Shown here: piece by piece, positions 1 through 64,000 of the stretch
Layout: every line of letters begins with the position of its first letter
How positions within the stretch are numbered: the stretch's first letter is position 1
Assembly (NCBI GenBank): GCA_951828515.1
Contig: OX639992.1
Coordinates: forward strand, 620,001 to 684,000
Length of the DNA stretch: 64,000 nt
Source of the DNA: an uncultured Poribacteria bacterium
GTDB taxonomy: Bacteria; Poribacteria; WGA-4E; WGA-3G
Reading direction: 5' to 3'
Position numbers and translations under genes: made by a program
The notes under the pieces: model-generated
The model's input: the letters and a program-made list of their open reading frames with translations, nothing else
Databases searched by the model: none
Told to the model about the DNA's origin: nothing

Positions 1-201
1 ACTGTAACCGGTATGACATGAGGTGCGTGTACCAGCAAGGTGCAGGATGCACTTACGAAAGTTACTGGGGTCTCTGAAGTTGTCAGTGTTTCTATGGAAG
101 AGAATAAAGCTGTGGTGAAAGTTGAAAAGGACAAGGTTGAGAACGACACGCTCGTGAAGGCGGTTACAGACGTAGGTTTCAGCGCGCAAGTCGCCAATTA
201 A
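1..201 (+). CDS. HMA-domain metal-binding protein, candidate selenoprotein (5' end missing)
   Basis: Frame 1 reads from the window edge to TAA at 199-201 and gives a complete-looking heavy-metal-associated fold of about 65 residues. It has the metal-loop motif VTGMT-x-GACTSKV, then TGV, VSVSMEENKAVV and a C-terminal VGFSAQVAN. HMA proteins (MerP, CopZ, P-type ATPase domains) bind Cu(I), Hg(II) or Zn through GMTCxxC. Here codon 19-21 is TGA exactly where the first cysteine of CxxC belongs, so the motif would be UxxC if decoded as selenocysteine. A stem-loop lies just downstream at 38-54. All other residues of the fold are intact and there is no second stop or frameshift, which argues against simple decay. 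The start codon lies upstream of the window. The alternatives are a recent nonsense mutation or an assembly error. A strong terminator follows at 265-299, so this is the last gene of its unit. Confidence 0.72.
38..54 (+). promoter_or_regulatory. Candidate bacterial SECIS stem-loop in the HMA gene
   Basis: AGGTGCA (38-44) pairs with TGCACTT (48-54), giving seven base pairs including one G-U, closed by the triloop GGA (45-47). The loop begins 23 nt after the in-frame TGA at 19-21. Bacterial SECIS elements lie inside the coding region shortly after UGA and need a G at the start of the apical loop for SelB. The GGTTGCA-GGTC-TGCACC core of E. coli fdhF, as I remember it, is very similar. The pairing is seen directly; the function is inferred. 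Confidence 0.55.
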
Positions 202-264
202 GACTGAGTTGACTGATCGAAATTCGCTCGTCTTGCCTTGTCAGAGAAAAGTAAATCATGTTCC

Positions 265-299
265 AATGCGAGGTTATTACACCTCGCATTTTCTATTTT
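265..299 (+). terminator. Rho-independent terminator after the HMA gene
   Basis: A perfect 10-bp stem, AATGCGAGGT with ACCTCGCATT, encloses the loop TATTAC and is followed by the T-rich run TTCTATTTT. It lies 64 nt after the HMA stop and in the intergenic space before the convergent dioxygenase gene. Confidence 0.88.
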
Positions 300-324
300 G
301 TCCAGAAATTATCCGATTTCTAAA

Positions 325-1188
325 CTACTGTTCCTTGTTCGCATAAAGCGGGTCGTCAAGTAGAGATTGCACTTCGTAGATTGAGCCTTTCAACTCTGCG
401 TAGGGTTCCGGCATACGCACTGGCGCAGCCACCATACGCGGTTGATTCGTCGGCTCGCCGCGAATGATGGAGCCGTTGAAAGTCTCCCAATCTGGAATAC
501 CTTTTAGGGGCCACGCATCCACTGCACAGTACTGAGCGAGCATTAAGCGACGCGGTTTGCCTGAGGTGTTCGGGGCAGAACCGTGCAACGCTCGAACGTG
601 ATGGATCGTGATTCCACCAGCTTTTAACTCAACAGGCACCGCACCCTCTGGTGTGAAATTGGGATCCGTTACTGCTCCGATAAATGCGCCGTCCTGATGA
701 TGGTCTAAAGTCGGTCCCTTGTGAGAACCAGGAAGTATCATCAATGCGCCGTTCTCTACCGTCATGTCATCAATGACGACACCGACTGCGAGTAGGTCGT
801 CGTTTGTATGCGGATAGAACGCCCAATCCTGATGCCATTCAACCGGACTTCCAAACTCCGGGTACTTCATATTCAATTTATGTCCATTATACCGAACCCC
901 CGATCCGATCAGTTGCTCCACAATATCCAAAATCCTGGGATGCCGTAAGGCGTAATCGTAAACGACGTGGTGTAATCCGGGATTTTTGATCCGCCGCACG
1001 CGCGGGTTTGTCGGCGTATGTCCCGGTTCCAGGTCAAAGATGTCGGTATGTTCGGTAACCTCTCTCGATTTTTCGACGAATTCATCGGTGACGCGTTGGA
1101 GATCCGCAACTTCTTCTGCTGTCAACACCGCCTCAACACCGAGGTAACCATTCTCGTGATAAAAATCACGTTGTTCTTGCGTGAGCAT
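325..1188 (-). CDS. Phytanoyl-CoA dioxygenase (PhyH) family protein
   Basis: 287 residues, normal for the family of Fe(II)/2-oxoglutarate-dependent oxygenases with a double-stranded beta-helix. The metal triad is visible: H119 and D121 in the motif EWHQDW, and the distal H202 in LHGSAPNTS. The arginine at about 214 (KPRR) is placed to bind 2-oxoglutarate. The motif GALMILPGSHKGP at about 147-159 is typical of PhyH proteins. The substrate cannot be read from sequence; small-molecule hydroxylases of this type act in the cytoplasm. AGGAG lies 13 nt before the ATG, which is rather far but acceptable. It is convergent with the HMA gene and followed by no same-strand gene in the window. A second, divergent family member lies at 24966-25739. 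Confidence 0.88.
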   Translation of the reverse strand: MLTQEQRDFYHENGYLGVEAVLTAEEVADLQRVTDEFVEKSREVTEHTDIFDLEPGHTPTNPRVRRIKNPGLHHVVYDYALRHPRILDIVEQLIGSGVRYNGHKLNMKYPEFGSPVEWHQDWAFYPHTNDDLLAVGVVIDDMTVENGALMILPGSHKGPTLDHHQDGAFIGAVTDPNFTPEGAVPVELKAGGITIHHVRALHGSAPNTSGKPRRLMLAQYCAVDAWPLKGIPDWETFNGSIIRGEPTNQPRMVAAPVRMPEPYAELKGSIYEVQSLLDDPLYANKEQ

Positions 1189-1250
1189 TGTTCTGTCACA
1201 CTCCTCTTCGCGAAATGATGCTTCTATTATAGTTCAAAACGTTAAAATTT

Positions 1251-2351
1251 TCAACTCACAATTAACAATTTTTTATAAACGTCCTGTATCTTCTGAACAT
1301 GCCTTTCAACACCGAAGGCTTCCTCAGCGTATTTTCTTCCCTGTTGTCCCATACGTACGCTTCGGTTCGGATCTTTAGCGAGCTTAACAATCTTATCTGC
1401 CATTCTCTCTATGGGGTCTAACGGCACAACGTATCCTGTTTCACCGTGAACAATCATTTCAGCAGTACTGCCAACTGGAGTGCCAACGACAGGCTTGCCT
1501 ACCGCCATCGCCTCTGCGATCACACTCCCTGCTGAAAGGGTTACGAGTAGATCGAGTTCCTGCATCGCCTTGGGCATATCGGTGCGGTGACCTGTGAAGT
1601 GAACGAACTCCTGCAACCCATATTTGGCTATCAATTGACGGACTTCCCGTTCGTAAGAGCGATGCTCCGGTGCCCCCAGTGCGCTACCGATAATACGAAA
1701 CCTAACCTTTTTGCACTGTGGGACAATCTTGGCGGCTATTTCAACAAACGCTTTTTGACGTTTGAAGGGTTCAATCCTACCGACAATACCGACGACATAT
1801 TCCACTGAGTGGACGGGTTCAGAAGCCGGTTGAAAACCCGATAAATCAACACAATTGCGGACGACATCAATCTTTTGGGTATCAATCCCTGCTTGAATCA
1901 GTGGAACACTACTCTGTTCCGAGATAGCGATGATACTGTCCATCCGGTCGAATTTGTATTTTCGTACCTGTGTCGGCGTGAGGAGATTCCGCACATGCGA
2001 AACGACAGGGATTACCAACTGTTTTCTAACCGACCATAGATACGGGTTAAACCACGAATCCGAGGTATGGACCAGGTGAGCATCGTGTGTCTCGGCAAGG
2101 CTCACCAATTTTTTTGCGGCACTGTACCTCGCTATTAACGATTTCACCTGTCGCCACGGTGGAAGATCGAGGATCACTGTAGGAATATCAGCACACCTCA
2201 AGTGTTCTACAAAAACACCATCATCAGGACAAACAACAAGCGGACAATAGCGCGTTCGATCAATATTCTCAACGAGATAAGCAAGTTGCTTCTCACCGCC
2301 ACCGATGCTCGAACCGCAATGGCTGAGATAAAGTATCGGTTTTTTGTCCAT
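1251..2351 (-). CDS. Glycosyltransferase family 4 (GT-B) protein
   Basis: 366 residues starting MDKKPILYLSH. It transfers a sugar from a nucleotide-sugar donor to a lipid, glycan or small acceptor in the cytoplasm. The N-terminal Rossmann half has the donor/acceptor loop GGGEKQL (17-23). The C-terminal GT1 domain has GRIEPFKRQ (191-199), FTGHRTDMP (252-260) and the nucleotide-sugar site IAEAMAVGKPVVGTPVGS (278-295) with E280. An in-frame start 24 nt upstream exists, but AGAGGA sits 5 nt before the ATG chosen here, directly after the prs stop codon. The two genes are 7 nt apart, so they are probably co-transcribed. Donor and acceptor are unknown. Confidence 0.88.
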   Translation of the reverse strand: MDKKPILYLSHCGSSIGGGEKQLAYLVENIDRTRYCPLVVCPDDGVFVEHLRCADIPTVILDLPPWRQVKSLIARYSAAKKLVSLAETHDAHLVHTSDSWFNPYLWSVRKQLVIPVVSHVRNLLTPTQVRKYKFDRMDSIIAISEQSSVPLIQAGIDTQKIDVVRNCVDLSGFQPASEPVHSVEYVVGIVGRIEPFKRQKAFVEIAAKIVPQCKKVRFRIIGSALGAPEHRSYEREVRQLIAKYGLQEFVHFTGHRTDMPKAMQELDLLVTLSAGSVIAEAMAVGKPVVGTPVGSTAEMIVHGETGYVVPLDPIERMADKIVKLAKDPNRSVRMGQQGRKYAEEAFGVERHVQKIQDVYKKLLIVS

Positions 2352-2358
2352 AGTCCTC

Positions 2359-3354
2359 TTAGACGGGGAAATCAAGGTGCTGATCCCGGAAAACCTGGCT
2401 CACTGATCGGTGTTGATGTACTCTCAATATGGCTTGCGAGAGGAGTGGCGCGATAGAAAGCACCTGAATTTTTCCATCCAACTGTTTTTCAGCTGGCACA
2501 GGAATTGTATTGGTGGTAACCACTTCCCGAATTGATGGGTGATTGAGTCGTTCCAACGAGGCACCGACCAGGACAGGGTGTGCGATACTTACATAAGCAG
2601 GTTCTGCCCCTGCCTCCGCTAACGCCAATGCTTGTTGGTAAATGCTGCCTCCGGTCTGTATTTCATCGTCAATGACAATGGGAGTTTTGCCTTCAACGTC
2701 TCCAACAAGTTCGACGAATTTAACGGTTTGTCCATCAACGCCAGTTCGCCGCTTGTGCATAACAGCTAACGGGAGATGGAGAATATCGGCATATTTCTCT
2801 GCTAATTTGACACGCCCTGCATCAGGTGCAACAATTACACCATTTTCAAGCCGTTTCTCTCGGAAGTAATTTGTCAAGGTCGTTAGGGCGGTCAAGTGAT
2901 CCATAGGAATATCAAAGAAGCCTTGTATCTGTGGCACGTGTAGATCGATAGCCATGACGCGACTTGCTCCGGCGGTCGTTAAGAGATTCGCCACGAGTTT
3001 CGCACTAATCGGTTCGCGCCCTGTCGTTTTGTGATCTTGGCGTGAGTATCCAAAGTATGGAATAATCGCGGTAATCTGCCGGGCTGACGCGCGTTTCATG
3101 GCATCAATTGTGATGAGCAGTTCCATCAAGTTTTCGTTGGCAGGTTGACTCGTTGGCTGCACAACATAAATGTCTGTACCTCGGATACTTTCCTCAATCT
3201 GGACGCGAGTTTCATCGTTAGGAAACGGACCGATTGTAATTTTACCGAGTTCAACACCTAAAATAGCGGCGATTTCCTTCGCCAACGCCGGATTCGCGCT
3301 TCCAGCGAATAGCCTGAAATCGCCCTTAACTTGCTGGTCAATCAGTGGGGACAT
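2359..3354 (-). CDS. prs: Ribose-phosphate pyrophosphokinase (PRPP synthetase)
   Basis: 331 residues, slightly longer than the usual 310-320. It makes 5-phosphoribosyl 1-diphosphate from ribose 5-phosphate and ATP, feeding purine, pyrimidine, histidine, tryptophan and NAD synthesis. The signature DLHVPQIQGFFDIP (137-150) and the PRPP loop VIDDEIQTGGS (227-237) are present, as are IIPYFGYSRQDHK (97-109) and the flexible-loop KRR (201-203). AGGAG lies 8 nt before the ATG chosen here; a longer reading 48 nt upstream has no such site. The glycosyltransferase gene follows 7 nt later on the same strand. Confidence 0.96.
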   Translation of the reverse strand: MSPLIDQQVKGDFRLFAGSANPALAKEIAAILGVELGKITIGPFPNDETRVQIEESIRGTDIYVVQPTSQPANENLMELLITIDAMKRASARQITAIIPYFGYSRQDHKTTGREPISAKLVANLLTTAGASRVMAIDLHVPQIQGFFDIPMDHLTALTTLTNYFREKRLENGVIVAPDAGRVKLAEKYADILHLPLAVMHKRRTGVDGQTVKFVELVGDVEGKTPIVIDDEIQTGGSIYQQALALAEAGAEPAYVSIAHPVLVGASLERLNHPSIREVVTTNTIPVPAEKQLDGKIQVLSIAPLLSQAILRVHQHRSVSQVFRDQHLDFPV

Positions 3355-3452
3355 GCCAAAATCTCCTTTTTTTGATTTATAGACCTCTGGACTGCGCTCC
3401 AAATGTAAAGCATTCTGCGCAAGCCTCTATATTTCATCTATTCGGACGCATT

Positions 3453-3550
3453 CGGTGCGGTTGGGAATGCAGATCGCATGAATCAACGGTATGAAGGTTC
3501 TCCGTGTGGCATTCACCGGGGCGAGTACGCCGCAAAACCGCACCTACCGG
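3453..3550. repeat. GGTGCGGTT...AACCGCACC palindromic repeat, long copy
   Basis: CGGTGCGGTTGGGAATGCAG at the left end and AAAACCGCACCTACCGG at the right end form a terminal inverted repeat. The inside carries GGCGAGTACGCCGCAA. A shorter copy with the same ends and core lies at 52261-52318, and core fragments occur at 6289-6322. It fills the gap between prs and gpmI. Confidence 0.7.
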
Positions 3551-3568
3551 GGAAGTCCGTAAGTCCTA

Positions 3569-5188
3569 TTAGCAAAGTGATTTACCAGTCATCTCAGCAG
3601 GTTGTGCCAAACCGAGAAGGTGTAGTGTTGTTGGTGCGATGTCGGCAAGCCGTCCGCCTTCACGGAGTTGCTGTCCTTTGCGTTGGTTATCAACAACGAT
3701 AAGATCCACATCATACGTGGTATGTGCGGTGTGGATACCGCCGGTCTCTGGATCAATCATCTGCTCACAGTTACCGTGATCGGCGGTGACGATGAGTGCG
3801 CCGTCCTTCTTAAGCACGGCATCAACGATTTTTCCGACCGCTACATCAACCGCTTCAACTGCCTTAATAGCGGCTGAAAGCGAGCCGGTATGTCCAACCA
3901 TGTCACCGTTGGCGTAGTTGAGCACCATCAAGTCATATTTATCGGAGCCGATTCGACGCAACATTTCCGCCGTCACACCGGGTGCGGACATCTCGGGTTT
4001 CTGGTCGTAGGTCGTCACGTCGCGCGGAGAAGCGATGATCTGTCGATCTTCGCCTTTGTAGGGTTCATCTCGGTAGTCGTTAAAAAAGAAGGTAACGTGT
4101 GGAAATTTCTCGGTCTCTGCGCATCGGAATTGTGTTAAGCCTGCTTGGCTGACGTAGGTACCGAGTGTATTCTGCATTTTTGGAGGCTTTTTGACAGCCG
4201 CTTGAACAGGCATTGCTTGCTCATACTCGGTCATTGTAACAAATTTAACGTCAAGTTTGCAATTCCGTTTAAACCCCATTTGTCGCGTGACACCGTCTTT
4301 TCCTTCTGCCTGAAATGGGAATTCATCAAGACAAAAGGCTTTTGTGAGTTCTCGCGGACGGTCCCCCCGGAAATTATAGAAAATGACGGCATCTCCAGCA
4401 GTGATACGCGGAAGCGGTTTGCCATCATTTCCAGTAACTACGGACGGACGGACGAATTCATCGCCTTTACGGTTGGTGTCATCGGGGTTCTCGTAATAGT
4501 CACGATAGGCATCTGTAGCGGTAGCAATGCGGTCCCCAACACCTTCGGTCAAAAGACGATACGCCACCTCAACGCGCTCCCATCTGTCATCGCGATCCAT
4601 TGCGTAATAGCGCCCCACAACGGAGGCGATCTGTCCGATGCCTATCTCTTTTAATTTTGCTTCAATCTGCTCACAGAATTGGATACCGAGATCGGGTTGG
4701 CAGTCGCGTCCATCACTGAAATTGTGAATCAAGACTTGGTGAGCCTTAAGCCCGTTAGCCTTGGCGAGCGTGAGCAATCCATATAGATGTTCAAGTGAAC
4801 TGTGAACGCCAGCGTCGCTTGCCAATCCCATGAGATGGAGATGTGTTCCATGCTTTTTGACATGAGCAATCGCGTCTAAAAGCACTTCATTCTGAGCAAA
4901 CTCGCCGGAGCGGATCATGGTACTGATACGGAGGAGTTCTTGACTCACGATGCGTCCTGCCCCGATGTTCTGATGCCCGACTTCACTGTTGCCGATGACA
5001 CCCGCGGGTAAACCGACATTTTCGCCGGAGGTATGGATTTGGACGTTCGGATAGTTTTGTCGTAGCCAGTCATCTACGGGTGTTTTTGCGAGATGAATGG
5101 CATTGGCGTGCTGAAATTCGGGATACGGATTATTGCCCCAGCCGTCTCGAATGATGAGAACGACGGGGCGTCTCTGCTGGGTTGCCAT
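3569..5188 (-). CDS. gpmI: 2,3-bisphosphoglycerate-independent phosphoglycerate mutase
   Basis: 539 residues, near the usual length. It interconverts 3- and 2-phosphoglycerate in glycolysis and gluconeogenesis using two Mn ions and a phosphoserine intermediate. The nucleophile is S68 in GVIGNSEVGHQNIGAGR, and D15 in LIIRDGWG is the first metal ligand. The C-terminal metal site reads ALIVTADHGNCEQM followed by HTAHTTYDVDL. AGGGAA lies 7 nt before ATG at 5188. The reading frame stays open a further 24 codons upstream, but that stretch is encoded by an interspersed repeat (5201-5290) and has no ribosome site. It forms a minus-strand series with prs and the LamG gene, separated by repeats. Confidence 0.96.
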   Translation of the reverse strand: MATQQRRPVVLIIRDGWGNNPYPEFQHANAIHLAKTPVDDWLRQNYPNVQIHTSGENVGLPAGVIGNSEVGHQNIGAGRIVSQELLRISTMIRSGEFAQNEVLLDAIAHVKKHGTHLHLMGLASDAGVHSSLEHLYGLLTLAKANGLKAHQVLIHNFSDGRDCQPDLGIQFCEQIEAKLKEIGIGQIASVVGRYYAMDRDDRWERVEVAYRLLTEGVGDRIATATDAYRDYYENPDDTNRKGDEFVRPSVVTGNDGKPLPRITAGDAVIFYNFRGDRPRELTKAFCLDEFPFQAEGKDGVTRQMGFKRNCKLDVKFVTMTEYEQAMPVQAAVKKPPKMQNTLGTYVSQAGLTQFRCAETEKFPHVTFFFNDYRDEPYKGEDRQIIASPRDVTTYDQKPEMSAPGVTAEMLRRIGSDKYDLMVLNYANGDMVGHTGSLSAAIKAVEAVDVAVGKIVDAVLKKDGALIVTADHGNCEQMIDPETGGIHTAHTTYDVDLIVVDNQRKGQQLREGGRLADIAPTTLHLLGLAQPAEMTGKSLC

Positions 5189-5200
5189 GCAAATTCCCTT

Positions 5201-5290
5201 TTTAATTTTACCTTGCGGTTCGGTCAGTGAATTTGTGCACTCACGTGTTTCTCCGTCCATCCGCCTGTGCTGTTGTTGCAGGCTACATTC
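5201..5290 (-). repeat. Gene-boundary repeat, copy next to the gpmI start
   Basis: On the minus strand it reads GCCTGCAACAACAGCACAGG at one end and CCGAACCGCAAGGTAAAATT at the other, ending 12 nt before the gpmI ATG. GCCTGC...GCAGGC-type arms form a hairpin in better-kept copies. Copies of the same family lie at 15757-15840, 17880-17977, 17997-18076, 18085-18198, 24699-24772, 25761-25853, 31774-31864 and 63239-63334, with a fragment at 55316-55345. Confidence 0.65.
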
Positions 5291-5381
5291 TTGGTTAAGG
5301 CTTGGTTAAGGATCGCTCGTAGGAGGAAACTCCGATTGCAGTCAGCATTGACATACACGACTCCACAGATATATTTTAAGG

Positions 5382-6137
5382 TTACCTGATACCTGCCTTT
5401 AGTTTTCCCCACGTTGCGGTAAGTTTTCCGCGTGCTTCCACATCTTGCGGGGTTTCCATGACTTTTTGGATGTCGTCTTCGCTTAAGGTTTTCTCATAGA
5501 GTCTGACTTCATCAATTTTACCGGGGAAGTGGTCAGTGGCGTTGCCGAGATCATCGCCGCCAATCCAGAGTTCTAAACCGGACGGAGCGATTGGGACATC
5601 GTTGGCAGCGTCGCCTTCGAGTTCACCGTTTATGTAGACCTTCAATGTTTTTCCATCGAACGTCCCTGCGAAGTGATACCATTCGCCGACTTTCCAATCG
5701 GTTGTTGTGGATTGTGCAAAGGCGTTGTTGGGTTTGACGAGAAAGTCGATGCTGTCTGCGTTGCCGAAGTCGAAGATGACGAAGATGGAGTTATTTTTAC
5801 TCATTAATCGGTGACCGGTGAGATCATCGTTTGGACTGAACCACGCCATGAGGGTAATATTTTCCTCGATTGCGAGGGCGGGATCGTCTGCGACGATGAC
5901 ATGATCGTCTACACCGTTAAATTCGAGTGCGGTGCCGAATTTGCCTTCAACCCACTTCGGCTTACCGTTAAACTCGCCATCGAGTCCGTTGCCTGTGACA
6001 TCTATGGCTTCTTTACCCTTGCCTTCATCAAAGGGCCAGTAGGCGACGAGACCATCTTCTGCGACGTTGGCGATACTGAGATTGGTAATAATGAGGAGTG
6101 AGAATAGCAGCGACAATACAAAGATAACTTTGGGCAT
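5382..6137 (-). CDS. Secreted LamG / concanavalin A-like lectin domain protein
   Basis: 251 residues. Residues 1-22 form a signal peptide (MPKVIFVLSLLFSLLIITNLSIANVA). The rest is one LamG-like jelly-roll domain: LVAYWPFDEGKGKEAIDVTG, KFGTALEFNGVDDHV, the central TLMAWFSPND, and the C-terminal YINGELEG, LWIGGDD and KIDEVRLYEKTLSEDDI. These motifs match the widespread three-to-laminin-G fold that binds sugars or other surface ligands. It ends shortly after the domain, in a short tail TATWGKLKAGIR, and no enzyme domain is attached. AGGAGA lies 7 nt before ATG at 6137; an upstream in-frame start has none. It is expected in the periplasm or on the outer surface. Confidence 0.85.
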   Translation of the reverse strand: MPKVIFVLSLLFSLLIITNLSIANVAEDGLVAYWPFDEGKGKEAIDVTGNGLDGEFNGKPKWVEGKFGTALEFNGVDDHVIVADDPALAIEENITLMAWFSPNDDLTGHRLMSKNNSIFVIFDFGNADSIDFLVKPNNAFAQSTTTDWKVGEWYHFAGTFDGKTLKVYINGELEGDAANDVPIAPSGLELWIGGDDLGNATDHFPGKIDEVRLYEKTLSEDDIQKVMETPQDVEARGKLTATWGKLKAGIR

Positions 6138-6227
6138 GGCAATTTCTCCTATGCAAAGTTTTGGATTTGTATCTTTAGAGTATGTCACTATTATAACATA
6201 TTTTTGAAAAAGATGTATAAAAAAAAA

Positions 6228-6254
6228 TGTCTGAATCAGGATTTACAGGATTTT
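6228..6254. repeat. TGTCTGAATCAGGATT short interspersed repeat
   Basis: TGTCTGAATCAGGATTTACA followed by GGATT. Near-identical copies are at 41962-41986 and 39253-39276. All three lie at or just outside gene ends. The present copy is next to the 3' end of the decayed gene at 6236-7151. Confidence 0.7.
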
Positions 6255-7151
6255 AAGATAGGCAGGATAGGGGATGTGTTAATTGTCTGAATGCACGTCG
6301 CATTTGGGCGAGTACGCCGCAAATCGCGGATTATCACAGCAGTAGTTCCCACAATGCCAGCACCTAATGAACCCACAATCCCTCCAATCAGTCCACCAGC
6401 CACAGTACCAATGCCGGGAAATATACTTCCGACTGCTGCACCGCCAATCCATCCCGCGGTGCCTGTCACAACACAAGCGGTGTTAATTGTGCTATTTTTT
6501 GCGAACTGTTGCCATGAAATTGAACGTTTGAAAACGGCTCGGTAGAAATCGGGTGTGCTTGTCACGACTGCCGCGACTGCCGCTGTAATGGCATTCGTGC
6601 GAAGTAGTCTTGATACATGGTTAACAGCAGCCGCGCCAGCGACTGTGTGCAAAGGTTACTGCAAATGAAACTGGAAACACAGATATTGAGGTCACAATCT
6701 GCGTTTTGGCATCAAAGATAAGGGAATCAATATTTCCGGCGCGTGCGATATTCTTCGCTTGTTGGTAGGTCACCGAACCTTAACGGACCATTTTCTCTGC
6801 ATCCGCAGGATTCTTAATGCCTGGGACCTTGTCTTGCTCAATCCGCTTACGCATGAATTTCACGCAATCTTCCCACTGATTCTTCGGGACTTCAAGAACT
6901 TGCCCCTCATAACGATAGTATCCAGAACTTGAATCAAACGCAGCAGCAACAGTTTCAGATGCACTCCGATAATACTTGGATTGGAGAAACACCCCATTGA
7001 CAACTCGATCTGGACCGTTCAATTCGTTGGAAATTCCTATTACCTTGGCTATTTTACCTTGGAGTTTGTCATTCAAATTATTCGCATCCTCCGCTGCAAG
7101 ACCCTGTCCGCCTGGTAAAGGATATCTTAAGATTTGTGTTTGTTCCAACAT
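6236..7151 (-). pseudogene. Decayed gene for a protein with a glycine-rich C-terminal membrane domain
   Basis: The 5' part (7151 to 6780) encodes MLEQTQILRYPLPGG, then NGPDRVVNGVFLQSKYYRSA and VPGIKNPADAEKMVR, then TAA. The same frame continues past the stop with good protein sequence (GSVTYQQAKNIARAGNIDS) to a second stop near 6652. Another frame then carries NHVSRLLRTNAITAAVAAVV and the glycine-rich stretch GTAGWIGGAAVGSIFPGIG (6600-6310). I remember this order of motifs from one continuous, much longer family of unnamed bacterial proteins in which the two parts are joined. The gene therefore appears to carry a nonsense codon and an internal deletion with frameshift, and its 3' end runs into repeat DNA at 6289-6322. 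AAGGGAAT precedes the first ATG. No function is known to me. Confidence 0.65.
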
Positions 7152-7323
7152 TAAGCCTATTCCCTTTTTAATCGAGTTAAGTTTAGAAACGCCTACTCAT
7201 ATTTAAACACATATTCATGGCAAAACCTCAAATAAATTAGGATTTACGCAGTTGGATCATGAATCCATCCGTCGCCTGCGCGGGGTATAGGGCTGGGATT
7301 TATGGGTTAAATCAGGACATCTG

Positions 7324-9033
7324 TCAACGTTGATGTTCCGCATAAACAGGTTTTAAGAAGTCAACTCCGGCTTCTCCGAACCGGTTGCAGATTGCGTCGG
7401 CAATATCTTTATACCCCTTTTTGTATAGAATTCGGATAGTTTCTTCAACTTCGTCCTTTTGCGTCTGTCCCAAGAACCACATTTCACCCTCAGGAATTTC
7501 CAAATAAATTTCCCCAACTTTCTCGGGTGTTATCAAGACATGCTTCTGCAAGGCTTTAATAACGTTTGATAAGGTAAGAGCATATCCTGGAACTTTGTCA
7601 AGATAGTTTATGGATACTTTTATCCACGCGAGCACTTCATCATCTATCTCATCAATGAGTCCTATCCATTGGGACAACGGACTTAGAACCTCTTGATATT
7701 TCGCTTCATCACTATGTTGGAAAAGGACTTCAAACAAAGCACGCCACGCTGGTATAACTTTTACTTTCACTTTGTCAGATAGACTATCAGCGCGTCGGGC
7801 GAAAAAGTAAACCATACCCGCAAGCAGATTTGGATTGCCACTGTGTATCAACTGATAAATGAGGCTGGTTTTGTCATCTAAGGTCTCGCTGTCTTCTATC
7901 CAACCTGTACAGATGTGTTTGACGAGTCCTTCCAGTACTTCCATATCAGTAAAGTGGGTGCTCAATGCTTTCCGATAGTGTCCGTGTGCTTTGAGCAGCA
8001 AGTAAAACTCTTCACGAACCCTTGGGTATAACAAATACCCAGAAAAAGCGGCTTGCCAATAGTCTTCATCCTGCTGTGGAAAGATGAGATTTATGTTGAG
8101 GCGAACCCACTCTTCATCAAGATATGACAAATAACGTAGATGAAATCCAAGCGTATAGGAGAATTCAAGCGAGGGTTCAACACTTCGATCTAATCTTTTG
8201 GTGAAATCCGCTCTGACAGCGTAGGGCCATCGGCAATCTGTGTACTCAAACTTGCTGGTACGAGCGAATCGCAAGGCGTAGTCTATCATCGCCGAAAAGA
8301 CTCTACCTCTATCTGAATTCAGAACATCAGTAGGAAGATTATCAAGGGTTGAAACGCTCTGTTGTGCCTTATCTACGAGAATCAAGAGAAGCTCTTCAGC
8401 AAGAGGTAAGAGTTGCGCGTCAAACGCATGTGTATCATCTTTTGTGCCTTCTGAGATCAAATCTGCTGTAGCAGAAAGCACCCAATTTCTATAGTTAAAT
8501 CCCTCCTCGTGCTGCGCAATCCAAAACTGTTCTAATGAGAGGATATGATATATGAATTTGAGCAATGCTGCCCAATTAAATTCCTTCTTATCGCGCCATG
8601 CAGTGAGGAAGCCTTGTAAGAGGGCAGATTGGTACAGATTCCGAACATCTTGGAAAGGTAGTAGGTTATCCGTGAACCGCTGCGGGTTCGCTGCCACATA
8701 TCCCGAAAGTGTATCTGCAAGTCCACGCCCTTCCAAGATAGGCAATCCGATATCTTCTTCCTTGTACCCCTCTAAATAAGCGACGATCTCAACATTTGAC
8801 ATCGCCGAGAGTTCTTTAGTTGACACAGGACGCACGGGACCAATCGCGCCTGACTTTGGCATAGTTGCGGCGTTTTCACTATTCGCAACTGCAACATTTG
8901 CCGCATGGAGTCGCTCGTATTTTTGATAGGCGGCGGTAACCTTTTCATTACCAGTTTCCAAGAGTAGAGAGAGCCATTTCCGCCGTCTCTCAACAACAAC
9001 TCTTGAGGTTAGTGCTGCGTCAATTCTATCCAT
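7324..9033 (-). CDS. Large helical protein of unknown function, downstream partner
   Basis: 569 residues, mostly alpha-helical by composition, with no signal peptide, no membrane segment and no nucleotide-binding motif. The N-terminal stretch RVVVERRRKWLSLLLETGN followed by VTAAYQKYERLH, and later VSTKELSAMSNVEIVAYLEG and GRGLADTLSGYVAANPQRF, resemble C-terminal repeat regions of large bacterial proteins that I recall near phage-defence STAND ATPases. This is memory, not a search. Its start overlaps the end of the upstream gene by 25 nt in the -1 frame. GGAG lies 11 nt before the ATG, so translation probably depends on coupling, unless the two are really one interrupted gene. A function cannot be assigned. 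Confidence 0.7.
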   Translation of the reverse strand: MDRIDAALTSRVVVERRRKWLSLLLETGNEKVTAAYQKYERLHAANVAVANSENAATMPKSGAIGPVRPVSTKELSAMSNVEIVAYLEGYKEEDIGLPILEGRGLADTLSGYVAANPQRFTDNLLPFQDVRNLYQSALLQGFLTAWRDKKEFNWAALLKFIYHILSLEQFWIAQHEEGFNYRNWVLSATADLISEGTKDDTHAFDAQLLPLAEELLLILVDKAQQSVSTLDNLPTDVLNSDRGRVFSAMIDYALRFARTSKFEYTDCRWPYAVRADFTKRLDRSVEPSLEFSYTLGFHLRYLSYLDEEWVRLNINLIFPQQDEDYWQAAFSGYLLYPRVREEFYLLLKAHGHYRKALSTHFTDMEVLEGLVKHICTGWIEDSETLDDKTSLIYQLIHSGNPNLLAGMVYFFARRADSLSDKVKVKVIPAWRALFEVLFQHSDEAKYQEVLSPLSQWIGLIDEIDDEVLAWIKVSINYLDKVPGYALTLSNVIKALQKHVLITPEKVGEIYLEIPEGEMWFLGQTQKDEVEETIRILYKKGYKDIADAICNRFGEAGVDFLKPVYAEHQR

Positions 9034-10646
9034 CGTAATATCTGCTCCATTTCGTCTTCATCAAAGGTGTGGTTATAGGTTTCAAGCAATTCGGTAATCT
9101 CGGGTTCAAGCCTAATATCATCGAATGGATTGTCTTGCCATGTCCAAAACAGATGCTTCAGATCGTTGTAATGGTCGGTAATTGCCTTGAATGCAATCCG
9201 CCTGATAATAGCGATCGGATCCTGTAGCAGAGACTGGATTGTTCGCTCTATGCTATCAGGTTTCGCATACCGAAAGACAGAACTCGTAAAACTCACCATT
9301 AATTCGGCATAATTTGGGTGTGAAAGGAGCGAGAGATCGCTTTCAACGCGTTCTATAAAATCAAGTATAAATCTGTTCGCAACTGCAATTGCCCTGATTT
9401 TTTCTAGTGCCATCTGTGCTGCCTCAATGCCACATACATTCGTGATGGCGTGCCCATGTTTTTTGAGTGCGTCCTCAATCCAATAATCGTTCATTAAGGT
9501 TCGGATGTCTGGCTCAACCGATTCAACTTCAATCATTATTGTGAGTAGGGCAAGGGTTAGTTCCCGCTTACCACCATCGAGAAGTTTAGGTAGTATTGTT
9601 TGACCTATTTCCTGATCCATCAGGCCGTATTTCTGGATGGATTTCAATGCAGCTGCCATAAAAGTGATATGCTGAGGTTCTATCCGGTCTACAGGAAGTG
9701 TGCCAATAATTTTGACAGTATCTAGATCTGTCCGTCCATTATCAATCCGCTCTCTGCTTTCATCTGTAATGGCATTGACAATGTCCACAAGGATATCAAT
9801 AGAACACTCTGGGTGAGTAGAAACCTTCACCACATACTCCAAGGCATGCCAACGGGAACTATAGTAATATCCGGGCTGATCCGAAGATTCTTGAGGCATG
9901 GGATTCCGATCAGGATCGAACCATCCATCCTCTTTTAAGGGTTCTAACCATGCTGGAGATTCAAGTCTGCTAAAAAAATATGCGCGCCTTGCTTCCACCC
10001 CTAATAGGTTCTGCAAAGTTCCTCTTATTTCGTTTGTTGGTTCCTCATATTCAAGAATTCGATCTAACCTATTAAGGAGATTAAGAGAACTTCCGACTAA
10101 AACTTCCAATATACTCTCGAATTCGTACCAAAAATTCTCGACTTCTTCTCTGGCGCGGGGGGACTTCCATACCCCATGGCGATGGACAAACTTAGGAAAT
10201 TGGGGAGAAACGTTTATCCATCTGGTAGCAAAATTTACTCGGACATCGTCAGGAAGAAACATGCCCACATCCTCAATACCGAGTGCTGCAAGAATCGAAG
10301 CGATGTGACCTCTACGCTCTTTCAGTTCGCTAGGATCTCCAAACTTAGCCAAAACCTCCGTAGTGAGTTGCTTCTGTATGTTCTTTTTAACTTCGTCACT
10401 GGATAGAATATCGCGCAATCCACCATCAATTTCCCGGGCAACATGTGCTAAAAGGTACGCCGCGGTTTGCAGATTATCATCTTGTAAGATTTTGAGTCCA
10501 TCGAGATAGAAAGCCGCTATTTCTTCTCCAATATCTTTCAATCCTTGGTAAATTGCACGTTGCCGAGCGTTTAATTCCGGTCCACGACCCGCCATCTCAC
10601 TCGATGGCTGCGATGAGTCCCGTTCATCGTCAAACCCATCGTTCAT
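9009..10646 (-). CDS. Large helical protein of unknown function, upstream partner
   Basis: 545 residues, soluble and helical. It begins with an acidic, low-complexity leader, then LNARQRAIYQGLKDIGEEIA, LLAHVAREIDGGLRDIL at about 65-81 and WINVSPQFPKFVHRHG at about 147-162. Repeated helical pairs of HEAT/ARM type are likely in the C-terminal half (LLQDPIAIIRRIAFKAITDH). It ends FDEDEMEQILRWIELTQH. The neighbour at 7324-9033 starts inside this end. Both share the same style and lie alone between a decayed gene and a long non-coding stretch, so they most likely form one two-gene unit. There is no ATPase domain in either. The ribosome site before the ATG is weak. Confidence 0.72.
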   Translation of the reverse strand: MNDGFDDERDSSQPSSEMAGRGPELNARQRAIYQGLKDIGEEIAAFYLDGLKILQDDNLQTAAYLLAHVAREIDGGLRDILSSDEVKKNIQKQLTTEVLAKFGDPSELKERRGHIASILAALGIEDVGMFLPDDVRVNFATRWINVSPQFPKFVHRHGVWKSPRAREEVENFWYEFESILEVLVGSSLNLLNRLDRILEYEEPTNEIRGTLQNLLGVEARRAYFFSRLESPAWLEPLKEDGWFDPDRNPMPQESSDQPGYYYSSRWHALEYVVKVSTHPECSIDILVDIVNAITDESRERIDNGRTDLDTVKIIGTLPVDRIEPQHITFMAAALKSIQKYGLMDQEIGQTILPKLLDGGKRELTLALLTIMIEVESVEPDIRTLMNDYWIEDALKKHGHAITNVCGIEAAQMALEKIRAIAVANRFILDFIERVESDLSLLSHPNYAELMVSFTSSVFRYAKPDSIERTIQSLLQDPIAIIRRIAFKAITDHYNDLKHLFWTWQDNPFDDIRLEPEITELLETYNHTFDEDEMEQILRWIELTQH

Positions 10647-10720
10647 TCTTACTTCACATCCTTCGCACTAAATTCAATAATCATATATTAACATATTCCA
10701 AGGTGAAGGTCAAGTCATTT

Positions 10721-10735
10721 CGGCCGATCCGGCCG
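10721..10735. repeat. CGGCC palindrome upstream of the two-gene unit
   Basis: CGGCC-GATCC-GGCCG forms a perfect 5-bp inverted repeat 75 nt upstream of the 10646 start. It could be an operator or simply a small hairpin. The rest of 10647-10891 shows no gene. Confidence 0.35.
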
Positions 10736-10891
10736 GGGCACTTAGTTTTAAATAATTGCTTTGCATCCGTGAACACTTGTTACGGGATACGTCCTGATTT
10801 TTCGCACAACATGGCATAAAAACTTAATATCTGTAAATCAAAACAAGGAACGGTCCCGAAAATTAAATAGTCCGATAATCCGATCCGGTTC

Positions 10892-10920
10892 TTGATAGTT
10901 TCGACATAATATGATATGAT
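10892..10920 (+). promoter_or_regulatory. Candidate sigma-70 promoter for the lipoprotein gene
   Basis: TTGATA (10892-10897), a 17-nt spacer, and TATGAT (10915-10920) lie about 135 nt before the lipoprotein start. The sequence between holds no obvious gene. The match is decent but AT-rich intergenic DNA gives chance hits. Confidence 0.4.
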
Positions 10921-11056
10921 TTTCGTAATAAACTGCAATGGTGCCCGATTAGAGGGTTTCGATCTTCTATAGCATCATTATTTTTTTAACCTTCTCTTGT
11001 CAAAGCCTTTTTGGTGTTAAAAAGGTAGTTTACTAACCGCTGGGGGTATGTTTCCA

Positions 11057-11608
11057 ATGAAATTTTTTAGTAAAATTATGGTATTTGTTCTGTTCGCGTT
11101 GGAAGTAGGTATACTGCACGGTTGCGAATCAGAACCACAGAGCGTACGACCGACTGTGAGCGCGACAGAATTGATGTCTCATTATATGAAAGATGCACGT
11201 CACGCCGACGAAATCTATGCAAGATCGTGGAATTTCTTCACAGTAACAGGGACTATAAAACAACACCATAAGGAAGAATCGGATAACTATGTCAACCAAT
11301 TTCATCATTCCATTTGGCTATATGTTGATAACTCGAAACTTTATTCGGGGGACAACAGTAATCCTTCTGCTGAAGTCCTTTGTCAATTCAACCTTATGCC
11401 AGCGGTGCATCCACTGAATAATCTCAACATGGGTGATTTTGTAAAAATACGAGGATATGTGAAACAACAGGTGCCCCAATTCGGCATAGTAGATTACATG
11501 AAATTGCCGGATGCAAAGTTAGGGGGATTGCGCAAAGGCACCTATACAAATACAGGTAAAAATTATTTTTACGTAATTCTTGGACAATGCAGTTTAGTGG
11601 GTAATTGA
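11057..11608 (+). CDS. Lipoprotein with an OB-fold (tRNA_anti-like) domain
   Basis: 183 residues from the ATG at 11057, with GGGGGT 9 nt upstream; an ATG three codons earlier is also possible. The signal ends in the lipobox ILHGC, which puts the lipidated cysteine at residue 23. The mature part has SATELMSHYMKDARHADEIY then FFTVTGTIKQ, a layout typical of the small periplasmic OB-fold family called tRNA_anti-like, and continues with strands such as FVKIRGYVKQ. It is predicted to sit on a membrane facing the periplasm; the ligand is unknown. It stands alone between divergent and convergent neighbours. Confidence 0.7.
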   Translation: MKFFSKIMVFVLFALEVGILHGCESEPQSVRPTVSATELMSHYMKDARHADEIYARSWNFFTVTGTIKQHHKEESDNYVNQFHHSIWLYVDNSKLYSGDNSNPSAEVLCQFNLMPAVHPLNNLNMGDFVKIRGYVKQQVPQFGIVDYMKLPDAKLGGLRKGTYTNTGKNYFYVILGQCSLVGN

Positions 11609-11835
11609 TAGTCTGTTGAACTTATACCAAAACTAAGGAAAAGATAAAGTTTTCACCTACGGGCGATTTAGTTTTCTGATGAGACCCCCATAGCAGGAAC
11701 TTGAAACCTTAACCTATTGTCCTACCAATCCTGTTAATTTTGTTTCAAACATAAAAAATTGAATGACCAAACCTTTCCCAGAAGTATTAGCCTGTCTCAG
11801 TTGCGAAATTGCTTACATCACTAAAACTGCAACAC

Positions 11836-12489
11836 TTATTCAGCACGCTCAATTGACCAGTGTCGATCTGTGCTTTGGACGACGGTGGCACCCGGCATGT
11901 CCATCTGTGTTAGCATCTCGTTGACTTCGGCAATGGTGAACGCGGCGAGGAAGGAGTCGTAGTATAACTTCTGCTGATAAGGGGTGTCATCCGCGGCATA
12001 CAGATCCACAAAGGCTTGCGCGTCCGCTGGTGTTTCGGGACGGATGAGGTCGCGGATGAGAATCGTTCCTTTGGGACGGGCAACTCTGCCCATCTCTTTG
12101 AGTGCGGACATCGCATCGTGGATGTGATGGACAATACTGTTGGAGATAAGTCCGTCAAAGGTGTTATCGGCGTAGGGTAGGGTTTTGGCATCAACGAGTT
12201 CGAGGGTTATCCGATCGGTGAGACCGGCATCCGCGACGTGCCGTTTCGCTATCTTTAACATTTCTTCGGAGAGATCAATGGCGGTAATGCGGATATCGGG
12301 ACAGTGTTGCGCGAGTAGGATAGGAATCTGTGCGGGACCCGTGCCGACATCGAGAAGATGTCCGGTACTGGCACCGAGAGCGACAACACGATCGACGAAA
12401 GCGCGGTCAACCTCACCGTGCTCCATCGCATCGTAGGCTTCGGCGGCTTCCGCTGTGTCCATAACTTCGGGTTCTACAATTCGTCTCAT
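11836..12489 (-). CDS. Class I SAM-dependent methyltransferase
   Basis: 217 residues. The Rossmann SAM site is LLDVGTGPAQIPILLA (45-60), followed by the acidic motif II TAIDLSEEMLKIAKR at about 76-90, TLELVDAKTLPYADNTFDGL and the post-motif SNSIVHHIHD. This pattern belongs to the Methyltransf_11/25 type that acts on small molecules, quinones or lipids. The substrate is not evident. Only a weak purine-rich site precedes the ATG. It is isolated from the next same-strand gene by 85 nt. Confidence 0.88.
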   Translation of the reverse strand: MRRIVEPEVMDTAEAAEAYDAMEHGEVDRAFVDRVVALGASTGHLLDVGTGPAQIPILLAQHCPDIRITAIDLSEEMLKIAKRHVADAGLTDRITLELVDAKTLPYADNTFDGLISNSIVHHIHDAMSALKEMGRVARPKGTILIRDLIRPETPADAQAFVDLYAADDTPYQQKLYYDSFLAAFTIAEVNEMLTQMDMPGATVVQSTDRHWSIERAE

Positions 12490-12574
12490 TGTGTTGTGTC
12501 TTTCTGGGATGTGCTTGCAGTAGCACTATTTATTGAGTGCCGCGACGGGCAATGAATGGTCTCCCTACTACAAA

Positions 12575-13414
12575 CTAACTCCCTTCAATTTCAAAGTAAC
12601 AAGGCACTGAAGATTTTTTCTCGAATCCTGATACTCCTGGTTCAGACATTAATTTTCCGACAGTTAACGCGTTTTGACGAATTTGATCGGGTTGAAATCG
12701 AGTGTACATACCGACCGCCATCGCGTCCGTCGGTTTGATATTCTCAAGCGCGAGTTGAAAGGCATCACGCGGTTCGTTCCGACCTGCCGCTAACACCTTT
12801 ATGGCTATTATCGGCATCGGTATTGCCTGTATCGCGGCAAATGCGGTGTACCGATCGTCCGGCAGATAGAGCTCCCTATGTCTCGTATGATTATACAACG
12901 CACAGACATAAAAGTCAACATCATATCCTTCGGTGTAGCAGTACTTGAGAACCTGCGGATCATGCGTACCAATTCCGACTGCACAACCGAGGTCGCGGAT
13001 ACGTTTGAGCCCATCACGTAAGGAACCGAGTCGTCCTTCGGCATACAGTTTATCGGTTGTGCCACCGTGGTGGTAGATAGCAGTCGGTTTATAGCGTGCG
13101 ATAATCTGTAGGTAGTCGTTGAGGTTTGCGTATTCTGTATCTTTTGGCGTTTGAGCGATCCACTGAATTGTGCCACCGGCGTTCCAGTATTCATTGAGTG
13201 TCCGCATGATATGCCTATCGGCGCGGGCGAGGACGGTGTTAATCCCGTTCTCCTCTGCTTGTCGGAGATCCGCCATAATTTGGCGCGTCGTATAGTAATC
13301 CTCCATGGCTTCCGATGCTGCCGCGGAGTGGTGCGAAATGCCGCTATACGGGTTGCCGCCGATAATGAGTCGTGTGATACGATGTGATGCGATAGAAATT
13401 GTTGGTATTTTCAT
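12575..13414 (-). CDS. TIM-barrel protein, aldo/keto reductase-like
   Basis: About 279 residues from MKIPTISIASHRITRL. The glycine-rich opening LIIGGNPYSGISH (16-28), the middle AVGIGTHDPQVLKYC and the later IIAIKVLAAGRNEP are spaced like the strands of an aldo/keto reductase-type barrel. The canonical Asp-Tyr-Lys-His tetrad is not clear, so activity is uncertain. The start is ambiguous: ATGs exist at 13414 and 13429, the first preceded by a weak TAAGA. The upstream lipoprotein gene ends 19 nt before 13414, so the TolB-lipoprotein-barrel genes probably form one transcript. Confidence 0.6.
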   Translation of the reverse strand: MKIPTISIASHRITRLIIGGNPYSGISHHSAAASEAMEDYYTTRQIMADLRQAEENGINTVLARADRHIMRTLNEYWNAGGTIQWIAQTPKDTEYANLNDYLQIIARYKPTAIYHHGGTTDKLYAEGRLGSLRDGLKRIRDLGCAVGIGTHDPQVLKYCYTEGYDVDFYVCALYNHTRHRELYLPDDRYTAFAAIQAIPMPIIAIKVLAAGRNEPRDAFQLALENIKPTDAMAVGMYTRFQPDQIRQNALTVGKLMSEPGVSGFEKKSSVPCYFEIEGS

Positions 13415-13433
13415 CGTCTTATTTTGCATAGCT

Positions 13434-14093
13434 CTATTTTTTTTGAGAAACTCGGAGACTCCTGGAACCTGCACTGGCGTTCAATTCTTTCTTTGTAAGG
13501 GTTTTATAAATTACACCATCTGGACGTGTATAAAGCATAAGTTCGTAGGTGTCGCTTGTTGGAACGGATGTTTCTGTTATGGTGTGGAAGCCGTTAGTTT
13601 GCAATCTGGAACCGATTCTGCGATATTCTCGCGGTAGCAATTCCAATACGGGCATTTGCCAGATATAGATTTTTGAACCTGTTCCATCATCAATTACGCC
13701 ATGTGGTGTTCCCCATTCTTGAATCACCTTTGAGATATGCTTCTCCTTCCAATCCGATTCATGTATGCGGTTTTGATACCTTCTCGTGTCGGTTATGTGA
13801 ATCACACCATTTGAATGTGTATGGAAGATAAATTCATAGACGGTGTTATCTGATGAGAGCGTCTGCCAGATGTAAATTTTTGGATCTACCTCTCCACCGG
13901 TTATTTCATGGGGTGATCCCCATTTCTGAATCGCTTGTGAAATGTGCGTTCCTTCCCATAATTCCAAGGTTTGCCGTATCTTTTTCTCCGGTGAGGGTTC
14001 GGGTGCGTTCATGAAATATGTTGATGCCGCACACCCGGCAAACAAGAGGACTGCGATAAATGGGAAATATAAAGCGAATGCGAATCTGTTCAT
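13434..14093 (-). CDS. Lipoprotein with a duplicated domain
   Basis: 219 residues starting MNRFAFALYFPFIAV. The lipobox LLFAGC gives a lipidated cysteine near residue 21. The mature protein contains two similar units: WEGTHISQAIQKWGSPHEIT ... KIYIWQT and WKEKHISKVIQEWGTPHGVI ... KIYIWQMP, each about 55 residues, ending with a strand pattern and a D-GVI motif. This resembles small periplasmic SmpA/BamE-like repeats, where a W-G-P turn follows a helix; that is a structural guess only. The ATG overlaps the stop of the TolB-like gene as ATGA, so translation is coupled. Confidence 0.75.
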   Translation of the reverse strand: MNRFAFALYFPFIAVLLFAGCAASTYFMNAPEPSPEKKIRQTLELWEGTHISQAIQKWGSPHEITGGEVDPKIYIWQTLSSDNTVYEFIFHTHSNGVIHITDTRRYQNRIHESDWKEKHISKVIQEWGTPHGVIDDGTGSKIYIWQMPVLELLPREYRRIGSRLQTNGFHTITETSVPTSDTYELMLYTRPDGVIYKTLTKKELNASAGSRSLRVSQKK

Positions 14094-15070
14094 TTCCAAT
14101 CCCAACCTTTGATTTCACCCCATGTAGAGGTCAGCAACTGCGGCTGTGGTGAGACAGGTAAAGCCGATGGGTCAAACCAATCGCCTACATAATTACTTCC
14201 ATTATGCGTAAGTTGCGTGGTGCCACGCGTCACGACATTGATTTTGAAAATCTGAGATTTATTTTGAACTGTCCGGGAATAGACAAGTTCATCACCAGAT
14301 GGTGCCCAAGCGAGCACTTTTCCTCCCATGAGGAAAATCCCATCAACCATCCGTTGAAGTCCACTCCCATCGCGGTTGGCGATATATATCGACTGCTGCG
14401 GCGGTTCTCGTCTATACAAGACAAAGGCGATTTTGTTGTGAACAGGCGACCACGCTGGTTGCCACCTTCGCGCGTTATCATCCGGCAGAAGGGTCTCTTG
14501 TTTGCGGGTTTTTGGATTGATAAATCGGATTTGGCGGCTCGCCCAATGAATTTCTCCATGTACAACATAGGCAATTTCTGTTCCATTCGGGGACCAAACG
14601 GGCTGTTCACCATGCGCTTTTTCCATTTCAACAACGCGATTTACCGACGTTCCATCTGCCCTGGCAGTATAGATGCTAAAAAATTTAGTATCACGGTCCC
14701 TTTGAGAATAAGCAATTCTTTTCCCATCCGGGGACCAAGTGGGGTAAAGTCTAAATGCGGGTGCCGTTCGAAACACGGGTCGCTCACCGCCTCCATCAGC
14801 CCGCATAATATAGAGATCACGCTCCCCACTTCGGTCAGAAACAAAGAGGATCTCCTCCCCTGTTGGTGAGCAGACCGGATTGAAATCGCGTGAGCGGTGA
14901 TTGGTTAATCTCACCTGTTGACTGCCATCGGGGTTCATCATATAAATTTCCGAGTTGCCATCCCGATTGGACGAAAAGATAATTTTTTCAGTTGTGAGGG
15001 GTTTTGCAGAGACGGAACACAGCAGTCCGAAACTTAAGCAATAGCAGAAGAAAACACGTAGCACTTTCAT
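14090..15070 (-). CDS. Periplasmic TolB-like (PD40) beta-propeller protein
   Basis: 326 residues with a signal peptide of about 22 residues (MKVLRVFFCYCLSFGLLCSV, then SA-KP). Repeats of the PD40 type follow: IIFSSNRDGNSEIYMMNPDG, ILFVSDRSGERDLYIMRADG, PTWSPDGKRIAYSQRD, PVWSPNGTEIAYVVHG and PAWSPVHNKIAFVLYR. These make a six-bladed propeller like TolB, which binds partners in the periplasm. No TolB N-terminal domain or Pal gene is nearby, so it is not called tolB. It begins a three-gene unit with the lipoprotein at 13434 and the barrel protein at 12575. Confidence 0.88.
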   Translation of the reverse strand: MKVLRVFFCYCLSFGLLCSVSAKPLTTEKIIFSSNRDGNSEIYMMNPDGSQQVRLTNHRSRDFNPVCSPTGEEILFVSDRSGERDLYIMRADGGGERPVFRTAPAFRLYPTWSPDGKRIAYSQRDRDTKFFSIYTARADGTSVNRVVEMEKAHGEQPVWSPNGTEIAYVVHGEIHWASRQIRFINPKTRKQETLLPDDNARRWQPAWSPVHNKIAFVLYRREPPQQSIYIANRDGSGLQRMVDGIFLMGGKVLAWAPSGDELVYSRTVQNKSQIFKINVVTRGTTQLTHNGSNYVGDWFDPSALPVSPQPQLLTSTWGEIKGWDWK

Positions 15071-15222
15071 GGAAAATCTCCCTCACCGTTATGCGTGGGT
15101 TGTTCCAAATTTAAAATATCTGATTTATGCTTCAAATGCGTGGGGCTGTACGCCCTGCCAGTAAATACTCACAACAAACATAATTAGAAGGGTTATCTGG
15201 ACGGTTTTCTACACAAACCTTT

Positions 15223-15310
15223 CAGTTATCGGTTATCGGTTAAAAGAGGGTGTTTTGCTTGGGTGTTTCCCTTGTTAAACGAAAACCTCTTAACCGACGA
15301 CCGACAACTG
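15223..15310. repeat. CAGTTATCGG inverted-repeat element
   Basis: Left arm CAGTTATCGGTTATCGG then TTAAAAGAGG; right arm CCTCTTAACCGACGACCGAC then AACTG. Arms pair over about 25 nt with mismatches. Related elements lie at 32642-32814 and 57338-57429. It sits in the 767-nt gap upstream of the TolB-like gene. Confidence 0.65.
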
Positions 15311-15361
15311 ACAATCAACAACTACACTATAAACAGGTAGATAGCAATTTCTATGCCAATC

Positions 15362-15477
15362 TATAGTAAAACCTACAATTACTTGGACATTGACAATGGG
15401 CGAGGTTAGAAACCTCGCCAGCGGCGGAACGGTGCTTGTGTTTCTAAAGTGTGCACTTATTTTTAGGATTTACTATA
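15362..15477. mobile_element. 116-bp MITE-like element, copy 1
   Basis: It is bounded by TATAGTAAAACCTACAAT on the left and the inverse AGGATTTACTATA on the right, giving terminal inverted repeats of about 28 nt. The core is the palindrome GGCGAGGTT-AGA-AACCTCGCC. A 117-bp relative with the same ends and core is at 63348-63464, where it interrupts a toxin gene. No coding capacity, so it would move only with a transposase from elsewhere. Confidence 0.75.
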
Positions 15478-15756
15478 ATGGGTTTGGCGTGTGTGCGAAC
15501 TGCACGAAACGGGGCAAACAGGGAGATACCTGCACGGATTTGTGCAGATGTGAAAAATAGGACGGGTTACTGGAGAGCAAGCGTGTTGTGCAGAAAGGGT
15601 TAGCACATGTAGCCTGAAACGAAGTGGAAGGCGGGTCTACGGAAAGACACATCATCACCTAAACCCGCCTGAACGAACCGTAAAGTTTTTTAATTATTAG
15701 GTTTTTGCCCTGCGCTCCGCTTCGCTTACGCGCAGGTTTCTGGTGACGCTAAAGCC

Positions 15757-15840
15757 GTAGCTTGCAACACCGGCGCAGGCGGATTTGAGGAACGCGCGGT
15801 AAAGTCTTAAGGCACGTTGTTTTACTGCAAGGTATAATTA
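15757..15840 (+). repeat. Gene-boundary repeat, copy at the end of the cyclase gene
   Basis: It reads GCTTGCAACACCGGCGCAGG at the left and CTGCAAGGTATAATTA at the right, the same ends as the copies upstream of gpmI and others but in the opposite orientation. Its AT-rich end meets the stop codon of the cyclase gene at 15838-15840. The remaining DNA of the gap, 15478-15756, shows only small hairpins and no gene. Confidence 0.6.
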
Positions 15841-16794
15841 AAAAATAGCGATCGGATTGCCGGGGGAACCCGTCGCGCCTTTGAGACGTAGCGGTGCGAA
15901 ACTGAAGGCGAATTCATAAACCTTCGCTGCCGCCAGCTCCTCCGTGACAACGTTCTCAAGGTTGTAAATGCCGTGCTTAACGATAAACAGTTGATGCACC
16001 GGAAACGCGAGGGTTTCATCGGGGTTCGGGACAACCTCGATTCCCCAGTTATCGCAACATAACATCACAATCTTCTGATCGACGAGGTATTGTCCTGCTT
16101 CCAATCCGATACCGGGTTCCGTGGTATTGTAGCGATCATTGTCCGTCATCCAGAACTTACCCCAACCGGTATGGATGATAACGACATCGCCGGGCGTAAT
16201 TTGGACACCCTGTTTTTTCAAGGCACCTTCCAGATCAGCGCGTGTAATTTCATAACTGTCGTCGAGGTGTTCAACACCTTTATAGCCAGCGACATCAATG
16301 AGGACCCCGCGCGTCACGATCGGTCCTACATTCTCAACACCGAGTTCCGTGAGACCTTCGGCTTTGGCGAAATCGCGTTGGTGCAATCCGTTGTAGTAGA
16401 GGTCTCCAATGCCGATGTGACCGAGTCCGTCAAACTGCGTGCCAATTTGACCGATCTCGCCGCTAAAAATCTCTTCAAACCACGTCGTTTTGTTTTCACC
16501 GAGTGGTCCCGACATCGCTGGAATCCGCAGACTATAATGCCGCGTCCCAAAGACAGGGATACCACTTTCATAGACTCTGCCGAGTTGATAGACTTCACCA
16601 ACTTCTATTAAACTGGCGGCTTCTAACACTTTTTCTGGTGTTAATCGGTTGACCGCACCCCGCCGATCATCGGCACCCCATTCGGAAGGAAACCACGATT
16701 CTTGTGTGAGGGTAACGGTTGCTGTGAGGGCAAGTATGCCAAAGACAAGCCCAAATAAAATAAAACGCTGGTATTTTTTCGACTTTTTGAACAT
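15838..16794 (-). CDS. Cyclase-family (kynurenine formamidase-like) metal hydrolase, exported
   Basis: 318 residues. Residues 10-30 are a hydrophobic signal or anchor (FILFGLVFGILALTATVTL). The rest is a cyclase-family domain: SEWGADDRRGAVNRLTPEKV, VGEVYQLGRVYESGIP and the metal-site region IGQIGTQFDGLGH at about 116-128. In well-studied members this site reads HxGTHxDxPxH; here both early histidines are glutamine and the final histidine remains. Similar GTQxD subgroups exist, as I recall, so the protein may still be active. GDVVIIHTGWGKF and the final APLRLKGATGSP match the family. AGGAGGT stands 5 nt before the ATG. It is alone on its strand here. Confidence 0.82.
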   Translation of the reverse strand: MFKKSKKYQRFILFGLVFGILALTATVTLTQESWFPSEWGADDRRGAVNRLTPEKVLEAASLIEVGEVYQLGRVYESGIPVFGTRHYSLRIPAMSGPLGENKTTWFEEIFSGEIGQIGTQFDGLGHIGIGDLYYNGLHQRDFAKAEGLTELGVENVGPIVTRGVLIDVAGYKGVEHLDDSYEITRADLEGALKKQGVQITPGDVVIIHTGWGKFWMTDNDRYNTTEPGIGLEAGQYLVDQKIVMLCCDNWGIEVVPNPDETLAFPVHQLFIVKHGIYNLENVVTEELAAAKVYEFAFSFAPLRLKGATGSPGNPIAIF

Positions 16795-16986
16795 AATTAC
16801 CTCCTGAAATAGTAGTCAGCCGTCAGAGCGGATTTTTCAAAAAAAATCCTTTCAGCATGCTTCGCAGTGAGAATTGCATGAGGTTAATACCAAACACAAT
16901 CCTCTTAACTGATTACCGATCACTGATTACTGACAGTCATTAACGAACAGATACAGACCCTGTATCTACAGATGACAAGGGGTTCT

Positions 16987-17877
16987 ATGGACCTTACTTC
17001 AGTTGCCTTAATTTTGCTGTCAGCATTTTGCCACGCCTTATGGAATTTCTATAGTAAATCCAGTAGAGACACACGAATCCTCTTTTTTTGGTGCGGATTT
17101 TACACCGTAGCCATAGCGTTCATTGCCTTTGGTATCAAACATCCGGTAGTTCCGAAACCGGTATGGGGCTATATTGCTGGCTCTGCCTTTGTTCACCTAT
17201 TATACAAGCTGTCTTTGACGCACGCTTATACCGTTGGTGAGATTTCATTCGTCTATCCCATTGCACGCGCCGCACCAGCTTTCCTACCGCTTTTCGCCTT
17301 TTTTCTCCTAAAGGAACGAATTTCCGCGCAAGGTCTGATAGGTATCTTATGTGTGATGATCTCTATACTCCTCTATCAACAACGCGAAAAGCATATCCAA
17401 TTCAAAACATTCTTTCGCTACCTTCGCAAACCGGATTCCCTCTGGGCTTTTGCGACCCTGGCGAGTGTCATTGGGTACTCACTGATAGACAAGCAAGGGA
17501 TGTCTGAATTTCATCGCTATTCGGCGGATACCCCTTTATGGCGAGCCGTGACCTACTATTTAATGGAGAATAGTATCTCGCAAGTGTTTTACGGGTTGTC
17601 CTGTCTCGCTCGGTTTCCACACCAACAGGTTATCCAGATCGGACGCACGGAATGGAAACGGGCACTCGCTATTGTCGGGCTCTCGTTGGTATCCTATTCA
17701 CTCATCCTCTACGTCTTGATGACAGAAAAGGTCAGTTACGTAACAGCGGTTCGGCAGTGTTCTGTCATTTTCGTCGTTCTGCTCGGTGGGTACGCCTTGA
17801 AAGAGACTTACACCAGACGCCGCTTGATCGCAGCCGTGATAATGGTACTCGGCATTTTTTTGATAGCCAATTTTTAA
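16987..17877 (+). CDS. EamA/DMT-superfamily transporter
   Basis: 296 residues starting MDLTSVALILLSAFCHALWN, with about ten hydrophobic helices and two EamA halves. FVYPIARAAPAFLPLFAF and KERISAQGLIGILCVMISI are typical of the fourth and fifth helices of the first half; LYVLMTEKVSYVTAVRQCS and the final VIMVLGIFLIANF are typical of the second. These proteins are inner-membrane exporters or importers of amino acids, metabolites or nucleotide sugars; the substrate is unknown. AAGGGG lies 5 nt before the ATG at 16987, which is why it is preferred to the one at 16972. Confidence 0.88.
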   Translation: MDLTSVALILLSAFCHALWNFYSKSSRDTRILFFWCGFYTVAIAFIAFGIKHPVVPKPVWGYIAGSAFVHLLYKLSLTHAYTVGEISFVYPIARAAPAFLPLFAFFLLKERISAQGLIGILCVMISILLYQQREKHIQFKTFFRYLRKPDSLWAFATLASVIGYSLIDKQGMSEFHRYSADTPLWRAVTYYLMENSISQVFYGLSCLARFPHQQVIQIGRTEWKRALAIVGLSLVSYSLILYVLMTEKVSYVTAVRQCSVIFVVLLGGYALKETYTRRRLIAAVIMVLGIFLIANF

Positions 17878-17879
17878 TT

Positions 17880-18198
17880 TTTAATTATACCTTGCGGTTC
17901 GGTCAGGTGAATTGGCTAAATAACGCCAATCAACGTATATCCGCCTGCGCCGTTGTTGCAGGCTACATCTTTAGCACCACAAGAAAACTGTTCTCAATTA
18001 TACCTTGCGGTTCGGTCAGGTGAATTGGCTAAATAACACCAATCAACGTATATCCGCCTGCGCCGTTGTTGCAGGTTTTTTATTTCACCTTGCGGTTCGG
18101 TGAGGTAGGTTTAGATATTGAAGTGCCTTTCCGTATATCTAGGGGAAACGCCCTATCAAAAACCCTGCGCCGTTGTTGCAGGCTATATCTTTAGCACT
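17880..18198 (-). repeat. Three consecutive gene-boundary repeats
   Basis: Copies at 17880-17977, 17997-18076 and 18085-18198 lie in the same orientation. The first two are nearly identical over CCTTGCGGTTCGGTCAGGTG ... GCGCCGTTGTTGCAGG; the third differs in the middle. Minus-strand reading gives GCCTGCAACAACGGCGCAGG, a hairpin, and at the other end GCAAGGTATAATTAAA, which contains a TATAAT sequence. They fill the space between the EamA stop and the dehydrogenase stop. The spacing is too irregular and the copies too few for CRISPR. Confidence 0.75.
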
Positions 18199-18232
18199 AT
18201 CAAAAATCTCCGACCTAATAACTAAAAAAACC

Positions 18233-19207
18233 TCAACCGAAGGAGACACCCAATTTGACGCTCCGTTCGGGATGATTGTCCATCTCTATGTAGGCTTCGA
18301 CTGAATCTTCAAACGGCACGACTGGATCAACGACACCTTCACAGTCAAATCGTCCTGCAGCAAGCCACTTCCAACAGGTATCAATAATACGCTTGAAATT
18401 CCAACGCGGGTGATCGCGGTTCGGATCACTGTTGGCGCGTGCAAAGATTATATTCGGAATGTTGACATGGGCGACAGCTCCGAGGTCAAGCCCACCTGTA
18501 CACGCTTTTGCGCGTCCAGCATAGACGATTGTTCCCTCAAAAGTGACGCTACGGAGGGCATCATCGAGAGCCTCGTAGATAGCACTGGTTTCCACAGCGA
18601 CATCAACGCCGAGCCCGCCGGTCGCTTCTTTGAGCACCTCACCGACATTGCAGGCAGTCGGGTCAATGACAAGCTCCGCGCCCGTCTGCTCAGCGACTTT
18701 CCGCCGTCTTTCAATCGGGTCTACGGCAGCGACGAAATCAGCCCCTGCGATCCGCGCCATCTGCACCGTCATCAACCCAATGGCACCCAGCCCAAAGACA
18801 GCGACCCGCTCACCAACTCGGACTTTGCCATCACGAATAGCGGACATTGCGAAGTGTGCTGGATCGTAGCAGACCGCCTGTTTCCACGTCATCTGATCGG
18901 GCATCTTGAGAAGCCGGTTTGCGCCCCATGTGTGTGTCTCCTTGAGGTGTCCGTGGCTAGCGACGCGTTCTCCAATCTCGAAACCTTCAACGTCGTCCCC
19001 GATCTCAATGATTTTTCCGACACACATATTCCCAAGTGTCAGTGGAAAATTTGCGTTGTTGTATCCGTAGTACGCTGTCAGTTCGGTACCGCGTTTGGGT
19101 GCACCGAAATCGACTTGAACCCGGACACTGTCTGCGGGGACGGGACCATCTTCATATTCCCTCAAGACGGGTTGCCGGGGGGCAACCGCGATTAATTCTT
19201 TTGGCAT
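18233..19207 (-). CDS. MDR-family dehydrogenase (alcohol dehydrogenase-like)
   Basis: 324 residues. The N-terminal GroES-like part has VQVDFGAPKRGTELTAYYG and LGNMCVGKIIEIGDDV. The nucleotide-binding part has VAVFGLGAIGLMTVQMAR (136-153) with the NAD(P) motif GLGAIG and the strand AAVDPIERRR. The usual catalytic-zinc cysteine and histidine and the four structural-zinc cysteines are not visible, so it is probably a zinc-independent member and its reaction is unknown. AGGAG lies about 7 nt before the ATG. No co-directional neighbour is close. Confidence 0.85.
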   Translation of the reverse strand: MPKELIAVAPRQPVLREYEDGPVPADSVRVQVDFGAPKRGTELTAYYGYNNANFPLTLGNMCVGKIIEIGDDVEGFEIGERVASHGHLKETHTWGANRLLKMPDQMTWKQAVCYDPAHFAMSAIRDGKVRVGERVAVFGLGAIGLMTVQMARIAGADFVAAVDPIERRRKVAEQTGAELVIDPTACNVGEVLKEATGGLGVDVAVETSAIYEALDDALRSVTFEGTIVYAGRAKACTGGLDLGAVAHVNIPNIIFARANSDPNRDHPRWNFKRIIDTCWKWLAAGRFDCEGVVDPVVPFEDSVEAYIEMDNHPERSVKLGVSFG

Positions 19208-19342
19208 GCTTTTCTCCTTTACTTCCGTATCAACATCTTCCGGGTTGCGGTGAAATCGCCTGCCGTGAGGGTGTTGAACATAGAATGAACATGAAAAAAA
19301 TCCAAAACAATTTCGTTTTCATTGAAAATCTCTTTTTTCAAT

Positions 19343-19461
19343 AGGACTTACGCAATTTTGACTGTAGCGTGCTCTGTGAGATAGAGCGTCAAAAAAACAG
19401 AGGCGTTCTGGTGGCACGACCTAACAGGTTATGCTACAAAAGAGCAGCATACGGAAGTCCT
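19343..19461. mobile_element. 119-bp AGGACTTACGCA MITE-like element, copy 1
   Basis: The left end is AGGACTTACGCAATTTTG and the right end, read inversely, is AGGACTTCCGTATG. A 120-bp element with matching ends is at 23539-23658, and a single end is at 24859-24874. It has no coding capacity. It lies between a dehydrogenase and a toxin-antitoxin pair. Confidence 0.6.
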
Positions 19462-19487
19462 AACTAAAGTTTGGTTAACTAATTCTG

Positions 19488-19829
19488 TTATTCGCCCATT
19501 TCTTTGAGATATTCACTCAATTTTTTCAACAACCGTTTGTGTCGTTCTTCTGAAATAGAGCCTATGTACCCTACTATTTCGCCTATCTGTATTTGACTTA
19601 GAAAACCAAGTCGAATCAAAGATGTCTCTCTAAGCTGTCTTAGATTATCGTCTTGAGGCGTGACAATTTCGTCGAAACCCGCAACACAATATTGCAATCT
19701 TGTGGTTAGACCACAGGCAATAAAGGCGTGATAATTATGTGGCAACTGTTGTAGGCAAACCGCGGGTCTAAGTTTTAACTGTCCTTCGGCATCCTTTAAA
19801 TAGACAACGATTACGTCACGCTCCTTCAT
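19488..19829 (-). CDS. MazF/PemK-like toxin
   Basis: 113 residues starting MKERDVIVVYLKD. The family opening with a R-P-V motif (LKLRPAVCLQQLP), a middle FIACGLTTRLQYCV and the late SLIRLGFLSQIQIGEIVGYI match the SH3-like PemK/MazF barrel. These toxins cut RNA at short sites when their antitoxin is degraded. The ATG lies 14 nt inside the upstream small gene's 3' end, so the two are coupled. Preceding sequence also allows a longer reading, but the overlap and the family start favour 19829. Confidence 0.75.
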   Translation of the reverse strand: MKERDVIVVYLKDAEGQLKLRPAVCLQQLPHNYHAFIACGLTTRLQYCVAGFDEIVTPQDDNLRQLRETSLIRLGFLSQIQIGEIVGYIGSISEERHKRLLKKLSEYLKEMGE

Positions 19830-20043
19830 TAGACTCCTTTTCTCTTGCACACTTACGTTTCTCGGAACCACACTTCTTGTCAGTTCCTTCATAGTCAGGG
19901 TTTAGTGCAGTGAGCATGTCTAATGTATATTCGGGTTCGTCATCATCGTATGCTGCCTCTAAACCACGCGCTGGCACGCGTTTCTCAAAAACCTGATCTC
20001 CTTCAACTTTTTCCTTCTTCAAAGGTCCAGTTCGATCCGGCAT
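19816..20043 (-). CDS. Probable antitoxin of the MazF-like pair
   Basis: 75 residues starting MPDRTGPLKKEKVEGDQVFE, with GGAGG 8 nt before this ATG; an ATG five codons earlier lacks a site. It is very charged, with a central acidic stretch YDDDEPEYTLDML and a basic tail KKCGSEKRKCAREKE. No recognised DNA-binding fold is seen. The role is inferred from position: it ends inside the toxin start, the normal order for antitoxin-toxin pairs. If it is an antitoxin, its type is unusual. Confidence 0.55.
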   Translation of the reverse strand: MPDRTGPLKKEKVEGDQVFEKRVPARGLEAAYDDDEPEYTLDMLTALNPDYEGTDKKCGSEKRKCAREKESNEGA

Positions 20044-20347
20044 ATCACATTCCTCCATCTACTATGACGTGACGGCACAACGCCGTATGCTGATCGCTAT
20101 GTAGGTCACAATTGATGTATCCGGGCAATCCATCAATGCATCCAAGAAGTGATCCGTATTGCTACACGTAGGAAATAACAATTATCACGAAACAGGAATT
20201 ATTATACCATACAAAAATTTAGAGGGCAAACGGAATCGTCTTGACGGACGGTGCCTCCGACTGCGGGATATTTTCGTTTCTGATCGAGATTTTTGGGGTA
20301 GGCGCACTTACCAAAAGTGCACCTACCGGTGAATGTGAGGTGTGGAA
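20044..20347. other. Non-coding stretch with a small palindrome
   Basis: No gene is seen. GGTAGGCGCACTT-ACCAAA-AGTGCACCTACC at 20297-20327 is a hairpin of the same style as the GGTGCGGTT repeats. It is close to the stop of the metallohydrolase gene and may help end its transcript. Confidence 0.5.
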
Positions 20348-22843
20348 CTAATGTGGGATACCCAATTGATGCATCCGACGGTGAATCGCTTCTCGTGCCT
20401 CTTGGAACGGACGAGAGAGGAATTCCTGATGATCGTCCTCGCCGTGATGGTGTGTCACAGTGCCGTGTTCATGGTGGCGCGCTGTCTGTTGAATATAGGA
20501 CAATCCACCCTCAATCAAGGTCAGCATGTAGTTCGCTGTTTCTGGGTCAAACATCCACCACTCACCACCGACTGCTATGTAGACAGGGGAGGTGTGAGCG
20601 ATGATGCCGCGTCCCCATCCATCGTGGTGTGGAACGGCTTGGGCATAATCAGGTCCGCCGCACCGCGCCGCAATCCAGGAATGCTTGTCCACTTTCAGAT
20701 TCGCTTTCAGGCGTAGATGCGCCTTGCCATCTTTGTCCTCAGTCGAAGCAACGACGTGTCCCGCCTGGATAATCTGCAAGGTATGGATCGGGAAGATGGA
20801 ATCTGCGGAGGCTTCAACTTCAACTGTGCCGCCGTTACCGGGTAGGTTAATCGTGCTACCGATCGGCTGTCCATCAACAGTAAGACGGATCATGGGACCG
20901 CCACTGAGGAATGTATTTCCGGCACTCATGTATTTGCACCAGTTATCGTAATTGAATTCTTCGTTGTCAGGGATGTGAACGTAGGTACGATAGACGCCTA
21001 CGGGGACATCGCTACTCATCTTATCCGTTCCACCGACAAGCGGCAATTTATAGCCACAGTTGAGGTAGCGGTAGTACTCAAGGTGCCCATACATCGCATT
21101 GGTGAGATACTCGACAGCATCAACACGTCCGGTAGCAATGAGTGTTGCGGGTTCGCAATTCGGATTCGGAATGTGTGGCAAAACAACGGTGCCGCCCTGC
21201 GCGTGGCACGCATCCGCCCAGTGCGAAAGCGTGACCTCCATATTTCCACCGAGTTCGGCTTCCCCAGGACCATCCGAACACCATGGCGCGACCTGCTCCT
21301 TTAAACCGAGGAGTGTAAGATGACCGAGGACATGCTGGCGATTTTCTTGTGTCGCATAGACAATACTCCGTCCATCAGCAGACGTTGTGGGTCTTCCGAT
21401 GAACTCTTCTGTATTCGTAAAGAGATGCCCCCACTGCGAGAGGAGCAGGTTGACGACACCGAGATCTTCGCCTTGTGCTTCGGTATGTGCGCCCTGCGTA
21501 GAGAGGAAATGAACGTGCGTATCACCGCTGAAATAGCGTTCGGCGTTCATATTGCACCACCGCTTTAAGCGTAACGTTAACTCACGTTGCCCCGGTTTTA
21601 TGTTGACGGTGGTTCGCAATGGCGTGTATTCAAAACCGCGAGCGATATCAACAATAACATCTCCACGAGGCAGCCATCCCTGACACGTGCCGTCAATGTA
21701 GGCGTAACTAATCTGTCCTAACCGGACATCACCACCGACATCTACGTGCCATGTGCCCATGTTGGAATTGACGTGTGCATGGTGTCCGTGCGGTGCATAC
21801 GGCACCCCGTGCGGGGAACGGAAATGGACGCGGCATGGCACGGGTCTGTTTGTATCCTCGTCAATTACGGTGGTATGCACCCAGTTTCTGCCGGAGTCGA
21901 TGACCTCTACCTTAACGCGTTCATTGGGTTGAACGGTACCCTTTTCCTGAACCTCTCCCCAGTTCACAGTGCCGAGCGTCTCACCTTGGTTCTTGACTTC
22001 AACACTTGCGGACGGAGTGGCGGCTACCTCAACGTAAGCGGGACTGCTTTTGTTGTTTTGGGATTCACCCCAACCTTTGAAATCATCGTTGATAAACGCA
22101 TCGGGTGCGTTCTCTGGCAACGGATACGGATAGGTTGCAACACCACGGTCAACATTGACTTCCATATCAAAGGGTTTGTCAGCATCGTCAGATTGAGGAA
22201 GCGTGATTTTGACTTCGCGGCGGGGACGGCGTGGTATTGGGTCCTCGTCAAGATAACCGAGCGTAATCGCTGCGACAATAAAACGTCGTTCTTGGGGTTG
22301 AATTTCAATTGACGCGACTTCAACATCGTCTCTCGGATTTTTCCAGGTCCACAAATAGTAGTCGCGCGGCGTCCCTTGGCTGACTTCTGTTTGTCGGTTG
22401 CCCGCGGATCCCCAAGGTCCCTCGTGTCGTGGCGACAAACTTTCCTGTCGGTCAGGTATAGCGAGGAAGGTCTGTTGTCCCCATCCCTGTGGCACGCTGC
22501 CGATCTCAAAGCGTTCGCGAATTGGGACACTCACCGTTTCGCCATCGGTGTAATGGAAAACGTAATTGGCGATTAGCCTCGCTATCGGTTCGCCTTCAGG
22601 GATGCGTGATTCAAGCAGGCGATGCACAAAGATAACACGCTTCGGATTCGCACCGACTGGAACTTGGATAGGGTCGGTGTTAACGTTTTCACCGAACCCC
22701 AGAAAACATTTTTCACCTTCAGAGATATTGAACGGAAGCCCGTGAAATGTTTGCTGTCCCAATGTTGGTGCTGTGTTAGCACGGATTATTTCTGCATCAA
22801 CATTACATAATTTGGAAAGAGAAATGGGCTGGTAGTCTTGCAT
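20348..22843 (-). CDS. CehA/McbA-like metallohydrolase
   Basis: 831 residues. The N-terminal 430 residues hold beta-sandwich-like regions with repeated charged stretches. The catalytic part begins RYFSGDTHVHFLSTQGAHT, with H443 and H445, the HxH site of PHP/amidohydrolase-type metal enzymes, followed by VVLPHIPNPNCEP and KLPLVGGTDKMSSDVPVGV. This pattern matches the CehA/McbA family, known from carbamate hydrolases but broad in substrate. No signal peptide is seen. The C-terminus ends in a histidine-rich stretch RHHEHGTVTHHHGEDDH, which could hold metal. AAGGAAG lies 7 nt before the ATG. It is flanked by two toxin-antitoxin pairs. Confidence 0.8.
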   Translation of the reverse strand: MQDYQPISLSKLCNVDAEIIRANTAPTLGQQTFHGLPFNISEGEKCFLGFGENVNTDPIQVPVGANPKRVIFVHRLLESRIPEGEPIARLIANYVFHYTDGETVSVPIRERFEIGSVPQGWGQQTFLAIPDRQESLSPRHEGPWGSAGNRQTEVSQGTPRDYYLWTWKNPRDDVEVASIEIQPQERRFIVAAITLGYLDEDPIPRRPRREVKITLPQSDDADKPFDMEVNVDRGVATYPYPLPENAPDAFINDDFKGWGESQNNKSSPAYVEVAATPSASVEVKNQGETLGTVNWGEVQEKGTVQPNERVKVEVIDSGRNWVHTTVIDEDTNRPVPCRVHFRSPHGVPYAPHGHHAHVNSNMGTWHVDVGGDVRLGQISYAYIDGTCQGWLPRGDVIVDIARGFEYTPLRTTVNIKPGQRELTLRLKRWCNMNAERYFSGDTHVHFLSTQGAHTEAQGEDLGVVNLLLSQWGHLFTNTEEFIGRPTTSADGRSIVYATQENRQHVLGHLTLLGLKEQVAPWCSDGPGEAELGGNMEVTLSHWADACHAQGGTVVLPHIPNPNCEPATLIATGRVDAVEYLTNAMYGHLEYYRYLNCGYKLPLVGGTDKMSSDVPVGVYRTYVHIPDNEEFNYDNWCKYMSAGNTFLSGGPMIRLTVDGQPIGSTINLPGNGGTVEVEASADSIFPIHTLQIIQAGHVVASTEDKDGKAHLRLKANLKVDKHSWIAARCGGPDYAQAVPHHDGWGRGIIAHTSPVYIAVGGEWWMFDPETANYMLTLIEGGLSYIQQTARHHEHGTVTHHHGEDDHQEFLSRPFQEAREAIHRRMHQLGIPH

Positions 22844-22955
22844 GATATGCTTCCTTTTGAAACAAACGCCTTTTCAGAGACTTCTGAATAACATTCGTTA
22901 TGCAATCTGCTCAAATAGAATGGTCTAACTTATAGTTGTGTCAGGCAATTATCAC

Positions 22956-23231
22956 CTAAGATGATTCGATCGTGTGGAGGCGTTCAGCTAACCACAAGTT
23001 AACCAAAGTTTCTGGTAAGACTCCCTGTTCCAGTGCTTGTTTTTCGATTTTTTCATAGATCTCTGGAGTAAGTGTTACACGACACTTTCGCTGCATCCGA
23101 ACCTCAAAATTGACTTCATGTGTTTCATCCCAGTGGTCAGCCAAACTATGCGTGTCCCAATAGTCGGCTATCTCCTCCAGAGTTCGTGCCTTAGATATAC
23201 TGGTAACCTGTTCATCTCTATTTTCTTTCAT
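22956..23231 (-). CDS. CopG-type antitoxin (BrnA-like)
   Basis: 91 residues. The N-terminal half has the CopG-antitoxin pattern ARTLEEIADYWDTHSLADHW, a BrnA-like motif, and the C-terminal half carries a ribbon-helix-helix segment RKCRVTLTPEIYEKIEKQAL. Such proteins bind their own promoter and neutralise the toxin. The ATG lies within the last 14 nt of the toxin gene, so translation is coupled, and toxin first is the normal BrnTA order. Pairing is inferred from order and family. Confidence 0.8.
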   Translation of the reverse strand: MKENRDEQVTSISKARTLEEIADYWDTHSLADHWDETHEVNFEVRMQRKCRVTLTPEIYEKIEKQALEQGVLPETLVNLWLAERLHTIESS

Positions 23232-23502
23232 ATCTTCTTCTCTCCTTTTGATCCATATCGCGGGCGCTCAGAATGAGTGCAAGATTTTTCTCTTTCTGAA
23301 TGAAGAATACAATCAAGTAGCGGCCGGCATCTGTCTGTCCAGCAGCGGAATACACATCTTCCCCTTTCCTATATCCTGATTCAACAAAACGGTATTTCGG
23401 ACGGTTGAAAAATATTTCCTCAACTTCCTTTTGTGTGACATGGTGCTTCACGAAAAGTTTAACTAAAATGTCAGGGGGCCAGATGCAATCCTCAATATAC
23501 AT
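23218..23502 (-). CDS. BrnT-like toxin
   Basis: 94 residues. IWPPDILVKLFVKHHVTQKEVEEIFFNRP, ADR-like middle GEDVYSAAGQTDAGRYLIVFFI and the late LALILSARDMDQKERRRYER match the BrnT/RelE-like family, with the invariant ISAR...ER..Y. These toxins are ribonucleases acting on translation. No clear ribosome site is seen. It begins 124 nt after the AGGACTTAC element at 23539-23658. Confidence 0.75.
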   Translation of the reverse strand: MYIEDCIWPPDILVKLFVKHHVTQKEVEEIFFNRPKYRFVESGYRKGEDVYSAAGQTDAGRYLIVFFIQKEKNLALILSARDMDQKERRRYERK

Positions 23503-23538
23503 ACTGGATTGGTCACATCCTTTCGCACATTCAAGTAT

Positions 23539-23658
23539 AGGACTTACTCATTTCCTCTTAAAGTCCGCCTGATAACAGGGATTTAGGGGGTTAAATCACT
23601 GAAATAACGCCTTTTTCGGTGAAAACTATCGCTTTTTTATGCGATTTGCGTAAGTCCT
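23539..23658. mobile_element. 120-bp AGGACTTACGCA MITE-like element, copy 2
   Basis: The left end is AGGACTTACTCATTTCC and the right end reads TGCGTAAGTCCT, an inverted pair of 12 nt with one difference. It is about the same length as copy 1 at 19343-19461. No coding capacity. Confidence 0.6.
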
Positions 23659-23702
23659 GTAACTGATAACTCTCACTGCGAGGAAACCGAAACTGAAAAC
23701 TA

Positions 23703-24698
23703 CTACAGCGGAAAATCAATTGACTGTCCCTGTTCAGAGGAGATATAGAACGCTTGCATCAACTCTGTGAGGTTTCGTCCATCTTGGATGGTAATCGTCA
23801 TTGGTTCATCGCGAAGAATCGCGTTAATCCACTGTTGTATCGGTTCAGGTGGTGCGGCAGGAGCGTTGGCGATGTATTCCGCTTTCTCCTCATCAGAAAG
23901 TTTACGGGTTTCAAAATGCATCTCACCGTGTCCTGCGGCGAATGAACCTTCCGTGCCGTAGATTTCAAGCAGATTCGGACCGGAACGCTGCGTCCACGCA
24001 ACATCAATCACGCCGAGTGCTTTGTTCGCAAACTCAACGACCGAAACGCTATTGTCATCAATCGGGAAATTGCCAGTAAAGTTGTTAATCTTAGCGATAG
24101 CACTCTTCGGTTCACCCATCAGCCATCGGATGACATCAACACGGTGACATCCCAAGTCAAAGAGCGCACCACCACCGGCGCGTACTGGATCTGCGAACCA
24201 TGCGCTTGTGCCGCTGAACCAACTATCCAGCGCGGCGGAATGTGCGATCCGCCCTCTACCGAACGTAATGTCCCCGATAAGTCCATCGTCAATCGCCTTT
24301 TTCGCAAACAAGATTTCTGGGTTCGCCCGAGAAGGCAGCGAAATCATGAACTTCACACCCGCTTTCTCAACGGCATCGATAATTGGATCACACTCGGCGA
24401 CGGTAATTGCGAGTGCTTTCTCCGTGAAAATATGTTTCCCTGCTTCAGCAGCGGCGATCATCACACGCGGATGGTCGGATGTAATCGCGTCAACAGCGAC
24501 CGCGTCTACGTCATCTCGACTGAGAACTTCGTCGAGATCGGTGTAGAACGGGACTTCGTACTGTTCAGCGGCATCTCTGCCACCGTATTCCTCTTCGTCC
24601 CAGACGGCAACGAGTTCGGTTTCAGGGTTTTCGTGAATTTTGCGGGCATAACCACCGGCGTGGACATGCGCCATACTAATCTTTGCGACTCTAATCAT
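23703..24698 (-). CDS. Gfo/Idh/MocA-family oxidoreductase
   Basis: 331 residues starting MIRVAKISMAHVHAGG. The N-terminal NAD-binding half reads VWDEEEYGGRDAAEQYEV and VDAITSDHPRVMIAAAEAG, followed by the motif EKALAITVAECDPIID. The C-terminal half has GRGRIAHSAALDSWF and LFDLGCHRVDVIRWLMGEPKS, where the conserved His lies. Family members oxidise or reduce sugars or cyclitols. An ORF start 99 nt upstream lies in repeat DNA; the one chosen is followed by recognised family sequence. No ribosome site is seen, and the repeat at 24699-24772 abuts the ATG. Confidence 0.88.
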   Translation of the reverse strand: MIRVAKISMAHVHAGGYARKIHENPETELVAVWDEEEYGGRDAAEQYEVPFYTDLDEVLSRDDVDAVAVDAITSDHPRVMIAAAEAGKHIFTEKALAITVAECDPIIDAVEKAGVKFMISLPSRANPEILFAKKAIDDGLIGDITFGRGRIAHSAALDSWFSGTSAWFADPVRAGGGALFDLGCHRVDVIRWLMGEPKSAIAKINNFTGNFPIDDNSVSVVEFANKALGVIDVAWTQRSGPNLLEIYGTEGSFAAGHGEMHFETRKLSDEEKAEYIANAPAAPPEPIQQWINAILRDEPMTITIQDGRNLTELMQAFYISSEQGQSIDFPL

Positions 24699-24772
24699 TT
24701 TTTTAATTTTCCTTGCGGTTCGGTCAGAGCGGGTTTGGAATTGGAAGTGCCATTCCGTAGATCTGAAAAAAC
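24699..24772 (-). repeat. Gene-boundary repeat, copy next to a Gfo/Idh start
   Basis: CCTTGCGGTTCGGTCAGAGC begins near the ATG of the Gfo/Idh gene, preceded by TTTTTTTAATTTT. The inside differs from other copies (TTTGGAATTGG...). It matches the family at the AT-rich end only, so this copy is more divergent. Confidence 0.55.
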
Positions 24773-24965
24773 ACCCCGCTGAATGCCACACGCGCATTCA
24801 GCGTTGATTCGCAAAAACCCCTCCATTTCATTACGGGCTATGTTTCGTTTTTCTAAGAGGACTTACGCAATCCCGTAATTTTGCTTAACTATCAACCCGA
24901 GTATCTCTAAAAAATGTGGAAGATGCGTCAATAGTTAAAGCCCTAAAAACAGTTAACTTCTTGAT

Positions 24966-25739
24966 TTATATAATTCTTCCAACCGAAGAGCGGGTTGCGA
25001 GATGGTTCCAGCCACGAAGTACCAGTTGGACATTCGTGTGGCGATTCTCGGCTTCAATCTCATCATCACCGGCAAGCATCTGGACGAGGACACTCTTTCG
25101 TGTCCGGTTTGAGCGGTTCGGCATCGAACCGTGCAGGGTGAAGTAACTAAAGAAAAGGACATCTCCGGGTTCGGCTTCTAAAACGGTGGCTCCCTCGATA
25201 GGGTATTTATCGGTAACTTCAGCATTCTTTCCGCTTCCCATCATGCCATCCGTGCGTCCCAACTGCTTGTGGGAACCGGGATAGACACGAACACATCCCA
25301 TTTCATCGGTAGCGTCCGAGACATAGATGATAGCGGCTATCATGGTATCTTTGACGGTGGGGAAGTACTGCCAATCTTGGTGCATCGGGAAGGGAGCACC
25401 TTGCTCCGGTGGTTTGCAAAAGAGTTTGGAATGATGAAGCATAATATCCGGTCCGAGGATCGCTTCGGTCACATCAAGAAACTTCTCTTGCAAGAATGCC
25501 TGCATCCAGACCCCAGAGAAACTCTGGATATTGTGGGTATGGATGATAACAGATTCACCGCCATCAAGGGCATCCATCAATCTACCTCCCCAGCGAGCAT
25601 TGACGTTTTCATCGCTTTTAAGGAGTCGGTCCACCACTTGATCGAAGGCACTTTCCATCACCTTGATTTCTTCGGACGAATAGACACCTTTGGCGAAATA
25701 GTATCCGTTCTCGTGAAAGAATTTGCCGATATCTGACAT
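24966..25739 (-). CDS. Phytanoyl-CoA dioxygenase (PhyH) family protein
   Basis: 257 residues. H120 and D122 in PMHQDWQYFP and the distal H203 in TLHGSMPNRS give the iron triad; the R of NRTRKSV at 212-214 should bind 2-oxoglutarate. GCVRVYPGSHKQLGRTDGMMG is a typical PhyH loop. It is clearly diverged from the copy at 325-1188. The substrate is unknown. GGAGGT lies about 12 nt before the ATG. The repeat at 25761-25853 lies just upstream. Confidence 0.88.
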   Translation of the reverse strand: MSDIGKFFHENGYYFAKGVYSSEEIKVMESAFDQVVDRLLKSDENVNARWGGRLMDALDGGESVIIHTHNIQSFSGVWMQAFLQEKFLDVTEAILGPDIMLHHSKLFCKPPEQGAPFPMHQDWQYFPTVKDTMIAAIIYVSDATDEMGCVRVYPGSHKQLGRTDGMMGSGKNAEVTDKYPIEGATVLEAEPGDVLFFSYFTLHGSMPNRSNRTRKSVLVQMLAGDDEIEAENRHTNVQLVLRGWNHLATRSSVGRII

Positions 25740-25760
25740 TATATTTTTCTAACCTCCAGA

Positions 25761-25853
25761 TTTTTAATTTTACCTCGCGGCGTAGGAAAGCGGCATGACA
25801 GTTGAAGGTTGTGCTTAAGAGTCACCTACGCCGTTGTTGCAGGCTGCGTCTTT
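25761..25853 (-). repeat. Gene-boundary repeat between PhyH and ABC ATPase genes
   Basis: TTTTTAATTTTACCTCGCGG at the PhyH side and GCCGTTGTTGCAGGCTGCGT at the ABC side. The second end is 8 nt from the ABC stop at 25861, so the element nearly fills the gap. Confidence 0.6.
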
Positions 25854-25860
25854 GTTTACC

Positions 25861-26622
25861 CTATACACTCACCTGCGTGAAAAGTTCATTCAACCAACTT
25901 GACGCAGGACTTTCTGTGCTATCGCCTTCTATAGTTTCCTGCTGCAACTTGCTAAATGTGTTGAAGACAGCGAATTGACCGTTGTCCAAGATTCCGACGA
26001 GGTTTTCGGCTTGTGAATCAGAACCACACAACCGACGGACATCCCCAAGACGATTGGTAGCAATTACGACAGTTTTGCCCATCGCTTGGAGTTCACTGAG
26101 AAGTTCCGTCATCTCGACCTGTCCACCCGGATCGAGCGGTGTGAGCGGTTCATCAAGCAACCATAACTGGGGTTCGTGCAGAAAGGTTTTGGCGAATAAA
26201 AGCCGCTGTCGCTCCCCTGATGATAGAGCACCGACTTTGACCTCACGTAGGTGCTGAATATTCATTAATTCAAGTACTGCATCGATCACTACGACGCGCT
26301 CGCGCTTCTCTATTTTATACGCGGCGGCGAAAAAATTGAGGTAATTTACGACAGATAACTCAGGATACCCTTCAAACGCGACGGGGATATATCCGATCCT
26401 TGGACGCACTTGTTTCAAGTTCGCAAATGCATCAATTCCATCAATAGAAACACTCCCTGATGTCGGTTCGACTAAGGTCGCCAATATGTTGAGTAGGAGC
26501 GTTTTACCCGAACCATTTTTACCGAGCAGGAGGAGGCATTTCCCAACTGCCACCTCGAACGTAAGTTCCGTAAGAAAGGGTTTCTGGTTAAAGGATTTGG
26601 ACAGATTTTGGACCTCAAGCAT
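25861..26622 (-). CDS. ABC transporter ATP-binding protein
   Basis: 253 residues starting MLEVQNLSKSF. Walker A GKNGSGKT, signature LSSGERQRLLFAKTFL, Walker B LWLLDEPLTPLD and the H-loop region VIATNRLGDV are all present. It is a single ATPase without a transmembrane part, of the type that drives small-molecule or heme export, but no permease is near, so the partner is unknown. The distal His of the H-loop is replaced by Asn (ATNRL), which may lower activity. A longer reading starting at 26652 exists; neither start has a clear ribosome site. It shares its strand with the Gfo/Idh gene upstream, 51 nt away. Confidence 0.82.
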   Translation of the reverse strand: MLEVQNLSKSFNQKPFLTELTFEVAVGKCLLLLGKNGSGKTLLLNILATLVEPTSGSVSIDGIDAFANLKQVRPRIGYIPVAFEGYPELSVVNYLNFFAAAYKIEKRERVVVIDAVLELMNIQHLREVKVGALSSGERQRLLFAKTFLHEPQLWLLDEPLTPLDPGGQVEMTELLSELQAMGKTVVIATNRLGDVRRLCGSDSQAENLVGILDNGQFAVFNTFSKLQQETIEGDSTESPASSWLNELFTQVSV

Positions 26623-26673
26623 TGCATTGGTTCTACTATATGTGAACGGCATGGCGGAGCATGCCTACTACTA

Positions 26674-27675
26674 TTAACTCAGATCGACCTTGACGGGTCT
26701 GCCGAGTTCAGCGGATTGCCACGCGGCTTCAGTCAATTGAATGACTCGTAAACCATTTTCAACACCGATCGGGTTCTCTGTCCGTTCACCACGGATGAGC
26801 TCAATGAAGGCGACATCTTTGTTGCCGGATTCTGGCATTTCAGACGTATCAACAGGCTCCGACTGACCATCGCGTTCTTGGCGATGGAGTGTCCCCTCGC
26901 GGAGATGGAGCGCACCTTCCTCTAACCAGACGGAAAAAGCTTCTCGCACCCCACCATAGGCATGTCCAACGATGCTGATATTGCACAAGGCACCGGTATC
27001 AAACTTAATCGACATCGCAGTGAGAACATCTACCTCAATGTCCAAGTTATCAATCATAGCGAAGACGGTGTCGGGACTCGCTTCCAACACCCAAAGAAGA
27101 ATATCAATGAGATGGCTCCCTGAGTCGTTGAGTTGCCCACCCCCACCGAGGAAGGGGTCCTGCCGCCATTTGCCCTGCTGATTGCGATACCAATTTTGTG
27201 ATTGATGCGCGGAGACAAAGTTAACGCGTCCGAGTTCACCACTCTGGACCACTTGGCGACAGTATTGATAGGTAGGGCTTAAATGCCGTTGGTAACCTAT
27301 CATCAGGTGCAAACCGGTCTCTTCTACCTTCGCGATGACCTGCTTGGCATGATCCACCGTGCAGACCATGGGTTTCTCGGTATGAACATGGCACCCTCTA
27401 TCAAGGGCATCCATAATATGCTGGAAATGGAGACCGTGCGGTGAACTAATGACGACAGCATCCGGTTTGACGGCATCTAACATCTCAACGTGGTCGGTGT
27501 AAGTAGGAAGTGAATTATCCAAACCGACAGTCTCTTTGAATGCATCAAGCGAAGCTTCACTCGGATCGGCGAGCGCGACAATCTCTACACCTGCAACACC
27601 TGAGACACTGCGTCCGTGTCCGCGTGCGTTGCCGCCACACCCGATGAACGCAAAGTTTAATTTCTGTTTTGACAT
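26674..27675 (-). CDS. Gfo/Idh/MocA-family oxidoreductase
   Basis: 333 residues. NAD motif FAFIGCGGNARGH (9-21), VVISSPHGLHFQHIMDALD, the family EKPMVCTVDHAKQV and the C-terminal GGGQLNDSGSHLIDILLWVL with the active-site His are present. The substrate is unknown; relatives act on inositols, glucose or glycosides. AGGAG lies 6 nt before the ATG. It starts after the fused toxin gene and lies upstream of an ABC ATPase. Confidence 0.9.
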   Translation of the reverse strand: MSKQKLNFAFIGCGGNARGHGRSVSGVAGVEIVALADPSEASLDAFKETVGLDNSLPTYTDHVEMLDAVKPDAVVISSPHGLHFQHIMDALDRGCHVHTEKPMVCTVDHAKQVIAKVEETGLHLMIGYQRHLSPTYQYCRQVVQSGELGRVNFVSAHQSQNWYRNQQGKWRQDPFLGGGGQLNDSGSHLIDILLWVLEASPDTVFAMIDNLDIEVDVLTAMSIKFDTGALCNISIVGHAYGGVREAFSVWLEEGALHLREGTLHRQERDGQSEPVDTSEMPESGNKDVAFIELIRGERTENPIGVENGLRVIQLTEAAWQSAELGRPVKVDLS

Positions 27676-27695
27676 ATCTACTCCTGTTTCGTTGT

Positions 27696-28610
27696 CTACT
27701 CATCTGACCCTTGTTGCTCTAACCACGTGATGAATATGTCCAGTTCCGCGGCGAGTTTGGGAAATATTGTTTGAACCCGATCGGCATTCTCCAGCGTTTG
27801 TTCATAATCCAATTCATCAGCGTAGATATAGATAAAAACATGGCGAAATCCGCGCAGGCTTTGTAATTCTGAACCGGTTTCTTGAGAAAGCACGGCTGGA
27901 CGTATGGCATTTGACTCCGTCATTTGTTGGAGCAAGTCCTTATGCCATTCTTCTCCGCTCGGCAGGTTACGATCAACCTCTCGGGCGATGCGTTGGAAAA
28001 TATTTTCGAGACCTTTATAGAAATCGAAGAGGTGGCGAGCAACAAACGCTTCTAAGCTCCTCCGATATTCAATAGGTGCCTTTTCAATTCTCTGCAAGTC
28101 TTCTCTGATTTCTTCGGCACTCTGTTTTATCTTCGTGCGTTCCCCTGAAATGCGCTGGACCAATTTTTCCCATTTCATCTTATTGGTTTCATTGTCTCTC
28201 AAAATATTGCCCCGCTTTCCGTCTTTTTGAATAGGAACGGCTTGGCTCTGAACTCGTTTGCGAAACGCATCTTTACAACTTTCAAAACGGACTAAATCAA
28301 TTTTGAACTCTCGACTGGAATCTATTGTTTCCGCAACTGCCCTGAAGTACCTGTTAGATGGAAGGCCCCAAACAGCAATATCAATATCCGACTGTTCTGA
28401 AAACCAATCTTGTTCGGCAAGCGATCCGAAAACCGCGACCTGTGTTGCCCCAAAGTTTTCATAGAGCATAACTGCTACTCGGCGTGCGGTTTTCCAAGCG
28501 CGGCACAGTAACGCTTCATCCACCGGATCCGGGTTTTGGAAGTGCTGTTTGAAGCGTGAGCGGTATTGCTGCAATTCTTCAGGTGATAACTCTTTCGCAG
28601 TGCGAGGCAT
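27696..28610 (-). CDS. Nucleotidyltransferase-HEPN fusion (MNT-HepT-like)
   Basis: 304 residues with two domains. Residues 55-110 are a minimal nucleotidyltransferase: VAVFGSLAEQDWFS, SDIDIAVWG with D75 and D77, and KIDLV with D105. The C-terminal part (about 140-304) is a helical HEPN-type domain of the HepT-like group, ending LRGFRHVFIYIYADELDYEQ. In HepT-like nucleases I recall, this loop reads RHxFRHxY, supplying the R-x4-6-H site. Here the second RH is replaced by IY, so RNase activity may be lost. MNT-HEPN pairs form toxin-antitoxin systems in which MNT AMPylates the HEPN; here both are in one chain. No ribosome site is obvious. Confidence 0.75.
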   Translation of the reverse strand: MPRTAKELSPEELQQYRSRFKQHFQNPDPVDEALLCRAWKTARRVAVMLYENFGATQVAVFGSLAEQDWFSEQSDIDIAVWGLPSNRYFRAVAETIDSSREFKIDLVRFESCKDAFRKRVQSQAVPIQKDGKRGNILRDNETNKMKWEKLVQRISGERTKIKQSAEEIREDLQRIEKAPIEYRRSLEAFVARHLFDFYKGLENIFQRIAREVDRNLPSGEEWHKDLLQQMTESNAIRPAVLSQETGSELQSLRGFRHVFIYIYADELDYEQTLENADRVQTIFPKLAAELDIFITWLEQQGSDE

Positions 28611-28884
28611 ATTGGGCTCCTTGGAGAATAGAATATCACGAAATGCGCTTTACGTGCAAGAGAAGAAATTAGAGAACAAGGAATTAGAGTTCTCGTCATG
28701 TTTCTGTCGAGTGTTCAAGAAATGAACACCATAGCACAAATTATGTCGAAAATATGCGAAAATCGCTAATTTCAATACAAAATCGCGAATGGCATACAAT
28801 TTGCAACAAGTAAAGCACAGGTTGCAGATAGCATCAGGCACCTGAATGACACACAGTAGCGTAAAATTCACAGGAGGACCCCCC

Positions 28885-31218
28885 ATGCAAAAACCGTTTT
28901 ATTTTATTCTCATTATAAACCTGAGTCTATCACTGAATTGGATTCCGCAAGCACACTCGGAAAAGGACTGCGATGAAGACGTCGTAGAAGTAGAAGAGGT
29001 CACAGTAACAGCAACACGCGCCGAGAAAGAGCCTTTCAAAACACCTAACGCTATTACTGTCATCAACCTAAAACAGTTGGAGCGAACCAGTGCTGAGCAC
29101 GCGTCCAACCTACTTCGTGATGCCGTCGGCGTTAGCGCACAACAGACAACAGTCGGACAAGGCTCACCACTACTGCGAGGTTTAACTGGCTACCAGACGT
29201 TGATACAGGTCGACTGGGTTCGTCTGAACAATTCAACGTTTCGTTCAGGACCAAATCAGTACACGGCGACCATCGGACCAGAAATGTTAGATCGAGCAGA
29301 GGTGTTACTCGGTTCAAGCTCCATGCTATATGGCAGCGGTGCTATGGGGGGTGTTGTTAGTTTCTTTACGAAAACGGTCCCGCTCAATCCAGCGCAGCAA
29401 ACTTGGGATATACATCCACGACTCCTTGCTCGTTACACGACAGCGACACAGGAACGACTTGGCCGGTTGGAGGTAACAGGAAACAAAGGTCAATTTGGGT
29501 TCATCGCTGGCGGTGGGGCGCGATTCTATGGAGATATGAATTCTGGAAGTGGTTACGATCTCCACTACAAAAACCGAAAGTTTGAAATCGTGAACGAAAT
29601 GCCAAGCGGTGTGAAACTCTATGATTATGATAAGATTAATACGTTGTCAAAAGACAATATTCCCGAGAGATGGCTTATTGACACCGAAGGTCCACTGGGT
29701 TGGAAAGCCTACGATGCTGATGCCAAAATAGCGTATCAACTTAACGATACAAGCACGATCAACGTCGCCTACCAGATGTGGCGACAACCGCAAACCCCGC
29801 GGTATGATAAAATTGCACCACAGGAGTTTGACGAATTCTTTTTTGAACCACAAAATCGGGATCTCGTTTATGCCAATTATTTAGTAACCCCAGTAGAGGG
29901 AAACATCGACTTGTTCCGTCTGACAGCCTCTTACCATCGTCAAAAAGAGGGACGAAATGAGGTAAAACTCGACGCAACGTCTCGACGACAACGATACGAC
30001 ACGGTTAACACCATCGGCTTAAGCGCACAAGCGGTTAGCTCAATTCTTCCGCGGCAACGCTTGGTCGGCGGCGGTGAATTCTACTTGGACATGATCCAGA
30101 GTCGTACTGTCAAAACTGATCTTAAGACGGGCAAAGAGGATATTAATGAAGACGTTGGGCGTTTCATCAACGGTTCTCAGTTCTGGGATGCGAGTCTGTA
30201 TCTTCAAGATGAAATTACGTTACACGACCGTGTTGAACTCACACTCGGCGGTCGCGCTACGTTTTATCAGACGAATGCGGACCTCTCTATCCGAGATAAG
30301 GCTTTTGATACGTTCAATGTATTCGACAACAGTTTGACAGGAAGTGCCGGAGTGGTTGTCAGTTTGACAGAATACTTGAACTTCGTAAGCAACTTTGGAA
30401 CAGCATTTCGTGCGCCTTCGTTGAACGATACAACGGCGGTGGAAGTCACCAATGAGGGTGTCACAGCACCGAGTCCGGATCTTGGACCGGAAACTTCGTG
30501 GACAGTTGAGAGCGGTCTCAAGGCGAAACACTCCCACTTCCGTGGTGCCCTCACACTATTTCACAGTCGGGTTAGCGGTTTAGTGGCGCGCAAACCTGTT
30601 CAAGAGGCATACGGCGGTGAAACACTCCCGCAACTCCACCAAGATCTCATCAAAGAATACGAAGGAATTGACGTACTCGTGTTTGATAATGTCGATGAAG
30701 CACAGTTTCAAGGGATTGAATTAGCAGGGTTAATACCGATTGATCCGGTCTGGTCGGTCTTTGGTAATGCGGCATTGATACGTGGGGAAGTGCTCAAAAT
30801 TGGTGGCAAAGCACCAGATCCGAAGAAGCCGTGGGAAGCACGTGTGCGTCGAGAACCTCCATTGAACGGGATCGTTGGGGTCCAGTGGGAACCGGTGAAT
30901 ACACAGTATTGGGCGACGCTCTATGTACGCGCCGCAGCAGATCAGAGGCGGTTGAACCGAAGTGATATCCGCGACCCACGGATGCCGGGAAAAACACGCG
31001 ATCCCGCCGAAGTTGAATTTGATTCCAACGGCAATGCCGTAGATGCTGGGACACCGGGGTGGTGGACACTCAACGTCCGTGGCGGGATTAGGCTCTTCGA
31101 TTACACACGCTTGACGTTGACCCTTGAAAACCTGCTCGATCAACGGTATCGTCCACACGGCACGGGTGTAAACGCCCCAGGTTTCAACGTGAGTCTGAGT
31201 TTAGACAATCGGTTTTAG
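28885..31218 (+). CDS. TonB-dependent outer-membrane receptor
   Basis: 777 residues from the ATG at 28885, which has AGGAGG 6 nt upstream. Residues 1-25 form the signal peptide. A TonB box EEVTVTATRAEK follows, then the plug: FKTPNAITVINLKQLERT, GQGSPLLRGLTGYQTLIQVD and LGSSSMLYGSGAMGGVVSF. The rest is a beta-barrel ending in YRPHGTGVNAPGFNVSLSLD and final phenylalanine, the usual assembly signal. It resembles the hemoglobin/heme and vitamin B12 receptor group, but the ligand cannot be read. This shows a diderm (Gram-negative type) cell. It is convergent with coaD. Confidence 0.9.
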   Translation: MQKPFYFILIINLSLSLNWIPQAHSEKDCDEDVVEVEEVTVTATRAEKEPFKTPNAITVINLKQLERTSAEHASNLLRDAVGVSAQQTTVGQGSPLLRGLTGYQTLIQVDWVRLNNSTFRSGPNQYTATIGPEMLDRAEVLLGSSSMLYGSGAMGGVVSFFTKTVPLNPAQQTWDIHPRLLARYTTATQERLGRLEVTGNKGQFGFIAGGGARFYGDMNSGSGYDLHYKNRKFEIVNEMPSGVKLYDYDKINTLSKDNIPERWLIDTEGPLGWKAYDADAKIAYQLNDTSTINVAYQMWRQPQTPRYDKIAPQEFDEFFFEPQNRDLVYANYLVTPVEGNIDLFRLTASYHRQKEGRNEVKLDATSRRQRYDTVNTIGLSAQAVSSILPRQRLVGGGEFYLDMIQSRTVKTDLKTGKEDINEDVGRFINGSQFWDASLYLQDEITLHDRVELTLGGRATFYQTNADLSIRDKAFDTFNVFDNSLTGSAGVVVSLTEYLNFVSNFGTAFRAPSLNDTTAVEVTNEGVTAPSPDLGPETSWTVESGLKAKHSHFRGALTLFHSRVSGLVARKPVQEAYGGETLPQLHQDLIKEYEGIDVLVFDNVDEAQFQGIELAGLIPIDPVWSVFGNAALIRGEVLKIGGKAPDPKKPWEARVRREPPLNGIVGVQWEPVNTQYWATLYVRAAADQRRLNRSDIRDPRMPGKTRDPAEVEFDSNGNAVDAGTPGWWTLNVRGGIRLFDYTRLTLTLENLLDQRYRPHGTGVNAPGFNVSLSLDNRF

Positions 31219-31230
31219 ATATTTTCACCG

Positions 31231-31257
31231 GTAGGCGCGGTTGAAAACCGCGCCTAC
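31231..31257. terminator. Palindrome between convergent TonB receptor and coaD
   Basis: GTAGGCGCGGTT-GAA-AACCGCGCCTAC is a 12-bp perfect stem with a GAA loop, lying 13 nt after the receptor stop and 4 nt before the coaD stop. It could stop transcription from both sides, though the T-tract is short. It belongs to the family of GCGGTT palindromes seen elsewhere in the window. Confidence 0.55.
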
Positions 31258-31260
31258 AAC

Positions 31261-31773
31261 TTACAGAACATCAAATTTCTTTTTGATAAATTCGACCACA
31301 ACTGCCGGTACCATCTCCCGTAATTTCTCGTCGCTCACCTTCCGCTGTGCCATCTGTACGACCTCCATCACAAGCGTCGAACTGATATGCGCATATTGCG
31401 TGTTTGCCATCATAAAGAGGGTATCAATGTCGGGAGCAATCTGTTGATTCATCCGCGCCATCTTGAATTCCCATTCAAAATCGGAGATCTCACGTAACCC
31501 ACGGATGATAGCACACGCACCACGTGTCTGTGCGTAATGCACCGTCAATCCGGTATAGCCATCAATCGTGGCTTGCGGATACGGTTCGATGACAGTCTGA
31601 AGCATTTCGGTGCGTTCCTCAAGCGTGAAACGCGCCGGTTTGGCGGGATTAACACCAATAGCAATGACGAGTTCATCAAAGACACTAAGCGTGCAAATGC
31701 GATCAATGAGATCGGCGTGTCCATTCGTGACGGGGTCGAAACTCGCGGGGAAGATGGCGATTTTCTTTGGCAT
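31261..31773 (-). CDS. coaD: Phosphopantetheine adenylyltransferase
   Basis: 170 residues. It makes dephospho-CoA from pantetheine 4'-phosphate and ATP, the penultimate CoA step. The nucleotidyltransferase motif is TNGH (16-19) in FPASFDPVTNGHADLIDRI; RGLREISDFEWEFKMARMNQ and the final SSTLVMEVVQM match. The start at 31773 is chosen because it begins at the family N-terminus, MPKKIAIFPAS; the longer frame is repeat DNA. The repeat at 31774-31864 abuts this start. Confidence 0.95.
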   Translation of the reverse strand: MPKKIAIFPASFDPVTNGHADLIDRICTLSVFDELVIAIGVNPAKPARFTLEERTEMLQTVIEPYPQATIDGYTGLTVHYAQTRGACAIIRGLREISDFEWEFKMARMNQQIAPDIDTLFMMANTQYAHISSTLVMEVVQMAQRKVSDEKLREMVPAVVVEFIKKKFDVL

Positions 31774-31864
31774 GTTTTTTAATTTTTCCTTGCGGAGGAA
31801 CAACGGGCGTTTGAAGGATAACAAGCGTTCTTTATATCCGCTCTCCATTTCATTACGAGCTACA
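31774..31864 (-). repeat. Gene-boundary repeat, copy next to coaD start
   Basis: TTTTTTAATTTTTCCTTGCGGAGG begins 1 nt from the coaD ATG; the inside differs and the far end ATTTCATTACGAGCTACAGG resembles the end of the copy near 24811-24850. This is a divergent copy. Confidence 0.5.
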
Positions 31865-31945
31865 GGTTTTGATACTACCTTCAAATTTTATCACAAATGC
31901 TTGCGTAAAGCAAGTCCCCCTATTTTTAGCAAAAATCAAAAAAAG

Positions 31946-31975
31946 TTGCTTGTATTTTCGTACGCGTGATATAAT
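31946..31975 (+). promoter_or_regulatory. Candidate sigma-70 promoter for the ThuA-like gene
   Basis: TTGCTT (31946-31951), an 18-nt spacer, and TATAAT (31970-31975) preceded by a TG. It ends 30 nt before the ThuA-like ATG and near its Shine-Dalgarno site AGGAGG. Confidence 0.55.
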
Positions 31976-32005
31976 AGCAACATCATATAGCAAGGAGGCT
32001 AACTA

Positions 32006-32638
32006 ATGGCAAAAATTAATACACTCGTCTTTGCAGGCGGAGCAATCCATGACTGGAAAGGCTGTAGTGATGAAATTGTGAAGGTGCTCTCACAACGAGA
32101 TGAATTTGAAATCACCAGAGTCGAGGAAGACCTGGATGCTCTCGTTTCACCGAATTTAGATTCGTATGATCTCATCGTCTTCTATTACACAATAGGTGAG
32201 ATTTCGGACGCGCAGAAGAACGGTTTGCTCAACCATGTCGCTTCGGGTAAAGGCTACGTCGGTGTGCACTCGGCGGCAGATTCGTTCCGCGGGTGTCCAG
32301 AGTACCGGTCAATGGTAGGCGGTTATTTCGTTACACATCCGCGCTATCGTGACTACCAAGTCAGTATCGTCGACAGCGAGCACGAGATTACAGAAGGGCT
32401 TGACGAGTTCGTCGTGACGGATGAACAGTATATTCTTGATTACGATCCCCGGAACCATATACTTGCGTCAGCATTATGGCAAGGTGCCGCGGCACCAGTG
32501 GCATGGACAAAGAACTGGGGTGAAGGTAAAGTTTTCTATCTCGCGCTCGGCCACGACGCAGCAGCGTGTCAACACGAGATGTTTGGGACACTTCTGGAGC
32601 GCGGTGCCCTTTGGGCAGGTAGCAACGGTGCCGAATAA
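32006..32638 (+). CDS. ThuA-like protein (trehalose utilisation / class I glutamine amidotransferase-like)
   Basis: 210 residues. TLVFAGGAIHDWKGC, SYDLIVFYYTIGEIS, GKGYVGVHSAADSF and FVVTDEQYILDYDP match the ThuA family, and the final VFYLALGHDAAAC is the conserved tail. It has no catalytic cysteine triad like true amidotransferases. The function of ThuA is poorly known, though it is linked to sugar use. AGGAGG lies 7 nt before the ATG. Confidence 0.85.
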   Translation: MAKINTLVFAGGAIHDWKGCSDEIVKVLSQRDEFEITRVEEDLDALVSPNLDSYDLIVFYYTIGEISDAQKNGLLNHVASGKGYVGVHSAADSFRGCPEYRSMVGGYFVTHPRYRDYQVSIVDSEHEITEGLDEFVVTDEQYILDYDPRNHILASALWQGAAAPVAWTKNWGEGKVFYLALGHDAAACQHEMFGTLLERGALWAGSNGAE

Positions 32639-32641
32639 ACG

Positions 32642-32814
32642 CTTATCGGCTATCGGAAACCATCAGCAATCGGCAGTCGGTTACAAGAGGTTTTGATAAT
32701 TCTGAAGGACATACCGGATTGAGTCTACGGATAGACTAAATTCGTTCTCTGTATTACATCGCAAAAACACACCTCTTTACTGACGGAGGCAGGTTTCCGA
32801 AAGCCGATAGCCAA
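32642..32814. repeat. TATCGG inverted-repeat element
   Basis: Left end CTTATCGGCTATCGG-AAACC, right end GGTTTCCGAAAGCCGATAGCC. Arms are about 20 nt. It belongs with the CAGTTATCGG elements at 15223-15310 and 57338-57429. It fills most of the gap between the ThuA-like gene and recX. Confidence 0.6.
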
Positions 32815-32883
32815 TATAGCAATATATTTTTGAAATATCGAAAATCCTCTTGGTGATGGTTGAAAGTTTCCGACTGCAGACAG

Positions 32884-32913
32884 CCATCCTGCTTCTTCGC
32901 AGGATGGTTTTCT
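32884..32913 (+). terminator. Terminator-like hairpin just before recX
   Basis: CCATCCTGC-TTCTTC-GCAGGATGG is a perfect 9-bp stem followed by TTTTCT, which meets the form of a rho-independent terminator. It ends 8 nt before the recX ATG at 32921, so it cannot be the end of the recX transcript itself. It may end upstream transcription or act as an attenuator of recX. Confidence 0.65.
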
Positions 32914-32920
32914 AATAAAC

Positions 32921-33607
32921 ATGAAGCAGAAAATCACTAATATTCAGGCAGTCCCTGAATTGCCTTCACATCAACAACTCTTTCTGAATGGCACTCCGTT
33001 TGTTGTGATCCATACATCTTTGGTTGAAAAATTTGGATTACGTATCGGTTTAGAGATTGAAGCCGAGATCATCGAAAAGTTAATTGCGGCTGATGAAGTG
33101 ATGCGTGCGAAGAACTACGCGCTCAGGTTACTTCGCGACGCGAAGGATAATATCGCAGTAGACGTAGACGGGTCAGAGGATCCTCGCCCCGCAGGGAAAC
33201 CTAAAATTTATAGCAAAAATGAGATGGAACAGCGACTTGAACGAGCAGGTTTCTCAGCCACAGCAATTAAAACAACTATCGAGGAGTTGATTCATTCCGG
33301 GCATATCCGCGACCGGAAGTATGCGGAAAATTGGATAGTTCGTCGGCAAAAAACGAATCCACGTGGAAAAACGCTGCTTAAGAACGAACTTGTCGATAAA
33401 GGCATCGACCGAGAGACAGCGGAACAGGTTGTAGCGAACGTAGAAACTGAAGACGAAATGAAGGTTGCACTGCAGATTGCCCAAAAACGCGCGAAGCAAT
33501 ATGAACGACTCCCGATTCATGTCGCCAAACGTCGATTACACGGATTTTTGGCACGACGTGGGTTCGGAGCAGAGACTGTCCGACACGTACTCGATCAGAT
33601 ATTTTAA
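32921..33607 (+). CDS. recX: Regulatory protein RecX
   Basis: 228 residues. The RecX helical repeats appear in the second half: LLRDAKDN... ERLERAGFSATAIKTTIEEL, GHIRDRKYAENWIVRRQ, GKTLLKNELVDKGIDRETA and HVAKRRLHGFLARRGFGAET. RecX binds RecA filaments and limits strand exchange. The N-terminal 75 residues are longer than in small RecX proteins, as in some other phyla. No recA is in the window, but alaS follows 164 nt later, a known order. No ribosome site precedes the ATG; the terminator-like hairpin lies there instead, so the true start could be different. Confidence 0.85.
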   Translation: MKQKITNIQAVPELPSHQQLFLNGTPFVVIHTSLVEKFGLRIGLEIEAEIIEKLIAADEVMRAKNYALRLLRDAKDNIAVDVDGSEDPRPAGKPKIYSKNEMEQRLERAGFSATAIKTTIEELIHSGHIRDRKYAENWIVRRQKTNPRGKTLLKNELVDKGIDRETAEQVVANVETEDEMKVALQIAQKRAKQYERLPIHVAKRRLHGFLARRGFGAETVRHVLDQIF

Positions 33608-33711
33608 ATATAATCCCTTGCTGTCAAGTACCCCCGTTAGGGCAATCATCGGTTGTTAATGCAGTTGATACTTTTCTGTAAGCACACACGGTTTTGTGTT
33701 CCTGTTTTCCC

Positions 33712-33740
33712 TTGACTTCTCTGCATGAATAGACTATAAT
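33712..33740 (+). promoter_or_regulatory. Sigma-70 promoter of alaS
   Basis: TTGACT (33712-33717), exactly 17 nt, then the perfect -10 TATAAT (33735-33740). The alaS ATG is 31 nt further, with GGAGAG as its ribosome site. This is a near-consensus promoter. Confidence 0.8.
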
Positions 33741-33771
33741 AAGAAAAGGATAACGTAGGAGAGAGCCTAAC

Positions 33772-36429
33772 ATGACATCAGATGAAATTAGAGATAGTTT
33801 TTTAGAATACTTCCGCAAACACGGGCATACTATCGTGCCGAGTGCGTCCTTGATACCAGCGGGTGACCCGACGCTGTTGTTCACCAACGCCGGTATGAAC
33901 CGATTCAAGGATGTGTTTCTCGGTATCGGACAGCGGGAATATACGCGCGCCGTTGACACACAAAAATGTCTGCGTGTTAGTGGCAAACACAACGATCTTG
34001 AAGAGGTCGGTTACTCGCCGAGCCACCATACCTTCTTTGAGATGCTCGGAAACTGGTCATTCGGCGATTACTACAAACAGGAAGCAATCGCCTTTGCATG
34101 GGAACTGGTGATCGAACTTTGGCAGATCCCGAAGGAGCGTCTCTGGGCGACAGTCTATCTCGAAGACGACGAATCAGAAAAACTCTGGCTCCAAGAGACA
34201 GATCTCCCGCTCTCGCGCATCCGCCGTTGCGATAAGGATAACTTCTGGGAAATGGGTGAGACAGGCCCCTGCGGTCCTTGCAGCGAACTCTTTGTTGACA
34301 TGGGAGTAGAAGCCTATCCTGAAACCGCAAATGATCCAGACGCGGGTCCCAATACGAGCGATCGCTTCAGGGAATTCTGGAATCTGGTGTTCATTCAGTA
34401 CAACCGTAACGAAGACGACACGCTTGAACCTTTACCAGCAACGCACGTAGATACAGGCATGGGCTTTGAGCGGATTACTTCGATATTGCAAGGGGTTGAC
34501 TCAAACTACAAGACGGATCTGTTTACGCCGCTCTTGGGGACAATTGCGGATATGACAGACACCGCTTATTTCGATGATGAGCGCGGGCTTCCGCATCGAG
34601 TTATCGCTGACCATATCCGGTGTTTGACCTTTGCCATTGGCGACGGTGTAATGCCATCGAATGAAGGACGAGGCTACGTCATCCGCAGAATCTTGAGACG
34701 GGCGGTGCTTTACGGTAAGAAATTAGAGATGAACGAATCGTTCATCTACCGGCTTGTTGATAATGTCATTGAATTGCTCGGCGATGTATTCTCTGATGTT
34801 CTACCGCGCCGTGAGTTTATCACTCGCACGATTCAAGGCGAAGAGCATCGTTTCCATCAAACAATCGAACGCGGTTTGGAACTCCTTGATAACTCATTTG
34901 ACACGCTCACGGAGCAGAACGGCACACAGATTGATGGAAAGCGTGCGTTTGAGTTGTACGATACCTTCGGCTTTCCGCTTGATTTGACACAGATGCTTGC
35001 ACGTGAACGCGGATTCACTGTTGACGATGTAGGCTTTGAACACAGCATGGAGGCGCAACGCTCGCGTGGACGGGCGGCATGGGAAGCCAAGGGCGGTGCC
35101 AAAGACGAAGAGATCTCTGTTTACGCGGAAGTCCTTAAAGAGCACGGCGAAACGGAATTTGTTGGTTACACGCGAAACAACACCGATGCAGAAATCGTCG
35201 CTATAATTGCTGACGCGGAATCAGTCGGTAGCGCGCACCAAGGCGACGAGGTGTTTGTGCTGCTGAACCGAACGCCTTTTTACGGTGAATCGGGTGGACA
35301 GGTCGGCGATGTCGGCACAATTGAGAGTGAAAATGCGAGGTTGGCTGTAGAAAACACACTTAAACCTTCAGCCGATTTAGTGGTTCATAGGTGTAAGGTA
35401 CTTGAGGGTGAAATCACACCATACACTACGGTGCAAGCACACATAGATATCGAACGCCGAAACGCTGTCGCCGTGAGTCATACAGCAACACACCTTCTAC
35501 ACAGTGGATTGCGGGAAGTCCTCGGAACGCACGTTGCGCAAGCCGGTTCGCTTGTCGAAGCGGGTAGGTTGCGGTTCGATTTTTCGCACTACGAATCTGT
35601 TTCACGAGAACAATTGCGAGACATTGAGGAATTTGTCAACGAAAAGATTCGCGGAAATGATGCGTTGTCTATCAGTGAAATGCCATTAGATGCGGCGAAA
35701 TCGAAAGGGGCTTTAGCCTTCTTCGGCGATAAGTACGGCGACATTGTGCGCGTTGTACAAACTGGCAGTTATAGCGTTGAACTCTGCGGTGGCACTCACG
35801 TTGACGCAACGGGTGAACTTGGTTTTGTAAAACTGATGAGCGAAAGTAGCATCGCTGCGGGTGTCCGACGCGTCGAGGCACTGACAGGAACTTCAGCAGT
35901 AGCAACGGTTCGAGAAGACACTGCGCTCCTCTCCGATGTGGCGAATCTGCTGAAAACGCCCAAAACCGCTCTTTCCGAACGAATCGAGCGTCTGCTCCAA
36001 GAGCAACGGGATTTAGAACAACAACTTCAACAACTCAAAAGCCAGCACGCCCTCGCCAATGTCGGCACCTTGGTCGAAGGTGCGACCCTTGTCGAAGACG
36101 TACGGGTTGTCGCATCGCTCGTAACAGGTGCGGATAGAAACGGGTTGCGACAGCTTGTTGATGAGCTCAAAAACCGTTTAGAATCTGGCGTTGTCGCACT
36201 TGCTGCCGTGTCAGGAAACGAAGTCGCTTTCGTGGTTGGTGTAACCTCAGACTTGGTGAAGAACCGCGATTTGCATGCCGGTAAAATTGTTTCCGAACTC
36301 ACCCAACTTGCAGACGGTCGCGGTGGGGGCCGTCCAGAACTCGCACAAGGTGGCGGCAAGACCCCGAGCAAAGTGAATGCGGCAATCGCGAAAACCAGCG
36401 AAATCGTCGGACAACAACTTAAAGCTTAA
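33772..36429 (+). CDS. alaS: Alanine--tRNA ligase
   Basis: 885 residues, the normal length for bacteria. The aminoacylation domain begins MTSDEIRDSFLEYFRKHGH, with PTLLFTNAGMNRFKDVFLG, and NDLEEVGYSPSHHTFFEMLGNWS. The editing domain has the metal motif SHTATHLLHSGL and the later SVELCGGTHVDATG. The C-terminal end carries the C-Ala part. It charges tRNA-Ala and removes mischarged Ser or Gly. It follows recX and has its own promoter (33712-33740). A small inverted repeat CTTACAGA...TCTGTAAG lies after the stop. Confidence 0.97.
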   Translation: MTSDEIRDSFLEYFRKHGHTIVPSASLIPAGDPTLLFTNAGMNRFKDVFLGIGQREYTRAVDTQKCLRVSGKHNDLEEVGYSPSHHTFFEMLGNWSFGDYYKQEAIAFAWELVIELWQIPKERLWATVYLEDDESEKLWLQETDLPLSRIRRCDKDNFWEMGETGPCGPCSELFVDMGVEAYPETANDPDAGPNTSDRFREFWNLVFIQYNRNEDDTLEPLPATHVDTGMGFERITSILQGVDSNYKTDLFTPLLGTIADMTDTAYFDDERGLPHRVIADHIRCLTFAIGDGVMPSNEGRGYVIRRILRRAVLYGKKLEMNESFIYRLVDNVIELLGDVFSDVLPRREFITRTIQGEEHRFHQTIERGLELLDNSFDTLTEQNGTQIDGKRAFELYDTFGFPLDLTQMLARERGFTVDDVGFEHSMEAQRSRGRAAWEAKGGAKDEEISVYAEVLKEHGETEFVGYTRNNTDAEIVAIIADAESVGSAHQGDEVFVLLNRTPFYGESGGQVGDVGTIESENARLAVENTLKPSADLVVHRCKVLEGEITPYTTVQAHIDIERRNAVAVSHTATHLLHSGLREVLGTHVAQAGSLVEAGRLRFDFSHYESVSREQLRDIEEFVNEKIRGNDALSISEMPLDAAKSKGALAFFGDKYGDIVRVVQTGSYSVELCGGTHVDATGELGFVKLMSESSIAAGVRRVEALTGTSAVATVREDTALLSDVANLLKTPKTALSERIERLLQEQRDLEQQLQQLKSQHALANVGTLVEGATLVEDVRVVASLVTGADRNGLRQLVDELKNRLESGVVALAAVSGNEVAFVVGVTSDLVKNRDLHAGKIVSELTQLADGRGGGRPELAQGGGKTPSKVNAAIAKTSEIVGQQLKA

Positions 36430-36517
36430 ACTTACAGATAACATCTTCTGTAAGCAAATGTGTATTTGAAAAGCCGTTGACCGAAAGCGGCATCTTATAA
36501 TGCACAAAGGAGAAGTC

Positions 36518-37075
36518 ATGGATTGGAGTTTAATCGCATCACTTTTTTGGAAATTTAGCTTGGGTATCTTCCTAATTGCCCTCACAGCGCTCGCGGGATA
36601 TATGTGTGCCGCTGTCGGTAGCCTCCGAAATTCATTAAACAGCGTTCGAAATACGTTGAACTCCACAGAAGACATCGTTAATCAAGAGATCGGAGAATTG
36701 ATTACCGACGTAGACAGGACTGTGAAAGAGGTGAATAAGGAATTACCGGAACTGTTACAAAATCTGAACGGATTGACGGCTTCCCTACAAGGGATAAGCG
36801 AATCTGAAATCCAACCCACTGTGCACAATATTCAAGAAATGAGTAGCGTTCTGAACCAAAGCATTCAAGAACTCGATGAATTGGTTCAAAAAGTGAGCAG
36901 TTTTTCTGGACAAACGATTGAACAAGCGACGTTTTTCCGCAATCAGATAGCAAGTTCACTTGCTGATATTGTCAGTTTGTGGCAGGGCATCAAAGCGGGC
37001 TGGGATAGTTTCAGCTTCACACAATCCGCCGAACCAGAAGAGGATGTCCGAATATCTGTTGCGTCCAACGAATAA
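36518..37075 (+). CDS. DUF948-like membrane-anchored coiled-coil protein
   Basis: 185 residues from the ATG with AAGGAGAAG upstream. One N-terminal transmembrane helix, LFWKFSLGIFLIALTALAG, is followed by a long coiled coil with repeating RNSLNSVRNTLNSTEDI, DRTVKEVNKELPELLQNLN and SVLNQSIQELDELVQKVSSF. This form is that of DUF948, often next to YtxH proteins, as here. A role in the cell envelope is presumed, but not known. It and the YtxH gene at 37283 are co-directional. Confidence 0.72.
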   Translation: MDWSLIASLFWKFSLGIFLIALTALAGYMCAAVGSLRNSLNSVRNTLNSTEDIVNQEIGELITDVDRTVKEVNKELPELLQNLNGLTASLQGISESEIQPTVHNIQEMSSVLNQSIQELDELVQKVSSFSGQTIEQATFFRNQIASSLADIVSLWQGIKAGWDSFSFTQSAEPEEDVRISVASNE

Positions 37076-37282
37076 CCAAATAAGGCAAAATTGTCAGCTT
37101 TCTACACTAAAAAAAGTAGTATAGTATTTAAATCGTAGCAGGACAGAATAAATAAGAAATCAACAAAAAATAAACGTGAGAATTGAAACTTTCCACCCTG
37201 ATTTTCGTAAATTTAAGCAACGTGTTTTGGAAGCATGCAAGTTGCCCCAAAACAATTTTCATTTAATAGAAAGGATAAAAAA

Positions 37283-37681
37283 ATGAGTAACAATGAACAG
37301 AACAACGGACTCACAATGGTCTTTGCATTTTTCACCGGATTTATGGCTGGTGCTGTTATTAGTCTGCTTTATGCCCCGAGTTCCGGCAAGGAAACCCGAC
37401 GAAAAATTCGTGACACTTCAGTCGAAGCAAAAAACCGGACGGTTGAGTTCGCAAACCAAGCGAGTGATAGTGCGCGGCAAGGCGTTCAGACTATTATGGA
37501 ACAAGGCAAAGAAAGCGTCCACACTATCGTAGACAGTGGAAAAGAACGCATCCAACAAGCTGGCGAACAGGTAAAAAGTGCTGTGGAAACAGGCCGTAAA
37601 GTTTCCGCAGATGTCCGCACCACAATCGCTGGCTCTATCCCGAATATTGACGACTCCGAAGACGCTGACGAAGAAGCCTAA
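37283..37681 (+). CDS. YtxH-domain protein
   Basis: 132 residues from the ATG at 37283 with AAGGAT 9 nt upstream. The YtxH opening has a short membrane helix, GLTMVFAFFTGFMAGAVISLLYAPSSGKETR, followed by amphipathic, lysine-rich repeats (KNRTVEFANQASDSARQG and similar) like those of stress-linked proteins. Its function is not known. It follows the DUF948-like gene. Confidence 0.82.
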   Translation: MSNNEQNNGLTMVFAFFTGFMAGAVISLLYAPSSGKETRRKIRDTSVEAKNRTVEFANQASDSARQGVQTIMEQGKESVHTIVDSGKERIQQAGEQVKSAVETGRKVSADVRTTIAGSIPNIDDSEDADEEA

Positions 37682-37778
37682 ATGTCTTTCGGAGGCATAG
37701 AGACCGAAATAAAAGGTCTCACACTGAGATGCGTCTGATCGGTACAATGATCAGTAGGCGTATCACTCGATTAAATGC

Positions 37779-38531
37779 ATGGAAATTGAAAAGTTGAGAA
37801 TCCTGCTTGAACAGGTTAAGGGCGGAGAGATTGCAGTGGGTGATGCCCTGCAATCTCTTCGTACACTTCCTTTTGAAGACTTAGGATTTTCAAAAATCGA
37901 CCACCATCGTCAACTTCGCACTGGATTTCCTGAAGTCATCTTCTGTCAAGGAAAAACAGTAGAACATGTTCAGCAAATTAGTGAACGTATCCTCGCAGCA
38001 GGACATCCCCTCCTCGCAACACGTGCCACAGCCGACATGTATAAAGCGGTGAAAGAAGTTCAACCGGCGGCACGCTACAATGAACTTGGACGAACGATTA
38101 CCGTCTCCCAATCCGAAGAAGATTCAGGTGTTTCAGGTATACTTGTCGTTTCCGCAGGTACCTCCGATTTACCAGTAGCTGAGGAAGCCGCCGAAACTGC
38201 TTTGATGATGGGAAACCAACCGGACCGTCTTTACGATGTCGGTGTGGCAGGATTACATCGACTCATGAGCAATCACGAGAAACTTCTGAACGCACGCGTT
38301 ATCATCGTCGTTGCGGGCATGGAAGGCGCACTTCCGAGTGTTGTCGGGGGGTTGGTGGATTGCCCTGTCATCGCAGTCCCGACGAGTATCGGCTACGGTG
38401 CCAGTTTCGGAGGGCTTGCCGCTCTATTAGGCATGCTAAACAGTTGTGCGTCGGGTGTCACCGTCGTGAATATCGATAACGGTTTCGGCGCGGGCTATAG
38501 CGCGTCGCTTATCAACCGACGCAGCGCGTAA
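37779..38531 (+). CDS. larB: Nickel-pincer cofactor biosynthesis protein LarB
   Basis: 250 residues. The C-terminal PurE-like domain carries ILVVSAGTSDLPVAEEAAETA, VGVAGLHRLMS, VVAGMEGALPSVVGGLVDCP and PTSIGYGASFGGLAALLGML. In lactobacilli LarB carboxylates and hydrolyses nicotinic acid adenine dinucleotide, the first step of the nickel-pincer cofactor of lactate racemase. No larC, larE or larA lies in the window. No Shine-Dalgarno site is seen before the ATG. Confidence 0.88.
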   Translation: MEIEKLRILLEQVKGGEIAVGDALQSLRTLPFEDLGFSKIDHHRQLRTGFPEVIFCQGKTVEHVQQISERILAAGHPLLATRATADMYKAVKEVQPAARYNELGRTITVSQSEEDSGVSGILVVSAGTSDLPVAEEAAETALMMGNQPDRLYDVGVAGLHRLMSNHEKLLNARVIIVVAGMEGALPSVVGGLVDCPVIAVPTSIGYGASFGGLAALLGMLNSCASGVTVVNIDNGFGAGYSASLINRRSA

Positions 38532-38548
38532 TTTACTGGTGTCTCACC

Positions 38549-39175
38549 CTAAATACCTTGTTCCTTTTTCTCACCCGCGATTTTCAGCACAACACTTGCC
38601 CTTATCGGCGTTCCTTGCGAACCGAAACCTGCCCGTTGATTTAGAAAAGTTGAGAAGTGATGCTCCGTTTTTAATTGGATAACTTCAGCATTGATGCTGA
38701 GGGTGACAATATCAGATCCAATTTTGCACCGAATTTGGTACGGGACTGATTCAGAACGGTTCTGTCCATAAGAGCGCGGTTGCCACGTTACACCGGATGC
38801 CTTAGCGTATGTTGTGAGGGCGGTTTCGGCAGCTTTCACGACATCCTCCCCCGAGTTAAGGACATATTTCGCTGCATTTGCCCCTCTGTTCGCAGCGTCC
38901 GTGAGGCGTTCCTGAACCCCTTTTGCATCATCTTCGTCTGCGTCATCAATCTCTTTGCTTTTCCGCAAAGCGACATAAACTACCGTCCCAAGTAGGCAAA
39001 GAAAAACGGCGGTACTCAGGATAACGGTGCCTCGTAACTCGCGACGGCGCGTCATGCTCTCAAAATCCTCACGATGATGTGGATAGAAAGCATCGTGTGC
39101 AAAAATCGGTGTACTCCAGCACAACATACCGATTGTTAACAACAGTAGCGGGAAAGAAAAAAAATTTCGGAGCAT
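38549..39175 (-). CDS. Membrane-anchored protein of unknown function
   Basis: 208 residues from the ATG at 39175 with AGGT upstream. It begins with a signal (MLRNFFSFPLLLLTIGML... PIFAHDA), has a central transmembrane helix (TVILSTAVFLCLLGTVVYVAL), and a soluble C-terminal part with IRCKIGSDIVTLSINAEVIQ. I do not recognise its family. A much longer frame begins upstream but that stretch overlaps the promoter of the divergent permease gene. Confidence 0.65.
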   Translation of the reverse strand: MLRNFFSFPLLLLTIGMLCWSTPIFAHDAFYPHHREDFESMTRRRELRGTVILSTAVFLCLLGTVVYVALRKSKEIDDADEDDAKGVQERLTDAANRGANAAKYVLNSGEDVVKAAETALTTYAKASGVTWQPRSYGQNRSESVPYQIRCKIGSDIVTLSINAEVIQLKTEHHFSTFLNQRAGFGSQGTPIRASVVLKIAGEKKEQGI

Positions 39176-39252
39176 CAATTTGTACCTGCCTCGGCATCCA
39201 GTATACCAACGAGAAGTCGGGTGTGTCAACATTTTTGCCTCGCAATGCGAGT

Positions 39253-39276
39253 TGTCTGAATCAGGATTTTCAGGAT
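39253..39276. repeat. TGTCTGAATCAGGATT short repeat
   Basis: TGTCTGAATCAGGATTTTCA then GGAT, one substitution from the copies at 6228-6254 and 41962-41986. It lies in the divergent space between the unknown membrane gene and the permease gene. Confidence 0.65.
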
Positions 39277-39348
39277 GAAAGCGAACATCGGGGTTAGTAC
39301 CTCTCCCATCGCAAATGTCAAAACTTGACACCCGCGTACACGAAAAAC

Positions 39349-39377
39349 TTGACTGAAAATTGTAAATTTGATAAAAT
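39349..39377 (+). promoter_or_regulatory. Candidate sigma-70 promoter of the permease-ATPase unit
   Basis: TTGACT (39349-39354), 17 nt, TAAAAT (39372-39377). The permease TTG start with its ribosome site follows 42 nt on. The spacing is exact and the divergent neighbour is on the other strand. Confidence 0.65.
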
Positions 39378-39418
39378 ATACACAAACAAATATAAATCAA
39401 GGATAAGGAGATAGACAT

Positions 39419-40096
39419 TTGCAGCAAAGAACACCAATTGAAGAACAAATTGATCTCCCTTTTGTAGAATCGCTACGAATTAGTTTTCAGAGTTTGAAAA
39501 TCCGTTTTGGGCGTTCAATCATCACGACGGCTGGTATCACACTCGGCATTGCATTTTTAGTTTCAGTTTGGACAAATAACGAAATCGGCCTCGCGTTACA
39601 GGAGAGCGGACGACAATCAACAATTAATACCTTTGAAGAAACAACGGAAAAAGGCATTTCCACAAAAGATATCTGGTTGATTGTGATGTCATTGATTGTC
39701 TGTGTTGTCGGTATTGCGAACTCAATGCTAATGGCAGTAACAGAGCGTTTCCGCGAGATCGGCACGATGAAATGTCTCGGTGCGTTAGACGGATTTGTGG
39801 TTAGGCTGTTCCTACTTGAATCAGGATTTCAGGGGTTTTCAGGAGCACTTATCGGAGCACTTATCGGTACCCTCGGTGCGGTACTTTTAGGGCTTAAAGA
39901 CTACGGATTAGATTTATTTTTCTATTTCCCTCTGTTCCCTGTGCAGCCTGAAGACGGAACAATGCGGCTTGGCGTGATCGTCGTCATCCTACTTGGATGT
40001 GTTCTGGGCATGATTTTGGCGGTTATTGGATCAGCGTTTCCTGCATGGCGCGCGGCAAAACTCCCACCTGCCGAAGCAATGCGGACCGAGGTATAG
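39419..40096 (+). CDS. Small FtsX/MacB-like ABC transporter permease
   Basis: 225 residues, starting with TTG after the site AAGGAG. A short N-terminal helix GRSIITTAGITLGIAFLVSV is followed by only about 30 residues and then the FtsX permease core: DIWLIVMSLIVCVVGIANSM, LMAVTERFREIGTMKCLGA, FLLESGFQGFSGALIGALIG and the final GMILAVIGSAFPAWRAAKLPPAEAMRTE. Normal MacB or LolC has a large periplasmic domain of over 150 residues here, which is missing. The ATPase gene follows 15 nt later, so the pair works as one transporter. Confidence 0.82.
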   Translation: MQQRTPIEEQIDLPFVESLRISFQSLKIRFGRSIITTAGITLGIAFLVSVWTNNEIGLALQESGRQSTINTFEETTEKGISTKDIWLIVMSLIVCVVGIANSMLMAVTERFREIGTMKCLGALDGFVVRLFLLESGFQGFSGALIGALIGTLGAVLLGLKDYGLDLFFYFPLFPVQPEDGTMRLGVIVVILLGCVLGMILAVIGSAFPAWRAAKLPPAEAMRTEV

Positions 40097-40111
40097 GCAC
40101 GGAGGAAAATT

Positions 40112-40846
40112 ATGGCTGATATCGTTGTGAAAACTGAAGATGTTGTCAAAGAATATCGCATGGGTTCAAACATTCTTCGTGCTTTGGATGGCATCAACAT
40201 TGAGATTGAACGTGGGGAGTATATTTCGCTGATGGGTCCCTCCGGCTCGGGTAAATCCACACTCTTTAACATGATCGGTGCGCTCGATCGTCCTACGGAG
40301 GGTCAGGTTTACATCGACGGGCAAAATATGTCTCAACTTTCGCAAAGGCAGATTGCGGCGTTTCGGTGCCATCGTGTGGGCTATATTTTTCAAAGCTACA
40401 ATTTGCTGCACGTGCGGAGCGCGCACGGAAATGTAACGTTACCGATGATCTTCGCTGGAATTCCTGATAGACAACGCAATGAAAAAGCGGAACAATTGCT
40501 GGATCTGGTAGGATTGGGGGATAGGATGTACCATCTTCCAGACGAACTATCGGGTGGTCAGCGTCAACGCGTCGCTATCGCCAGAGCGCTTGCGAACGAT
40601 CCGAGTATTATCCTCGCCGATGAACCAACAGCAAACCTCGACACAATCACTGGGCGTGAGATTATCGACCTCATCAAACGTTTGAATACGGATCAGGGGG
40701 TCACCGTAATTTCGGCAACGCACGACCTGAAGATGCTTGATGTCTCCGATAGGATCGTGGACATCCGAGACGGACTCGTGGAACGTATCAGGAACCGAGA
40801 CGAGATTGACATCGAAGTCGGCGAAGTTGGCAGTGAAGGTCACTAA
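40112..40846 (+). CDS. LolD/MacB-type ABC ATP-binding protein
   Basis: 244 residues. Walker A GPSGSGKS (42-49), Q-loop FQSYNLL, signature LSGGQRQRVAIARAL, Walker B IILADEPTANLD and H-loop ATHDLKML are all present and intact. This group powers export of lipoproteins, peptides or antibiotics with FtsX-type permeases, here the one at 39419. Its stop is 8 nt before the iolG stop on the other strand. Confidence 0.93.
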   Translation: MADIVVKTEDVVKEYRMGSNILRALDGINIEIERGEYISLMGPSGSGKSTLFNMIGALDRPTEGQVYIDGQNMSQLSQRQIAAFRCHRVGYIFQSYNLLHVRSAHGNVTLPMIFAGIPDRQRNEKAEQLLDLVGLGDRMYHLPDELSGGQRQRVAIARALANDPSIILADEPTANLDTITGREIIDLIKRLNTDQGVTVISATHDLKMLDVSDRIVDIRDGLVERIRNRDEIDIEVGEVGSEGH

Positions 40847-40853
40847 ACGACCC

Positions 40854-41873
40854 TTAAATTTCCGACAAGAGGACCGGTCGATTTTCACGAAGCGACTTCA
40901 ACGCGGCGAACCCCATCACGACTGGTGCGCGACCGTCTTCACCTGTAACCGGCGGTGGCGTGTCTTCCTGAATGCACGCAAAGAACGCCTGTAACTCCGA
41001 GAGGAATGCTGGCTTGTAACGTTCCACAAAGAAGTATGGAGGGGACGCAGCATGAGTCCCTTCACTCCCGCTAAAGGTAACGGTATTTGTCAACGGATTC
41101 GCTACCGTAAGCATTCCCTTTGAACCGAAAACCTCAACACGCTGGTCGTAACCGTAAACAGCTTCCCTGCTGTTATCAATGGTTGCGATAACTCCATTTT
41201 GGAATCGTAAAGTGATAACAGTGGTGTCAATGTCACCCACCTCACCGATTTGTGGATCAACGCGCACCCCACCCGCGGCATACACTTCAACGACCTCGTC
41301 GCCAATGAGATAGCGCGCCATATCGAAATCGTGGATCGTCATATCAAGGAAAATACCGCCGGAGACTTTAACGTATTCAATCGGTGGTGGTGCGGGGTCT
41401 CGGCTCGTAATCCGCATGATGTGCGGTTCTCCAATCTCTCCAGAAGCAACGGCTTCACGGACCCGCATGAAACTCGCATCAAACCGACGATTAAAACCGA
41501 CTTGAAACTTAACCCCTGCTTTCTCGACAATCGCTAAGGTTTCATCAATCTGTCCCAAATCCAAGGAGATCGGTTTCTCACAAAAGACGTGTTTCCCTGC
41601 TTTTGCCGCGGCTTGACTAATCTCGACGTGCGTATCGGTAGCAGATGCTACTAACACTGCTTCGACCTGTGGATCCGCCAGTATGGCAGTATAGTCGTTG
41701 GTTGTTTTCGGGACATTAAACTGTTTTGCGAGAGACTCAATACTGGAGGGGTCTAAACTACAAATCGCGATCAGTTCGGCTTCGGATATGTTCTGAGCGA
41801 GGTGTTCAATGTGTAGTGTACCGATGCGTCCGGTACCGATAACACCAACACCAATTTTTGAGGATTCGTTCAT
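40854..41873 (-). CDS. iolG: Inositol 2-dehydrogenase-like Gfo/Idh/MocA enzyme
   Basis: 339 residues. NAD motif GVIGTGRIGTLHI (10-22), catalytic lysine in FCEKPISLDLG (98-108), then FNRRFDASFMRVREAV, RITSRDPAPPPIEYVKVSGG and the active-site LDMTIHDFDMARYL. This set is characteristic of IolG, which oxidises myo-inositol to scyllo-inosose. The iolE-like gene lies 220 nt upstream on the same strand, in agreement. Other inositol or cyclitol substrates are possible. Confidence 0.82.
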   Translation of the reverse strand: MNESSKIGVGVIGTGRIGTLHIEHLAQNISEAELIAICSLDPSSIESLAKQFNVPKTTNDYTAILADPQVEAVLVASATDTHVEISQAAAKAGKHVFCEKPISLDLGQIDETLAIVEKAGVKFQVGFNRRFDASFMRVREAVASGEIGEPHIMRITSRDPAPPPIEYVKVSGGIFLDMTIHDFDMARYLIGDEVVEVYAAGGVRVDPQIGEVGDIDTTVITLRFQNGVIATIDNSREAVYGYDQRVEVFGSKGMLTVANPLTNTVTFSGSEGTHAASPPYFFVERYKPAFLSELQAFFACIQEDTPPPVTGEDGRAPVVMGFAALKSLRENRPVLLSEI

Positions 41874-41961
41874 TAAAGACCTTTCCTACGTAAGTTCTAT
41901 TAAAAGTAGTAGGCACACTCATGGGGGATTAGGAATTTAATCGGGTAATGTAGGTATTCAT

Positions 41962-41986
41962 TGTCTGAATCAGGATTTACAGGATT
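41962..41986. repeat. TGTCTGAATCAGGATT short repeat
   Basis: TGTCTGAATCAGGATTTACA then GGATT, identical to the copy at 6228-6252 over this length. A second GGATTTACA follows at once. It lies between iolG and iolE. Confidence 0.7.
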
Positions 41987-42093
41987 CAAGGATTTACAAG
42001 ATTATGGAGCCTTCTTGATTAAAAATTGTCTTTTATAGAATTACCCAAATATTTTATTAGACTTCATCCGTGTGCCGTGACAGAAGTTCCCTG

Positions 42094-42987
42094 CTACACA
42101 ATTGAATTCAGATACTGAAGATTCCGTTCTGCGCTTTCATAAGGACTCCCCATCCCCGGCAAGACATCCTGCTCCACGACGATCCAACCATCGTAATTTC
42201 GCTTTCGTAATTCCGCAAGGAACGCGGGAAAATCGACGTCGCCCTTACCTAACTCGCAAAAAACGCCGTTGCCAACAGACTCGAAATAATCCCAGCCATC
42301 TTTACGAGAACGGGCAGCGACTTCGGGATGGCAATCCTTGAAATGGACGTGCCAGACCCGGTCAGCGTGGCGGGCATAGGCTTCAATCGGATCACCGCCA
42401 CCGAATCGATAATGACCAGTATCGAAACACAATCCGATGAGACTCGGATCGGTGCGTTCCATCAACGTGTCTATCTCTGCTGGTGCCTCGACATACCCGG
42501 CACAATGTGGATGGAAAACGGTTCGGAGTCCTGTCTCGTCTCGGACAGATCGGGCGATACGGTGCGCGCCCTGTATAAAAGTATCCCACTGCGCGGGTGT
42601 CAATCCGTGTTCAGGACGGATACGACCGGCATAGCGGGTGCGCAGTTCCGTGATGGCGTTGTCATCTGAAAGTACGATGAAGGGTGTTTCACCGGCAGTA
42701 TCTGCTAACAACCGTGCATGACGTAGTGCTGCTGCTTCACCTACAGTGTGCGTTTCCGGATCGGCGAGTGCGACCGCGACGAACGCGCCTAACATTTTCA
42801 ACTGGCGCGCCGCGAGTTCGGCACGGAGGTTTTCTGCATCCGTTGGCATAAATCCCCAGTCGCCTAATTCGGTGCCGATATAACCGATTTCGTGCATCTC
42901 GTCTAACACCTGTGCGTAGCCGGGTGCTTCGCCGTCTAATTCAAACTCAAGCACCCCCCACGAACACGGGGCATTTGCAATTTTCAT
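42094..42987 (-). CDS. iolE: IolE-like sugar phosphate isomerase/epimerase (inosose dehydratase)
   Basis: 297 residues, an AP-endonuclease-2-type TIM barrel. ANAPCSWGVLEFELDGEAP, GYIGTELGDWGFMPTDAE, VFHPHCAGYVEAP, GLCFDTGHYRFGGGD, WHVHFKDCHPEV and the final VVEQDVLPGMGSPYESAERN are all typical of inosose dehydratase, which removes water from scyllo-inosose. The metal ligands (E, D, H, E type) are in these motifs. The start codon is 4 nt after the stop of the endonuclease-like gene, and no strong ribosome site is seen, so it may be read from that transcript. Confidence 0.85.
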   Translation of the reverse strand: MKIANAPCSWGVLEFELDGEAPGYAQVLDEMHEIGYIGTELGDWGFMPTDAENLRAELAARQLKMLGAFVAVALADPETHTVGEAAALRHARLLADTAGETPFIVLSDDNAITELRTRYAGRIRPEHGLTPAQWDTFIQGAHRIARSVRDETGLRTVFHPHCAGYVEAPAEIDTLMERTDPSLIGLCFDTGHYRFGGGDPIEAYARHADRVWHVHFKDCHPEVAARSRKDGWDYFESVGNGVFCELGKGDVDFPAFLAELRKRNYDGWIVVEQDVLPGMGSPYESAERNLQYLNSIV

Positions 42988-42991
42988 AATG

Positions 42992-43816
42992 TTATTGGCT
43001 TTCTTCTATGACTTGTTTAAAATCCTCAATGAAATGTTCAAAAAGTTTGACTTTGTCGGTTTGCTGGAGTTCCGATGCTGTCAGCACATAAATGCCGTCA
43101 AGTTCTACTTCTAAAATGGCTCTCTCTTTTTTCGGGACATCCACAATCCTCAGTGTTTCGTCTATATCGGTTGTAATGAGATAGAATTTGATAGAAGCTT
43201 GATTTTCGCCTTCCCGAAGTTTGAGTCTCCAATAAGTTGTGTCAAAGATTCGGGGTTTCAAATTAACTATGCACGAGATTACAGCAATTACACGCGAATT
43301 TTTGGGTGTGTAAATGACAAGATTAACATAAGGGAGGACAGAATTGAATTCCCCATAATCAATTGTCAAATGTCGCTTAACACCTTCCAATTCCTCGGAT
43401 AAGTTAGCACTCTTCACTAAGTCATAGCGTAAAACCACCCTCAATCCTAACTTCTCAATTAGCCCTGCGATCACATCCCGGATTCGTTCTTGAAAAGTGT
43501 TATTATCAGAGGCACGCCAACTTCTACCCAATTCTCCTGTTAGAGAAAGTTCCAAGCCCTCCAAGACGACAAGTTCTTCAAGGCTATTATCCCATAAAAT
43601 AGATTCTCCGTAATGCTCTTTGAGTTGGTATTTAATATCATCTGTGTAGTCAACAATGCTGAAATCAATGACGCTGCTTTCTATCAGTATGTCAGTCAAC
43701 GTGCCATCATAACCCATTTCGTAAAGAGCATCCTCAAGGATGTTCCTCATTCCATCCAGACTGGTTCCTCCCCGTGCCGTTGGAGCTGCTTTGATAGGTT
43801 CAATTGTATTTTTCAC
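42992..43816 (-). CDS. Restriction endonuclease-fold protein (BsaWI-like), probably catalytically inactive
   Basis: 274 residues starting GTG, with GAGAGGA 8 nt upstream. The C-terminal half has the layout of BsaWI-like type II endonucleases as I recall it: LPYVNLVIYTP (161-171), VIAVISCIVNLKPR (176-189), TTYWRLKLREG (193-203), YLITTDIDETL and ELDGIYVLTASEL. In active relatives the first motif holds an aspartate and the second reads ISCKTSLRER with the catalytic lysine. Here these positions are N165 and I183. It may serve as a DNA-binding or regulatory partner. It lies 23 nt after the DUF262 gene and ends 4 nt before iolE. The family assignment is from memory. Confidence 0.62.
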   Translation of the reverse strand: MKNTIEPIKAAPTARGGTSLDGMRNILEDALYEMGYDGTLTDILIESSVIDFSIVDYTDDIKYQLKEHYGESILWDNSLEELVVLEGLELSLTGELGRSWRASDNNTFQERIRDVIAGLIEKLGLRVVLRYDLVKSANLSEELEGVKRHLTIDYGEFNSVLPYVNLVIYTPKNSRVIAVISCIVNLKPRIFDTTYWRLKLREGENQASIKFYLITTDIDETLRIVDVPKKERAILEVELDGIYVLTASELQQTDKVKLFEHFIEDFKQVIEESQ

Positions 43817-43839
43817 CCTTTAGATCCTCTCAACTTATG

Positions 43840-45624
43840 CTACAAGAACTGGTAGTAGTCTCGTATTTTAGCAGCCATGAGTTTCCTCCGTTCCCTTAGA
43901 AACTCGTTATAGTCTTCAAAAATTGATATGTCCATTCCATCAAAAGGAATGCAATGATCTTTAAGATTCGTTCGCAAGTCCTCTGGATTTTCTAAGTCTC
44001 CATAGCGAAATTCATTTTCTCTAAACCCTGCTTGTAACTCTGAAAAATATGCAGCTGGGGCCGTATCGCTAAGGCGAATGTTAGTGCCTCTTCTCATTAC
44101 CACCAAGTTTGCAATTTGACTCTGATCTTTCTTCTTAGTGATGCCTGACTCTCTTAGATAATTTTGTGGAAATATGTGGTGAATGTCCCTCTGAATCCCA
44201 AGGAGATCGCGTACTGGAATATCACGGGAAAGAAAACCCTTGTTGTTTTCCTTGACTTGACTTGCCAAAAACATGTTGAAATAGACACTCGTAGTCGTCG
44301 ATGTGTTCAGCTTATCCAATATTTCCACTTCCCAGAATGCTGTAGAAAGCTCCGTTTGTTCTAATCTCTCAAGATACGCGTCTGCGCCTTCTTCGCTAGT
44401 TATACCTCGGATATCTTTTCCGAAAGTAGCCTGCGGTTCACCACTATATCGACCAGTCAAGACTGACATTACAAACCAACGGCTTACCAATCTTTTAATT
44501 TCTGCTTCATCTGTATTCCCTTCACGCAACGTCAAATATAAGACATGGGCGAAATTAATAGCATTCTTTGCTTTAATCATCGACTGATCTATGAATCCCG
44601 TTGAGCGCAATATTAGAATGAAATTTCTGAAATTGTGCTCATTCATATATTTCAAAATTCCGTCCTCAAGCTTACGAAACGAATCCTCTACTGTGTTTCC
44701 CGATAGCCTAGGGACTAAGTCTTTTATATCTCCTCGTCCAAACTTCGCCGTAAAAACTACCTTGAGCATATCAGTATAGTTGGGAACGTAGAGATCATCA
44801 TTCCAATCCTTTAGCCATTCCATTGCCCGAAAATAATGTGTACTGGCAAAATCAGTATCGCTAGCTAAATCGTTATATGCTTCCGGGGATGCTGCTAGAT
44901 GACAGAAGTAATCAATTGACTTACGGAGTTGGTGACTGTTATATAGTTCACTAGAGGCCATCTTAGACATAATGAAATCTGGAGATGTAAGACGCACTCC
45001 CTTTGAATTGACGAGGTTGAAAATATCCGCGACAGTTTCTACCTCTAAATCCGGATTCAACTTAATAACACCAAGACGATTATCGCGGATCCCGGAAAGG
45101 CGATTGATAGCACTCTCGATTTCAGCACGGTTTACATCCGAGTTTGCATTACAGTAGGCGTTGATGGAGTCAACTAGACCTGTGTGAGAAGTAAAAATAG
45201 TGCTGATATCAGAAATCCATTTTGAATCACGACTATGCGAAACTTTCGTCTCCTCAAAGATTTTATCAATAGGATGAAAGGCAATCTTAAAAGACTGCCT
45301 CTCATAATTTTTGTTGAGAACTGTTTCTCCAAGCAATGCCGTCCAAAGAGCCATCACCCGCTGCTGACCGTCAATTAAGATATGTTCACGAGTTGACTGA
45401 GAATGGCTTCTCAGGCGTATCCCTGATTTCAACCAAGTGATGAGATATCCTACAGGGTACCCACGGTAAAGCGAATTTATGAAATCACGGACTTGAGCAG
45501 CCTTCCAGAGGAATGGCCTTTGGATTTCGGGAATGACGATTTCTTCGTTTCTAACCCAAGTCAGTAAGGTCTCAACAGTACACTTACTTAACGAATAAAG
45601 CTGAGCCAAAATTTCATACCCCAT
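43840..45624 (-). CDS. GmrSD-like DUF262 / DUF1524 protein
   Basis: 594 residues from the ATG at 45624 (a TTG lies three codons upstream). The DUF262 (GmrS) part has IPEIQRPFLW (31-40), RDFINSLYRGYPVGYLITWL and HILIDGQQR (81-89), the nucleotide-binding motif. The C-terminal GmrD-like part has the HNH-type motif DIHHIFPQNYL (480-490) and NIRLSDTAPAAYFSEL. GmrSD proteins cut DNA with modified cytosines using nucleotide hydrolysis and serve in phage defence, as do BrxU and SspE. Its partner follows 23 nt downstream. There is no methyltransferase nearby. Confidence 0.85.
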   Translation of the reverse strand: MGYEILAQLYSLSKCTVETLLTWVRNEEIVIPEIQRPFLWKAAQVRDFINSLYRGYPVGYLITWLKSGIRLRSHSQSTREHILIDGQQRVMALWTALLGETVLNKNYERQSFKIAFHPIDKIFEETKVSHSRDSKWISDISTIFTSHTGLVDSINAYCNANSDVNRAEIESAINRLSGIRDNRLGVIKLNPDLEVETVADIFNLVNSKGVRLTSPDFIMSKMASSELYNSHQLRKSIDYFCHLAASPEAYNDLASDTDFASTHYFRAMEWLKDWNDDLYVPNYTDMLKVVFTAKFGRGDIKDLVPRLSGNTVEDSFRKLEDGILKYMNEHNFRNFILILRSTGFIDQSMIKAKNAINFAHVLYLTLREGNTDEAEIKRLVSRWFVMSVLTGRYSGEPQATFGKDIRGITSEEGADAYLERLEQTELSTAFWEVEILDKLNTSTTTSVYFNMFLASQVKENNKGFLSRDIPVRDLLGIQRDIHHIFPQNYLRESGITKKKDQSQIANLVVMRRGTNIRLSDTAPAAYFSELQAGFRENEFRYGDLENPEDLRTNLKDHCIPFDGMDISIFEDYNEFLRERRKLMAAKIRDYYQFL

Positions 45625-45878
45625 TTCCAACAAATGCTAATAACTAAAGGAATTAATCACTTAAGTCCAGATAGTCAATATGGACGTTAACACCTTGCAC
45701 ACCGTAAACATCAAAGGCAGTCGAGAAAACTACCATTTTCCAATCACACTTTTCTACGGCTGCTCATCCACTTACCTTGGCCTACGAACTGTTTAGACGC
45801 GAGCTGCCATGTTAATAATAGAGAGTCTGACCGTTCTTAAATGAAAATTCAGAAGAACATATCAAAATTTTAGTTCTA

Positions 45879-46715
45879 TCATCGCCTTAACATTGCCTCG
45901 ATATCTTTCGGTAACTGAACATCATTCTTCTGCTCAAAGTCAGTAATACCTTCATAGATTTTATGAAATTCGGCGATGATATCTATCCTTAAATTTCTGG
46001 CAAAAGTCAAGTCCAATTTGGCACTTTCCCACTCTTCTATATGTAATAACATTATGCCGCGAGCAGCGTAAGCCTCAATAAATTTGGGTTCGAGTTCCAG
46101 CACCTTGCCATAATCTTGAATAGCATACTCGAATCTGCCCACATGGAAGTAAGCCAAAGCGCGTTTGGCATAAGCTTCTGTAAATTCGGGGTGCAGTTTT
46201 AGTGCTTCGCTAAAGTCTTCAATGGCTTGGTCATATTCTCCTTTTTCGCCGTAAACTTCACCGCGATCATAATAGATTTCGGGGTAACCAAGGCGGAGTT
46301 CGAGTTCCATGCTATACCCTTTAATCGCTTTATCGTATTCTCCCATATCACGATAAAGGTCGGCGCGATACCCATGCGCGTCGGAATGTTCAGGGTCAAA
46401 CTTTATTGCCATGCTAAAGTCCGCAATGGCCTTGTCATACATATCATCCTCGGCGTAAAGTTTACCTCGGCTGTAATAGGCTTCGGCATAATCGGGTTTG
46501 AACTCTATCACTTTGGTATAGTCAGCAATGGCTTTGTCAAAATCAACCTTACCGCGATATGTATTGGCACGATTGTTATAGGCTTCGGCACAATCGGGTT
46601 CGCGTTCTATGACCGCGCTAAATTCTATGATGGCTTTGGCATACTCGCGTTTTTCGTAGTAAGCGATGCCACGATTGTAATATGACTCGGTATCCTTAGG
46701 TTTGTGTGTTCCCAT
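45879..46715 (-). CDS. TPR-repeat protein
   Basis: 278 residues made almost only of tetratricopeptide repeats: YYNRGIAYYEKREYAKAIIE, AYNNRANTYRGKVDFDKAIA, AYYSRGKLYAEDDMYDKAIA and others, about seven in all, each 34 residues. The final 45 residues (AEFHKIYEGITDFEQKNDVQ then LPKDIEAMLRR) match the end of the FRG-TPR protein at 46749-47915. It therefore looks like a shortened paralogue without the FRG domain. There is no signal peptide. It likely binds a partner. It follows the FRG gene by 33 nt. Confidence 0.88.
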   Translation of the reverse strand: MGTHKPKDTESYYNRGIAYYEKREYAKAIIEFSAVIEREPDCAEAYNNRANTYRGKVDFDKAIADYTKVIEFKPDYAEAYYSRGKLYAEDDMYDKAIADFSMAIKFDPEHSDAHGYRADLYRDMGEYDKAIKGYSMELELRLGYPEIYYDRGEVYGEKGEYDQAIEDFSEALKLHPEFTEAYAKRALAYFHVGRFEYAIQDYGKVLELEPKFIEAYAARGIMLLHIEEWESAKLDLTFARNLRIDIIAEFHKIYEGITDFEQKNDVQLPKDIEAMLRR

Positions 46716-46748
46716 TTCACTGGACTCTCTATTCGATAGATTTTAGAC

Positions 46749-47915
46749 TTACTGCTGCCTCAACATTGTCGCGATGTCTTCCGGTAACTGAATATCATTC
46801 TTCTGCTCAAAGTTAGAAATGCTCCCATGGGCACTATGAAACGCAGCAACGATATTCACTGCCATACTCTCAGCAACTTCTATATCATTTTTAGCTTTTT
46901 CCCATTTCTCTAAGCATAACCAAACCCATGCGCGATCACAATAGATAAATAGATTACCAGACTTTAAATCTATTGCTTTGCTATAATCTCTGATGGCTTT
47001 GTCAAATCTGTTTTGTTGCAAATGAACATCACCGCGGCTTTTATATGCGTCAGCATCCTCTAAATTCCGGCTTATGAATGTGTTAAGGTCCCTGATAGCT
47101 TTGTCAAACTGGCCCATATCGGCAAAAGTTAAACCGCGATTGTAATATGTCGCGTCCATTAGTGGATCCAATTCCAAGGCATTGGTGTAATGTGAAATGG
47201 CTTCCTGAGGCTCTCCTTGCTTACCCAAGATCAGAGCGTGATAAAACTCCTCGTATGCTCTATCACGAATTCGCTGAGTTCTAATAAATCCATGCAGATC
47301 ATTATAGATAGTTTTGGTAGATATCTTGTGATACTTCCACAAATAGTCTAACATAGGACTTTTGAGATTTGCTTGAATATCAACAATATTTTCCGAATTG
47401 GGTGTAATAAAACCTCGACGAGGTCTAATAAATATGCTTTTCTGAGCAATAACCCTACTAATCGGTTCGATTGGTCTACGCGGGTTTTCAACCAATTCCT
47501 TTATCTCATCTCTTTTTTGCAAGACAACTCGACCATCTTCACCATAATAACTATCACAAGCGAAGAAAAGAGCGATGTGATAGTCCTCTGTAAAGTCAAT
47601 CAGATTGGTTTTACCCCCGTAATGTTGGATTTTGGTCAAGAGTTCAAAATCATTAACCGCCTCATGAATATGCTCTCTTGCGTCATTCAGTACTCGTTTT
47701 TGGAATTCCTCTATATCTAAATCAAACCCCATAATCCAAACAGTCTTGAGATGACGGTAGAGGGTCGAAGAGACCTTCCCATAGTATGGAGGTACTTGAT
47801 AATGTTCTGGCTCACCGCGATAGATATAGTCTCCATCTGCAGATTTTTTTACTATCTCTTGAATTTTTTCTAAAACCTCACCGAGTTCATTTTTGGAATC
47901 AGATTGAGTGTTCAT
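46749..47915 (-). CDS. FRG-domain and TPR protein
   Basis: 388 residues. The FRG domain has DYIYRGEPEHYQVPPYYG (29-46), the central TKIQHYGGKTNLIDFTEDYH (94-113) and ALFFACDSYYG. The FRG domain is found in many defence-related or toxin-like bacterial proteins; its activity is unclear to me. Residues about 225-340 carry three TPRs (YYNRGLTFADMGQFDKAIRD and others). The end VAAFHSAHGSISNFEQKNDI then QLPEDIATMLRQQ is shared with the TPR protein downstream. It is in the same-strand series from the PIN locus to the DUF262 gene. Confidence 0.82.
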   Translation of the reverse strand: MNTQSDSKNELGEVLEKIQEIVKKSADGDYIYRGEPEHYQVPPYYGKVSSTLYRHLKTVWIMGFDLDIEEFQKRVLNDAREHIHEAVNDFELLTKIQHYGGKTNLIDFTEDYHIALFFACDSYYGEDGRVVLQKRDEIKELVENPRRPIEPISRVIAQKSIFIRPRRGFITPNSENIVDIQANLKSPMLDYLWKYHKISTKTIYNDLHGFIRTQRIRDRAYEEFYHALILGKQGEPQEAISHYTNALELDPLMDATYYNRGLTFADMGQFDKAIRDLNTFISRNLEDADAYKSRGDVHLQQNRFDKAIRDYSKAIDLKSGNLFIYCDRAWVWLCLEKWEKAKNDIEVAESMAVNIVAAFHSAHGSISNFEQKNDIQLPEDIATMLRQQ

Positions 47916-48001
47916 TTGCCTCTTTTACAATTTCGTCCAATATTAGCAACTATCCATAAATGGGCAAATCGTTGCCTGTCCATTAAAGTGTTCTGGCATC
48001 G

Positions 48002-48250
48002 CTAAATATCTGTAGATGAATTAGGTATTTTCTTTCCACCTGACGTTAGATTATCCACCGAGTACTTAGAAATCAACTCAAGGATGACTGGCACTAATGC
48101 CGTTGGGACTTCCATCAGTGTTATAGATTCATCCTGCAATCCAGCCTCAGCTTCGGCAAGGGCTTCATCTTCCGTCTGATTTTCGTAATAATCAATGAAC
48201 TTTTGCACACGTTCCTCATCCCAACCTGGGGGAAATTCGTTTTGTTTCAT
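48002..48250 (-). CDS. Small acidic protein, antitoxin-like
   Basis: 82 residues. PPGWDEERVQKFIDYYENQT and EDEALAEAEAGLQDE match a small family I remember as companions of toxins, and IEVP-like LMEVPTALVPVILELISKY follows. A GAGG precedes the ATG. It could be an antitoxin for the PIN protein upstream, or an orphan. It lies 15 nt after the PIN partner gene. Confidence 0.6.
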   Translation of the reverse strand: MKQNEFPPGWDEERVQKFIDYYENQTEDEALAEAEAGLQDESITLMEVPTALVPVILELISKYSVDNLTSGGKKIPNSSTDI

Positions 48251-48265
48251 TGCCTGCCTCTCAGT

Positions 48266-48691
48266 TCACCTAACACTATTAACATCCCTATCAGATAAGG
48301 GTTGCTGCGACGGATCACCGGTCTGGGTAGCACTGAGTTGTTTGAAATGCTGCGTGATAAACCTCAACAACCCGTAAGCACCCAGGCCATCCGCAAGGAC
48401 TTTAAGCCCGAGTTCATAGATTTCAATATCGGTGAGTTCCAATAAACCGTTTCGCCACGCGGCGATTCTTTCAGTTTTGACGCGTTCTTCCTCTTTTCGC
48501 TCTGCTTCTCTCCGCTGGATACGCGCTACAATCTCGTCAATGCCAGGCTGGTTTGCCAACAATTTATGCCGCTCGGCAGTATAATCGTAGGTACTCGGCT
48601 TACATTGCTGGAGGAACCGCATCTTCTCAGCAGTACTGAGTTGCGATGCCAGTTTTTCCAGACCCATTTCATAAATTTCAAGATCCGTCAT
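48266..48691 (-). CDS. Protein with two repeated helical units, partner of the PIN protein
   Basis: 141 residues from the ATG at 48691 (an ATG five codons earlier is possible). Two units are alike: MTDLEIYEMGLEKLASQLST then AEKMRFLQQ, and LTDIEIYELGLKVLADGLGA then YGLLRFITQ, separated by a charged helix ARIQRREAERKEEERVKTER. I do not know the family. The gene starts inside the PIN gene's end (14 nt overlap), so it is probably its antitoxin. Confidence 0.6.
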   Translation of the reverse strand: MTDLEIYEMGLEKLASQLSTAEKMRFLQQCKPSTYDYTAERHKLLANQPGIDEIVARIQRREAERKEEERVKTERIAAWRNGLLELTDIEIYELGLKVLADGLGAYGLLRFITQHFKQLSATQTGDPSQQPLSDRDVNSVR

Positions 48692-49181
48692 CTTTAAGAT
48701 GTCCATTTTCTGTTACCTCGCGTAACCATGTTTCAGGGTTTTCGACGTGGACGTGAAGTCGTTCGTGATAACGCTGTGCTCTGGTGAGGAGTCTATCATC
48801 GGTTGTTAGGAAGATGTCCACCTCACCACTTTCAGCACAGGCAAGATGTAAAGCATCTTGCTCCTTAAAGCCCAGCGATTCAAGTTGTAACCCTCTTGAT
48901 ATTTCGCTTCTCCCAATAGCAACAATCTCGTGTGCAAGAGCGAGAAAGTTTTTGATTTGGATGCGTTTTCCCACATCTGGGGTCTGCTCAACTTCATCTG
49001 TTACAATCCTACTGGAGACCCAATACCAATGCCCACTAAAACAATAAGTGAGGACCTGATTAGTCGCTTCAGCTTCTCCAATAACCCGTCGTTGTGTTGG
49101 CGGATCGAAAAGCCTGCTCAAACAACAGGTATCAAGATAAATTTTCCAGAATGGCAAATTGGTCTGCACACATATATCCAA
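48678..49181 (-). CDS. PIN-domain toxin
   Basis: 167 residues. The metal-binding acids of the PIN fold are D17 in KIYLDTCCLSRLFD, the E in SSRIVTDEVEQTP, the D in LGFKEQDALHLACAES and the D of FLTTDDRLL. PIN proteins cut RNA and act as VapC-type toxins. The longer N-terminus MDICVQTNLPFW is unusual but the start is uncertain. The next gene overlaps its end. It opens the minus-strand series that ends at iolG. Confidence 0.8.
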   Translation of the reverse strand: MDICVQTNLPFWKIYLDTCCLSRLFDPPTQRRVIGEAEATNQVLTYCFSGHWYWVSSRIVTDEVEQTPDVGKRIQIKNFLALAHEIVAIGRSEISRGLQLESLGFKEQDALHLACAESGEVDIFLTTDDRLLTRAQRYHERLHVHVENPETWLREVTENGHLKDDGS

Positions 49182-49636
49182 ACTTCGCTTGGTAATTTCT
49201 ATCGTAGATTAACGTCATACAAAGAAGACACTCCGCTGAATTAGCATATCACGATATAGAACCAGATGTCAAGGAAAACCTAATCATGATTAGAACCATT
49301 CAGCCTTCAGTTTTCTGCTGATTCCATAGGATAACTCGCCGCTGGAACTCGCTCCTACAAAAATAGCAATCGGCAGTCAGAAAGCGAGGTTTCTCACCTC
49401 GTCAGCGGTGGAGGATTAGTAAGAGTCGGGAATCGGAGTTCCCTCCTACGGAAGAATGAATGACTCCGAAACTCGCTATGGGGTTTCCGCATGTAAGAGG
49501 CGCAATGAATTGCGCCACTACGAACCGGTCTTTGTTAATGAGAAGCGATTATTCAGAAATGGTATAAGTTCCACAAACACGCGAAGATATGATATACTGC
49601 AACCAATCGTAATCGAAATATCAGAGGTAAAAGATT
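49182..49636. other. Non-coding stretch with two palindromes
   Basis: No gene is seen. GCGAGGT-TTCTC-ACCTCGT at 49384-49402 resembles the core of the MITE at 15362-15477. GGCGCAAT-GA-ATTGCGCC at 49499-49516 is a perfect 8-bp inverted repeat. A promoter for the gene at 49637 should be here but no clear match stands out. Confidence 0.5.
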
Positions 49637-51529
49637 ATGTTCCCAACGATTGAAGCGCAGACACAAATCCAAACACCGCCAATGTGGGCTGTGCTGGAAC
49701 GCCAACTCATCGACAAGATGAACGCTGCAGCACCAGAAGTCTTGGAGAAATACACGCGTCCTGACGGAACACTGTTCTGGCCCACGCATCCAGATTTTCA
49801 GAGTATCGACGGACTCGACGATGCTTACGAGAGTTTCCATAACTGGGCACTCTTTTATATGCTCGGTGGCGCTGCACGGTTCTTGGCTGACGCAGACACG
49901 GAATTCGATGTTATCACAAACGATATGGCGCGATATGGGACCGGACACGGTTACCCGATGGTGGTCAAAGAATACCAACCGGGTTACGACTGGTTTCATC
50001 AAGGCGAAGGGAACTACCTCTTTTACATGCTCTGTATGGCGGACCCGTCAAATCCGAAGCACATTGAACGGGCAAAACGGTTCGCGGGGTTCTTCATGGA
50101 CGAAGATCCAGATACCCCAAATTACGATAAACAGCACAAGATCATCAAATGCGCTATGAATGGGAGTAAGGGACCCGCATTCTGGGCTTTCGCTGGACAT
50201 CCGTATTTCCCTTGGGACGGGTACAACATGCCGTTTTACGATATCCCCGGCGGGACGAGTCACGATGCCGTTAGGGAAAATGAAGCACTGCGTGAGCGTA
50301 TGGGAAGGATAAACCATGAACGTCAGGGAGTCGGGGACGCGGTCGTCAATCTCGCGGCGACGACGCTTGCTACGAATGCATTTCTGCTGACTGGTGACGA
50401 TAAATACAGGGGATGGGTTCAGGAATATGTTGATGCGTGGATCGCGCGGACAGCGGAAAACGGGGGTATTGTCCCGGACAATGTCGGGCTGTCAGGAAAA
50501 ATTGGTGAGCATATAAATGGTAAGTGGTACGGTTCTTACTATGGATGGAGTTGGCCTCACGGATGGCACAGTGTAGGACAAGCCATAGGTATAGCGGCAC
50601 AGAATGCTACGTTGCTTTGGAGAGACCTTGCATACCTCGACTTTCCGCGCTCACAGATCGACATTTTAATCGGAAGAGGAATTGAGAAGGACGATCAACT
50701 TTACGTTCCACAGAAGTATGACGATCCGGGTAAAGTCAATTATGTGCCGGGTGCTTGGCTGCAATACCCAATCACAAATGCGGATGGCACTGCTTTGCAA
50801 GTGGACGGTTGGTTTGAGTTTATGCCGATGCATCCTTCGGATGTCGCGCATTTATGGGCACTGTCAATGGAACCAGCAGATCAGGAACGGGCAGAGAAAA
50901 TCACTAAAAGGACAGGCTCGAAATTCGACATCAACGCGTGGCATCATATCAAAGACAGTGGTGGACACGATGGCGCGTGGCTTGCATACATGCGAGACGA
51001 GTACCCCGAATATCCAGAAACAATTCTCAATCACAACCTTTCCCAAGTCGAGGCACGTCTCGCCTTCATGACTGACGATGACGAAGACCCTGCGAACTAT
51101 GGAGATGCCTATTTTCAACGACGAAATCCAATCACCTGCGAAGGTCTTGTTCAACTTACGTGTGGTGGTCCGTTACCACATTACAACGGTGGTCTGCTCG
51201 TGACACGCGTGCGGCACTTCGACGGACAACAGAAGCGACCGGGATTGCCAGCCGATGTCGGAGCATTGGTTACGAAGATGACTGCGGATACCACCGAGCT
51301 ACAACTTGTCAACCTCAATACCACAGAGCCACGAGATGTTATTGTGCAAGCGGGTGCGATGGGTGAACACAATTTCACCTCAGCACGTGTCAACGAGGGT
51401 CAGAATATACACACCATATCGGTCAATGGAACGTCCGTCCACGTCCATCTACCCCCTTACACGCAAATTGATTTGGAGTTAGGGATGCACCGCTTCGTCA
51501 ATGCTCCATCCTATAAGCATCCGTGGTAA
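49637..51529 (+). CDS. Large soluble protein, possibly an alpha/alpha-barrel enzyme
   Basis: 630 residues, no signal or membrane helix. GYDWFHQGEGNYLFYMLCMA, FWAFAGHPYFPWDGYNMPFY, GDAVVNLAATTLATNAFLLT, YYGWSWPHGWHSVGQAIGIA and VDGWFEFMPMHPSDVAHLW show the helix-rich, aromatic pattern of alpha/alpha-toroid glycan-active enzymes, followed from about 560 by a beta-rich end. A specific family is not recognised. AGAGGT lies about 9 nt before the ATG. It stands alone on the plus strand and precedes the Spy-like gene. Confidence 0.6.
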   Translation: MFPTIEAQTQIQTPPMWAVLERQLIDKMNAAAPEVLEKYTRPDGTLFWPTHPDFQSIDGLDDAYESFHNWALFYMLGGAARFLADADTEFDVITNDMARYGTGHGYPMVVKEYQPGYDWFHQGEGNYLFYMLCMADPSNPKHIERAKRFAGFFMDEDPDTPNYDKQHKIIKCAMNGSKGPAFWAFAGHPYFPWDGYNMPFYDIPGGTSHDAVRENEALRERMGRINHERQGVGDAVVNLAATTLATNAFLLTGDDKYRGWVQEYVDAWIARTAENGGIVPDNVGLSGKIGEHINGKWYGSYYGWSWPHGWHSVGQAIGIAAQNATLLWRDLAYLDFPRSQIDILIGRGIEKDDQLYVPQKYDDPGKVNYVPGAWLQYPITNADGTALQVDGWFEFMPMHPSDVAHLWALSMEPADQERAEKITKRTGSKFDINAWHHIKDSGGHDGAWLAYMRDEYPEYPETILNHNLSQVEARLAFMTDDDEDPANYGDAYFQRRNPITCEGLVQLTCGGPLPHYNGGLLVTRVRHFDGQQKRPGLPADVGALVTKMTADTTELQLVNLNTTEPRDVIVQAGAMGEHNFTSARVNEGQNIHTISVNGTSVHVHLPPYTQIDLELGMHRFVNAPSYKHPW

Positions 51530-51649
51530 AACAAAAAACGAACCTTTTCCGAACAGGTCTGACTAAATAAGCAAAACCAAAATGAAATGCCTTTCCTAAA
51601 AAGTTAATTGGGCATTCACAAAATCACAATTCTAATAGGAGATATAAAA

Positions 51650-52162
51650 ATGAAAAGGAAATGGTTCGTACTCAGCGCAATCGCAGCAATCGCAATGGTC
51701 GGGATGTTCGTTTTTGAAAACACGGCTGCAGCACATCAACAGGTTCGGGGCAAACGACAGCATGGCAATGATAACGCCCGTGCCACTCGTGGCAGAATAG
51801 CGACGGTAAATCCCGTTGCCGCTCTTAATAACTCTTGGATAGATTTGACTTTCGGTGTGAAACTTGACGCAGAGACGTTGGCGAAAGCACATCCGATCTA
51901 TCAGAAAACCCGTGAAACGCTTCAGACCGAGATTAAAGAGGCACGTAAATCCGACGAGAAGCGGGCTGCAGTGAAAAAGCTACGCGAGAGCATCAAGGAA
52001 ACAAAATCAAAATTCAACGCGAGTCTCAAGGAGATTTTGACGGAAGAACAGATGACGAAACTGACGGAATTAACGAAGAAACGGCGCACAGACGCACGGA
52101 AACGCGTCAATGAACTCCGTCGTAGCCAGCGAGAAAACCGCTACCCCCGTAGGTCTCGCTAA
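51650..52162 (+). CDS. Spy/CpxP-like LTXXQ periplasmic protein
   Basis: 170 residues from the ATG with AGGAGAT upstream. A signal peptide (MKRKWFVLSAIAAIAMVGMF) with AAA at about 29 is followed by helical, lysine-rich sequence with one LTXXQ motif: KEILTEEQMTKLTELTKKRR. Spy-type proteins act as chaperones in the periplasm. The tail is strongly basic (RRSQRENRYPRRSR). A clear terminator follows. Confidence 0.75.
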   Translation: MKRKWFVLSAIAAIAMVGMFVFENTAAAHQQVRGKRQHGNDNARATRGRIATVNPVAALNNSWIDLTFGVKLDAETLAKAHPIYQKTRETLQTEIKEARKSDEKRAAVKKLRESIKETKSKFNASLKEILTEEQMTKLTELTKKRRTDARKRVNELRRSQRENRYPRRSR

Positions 52163-52183
52163 GGTTCGTTCACTGTCAATTTG

Positions 52184-52215
52184 GGTCGGGCGTGTTCGCC
52201 CGACCTCTTTTTTTT
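52184..52215 (+). terminator. Rho-independent terminator after the Spy-like gene
   Basis: GGTCGGGCG-TGTT-CGCCCGACC is a perfect 9-bp stem followed by TCTTTTTTTTT. It lies 21 nt after the stop codon. Confidence 0.93.
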
Positions 52216-52260
52216 GCACATAGATAGATGAGATTGGACGAGTCGGTAACGAGGCTTGCC

Positions 52261-52318
52261 GGTGCGGTTAGGAATGCAGATCGCATTTGGGCGAGTACGC
52301 CGCAAAACCGCACCTACC
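52261..52318. repeat. GGTGCGGTT...AACCGCACC palindromic repeat, short copy
   Basis: GGTGCGGTTAGGAATGCAGA at the left and CGCAAAACCGCACCTACC at the right, with GGGCGAGTACGCCG inside. It matches the ends and core of 3453-3550 and lacks about 40 nt of its middle. Confidence 0.75.
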
Positions 52319-52372
52319 TTGTTGAAGAAAACCTGCAAAGTTAGAAATCTCACCAGCGCAGGAATGTGAAAG

Positions 52373-53848
52373 TTATGCCCAGCGTTCAACGACGACTTTT
52401 TTCTGGGTGAAGAAATCTACAGCATCCCAACTCTGACCGTGGAGATCCCCAAAGAAACTATCCTTCCAACCACTGAAGGGGAAGAATGCCATCGGCGCGG
52501 CAACACCAATGTTAATACCGACATTACCGATCTCTGCCTCATAACGGAATTTACGGGCAGACGCGCCACTACTCGTAAAGAGACACGCCATATTACCGTA
52601 ACGCCCGCCATTGATGAGCCCGATTGCATCGTCAATCGTCTCAACATGAATAAGCCCTAAAACCGGTCCGAAGATCTCGGTTCTGGCAATATCACCCTGT
52701 GGATTAAGGTCATTGAGGATTGTCGGACGAATAAAGTTGCCGTTTTCACCGCCGGGGATGCTCGGATACCTACCATCAACAAGAAGTTGCGCGCCTTCAT
52801 CAGCCCCTGCTTGAATAAGACCTTCAATCCGGTTCCTGCTCTCGGAAGTGATGACGGGTCCCATTTCGACCCCTTCTTCCAATCCATTTCCGACGACCCG
52901 GTCAGTGGCGGTGTCAGCGATGGCTTCTGTGAACCAGTGCTGCGCCTCACCGACAGTGAAGGTGATAGATGCCGCAAGGCACCGTTGTCCAGCACATCCG
53001 AATGCGCTCTCGGCTGTAGCATTGACAGTAAACTCCGGATCGGCATCAGGAAGAACAATCAACGGATTTTTCGCGCCCCCTTGACACTGAACCCGTTTGC
53101 CGTTTGCGGCAGCCTTCGCATAGATTTCTTTAGCAGTCGCAGTCGCTCCGACGAAACTGACGCCTCGGATGTCCGGATGCGTTAAGATTGCATCCACAGT
53201 CTCCCTGCCACCATTCACAAGGTTGACAACGCCTTTAGGCAGTCCCGTCTGTTCCAGTAGCTGAAATATCTTTTGCATCGTGATTGGTACCTTTTCGGAA
53301 GGTTTCACGATGTAAGTGTTCCCGCAGGCAATGGCATAAGGCAGAAACCAGAAGGTAATCATCCCGGGAAAGTTGAAAGGTGCGATTGCGGCACACACCC
53401 CAACAGGTTGGCGAATCATAAATTCGTCAATTCCGGTAGCAATATCCTCTAAGTTCGTTCCTTGCATGAGTGTCGGAATACCACAAGCCACCTCAACATT
53501 CTCGATGGCACGCCGCATTTCACCCTTTGCCTCGTCAAGCGTCTTACCGCACTCGAGTGTAATCGTCTTGGCGATATCCTCTAAATTCTCCTCTAAAAGA
53601 TTCTTTAAGGCAAAGAGGTATTGAATGCGTTCGACGGGTGGTGTCCGCCGCCATTCGTGCAGTGCATCAGCGGCGGCTGTAGCGGCTTGCTGTACCTCTT
53701 CTGCGGGTGAAAGTGGCACTTGGGTGAGGACCTCTCCAGTCGCTGGATTCGTAACATCGATCAGTTCAGCCGCCTCGGATTGTTGCCATGTATTATTAAC
53801 GTAGTTCGGTAGCGGGTTTCCGCTTTTAAGAAGACTAACATCAGTCAT
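52373..53848 (-). CDS. mmsA: CoA-acylating methylmalonate-semialdehyde dehydrogenase
   Basis: 491 residues. It oxidises malonate- or methylmalonate-semialdehyde to acetyl- or propionyl-CoA with NAD, in inositol and valine use. [20 protein letters not shown], the NAD-site [15 protein letters not shown], the glutamine-glycine region [20 protein letters not shown] and the catalytic cysteine in [12 protein letters not shown] are typical; the usual catalytic Glu is absent, as normal in CoA-acylating members. AGGAGG precedes the ATG by 7 nt. In inositol clusters it is iolA, but iolG and iolE lie about 10 kb away. Confidence 0.93.
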
Positions 53849-53860
53849 CGAATTTCCTCC

Positions 53861-55309
53861 TTAGTTTCCCTCTGCGAAGAGTTCAAGCACCTTCAATTGC
53901 TCCATAGCGGCGACGATTTGCGGATCGTGCTCCAGTTCGTCCCGGTCGTTTTCTGTAATTTGGGCAAGTACGTATTTAATGCCGACATCGCTGAGAACAA
54001 TTTGTTCTTCAGTCAATGCATCGCTCAAACGCTGATAACTCCGTAGGAGTTTTGCGGCGTGGCGGTCATCACGCGAAGCATGCTCAGCGGTCGCGAGTTG
54101 TACCAACACGTCGTCGCCATTCTCTTCTATAAAGGTTTTGAGTTTCTCGTGATCGCGGAGTTTTAGCTGCATCTGCCGTTCAGAACGGCTAAACCATGCG
54201 GACTCAACATCCGGGATAATGCCGACCTTGTCAATGTCAACGCCGTTCGGTGTAAAGTAGCGCGCGACGGTTAATTTCACAGCAGATTTTGAATTGCTAA
54301 GCGGAAACACGCGTTGAACAGATGCTTTCCCGAAGGTCTTGTTACCCATGACGAGTCCGCGTCCGTGGTCTTTGATGGCTCCAGCAACGATCTCAGAAGC
54401 ACTCGCGCTCCCACCATCAACGAGGACAATCAGCGGAAAGTACTCCCTTTTAATTCCTTCCGCCTTGAAGTTATCACGCTTCTCCAGCCCTTGACTGTAA
54501 ACAACAAGTTGACCGGGTGCGAGGAAGTCGCTCGCGATATCAACGGCTGAAGAGAGGAGTCCGCCAGGATTTAAGCGGAGGTCGAGAATAACACCACGGA
54601 CATTCTGCGCCTTGAAATCCACTAAGGCGTTATCTACGTCATTCGCCGTCGTATCGAGAAATTGATTGATTTTGATATAGCCGATATTATCTCCGATGAT
54701 ATCCTGCTCAACGCTCGGAATCCGAATGACTTCACGTGTGACAGTAACCTGAACCGCACGGTTATCGTTCTGACTCACAACCGTAATGGAAACTGGGGTC
54801 CCCGGTTCACCACGTAACTGGTCGACTGCTTCGTTCAAGGTCATCACAGCTGTCGATTCACCTTCAATATGGCTAATAACATCTCCGCTTTGCAAACCAG
54901 CCAACGAAGCCGGACTTCCCTTAAAAGGCGTAACTACAGTCAACATATCCTCCCGAATCCCTATCAGCATTCCGAGTCCACCGTAGTTGCCACGGTTTTG
55001 GGTTCGAAAGTCACCGTAGCCTGGAATGTATTGACTGTATGGGTCCAATTTGCGAAGCATGCCATTGATAGCACCCTCTATAAGTTCTTTAGAATCCGGT
55101 GTTTCAAGATGTGCCTGTTTGATATAAGCAAGGATCTCTGAGAAAAGCGCGAGGTTTTCTACCAATTCCTCATCGGCAGTTTTGCCGGTTTCCTCTGAAC
55201 TCCAACCGAACGGTAGAAGCGTGCAGATAAGCAATACTGATAATAAGATGTGAAAACAGGTTTTGGACGAAGTTCGCGAGTTTCCGAAACCTACCGTTAA
55301 AAATTTCAT
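53861..55309 (-). CDS. ctpA: C-terminal processing peptidase (S41), exported
   Basis: 482 residues. A signal anchor (SKTCFHILLSVLLICTLLP) is followed by a PDZ domain (GGLGMLIGIREDMLTVVTPF, GLQSGDVISHIEGES) and the S41 protease core: VILDLRLNPGGLLSSAV, the catalytic serine in DGGSASASEIVAGAIKDHG and the lysine in GNKTFGKASVQRVFPL. It cleaves periplasmic or membrane proteins near their C-terminus. AAGGAA lies about 6 nt before the ATG. It and the next gene are 42 nt apart on the same strand. Confidence 0.93.
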   Translation of the reverse strand: MKFLTVGFGNSRTSSKTCFHILLSVLLICTLLPFGWSSEETGKTADEELVENLALFSEILAYIKQAHLETPDSKELIEGAINGMLRKLDPYSQYIPGYGDFRTQNRGNYGGLGMLIGIREDMLTVVTPFKGSPASLAGLQSGDVISHIEGESTAVMTLNEAVDQLRGEPGTPVSITVVSQNDNRAVQVTVTREVIRIPSVEQDIIGDNIGYIKINQFLDTTANDVDNALVDFKAQNVRGVILDLRLNPGGLLSSAVDIASDFLAPGQLVVYSQGLEKRDNFKAEGIKREYFPLIVLVDGGSASASEIVAGAIKDHGRGLVMGNKTFGKASVQRVFPLSNSKSAVKLTVARYFTPNGVDIDKVGIIPDVESAWFSRSERQMQLKLRDHEKLKTFIEENGDDVLVQLATAEHASRDDRHAAKLLRSYQRLSDALTEEQIVLSDVGIKYVLAQITENDRDELEHDPQIVAAMEQLKVLELFAEGN

Positions 55310-55351
55310 TTTTTATTTCCTTTTTTAATTATTCCTTGCGATTCGCTCTTG

Positions 55352-55834
55352 TTAATAAAAGTAGTTTCGTAGTCTTTGGATACTTGGAATCCGAAAAGCG
55401 ATAAAGGCTGCGGCAGCACAGTAAAGCCAGTCAGTACGAATCATCCGTGATTGCATCAGTTCCCAAACAGACTGTCCCTTAAACACAACCGTCGCGGTCG
55501 GCATGGCTTGCTCTATTGATATATTATGCGCTTGGCTCAGTTGCTCCGCGATTTGGGCAACCGCATTCCACTGGACATCCAAATATTTTCCGATAAAAAT
55601 ACCGAGTATTGCGAAAACCGCAGCGGCAGCACTGACAACACGCCACATCGTTCTCGCATCACGCTCGAGGCATCGGCTGCTCGTGAGGAGTATCCCCACA
55701 CCCGTCAATATACCGATACCGATAGCGATGAAGCCAGCGGTACGTCCTGTCCATTGGCTATATTTCGCCCAAAGTACGCCGCCCATCGCTGCCCCGAAGA
55801 GTCCACCAAATGGAGCTACTAAAGCGTTCATCAC
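55352..55834 (-). CDS. Small multipass membrane protein of unknown function
   Basis: 160 residues. AAGGAG is 7 nt before a GTG at 55834 and 10 nt before the next codon ATG, so either could start. Four hydrophobic segments are seen: ALVAPFGGLFGAAMGGVLWA, GFIAIGIGILTGVGILLTSS, AAAVFAILGIFIGKYL and WLYCAAAAFIAFRIP. A soluble middle (QWNAVAQIAEQLSQAHNISI) separates the third and fourth. I do not recognise the family. It lies 12 nt before gatA's stop and reads from the same strand. Confidence 0.75.
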   Translation of the reverse strand: MMNALVAPFGGLFGAAMGGVLWAKYSQWTGRTAGFIAIGIGILTGVGILLTSSRCLERDARTMWRVVSAAAAVFAILGIFIGKYLDVQWNAVAQIAEQLSQAHNISIEQAMPTATVVFKGQSVWELMQSRMIRTDWLYCAAAAFIAFRIPSIQRLRNYFY

Positions 55835-55845
55835 AAAATCACTCC

Positions 55846-57312
55846 TTAAGTTTCGATCTGCGGTTTCTGTTGATGGTGATCCGTGTTTTGTTCAAAAGTA
55901 TAAGCAACCCTCAGTACCTTTTCTTCTGCAAAAGGCGCGCCGAGTATCTGTAATCCGACTGGTAACCCGTTTTCTACAAAGCCGCACGGTATAGAGATAC
56001 CGGGTAACCCAGCGTGACTCGCAGGTGTTGTCATCACATCGGAAAGATACATTTGCAACGGGTCAGCAGTCCGTTCACCTATTTTGAATGCGGGTGTAGG
56101 CGAAGTAGGCGTTGCAATAACATCAACTTTCTCAAATGCGGCATCAAAATCAGATTTGATGAGCGTCCGTGCTTTCTGTGCCTTCCGATAATATGCGTCT
56201 TGATAGCCAGCACTCAGTGCGAAGGTGCCAATCATAATACGGCGCTTCACCTCTTCACCGAACCCTTCACTCCGCGTCGTTTTATACATATCGATTAGAT
56301 CCTCCGGACTGTCGTTCCGATATCCGTAGCGGACCCCATCGTATCTCGCGAGGTTTGCACTCGCCTCAGCGGGAGCGATGATGTAGTAAGTCGCAATGGC
56401 ATATTCCGTATGTGGTAAAGAGATTTCCTCAACCGTCGCACCGACGGATTCAAGAACCGCGATGGCAGTGTGCACCCGATCAGCAATTTCTGGGTCCAAC
56501 GCTGACGTGAAATACTCTTTCGGAATACCGATTCTCAAGCCTTTCACGTCGTTAATGAGACTTTGCGTGAAATCAGGCACGGGTATATCAACGGAGGTGG
56601 CATCCATCGCGTCACTCCCACAGATGGCGTTGAGCAGCAAGGCACAATCGGTGACATCTTTGGTAAACGGACCGATTTGGTCGAGTGAGGAGGCGAATGC
56701 GACTAAACCGTAACGAGAGACACGCCCATACGTCGGCTTCATTCCAACAACGCCACAGAGTGCCGCGGGTTGGCGGATCGAACCGCCAGTATCCGAACCC
56801 AGCGAACAGATAGCAGTATCCGCAGATACAACCGCAGCAGAACCACCGCTGGAACCGCCGGGAATAGTGTCCAAATCCCACGGATTGTGTGTAATCTGAT
56901 ATGCTGAGTTTTCAGTCGAAGACCCCATGGCAAACTCATCCATGTTCGTCTTACCGAGCATCACAACACCTTGTTCATGGAGTTTCGCCATGACGGTCGC
57001 GTCGTAGGGTGGCACAAAGGTTTCAAGGATCTTAGAGCCACACGTTGTGCGGACACCTTGAGTACAAATTACATCTTTAATTGCAATCGGGATCCCAGCG
57101 AGAGACGGCATATCGTCCCCGTTTTGAAATCCAGCATCGGCACGACTCGCCTGCTCTAAGGCGAGATCCTTTGTGAGCGTCAAGTAACCCTTGACATGCG
57201 GTTCGACCTCAGCGATACGGGCATAGACAGATTCGGTGAGTTCCACAGCAGTGATCTCACGCGCTTTGAGTTTTTCATGCAGGACGTGTGCCGTCAATTC
57301 ACAAAACGACAT
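55846..57312 (-). CDS. gatA: Aspartyl/glutamyl-tRNA amidotransferase subunit A
   Basis: 488 residues, the normal length. The amidase signature holds K in [14 protein letters not shown], the serine pair in [19 protein letters not shown] and the acyl-serine in [18 protein letters not shown]. It releases ammonia from glutamine for the tRNA amidation carried out with GatB. AAGGAA lies 7 nt before the ATG. gatC lies upstream on the same strand; gatB is not in the window. Confidence 0.96.
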
Positions 57313-57337
57313 TTAGTTTTCCTTATAGAATAATTAT

Positions 57338-57429
57338 CAGTTATCAGTTACAAGAGGCTTTCGTTAAACAAGGGAAATCCCCTATCAAAAACACCCTTTA
57401 ACCGATGACTGACAACCGATAACCGACAG
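57338..57429. repeat. CAGTTATCGG inverted-repeat element between gatC and gatA
   Basis: Left arm CAGTTATCAGTTACAAGAGG, right arm CTTTAACCGATGACTGACAA and CCGATAACCGACAG. It is the same family as 15223-15310 and shares the inner ACAAGGGAAA-type sequence. It separates two genes usually close together. Confidence 0.65.
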
Positions 57430-57433
57430 CCAT

Positions 57434-57766
57434 TTAGTGGCTGCGGTCAACCACTCTGGGAACGCCGAAGTACCCCTCTTCAGCTTCAGGGGCATTCGCG
57501 AGCACATCTTCGCGTGGAAGTGAAGGTTTGACGACATCCGGCTTGGCGACATGAGATGCCTCAGTTTCTGAATCCATGATAAAAACTTGATGTGGATGGA
57601 TGTGCGATGTCGGTGGCACATCATCTGTTTCGAGTTCATTTAATTTCCCGATATAGTCCAAAATTCGGGTAAGTTGCTCGGTAAAGTGCTCCGTCTCTTC
57701 TTCGTTAAACTCAAGGCGCGCCAAATTTGCGACATGGCGTATGTCGTCGGTATTAATCGTTGCCAT
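57434..57766 (-). CDS. gatC: Aspartyl/glutamyl-tRNA amidotransferase subunit C
   Basis: 110 residues. DDIRHVANLARLEFNEEETE, FTEQLTRILDYIGKLNELET and VPPTSHIHP, then REDVLANAPEAEEGYFGVPRV, are the full GatC pattern. It stabilises GatAB. The C-terminal tail (FGVPRVVDRSH) is normal. A purine-rich site lies about 15 nt upstream. The pcrA gene is 22 nt upstream on the same strand, so it could be co-transcribed. Confidence 0.95.
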   Translation of the reverse strand: MATINTDDIRHVANLARLEFNEEETEHFTEQLTRILDYIGKLNELETDDVPPTSHIHPHQVFIMDSETEASHVAKPDVVKPSLPREDVLANAPEAEEGYFGVPRVVDRSH

Positions 57767-57788
57767 TTTTTAGTATTTTATCCTCTGA

Positions 57789-59990
57789 TTAATCAGATAC
57801 CGTTTGCAGTGGCGTGACTGAAGCGGCGAATTGCTTTGTCCCAGCCCGACTAAAACGAACGGTAACATAAACATCTTGCCCTGCTTCACTGACTTTCGTT
57901 ATCTTACCTCTCCCGAATTTCGGGTGGAGAACAATCTGATCGACGTAGTAATCCACTGTATCTTCAGAAACGACTTCATACAAACCTCCCGATTGACGGA
58001 ATAGAGATCGGTATCGATCAACATGCTTGATGAGATGCTCAGGAATCTCAGAAATAAATCGAGATGGGCTGGGATACAATGTCTCTCGAAACATTCTGCG
58101 TTCACTTGCATGTGAGAGATAAAGTTGCTCCATGGCTCGTGTGATTCCTACATAACAAAGCCGACGTTCTTCTTCTATTGCTGCCTCCGTTGCCTCATCA
58201 ATAGAGCGTTTATGTGGCAGATAACCGTCTTCCATACCGACGATGAAAACAAACGGGAATTCCAACCCTTTTGCACTGTGCAAGGTCATCAATGTAACCA
58301 TATCGGTGCTGTCGGTCTCCATAGTATCTATATCAGCAGTGAGAGCCACGTTCTCCAAGTAATCTGAAAGGGTCGGTTCGGCGGTGTTCTGTTCATATTC
58401 GATAACGGCGTTAATCAATTCCTCAATGTTTTCAACGCGATTCTGTGCTTCAATCGTTTTCTGAATCTCTAAATTTTTTAGGTAGCCGGTCACTTTCAGC
58501 ACATAGTCAAGCGCGTCAGTAGGTAGCATAGAGGCATCGAAATCATCAAAAATTCTGGCAAAACGTCCCACTTTCGCTTGGAGACCCCGGTTAATCGTGG
58601 TGATTTCATGAACGCGTTGGATAGCGTCAAAGAGAGGGATCTCCTGCTGTGTGGCAAAATTGATGAGTCGGTCGAGCGTTGTCGCACCGATGCCTCGACC
58701 CGGCACGTTAATGATACGTCGAACACTCATAGAGTCGTTGGGATTGCACACCACACGGAGGTAGGCAAGGAGGTCCTTGATCTCCATTCGATCATAGAAC
58801 CCGACCCCACCGACAATCTGATACGGGATGTTTGCTGCGCGGAACGCCTCCTCAAAGATTCGGGATTGGGCGTTAGTTCGGTAAAAGACAGCACAATCTT
58901 TATAATTTACGCCTTCGGCATGCCAATCCTCAATTTTCGTACCCACGTAACCCGCCTCGTCGTTTTCGTCCATCGCCTTATAGCAGGTAACAAGTTCGCC
59001 ACTGTCATTTTCTGTCCAGAGTTTCTTCGCTTTCCGCGCCCTATTGTTGTGCACAACTCCCCAGGCGGCATCTAAAATGTTTTGCGTGGAACGATAATTC
59101 TGCTCCAAACGGAGGACCCGTGTGTTCGGATAATCTTTCTCAAAATCGAGGATATTTCTGATGTCCGCACCACGAAAAGCGTAAATGGACTGGTCATCGT
59201 CGCCGACGACACAGATATTCTGCTTCGTGCCAGCCAATAAATTCACCAACTCATACTGACATCGATTCGTATCCTGATATTCATCAACGAGGATATATTC
59301 AAATTTGTCCTGATAAAATTGGCGGACATCAGGATTTTCATTTAGGAGTTTCACCGTGAAAAGTAGCAGGTCATCGAAATCAAGGGAATTGTTCACACGT
59401 AGTGCATCTTGATAGAGTACATAGACTTCTGCGACGATCCGCTCAAAATAGCCATCAGCGATATTCTGGTACGTCTCCGGTGACGTAGATTCATTTTTCG
59501 CACGACTAATGTGGCTGAGGATCGCGCGCGGGTTGTACTGCTTATCACTATAGTTAAGCCGTCGGAGCACATCTTTGACGAGCGTAACTTGCTCACCTGT
59601 ATCGAAGATGGTAAAGTCGCGGGTATAGGTGTAATTTGTAGAGCGGGACACGCTTTCAGACGCTGCGTTCGCGCCTAACTTCTCAATATCTCGGCGGAGT
59701 ATCCGAGCACAGGTTGCGTGGAAGGTTGCCACCCAGAGATCCTGGCTAACACTACCGTCGACGAGTACATCCAACCGCTGCTTCATCTCCTTCGCTGCTT
59801 TGTTCGTAAAAGTTACAGCGAGGATACGGTAGGGAGAGACATCGTGATGTTCGAGTAGGTAAGCGATGCGGTGTGTGATGACACGCGTTTTGCCACTGCC
59901 GGCACCGGATAAGATGAGGAGTGGTCCATCGGTATACTGGACTGCTTCGCGCTGAACATCATTTAAGGAACTTAATAGGTTATCGGTCAA
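57789..59990 (-). CDS. pcrA: UvrD/PcrA-type 3'-5' DNA helicase
   Basis: 733 residues, starting with TTG after AAGGGG. SF1A helicase motifs in order: GPLLILSGAGSGKTRVITHR (Walker A), LAVTFTNKAAKEM, VDEYQDTNRCQYELV, VVGDDDQSIYAFRGAD, LEQNYRST, LMTLHSAKGLEFPFVFIVGM and VGITRAMEQLYL. The C-terminal end (VHPKFGRGKITKVSEAGQDV then YVTVRFSRAGTKQF) is the Tudor-like RNA-polymerase-binding end of PcrA. It acts in nucleotide-excision repair and replication restart. A good promoter lies upstream. Confidence 0.95.
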   Translation of the reverse strand: MTDNLLSSLNDVQREAVQYTDGPLLILSGAGSGKTRVITHRIAYLLEHHDVSPYRILAVTFTNKAAKEMKQRLDVLVDGSVSQDLWVATFHATCARILRRDIEKLGANAASESVSRSTNYTYTRDFTIFDTGEQVTLVKDVLRRLNYSDKQYNPRAILSHISRAKNESTSPETYQNIADGYFERIVAEVYVLYQDALRVNNSLDFDDLLLFTVKLLNENPDVRQFYQDKFEYILVDEYQDTNRCQYELVNLLAGTKQNICVVGDDDQSIYAFRGADIRNILDFEKDYPNTRVLRLEQNYRSTQNILDAAWGVVHNNRARKAKKLWTENDSGELVTCYKAMDENDEAGYVGTKIEDWHAEGVNYKDCAVFYRTNAQSRIFEEAFRAANIPYQIVGGVGFYDRMEIKDLLAYLRVVCNPNDSMSVRRIINVPGRGIGATTLDRLINFATQQEIPLFDAIQRVHEITTINRGLQAKVGRFARIFDDFDASMLPTDALDYVLKVTGYLKNLEIQKTIEAQNRVENIEELINAVIEYEQNTAEPTLSDYLENVALTADIDTMETDSTDMVTLMTLHSAKGLEFPFVFIVGMEDGYLPHKRSIDEATEAAIEEERRLCYVGITRAMEQLYLSHASERRMFRETLYPSPSRFISEIPEHLIKHVDRYRSLFRQSGGLYEVVSEDTVDYYVDQIVLHPKFGRGKITKVSEAGQDVYVTVRFSRAGTKQFAASVTPLQTVSD

Positions 59991-60082
59991 TGTTTACCCC
60001 TTGCCTCGTCGTATTAGGGGAAAATACACTTTATAGATATATTTGCGAACCGTGTGTTATAGTCCCCAATTTCATTCTATAA

Positions 60083-60111
60083 AGTATACACGATTTGGGT
60101 TAATTTTGCAA
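60083..60111 (-). promoter_or_regulatory. Candidate sigma-70 promoter of pcrA
   Basis: On the minus strand TTGCAA (60106-60111), a 17-nt spacer and TATACT (60083-60088). It lies about 93 nt before the TTG start of pcrA. Confidence 0.6.
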
Positions 60112-60162
60112 GGGGAAAATCTCAAAAGATTGCGGGGAGTTTGCGCGATTTACGTCTCAGAT

Positions 60163-60308
60163 CCGGTGCGGTTAGATAAAGTTTCAGAATTTAAATCGGT
60201 AATTTCTTATTGAGATCCGGTGCGGTTGCAAACCGCACCTACCGGGTCTGGGGAATGTATCAAATTACCGAAATATTTATTTAAACTTCATGAAACCGCA
60301 CCTACCGG
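60163..60308. repeat. Nested palindromic elements between pcrA and uvrA
   Basis: Outer arms: CCGGTGCGGTTAGATAAAGT on the left; AACTTCATGAAACCGCACCT then ACCGG on the right, with AAATCGGTAATTT inside the left arm matching AAATTACCGAAAT inside the right. Inner element 60217-60245: CCGGTGCGGTT-GC-AAACCGCACCTACCGG. Together with the flanking DNA of 59991-60353 (363 nt) no gene is seen. Confidence 0.65.
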
Positions 60309-60353
60309 ACCGGAAGATTGAGGAAACAGTCCTTCACAAGCAAATTCTCTTGC

Positions 60354-63224
60354 TCAGATGAGGTATTCCTTCAAAAATTGCCCAGTGTAAGAGGCTTTGA
60401 CTTTCGCAATCTCTTCGGGTGTGCCTTGCGCTAAGACCTCGCCACCTTTATGTCCTCCCTCTGGACCGAGATCGATGACATAATCGGCGGTTTTGATAAC
60501 ATCAAGATGATGCTCAATCACAAGAACGGTATGCCCACTATCGACGAGCCGGTTGAGACTATCCAAGAGTTTCTGCACGTCTGCGATGTGGAGTCCTGTG
60601 GTGGGTTCATCTAAGATATACAGATTATGCCGACCTCGCTTGATTTTGCCAAGCTCGCTTGCCAACTTTATCCGTTGCGCTTCGCCGCCGGAGAGGATTG
60701 TAGCGGGGTGTCCAATCTGGAGATACCCCATACCGAGTTGGTACAGGACATTCAATTTATGATGAATCAACCGCTGATCGGCGAAGAACTCAACGCCTTC
60801 CTCAATAGACATATTGAGAATCTCGGAGATATTCCTTCCGTTATAGGTAACATCAAGCGTATCGTCATTATAGCGTGCCCCCTTACAGGTCGGACAAACG
60901 ACTTCAACATCTGGCATAAAGTGGAGTTTAGTCGTGATAGTGCCTTCGCCGTGGCACTCCTCACACCGTCCGCCTTTGACGTTGAAACTGAACCGTGAGG
61001 CGGTATAGTCCCTCGCAAGTGCGAGTGGGGTACTGGCGAAAAGCTTACGAATATTATCGTAAAATCCGATGTAAGTGGCAGGATTGGAACGCGGTGAACG
61101 TCCGATGGGGGACTGATCAATACTGATAACGTCATTGACGTGTTCATGTCCACCTAATTCATCGTGGGCACCATAGAGCGTCCGACTGTCACGGTAGAGA
61201 GAATAAAGTTTCTTGTAGAGAATCTCATTGACGAGCGTACTCTTGCCAGAACCAGAAGCACCGGTGATGCAGATAAATACACCCACCGGAATATCAACGT
61301 CAATATTTTGCAGATTGTTCTCCCTTGCCCCGGTGATGCTAAGGAATTTGCCGTTCAAGTCCCGACGTTGCGTTGGCAAGTGAATCTCTCGCCGCCCGCT
61401 CATATAGAGTCCGGTCAAAGATTCGGGACAGTCAAGAATCGTTTCAAGTTCACCTTGGATGACGACCTCTCCGCCGTGGATACCCGGTCCGGGTCCGAGT
61501 TCGATAATATGATCGGCGGCACGAATTGTGCTTTCATCGTGTTCAACAACGATAACGGTGTTGCCGATGTCGCGTAACTTTCGTAGCGTCTCTATCATCT
61601 TGGCATTGTCTTTCGGGTGTAAGCCGATACTGGGTTCATCAAGGACATAGAGCATCCCCATCAATCCGGAGCCGATCTGTGTGGAGAGACGGATGCGCTG
61701 CGATTCGCCCCCAGAGAGTGTCGCAGAGCGGCGGTTGAGGTTTAGATAATCCAGTCCGATGCCGAGCAGGAGATTAATCCGAGTGACCAGTTCTTTGATA
61801 ACGCGGTTGCCTGCCTCGCGCTGCTTCTCGGGAACATCCGTGATCGTCAGCAAGAAATCCCTTAATTCTTCAAAGTGTAACTCGCCGACCTCATGAATTG
61901 TTTGACCATCAATCGTAACGAGGAGCCGTTGTCGTTTTAGTTTGGCACCGTTGCAGTCAGGACAGGTACGTTCTACCATTACTTTTCGGAGATACTCCTC
62001 CATCCCAGAATGTGCCTCACCCTGTTTTCGGTAACGCCGATAATGCCTATCAATCCGAGTGATGATTCCATCAAAACGGATATTCCGACCGAGATGCCGT
62101 TTTTCAACGGGGCGTGCGCCTTCCGGTTGCAGGATCGGGAATTCCTCACCGTGTGTACCGTAATAGAGGATATCAATGACCTTTTCTTGCAGGTCTGCAA
62201 AAGGAACGTTCAGGTCGAACCCGTAGTGTTCGGCGAGACTGTACATCGTCCGACCATCCCACCTATCGGGATCATAGTTAAAGGCTTGGTGGACGAACGC
62301 GCCGTCAACGATACTTCGACTCTTGTCAGGAACAAGGAGATTCGGGTGCACCTGCAAATAAGTACCGAGACCAGAACAGGTTACACATGCTCCAGTCGGT
62401 TCATTAAAGGTAAAGTGATGCGGTCCGAGTTCCGCCATGAGCACGCCGTGCTTAGGACATCCGAAACCTTCCAATACCTCGATTGCGTCAGTTTCGGTAT
62501 CTTCGGGAAACGCCACATCAAAACGCATGAACCCTTCGCCTACGAGCATCGCATGTTCAAGGGAGGCGAGTACCTGTTTGTCAATCTCTTTTTTTATATA
62601 GAATTTGTCAACAATAACTTGGATGTCGTATTCCTGCTCCGAATCGAGTTCAATTTCTTCGCTGATGTCGTGTTCAACCCCGTCAATCCTGACGTGTCTG
62701 CACCCTTTTGTGCGAATGTCGTCGAAGAGATAGTCATAATCTTCGCCGTAGATTTTGAACACTGGCGCGTGAATTTCAACTTCGGTGTCCTCTGGCATTG
62801 AGAGCATACGTTCTAAAATCTGATGATGCGAACGGATAGGGATTTCACCTTCGCAATAGGGGCAGTGAGCGACACCGATAATCGCGAAGAGCATACGGAG
62901 GTAGTCGTGCAAATCGGTCATCGTGCCGACGGTAGAGCGCGGATTCATCGTGATCGTTTTCTGTTCAATAGAAACGACAGGGGACAATCCATCAATGAAA
63001 TCGACATCCGGTTTTTTGAGTTGTGTGATAAAGCGTTTGGCATACGTGGACATCGACTCCAAGAATCGACGTTGTCCTTCGGCATAGACGGTATCAAACG
63101 CTAATGAAGATTTACCGGAACCGCTGATACCCGTGACAACGACGAGTTGGTCTCGTGGAATTTCAACTTCAATGTTTTGTAGGTTATTTTCTCGCGCGCC
63201 TTTAACGGCAACAGACTGTCTCAT
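60354..63224 (-). CDS. uvrA: Excinuclease ABC subunit A
   Basis: 956 residues, normal. Two ATPase halves: Walker [15 protein letters not shown] and signature [16 protein letters not shown] in the first, [15 protein letters not shown] and [16 protein letters not shown] in the second, with Walker [13 protein letters not shown] and [12 protein letters not shown]. Zinc modules are seen as [24 protein letters not shown] and CPTCKGAR. UvrA finds DNA damage and loads UvrB. AGGAGGT lies 5 nt before the ATG. pcrA follows on the same strand. The gene-boundary repeat at 63239-63334 lies 14 nt upstream. Confidence 0.97.
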
Positions 63225-63238
63225 GCATACCTCCTATA

Positions 63239-63334
63239 ATTTTTAATTTTTCACCAAGTAAGCAACACGCCTCCTTGGCAAAGAAGGGGTGTTTTGTAAA
63301 ATCCACAATGCGCCGTTGTTGCATTGCTATATGC
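63239..63334 (-). repeat. Gene-boundary repeat, copy upstream of uvrA
   Basis: TTTTTAATTTTTCACC at the uvrA side and GCGCCGTTGTTGCATTGCTA at the other. The inside is diverged. Confidence 0.5.
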
Positions 63335-63347
63335 CTTGGCTAATTTT

Positions 63348-63464
63348 TATAGTAAAGTCCACAATTAAGTTTACACTCTCTAATGTGGCGAGGTTAGGAA
63401 ACCTCGCCAGCGAGTGGGGTTTTGTGTTTTCTAAGGTGTCCAAGTATTTCCGGGCTTTACTATA
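63348..63464. mobile_element. 117-bp MITE-like element, copy 2, inside a PIN toxin gene
   Basis: TATAGTAAAGTCCACAATTA on the left, GGGCTTTACTATA on the right, and the core GGCGAGGTTAGGAAACCTCGCC. It matches 15362-15477 in ends, core and length. The right end falls inside the toxin gene and supplies its last dozen codons. Confidence 0.75.
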
Positions 63465-63604
63465 ATACTGACTTCCTGATAAAATAACGAAGGAACGACT
63501 ACTACAGATACACCATGCTGTAGGTCTTCTAAAAGTGCCTGTGCTTGTACTTCAACTTCATCTGGTAGAAGACCGGCAATTAGTACTGAACAATCAACGA
63601 CCAT
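63431..63604 (-). pseudogene. PIN-domain (VapC-like) toxin, truncated by a MITE
   Basis: The intact part is MVVDCSVLIAGLLPDEVEVQ, AQALLEDLQHGVSVVVVPSL, FYQEV, which is the first 45 or so residues of a VapC toxin with the first active-site aspartate. The frame then enters the MITE end and gives SIIVKPGNTWTP before a stop. VapC is about 130 residues, so the catalytic C-terminal half is lost. The ATG overlaps the antitoxin stop as TAATG. Confidence 0.78.
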
Positions 63605-63846
63605 TATCTGCGGCCTTCGTTTTTCCAATCCGTCACCTCACGACCTGTCCCAATAGGGAACTTTACACGTAACTCAATCAATTGACTGTAAGCATTATGC
63701 GCTTTAACTTGTTCAATATCACAAGGCGGAACCATTACCGCTACAACTTTACCTCTATTGGTTATAGAAAAACTTTCCCCATTCTCAACGCGCTTGAGAA
63801 GCCTTGATAAATGCGTCTTTGCTTCATGAATACCTATTTCAGTCAT
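63604..63846 (-). CDS. Phd/YefM-type antitoxin
   Basis: 80 residues. MTEIGIHEAKTHLSRLLKRV then NGESFSITNRGKVVAVMVP is the complete Phd/YefM fold, followed by a C-terminal toxin-binding stretch. It has GGAAAGGAG 9 nt upstream. Its toxin is truncated, so it may now act alone. Confidence 0.85.
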   Translation of the reverse strand: MTEIGIHEAKTHLSRLLKRVENGESFSITNRGKVVAVMVPPCDIEQVKAHNAYSQLIELRVKFPIGTGREVTDWKNEGRR

Positions 63847-63885
63847 TGATTGATACTCCTTTCCGAAAAGATACGAAAATCAGCA

Positions 63886-64000
63886 TTACAGAAACGGATT
63901 ATTTGCGTCAAAATAATATGCGGGTTCCTCTACGGAGGTTTGGCTGTCTTTTGTCAGACGGATCGGTGCTGAGAACTGTTCAATAACCTCTTTCTGTGCG
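63886..64000 (-). CDS. C-terminal end of a gene entering from the right edge
   Basis: On the minus strand an open frame from the window edge gives about 37 residues, ending TSVEEPAYYFDANNPFL and TAA at 63886-63888. It includes AQKEVIEQFSAPIRLTKDSQ. It is not recognisable, but the open frame and coding-like composition support a real gene end. The Phd antitoxin starts 39 nt later. Confidence 0.45.
   Translation of the reverse strand, partial: AQKEVIEQFSAPIRLTKDSQTSVEEPAYYFDANNPFL

What the first reader, a model, noticed from the sequence alone, without database searches (positions are those of the whole stretch)
7324..10646. Two large overlapping helical genes that may be one interrupted protein or a two-subunit system
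The genes overlap by 25 nt in the -1 frame. The end ILRWIELTQH and the start region RVVVERRRKWLSLLLETGN look like neighbouring parts of one repeat region I recall from very large, phage-defence-related proteins. No slippery heptamer is visible in the overlap. No ATPase or nuclease motif is seen, so the function is open.
Basis: inference. Interest (0 to 1): 0.5.

Follow-up and report, generated by a model that had tools for sequence, protein, structure and literature searches.

The report
Two-subunit DSR1-like sensor without SIR2
In a sponge-associated bacterium, a long helical protein related to the sensor part of a known anti-virus protein is made from two overlapping genes instead of one, and a different front domain replaces the usual NAD-destroying enzyme.

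Summary
In detail: minus-strand genes 10646-9009 (545 aa, H1) and 9033-7324 (569 aa, H2) overlap by 25 nt with no slippery site. They are two parts of one family: PADLOC's Dsr1 profile matches H1 at 296-664 and H2 at 684-1224, and the same genome has a one-gene paralogue. It is not an interrupted gene. In 20 split junctions from 20 genomes of the phylum the start is ATG in 20, the overlap 25 nt in 19, and GGAG lies upstream in 18; 11 one-gene relatives have none of these. Both halves are under purifying selection, and the cut lies in an inter-helix loop of an all-helical model. DSR1's SIR2 domain is absent; its slot holds a helical domain distantly related to Pfam's 'predicted pPIWI-associating nuclease'. 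Relatives lie beside restriction-modification, PIN or SIR2 genes, which points to phage defence (inferred, not shown). Best reading: an old gene fission made a translationally coupled two-subunit DSR1-like sensor with a replaced effector.

The parts
9009..10646 (-). H1, 545 aa: N-terminal helical domain plus first half of the DSR1-type helical body
   Evidence: ORF; Dsr1 296-664, E 1.5e-74; model mean pLDDT 79.8, residues 186-545 aligned with ARM/HEAT-like chains
10077..10583 (-). N-terminal helical domain of H1 (about residues 22-190, limits by eye), in the place of the SIR2 domain of DSR1; Y47, H68, R71, E72, W143, H155 shared with relatives
   Evidence: hhalign to a separate 233-aa gene E 7.5e-5; no similarity to the SIR2 part of L089
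9012..10076 (-). First half of the DSR1-type body (H1 residues 191-545)
9045..9048 (-). GGAG Shine-Dalgarno-like motif, first base 15 nt before the H2 start
   Evidence: same position in 18 of 20 split junctions; not in the stretches printed for 11 fused relatives
9009..9033 (-). 25-nt overlap: H2 ATG to H1 TAA, -1 frame
7324..9033 (-). H2, 569 aa: second half of the DSR1-type body
   Evidence: ORF; Dsr1 684-1224, E 3.7e-156
6338..7172 (-). Broken copy of a downstream neighbour (intact about 459 aa in some relatives; glycine-rich, probably membrane, by eye). Possible companion, membership doubtful
   Evidence: two frames, residues 1-181 and 252-355 of 459; PADLOC PDC-M09B 1.1e-6 for the intact L042 copy

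Best explanation
H1 and H2 are the two subunits of a DSR1-like immune protein that came from an old gene fission inside the helical sensor body. Translation of H2 is coupled to H1: ribosomes that end H1 at the TAA restart at the ATG just upstream, helped by the GGAG motif (inferred from anatomy). The two chains then pair end to end and rebuild the long helical body that in DSR1 is one chain (inferred). This body is proposed to recognise a phage component, as the C-terminal domain of DSR2 does (analogy). The SIR2 NADase of DSR1 is missing; its slot is filled by a helical domain with conserved Tyr, His, Arg and Glu that is distantly related to Pfam's pP_pnuc_1, a predicted nuclease. I propose that this domain, or an enzyme that it recruits (a PIN gene follows most one-gene relatives), is what the sensor switches on. 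Shown: the two-part homology, the conserved split, purifying selection, SIR2 absence and the defence-type neighbours of relatives. Supported but remote: the N-domain relationship. Inferred: heterodimer, phage sensing, nuclease or adaptor role.
For: Contiguous Dsr1 profile matches. One-gene paralogue in the same genome, 46% and 52% identical. A full SIR2-DSR1, L089 (Ca. Anammoxibacter, 1230 aa; Dsr1 1592.8 bits, SIR2_2 7e-19), aligns with H1 223-545 (32%) and H2 5-569 (40%). Split junctions: ATG 20/20, 25-nt overlap 19/20, GGAG 18/20; fused relatives 0/11 for ATG and GGAG. One split clade in the H2 tree, 19/19, support 1.0. dN/dS medians 0.23 for H1 (78 pairs) and 0.20 for H2 (171 pairs), none >= 1. 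The joint falls between helices 543-555 and 566-581 of the fused model. pP_pnuc_1 matches occur in 7 of 84 phylum genomes; six lie in the same open frame as a Dsr1 match and the seventh on the same contig in a copy broken into two frames. Defence-type neighbours: type III mod and res around L123 and L157; Eco57I-type R-M gene directly upstream in L054, L056, L144, L145; PIN gene about 20 nt downstream in 10 of 13 fused-type loci and between body and res in L157; separate SIR2 gene before a DSR1 body on a Vibrio plasmid. Module shuffling and frequent decay at a variable site.
Against: I found no experiment on a SIR2-less member in the papers seen. The 20 split loci have no match to the PIN genes, I saw no R-M gene beside the window pair by eye, and the genome has no SIR2_2 domain. 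The window N-domain itself has no Pfam match (only a sub-threshold DUF4209 hit, E 0.2), and its link to pP_pnuc_1 runs through relatives (A5 to L091 E 7.5e-5, probability 62%; A5 to L128 E 0.008, probability 4.9%). pP_pnuc_1 is 'nuclease' by Pfam's name only, and the His of the AHxxRE motif is Gln in one relative (L155). Two genomes keep an intact H2 without a full H1 (L037, L040), which does not fit an obligate pair unless the loss is recent. The split clade's support in the H1 tree is only 0.6. The H1-H2 interface was not modelled. Fold matches of the body are within the range common for helical models.
Confidence: 0.58

Rival explanations
1. One protein interrupted in this genome by a frameshift or a sequencing error.
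For: One-gene relatives exist and the reading frame changes exactly at the joint. Some other copies at the site are clearly damaged (L036, L053, L060).
Against: ATG, 25-nt overlap and GGAG recur in 20, 19 and 18 of 20 split junctions from 20 genomes; one clade; dN/dS about 0.2 in both halves.
Confidence: 0.03
2. Programmed -1 frameshifting makes a full-length fusion from the two ORFs.
For: H2 is in the -1 frame of H1, and with the H2-frame stop 21-51 nt upstream of the ATG the two frames are open together for about 43-73 nt. Recoding and coupling can coexist (PMC3711429, passages seen).
Against: No X_XXY_YYZ heptamer in any of 20 loci. An ATG plus GGAG goes with the split and is conserved, as expected for reinitiation.
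Confidence: 0.07
3. A two-subunit helical complex with a housekeeping or symbiosis role unrelated to phage.
For: In the genus the split pair sits at one chromosomal site between the same genes (both flanks seen in 13 of 20 loci), without R-M, SIR2 or PIN genes recognised beside it; ARM/HEAT-like bodies serve many functions.
Against: The site is variable and empty in five genomes, copies decay often, modules shuffle, other cargo there matches a defence candidate (PDC-S37 in L114), and relatives lie in R-M operons or carry SIR2.
Confidence: 0.25
4. A decaying, functionless remnant of a DSR1-like gene kept by chance.
For: By my tally 9 of 25 copies at the site are degraded or frameshifted (L036, L037, L040, L052, L053, L060, L065, L066, L107), and the neighbour gene is broken in the window.
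Against: 13 loci have both halves open over their full compared length, and dN/dS is 0.13-0.32 in every pair compared.
Confidence: 0.04

Closest known systems
DSR1 (defense-associated sirtuin 1; PADLOC PDLC04166)
   Same: Sensor-side region: the profile covers H1 at 296-664 and H2 at 684-1224; 32% and 40% identity to a full SIR2-DSR1, L089.
   Different: No SIR2 domain; two genes with the cut inside the helical body; another helical domain in the SIR2 slot.
pP_pnuc_1-type domain fused to a DSR1 body (L128, L149, L151, L152, L154, L157; L156 broken)
   Same: Same order, N-domain then DSR1-type body; mostly shared Y / AHxxR[E/D] / W / H pattern.
   Different: One chain of about 1190-1230 aa in six of seven; 3 of 7 matches over the Pfam cut-off, while the window domain has no Pfam match.
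Separate N-domain gene plus DSR1 body with 29-nt overlap (L122, L123, L124, L127, L130, L131)
   Same: Two overlapping genes, no SIR2.
   Different: Cut between N-domain and body, not inside the body.
DSR2
   Same: Proposed analogy: a C-terminal domain senses a phage tail tube protein and controls an N-terminal effector (PMC10973363, PMC10981675; abstract starts and passages seen).
   Different: Single chain with SIR2; no sequence match of H1, H2 or the A3 profile to any solved DSR2 chain listed.
Vibrio coralliilyticus pOCN014 SIR2 gene plus DSR1-body gene
   Same: DSR1 distributed over two adjacent overlapping genes.
   Different: Split between effector and sensor; keeps SIR2.

Membership tests
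DSR1 | N-terminal SIR2 domain | tested here: not met
   No Pfam match in H1 or H2, Dsr1 match starts at 296, hhalign of the N-domain to the L089 SIR2 part E 0.57, no SIR2_2 in the genome
DSR1 | DSR1 C-terminal region | tested here: met
   Dsr1 296-664 E 1.5e-74 and 684-1224 E 3.7e-156
DSR1 | Single gene | tested here: not met
   Two ORFs with conserved joint; the paralogue at G000:C1:37835-41221 is single
DSR1 | NAD+ depletion and phage protection | not testable with these tools
   needs experiments
pP_pnuc_1 (PF18165) | Pfam match of the window protein above the cut-off | tested here: not met
   no match in H1 and no pP_pnuc_1 match in the 12 N-domains of A5; relatives match
pP_pnuc_1 (PF18165) | Homology of the window N-domain to matching domains | tested here: inconclusive
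   A5 to L091 E 7.5e-5 (L091 itself matches the family only at E 0.025), A5 to L128 E 0.008; shared residues (partly chosen by motif)
pP_pnuc_1 (PF18165) | Nuclease activity | not testable with these tools
   predicted by the Pfam name only
Programmed -1 frameshift gene | Slippery heptamer at the joint | tested here: not met
   0 of 20
ARM/HEAT alpha-solenoid | Repeated helix pairs in a solenoid | tested here: inconclusive
   All-helical models; top rows are spliceosome chains, importins, CAND1, PP2A (best Z 13.6, rmsd 8.5, 307 aligned; best Z 11.3, rmsd 14.1, 443 aligned), but the tool notes that helical models commonly reach such values

The most novel reading that the evidence does not exclude
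A modular immune receptor in which one DSR1-type helical sensor is combined with interchangeable front modules (SIR2 NADase, pP_pnuc-type domain, an NTPase-like front in an archaeon), fused or as separate overlapping genes. In Poribacteria the sensor has become a two-subunit composite whose parts reassort between lineages, and its R-M-linked relatives may guard restriction enzymes against phage inhibitors, with a PIN RNase as partner. The joint in the sensor appears to have been cut twice, once without SIR2 (window clade) and once in a SIR2-bearing DSR1 (L121).
Probability: 0.28. Interest if true: 0.72.

Novelty: new variant of a known kind. Interest (0 to 1): 0.5.

Why it matters
The passages I read do not name a ligand for the DSR1 sensor. 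A natural form that splits the sensor at a fixed joint gives two separate pieces for mapping which part binds phage and which part relays the signal. The swap of SIR2 for another conserved domain suggests that the DSR1 body is a portable sensor, and that annotation tools that call 'Dsr1' from the profile alone will mislabel SIR2-less systems as NADases.

Tried and rejected
Interruption, sequencing error and pseudogene: rejected by conserved junctions and dN/dS. Programmed frameshift: no slippery heptamer in any of 20. A SIR2 gene acting in trans: no SIR2_2 found in the genome. PIN as partner of the window pair: no match to two PIN queries in the window or in the 20 split loci; another PIN-like ORF lies upstream in L040 (by eye), not followed. 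Relatives in viral contigs: none confirmed in two scans. Phage records: none for the L089 body (the window proteins were not searched there). Plasmids: two records. Sequence matches to solved structures: none below E 0.13 and none for the A3 profile. HEPN for the N-domain: no Pfam HEPN match; I looked for an R-x4-6-H motif by eye and it is not conserved. Avs4 (8dgf, Z 11.1) ranks among unrelated helical chains and is not taken as a relative. The viral fold library was not searched.

Rows dropped or chosen: L052 was left out of the junction count because a deletion removes its joint; L060, L065, L066 and L107 are remnants. L061 and L064 are counted as fused-type although partial. The H1 tree and dN/dS used 13 H1 (L042 without its extra N-terminal part); the H2 ones used 19 H2. 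Synonymous divergence is near saturation (median dS about 1), so dN/dS values are rough. In one search the pP_pnuc-type rows and L091 were picked with the motif AAHxxRE, so that motif is conserved in them by construction; L150 and L128 are the same gene, and L155 was lost by the filter (it reads AAQxxRE). The fused stretches were judged for GGAG by eye; L054 has AGGA there. Names of the flanking genes (methyltransferase, aldo/keto-type, LamG, gpmI, prs) were given by eye, from no call.
Full report
What is there. Two minus-strand ORFs lie at 10646-9009 (545 aa, H1) and 9033-7324 (569 aa, H2) and overlap by 25 nt. The window is G000:C1:620001-684000 of a 5.85-Mb single-contig genome. Close relatives are titled Candidatus Poribacteria, so I take the host to be a poribacterium.

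One family, two parts. PADLOC's Dsr1 profile (1227 positions) matches H1 at 296-664 (E 1.5e-74) and H2 at 684-1224 (E 3.7e-156); Pfam and NCBIfam give nothing. The genome also holds a one-gene paralogue at G000:C1:37835-41221 with 46% and 52% identity to the two halves in one open frame of 1135 aa. In the phylum, 35 of 84 genomes match H2 at E <= 1e-5 and 46 of 84 match the Dsr1 profile at E <= 0.001.

The split is old and kept. I examined the split-type loci whose H2 start was readable: 20 junctions from 20 genomes, window included. The H2 start is ATG in 20 of 20, the overlap 25 nt in 19 of 20 (19 nt in L048), and GGAG begins 15 nt before the start in 18 of 20 (not in L044; in L053 the upstream part is deleted). 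In 11 fused relatives the homologous stretch has neither that ATG nor GGAG (0 of 11 each, read by eye from the stretches printed; L054 has AGGA there): the residue before the conserved Trp is His, Asn, Asp or a Gln coded CAG, and the helix reads EIE, EID, ELG or EVE instead of EME. So the start codon and the ribosome site go with the split state. L052 was left out because a deletion removes its joint. A FastTree of H2 puts all 19 split sequences in one clade (support 1.0) with the fused L025 as sister, rooted on the SIR2-DSR1 L089; the H1 tree also keeps 13 of 13 together, at support 0.6. Since the outgroup and the other branches of these trees are fused, fission is the simpler direction. dN/dS (Nei-Gojobori, own script) has medians 0.23 for H1 (78 pairs) and 0.20 for H2 (171 pairs), range 0.13-0.32, none at or above 1. 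No slippery heptamer was found in any of 20.

Location (gene names by eye). In 13 of the 20 split loci both flanks are seen and are the same: a methyltransferase and an aldo/keto-type gene upstream, a LamG gene, and in most gpmI and prs, downstream. In six more the downstream flank is seen (L035, L044, L046, L047, L050, L053), and L023 is too short. In L044 and L050, from another genus, no match to the methyltransferase lies in the 7-8 kb fetched upstream. In five genomes without the pair the methyltransferase and LamG genes lie 150-690 nt apart with no match to the pair between them (G080, G083, G073, G075, G061). Four others hold a 1068-1280-aa protein and one (G056, L114) a helicase-type protein that matches the defence candidate PDC-S37 at 2000 bits; L053 has a similar 1572-aa protein after its damaged pair (by eye). 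The pair thus occupies a variable site, as defence cargo often does. By my tally 9 of 25 copies at the site are degraded or frameshifted, 13 are open in both halves, and three are cut by contig ends. The parts are mosaic: L049 H1 is 82% identical to L038, but its H2 is 77% identical to L051; the L042 H1 is 35% identical to L038 over the first 200 residues, 53% in the middle, and 78-85% at the H1 end and in H2.

Structure. AlphaFold models of H1 (mean pLDDT 79.8, pTM 0.63) and of the fused relative L084 (1117 aa, 79.8, pTM 0.48) are all-helical. H1 residues 186-545 align with ARM/HEAT chains (best Z 13.6, rmsd 8.5, 307 aligned), and the fused chain from about 199 to 1110 does so too (best Z 11.3, rmsd 14.1, 443 aligned). 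By the tool's own notes such values are common for helical models, so I call the body solenoid-like and claim no kinship. The fission point falls between helix 543-555 and helix 566-581 of L084, so each half ends at a natural boundary.

The missing SIR2. A full SIR2-DSR1 exists in L089 (Ca. Anammoxibacter, 1230 aa; SIR2_2 7e-19; Dsr1 1592.8 bits). H1 aligns with it only from residue 223 (32%), H2 from residue 5 (40%). The N-domain profile has no similarity to its SIR2 part, and the genome has no SIR2_2 domain. The replacement is a helical domain. In six loci a 211-218-aa gene of the same kind overlaps a 947-981-aa DSR1 body by 29 nt (ORF ends mechanical), and in L091 a 233-aa gene overlaps a 980-aa body by 4 nt (hhalign to the N-domain profile E 7.5e-5). 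In L128 the domain is fused to the body and matches Pfam pP_pnuc_1 above its cut-off (28.0 against 26.3 bits). In the 84 phylum genomes 7 have a pP_pnuc_1 match, 3 over the cut-off. Six lie in the same open frame as a Dsr1 match (compare). The seventh (G061) lies on the same contig as one, in a copy that is broken into two frames near residue 665-675 of L128. An alignment of 15 rows (14 distinct genes) shares a Tyr, an AHxxR[E/D] motif, a Trp in 14 and a later His; these are Y47, H68, R71, E72, W143 and H155 in H1. Eight of the rows had been picked with that motif, and L155, lost by the filter, has Gln for the first His. The nuclease label is Pfam's prediction. In the passages shown of the PIWI paper PMC3702460 this domain is not described, and a search for the domain's name gave no relevant paper.

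Company kept by relatives. A PIN-domain gene starts 19-21 nt after the fused gene in 10 of 13 fused-type loci (not L025, L061, L064) and no match lies in the 20 split loci (PIN_4 1.9e-5 for L054). A gene of about 980 aa with an Eco57I match (6.2e-7 for L056) lies directly upstream of the fused gene or its N-domain in L054, L056, L144 and L145; it is intact in L056 and L144, interrupted in L054 and broken in L145. The N-domain gene and body of L123 lie between type III mod and res genes, with mod or res pieces also around L124, L125, L127 and L128. L157 (G014) is a clean case in one row: type III mod, the pP_pnuc-type DSR1 body (1215 aa), a PIN gene (9.4e-6) and res, cut by the end of the fetched stretch. 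So a PIN gene follows the body in a second branch as well. A SIR2-DSR1 (L126) lies about 0.9 kb from type I R-M genes (HsdM_N, Methylase_S). A Vibrio coralliilyticus plasmid has a SIR2 gene overlapping a DSR1-body gene, and a Natronorubrum plasmid protein has a DSR1-type C-terminal part (8.8e-37) behind a front annotated as ATP-binding, for which Pfam gives only sub-threshold NTPase hits. The split pair has instead, in eight of 20 loci, a 459-aa glycine-rich protein downstream: intact in L035, L042, L045 and L051, cut by the contig end in L023, damaged in L046, L047 and the window. The fused L025 has it too, and G053 has it without the pair (L113).

How it most likely works. DSR2 senses phage tail tube protein with its C-terminal domain and switches on SIR2 (PMC10973363, PMC10981675; abstract starts and passages); DSR1 inhibits phage through a SIR2 domain as well (PMC10952713, passages; Garb et al. 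2022 recalled, not read). By analogy I propose that H1 and H2 pair through the cut ends to rebuild the sensor, that a phage component binds it, and that the N-domain acts as nuclease or as recruiter of one. Coupled translation through the overlap would keep the subunits in step. A survey of frame transitions (PMC3711429, passages) takes conserved nearness of stop and start as a sign of translational coupling; its distance limit was 10 nt (20 nt in one marked case), whereas here the start lies 22 nt before the stop codon. Shown: anatomy, homology, conservation, selection. Inferred: pairing, sensing, effector.

Against this. I saw no experiment on a SIR2-less member. L037 and L040 keep an intact H2 with at most the tail of H1. 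The window pair has no nuclease or R-M neighbour that I recognised. The N-domain link to pP_pnuc_1 is remote (E 0.008).

Second cut at the same joint. In L121 (G016) a SIR2-DSR1 is in two ORFs of 657 and 561 aa overlapping by 29 nt. The cut maps to residues 644-646 of the intact relative L126. The first ORF ends at Dsr1 position 664, as H1 does. It is one genome, and a sequencing error cannot be excluded.

Novelty. Searches with DSR1, SIR2, sirtuin, tail tube, effector domain and DUF4020 terms, Poribacteria defence and split anti-phage genes listed no title or abstract start on a SIR2-less or split DSR1; the lists were capped in part and full texts were not read. I file it as a new variant of a known kind, not as a DSR1 member, because the SIR2 feature was tested and not met.

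Noticed in passing
window 6338-7172 (-): Broken two-frame copy of a 459-aa glycine-rich protein that is intact next to the pair in some relatives; weak PADLOC hits PDC-M09B and LeoB for intact copies.
   Followed up: partly
window 5382-12489 and L102-L114: Variable insertion site between a methyltransferase gene and a LamG gene: empty in five genomes; other cargo is a 1068-1280-aa protein, a PDC-S37-like protein, or the glycine-rich protein alone.
   Followed up: partly
L038 10976-11116, L040 9722-9850, L051 7862-7990, L109, L112, L114, L116: A second partial copy of the methyltransferase 3' end (about residues 160-216) lies at these sites, as if inserts land there and duplicate it.
   Followed up: no
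L005, L032, L054-L059, L062, L063; L157 1144-1614: A PIN-domain gene directly follows the one-gene N-domain/DSR1 relative in 10 of 13 fused-type loci, and the pP_pnuc-type body in L157.
   Followed up: partly
L123 2742-11118; L157 2-7186: SIR2-less DSR1 bodies with their N-domains embedded between type III mod and res genes.
   Followed up: partly
L121 4158-7788: SIR2-DSR1 in two overlapping ORFs cut at the same joint as the window pair.
   Followed up: partly
L156 2-3434: pP_pnuc-type DSR1 relative of G061 in two frames with a long overlap; broken copy or another split.
   Followed up: partly
L042 11788-13788, L145 3692-4684, L146 41-952: H1-type genes with a duplicated N-domain.
   Followed up: no
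L101 3475-8007: Natronorubrum bangense plasmid protein (1510 aa) annotated as ATP-binding, with a DSR1-type C-terminal part (Dsr1 417-1213, 8.8e-37).
   Followed up: no
L100 5034-8775: Vibrio coralliilyticus plasmid pOCN014: SIR2 gene overlapping a DSR1-body gene, that is DSR1 split between effector and sensor.
   Followed up: partly
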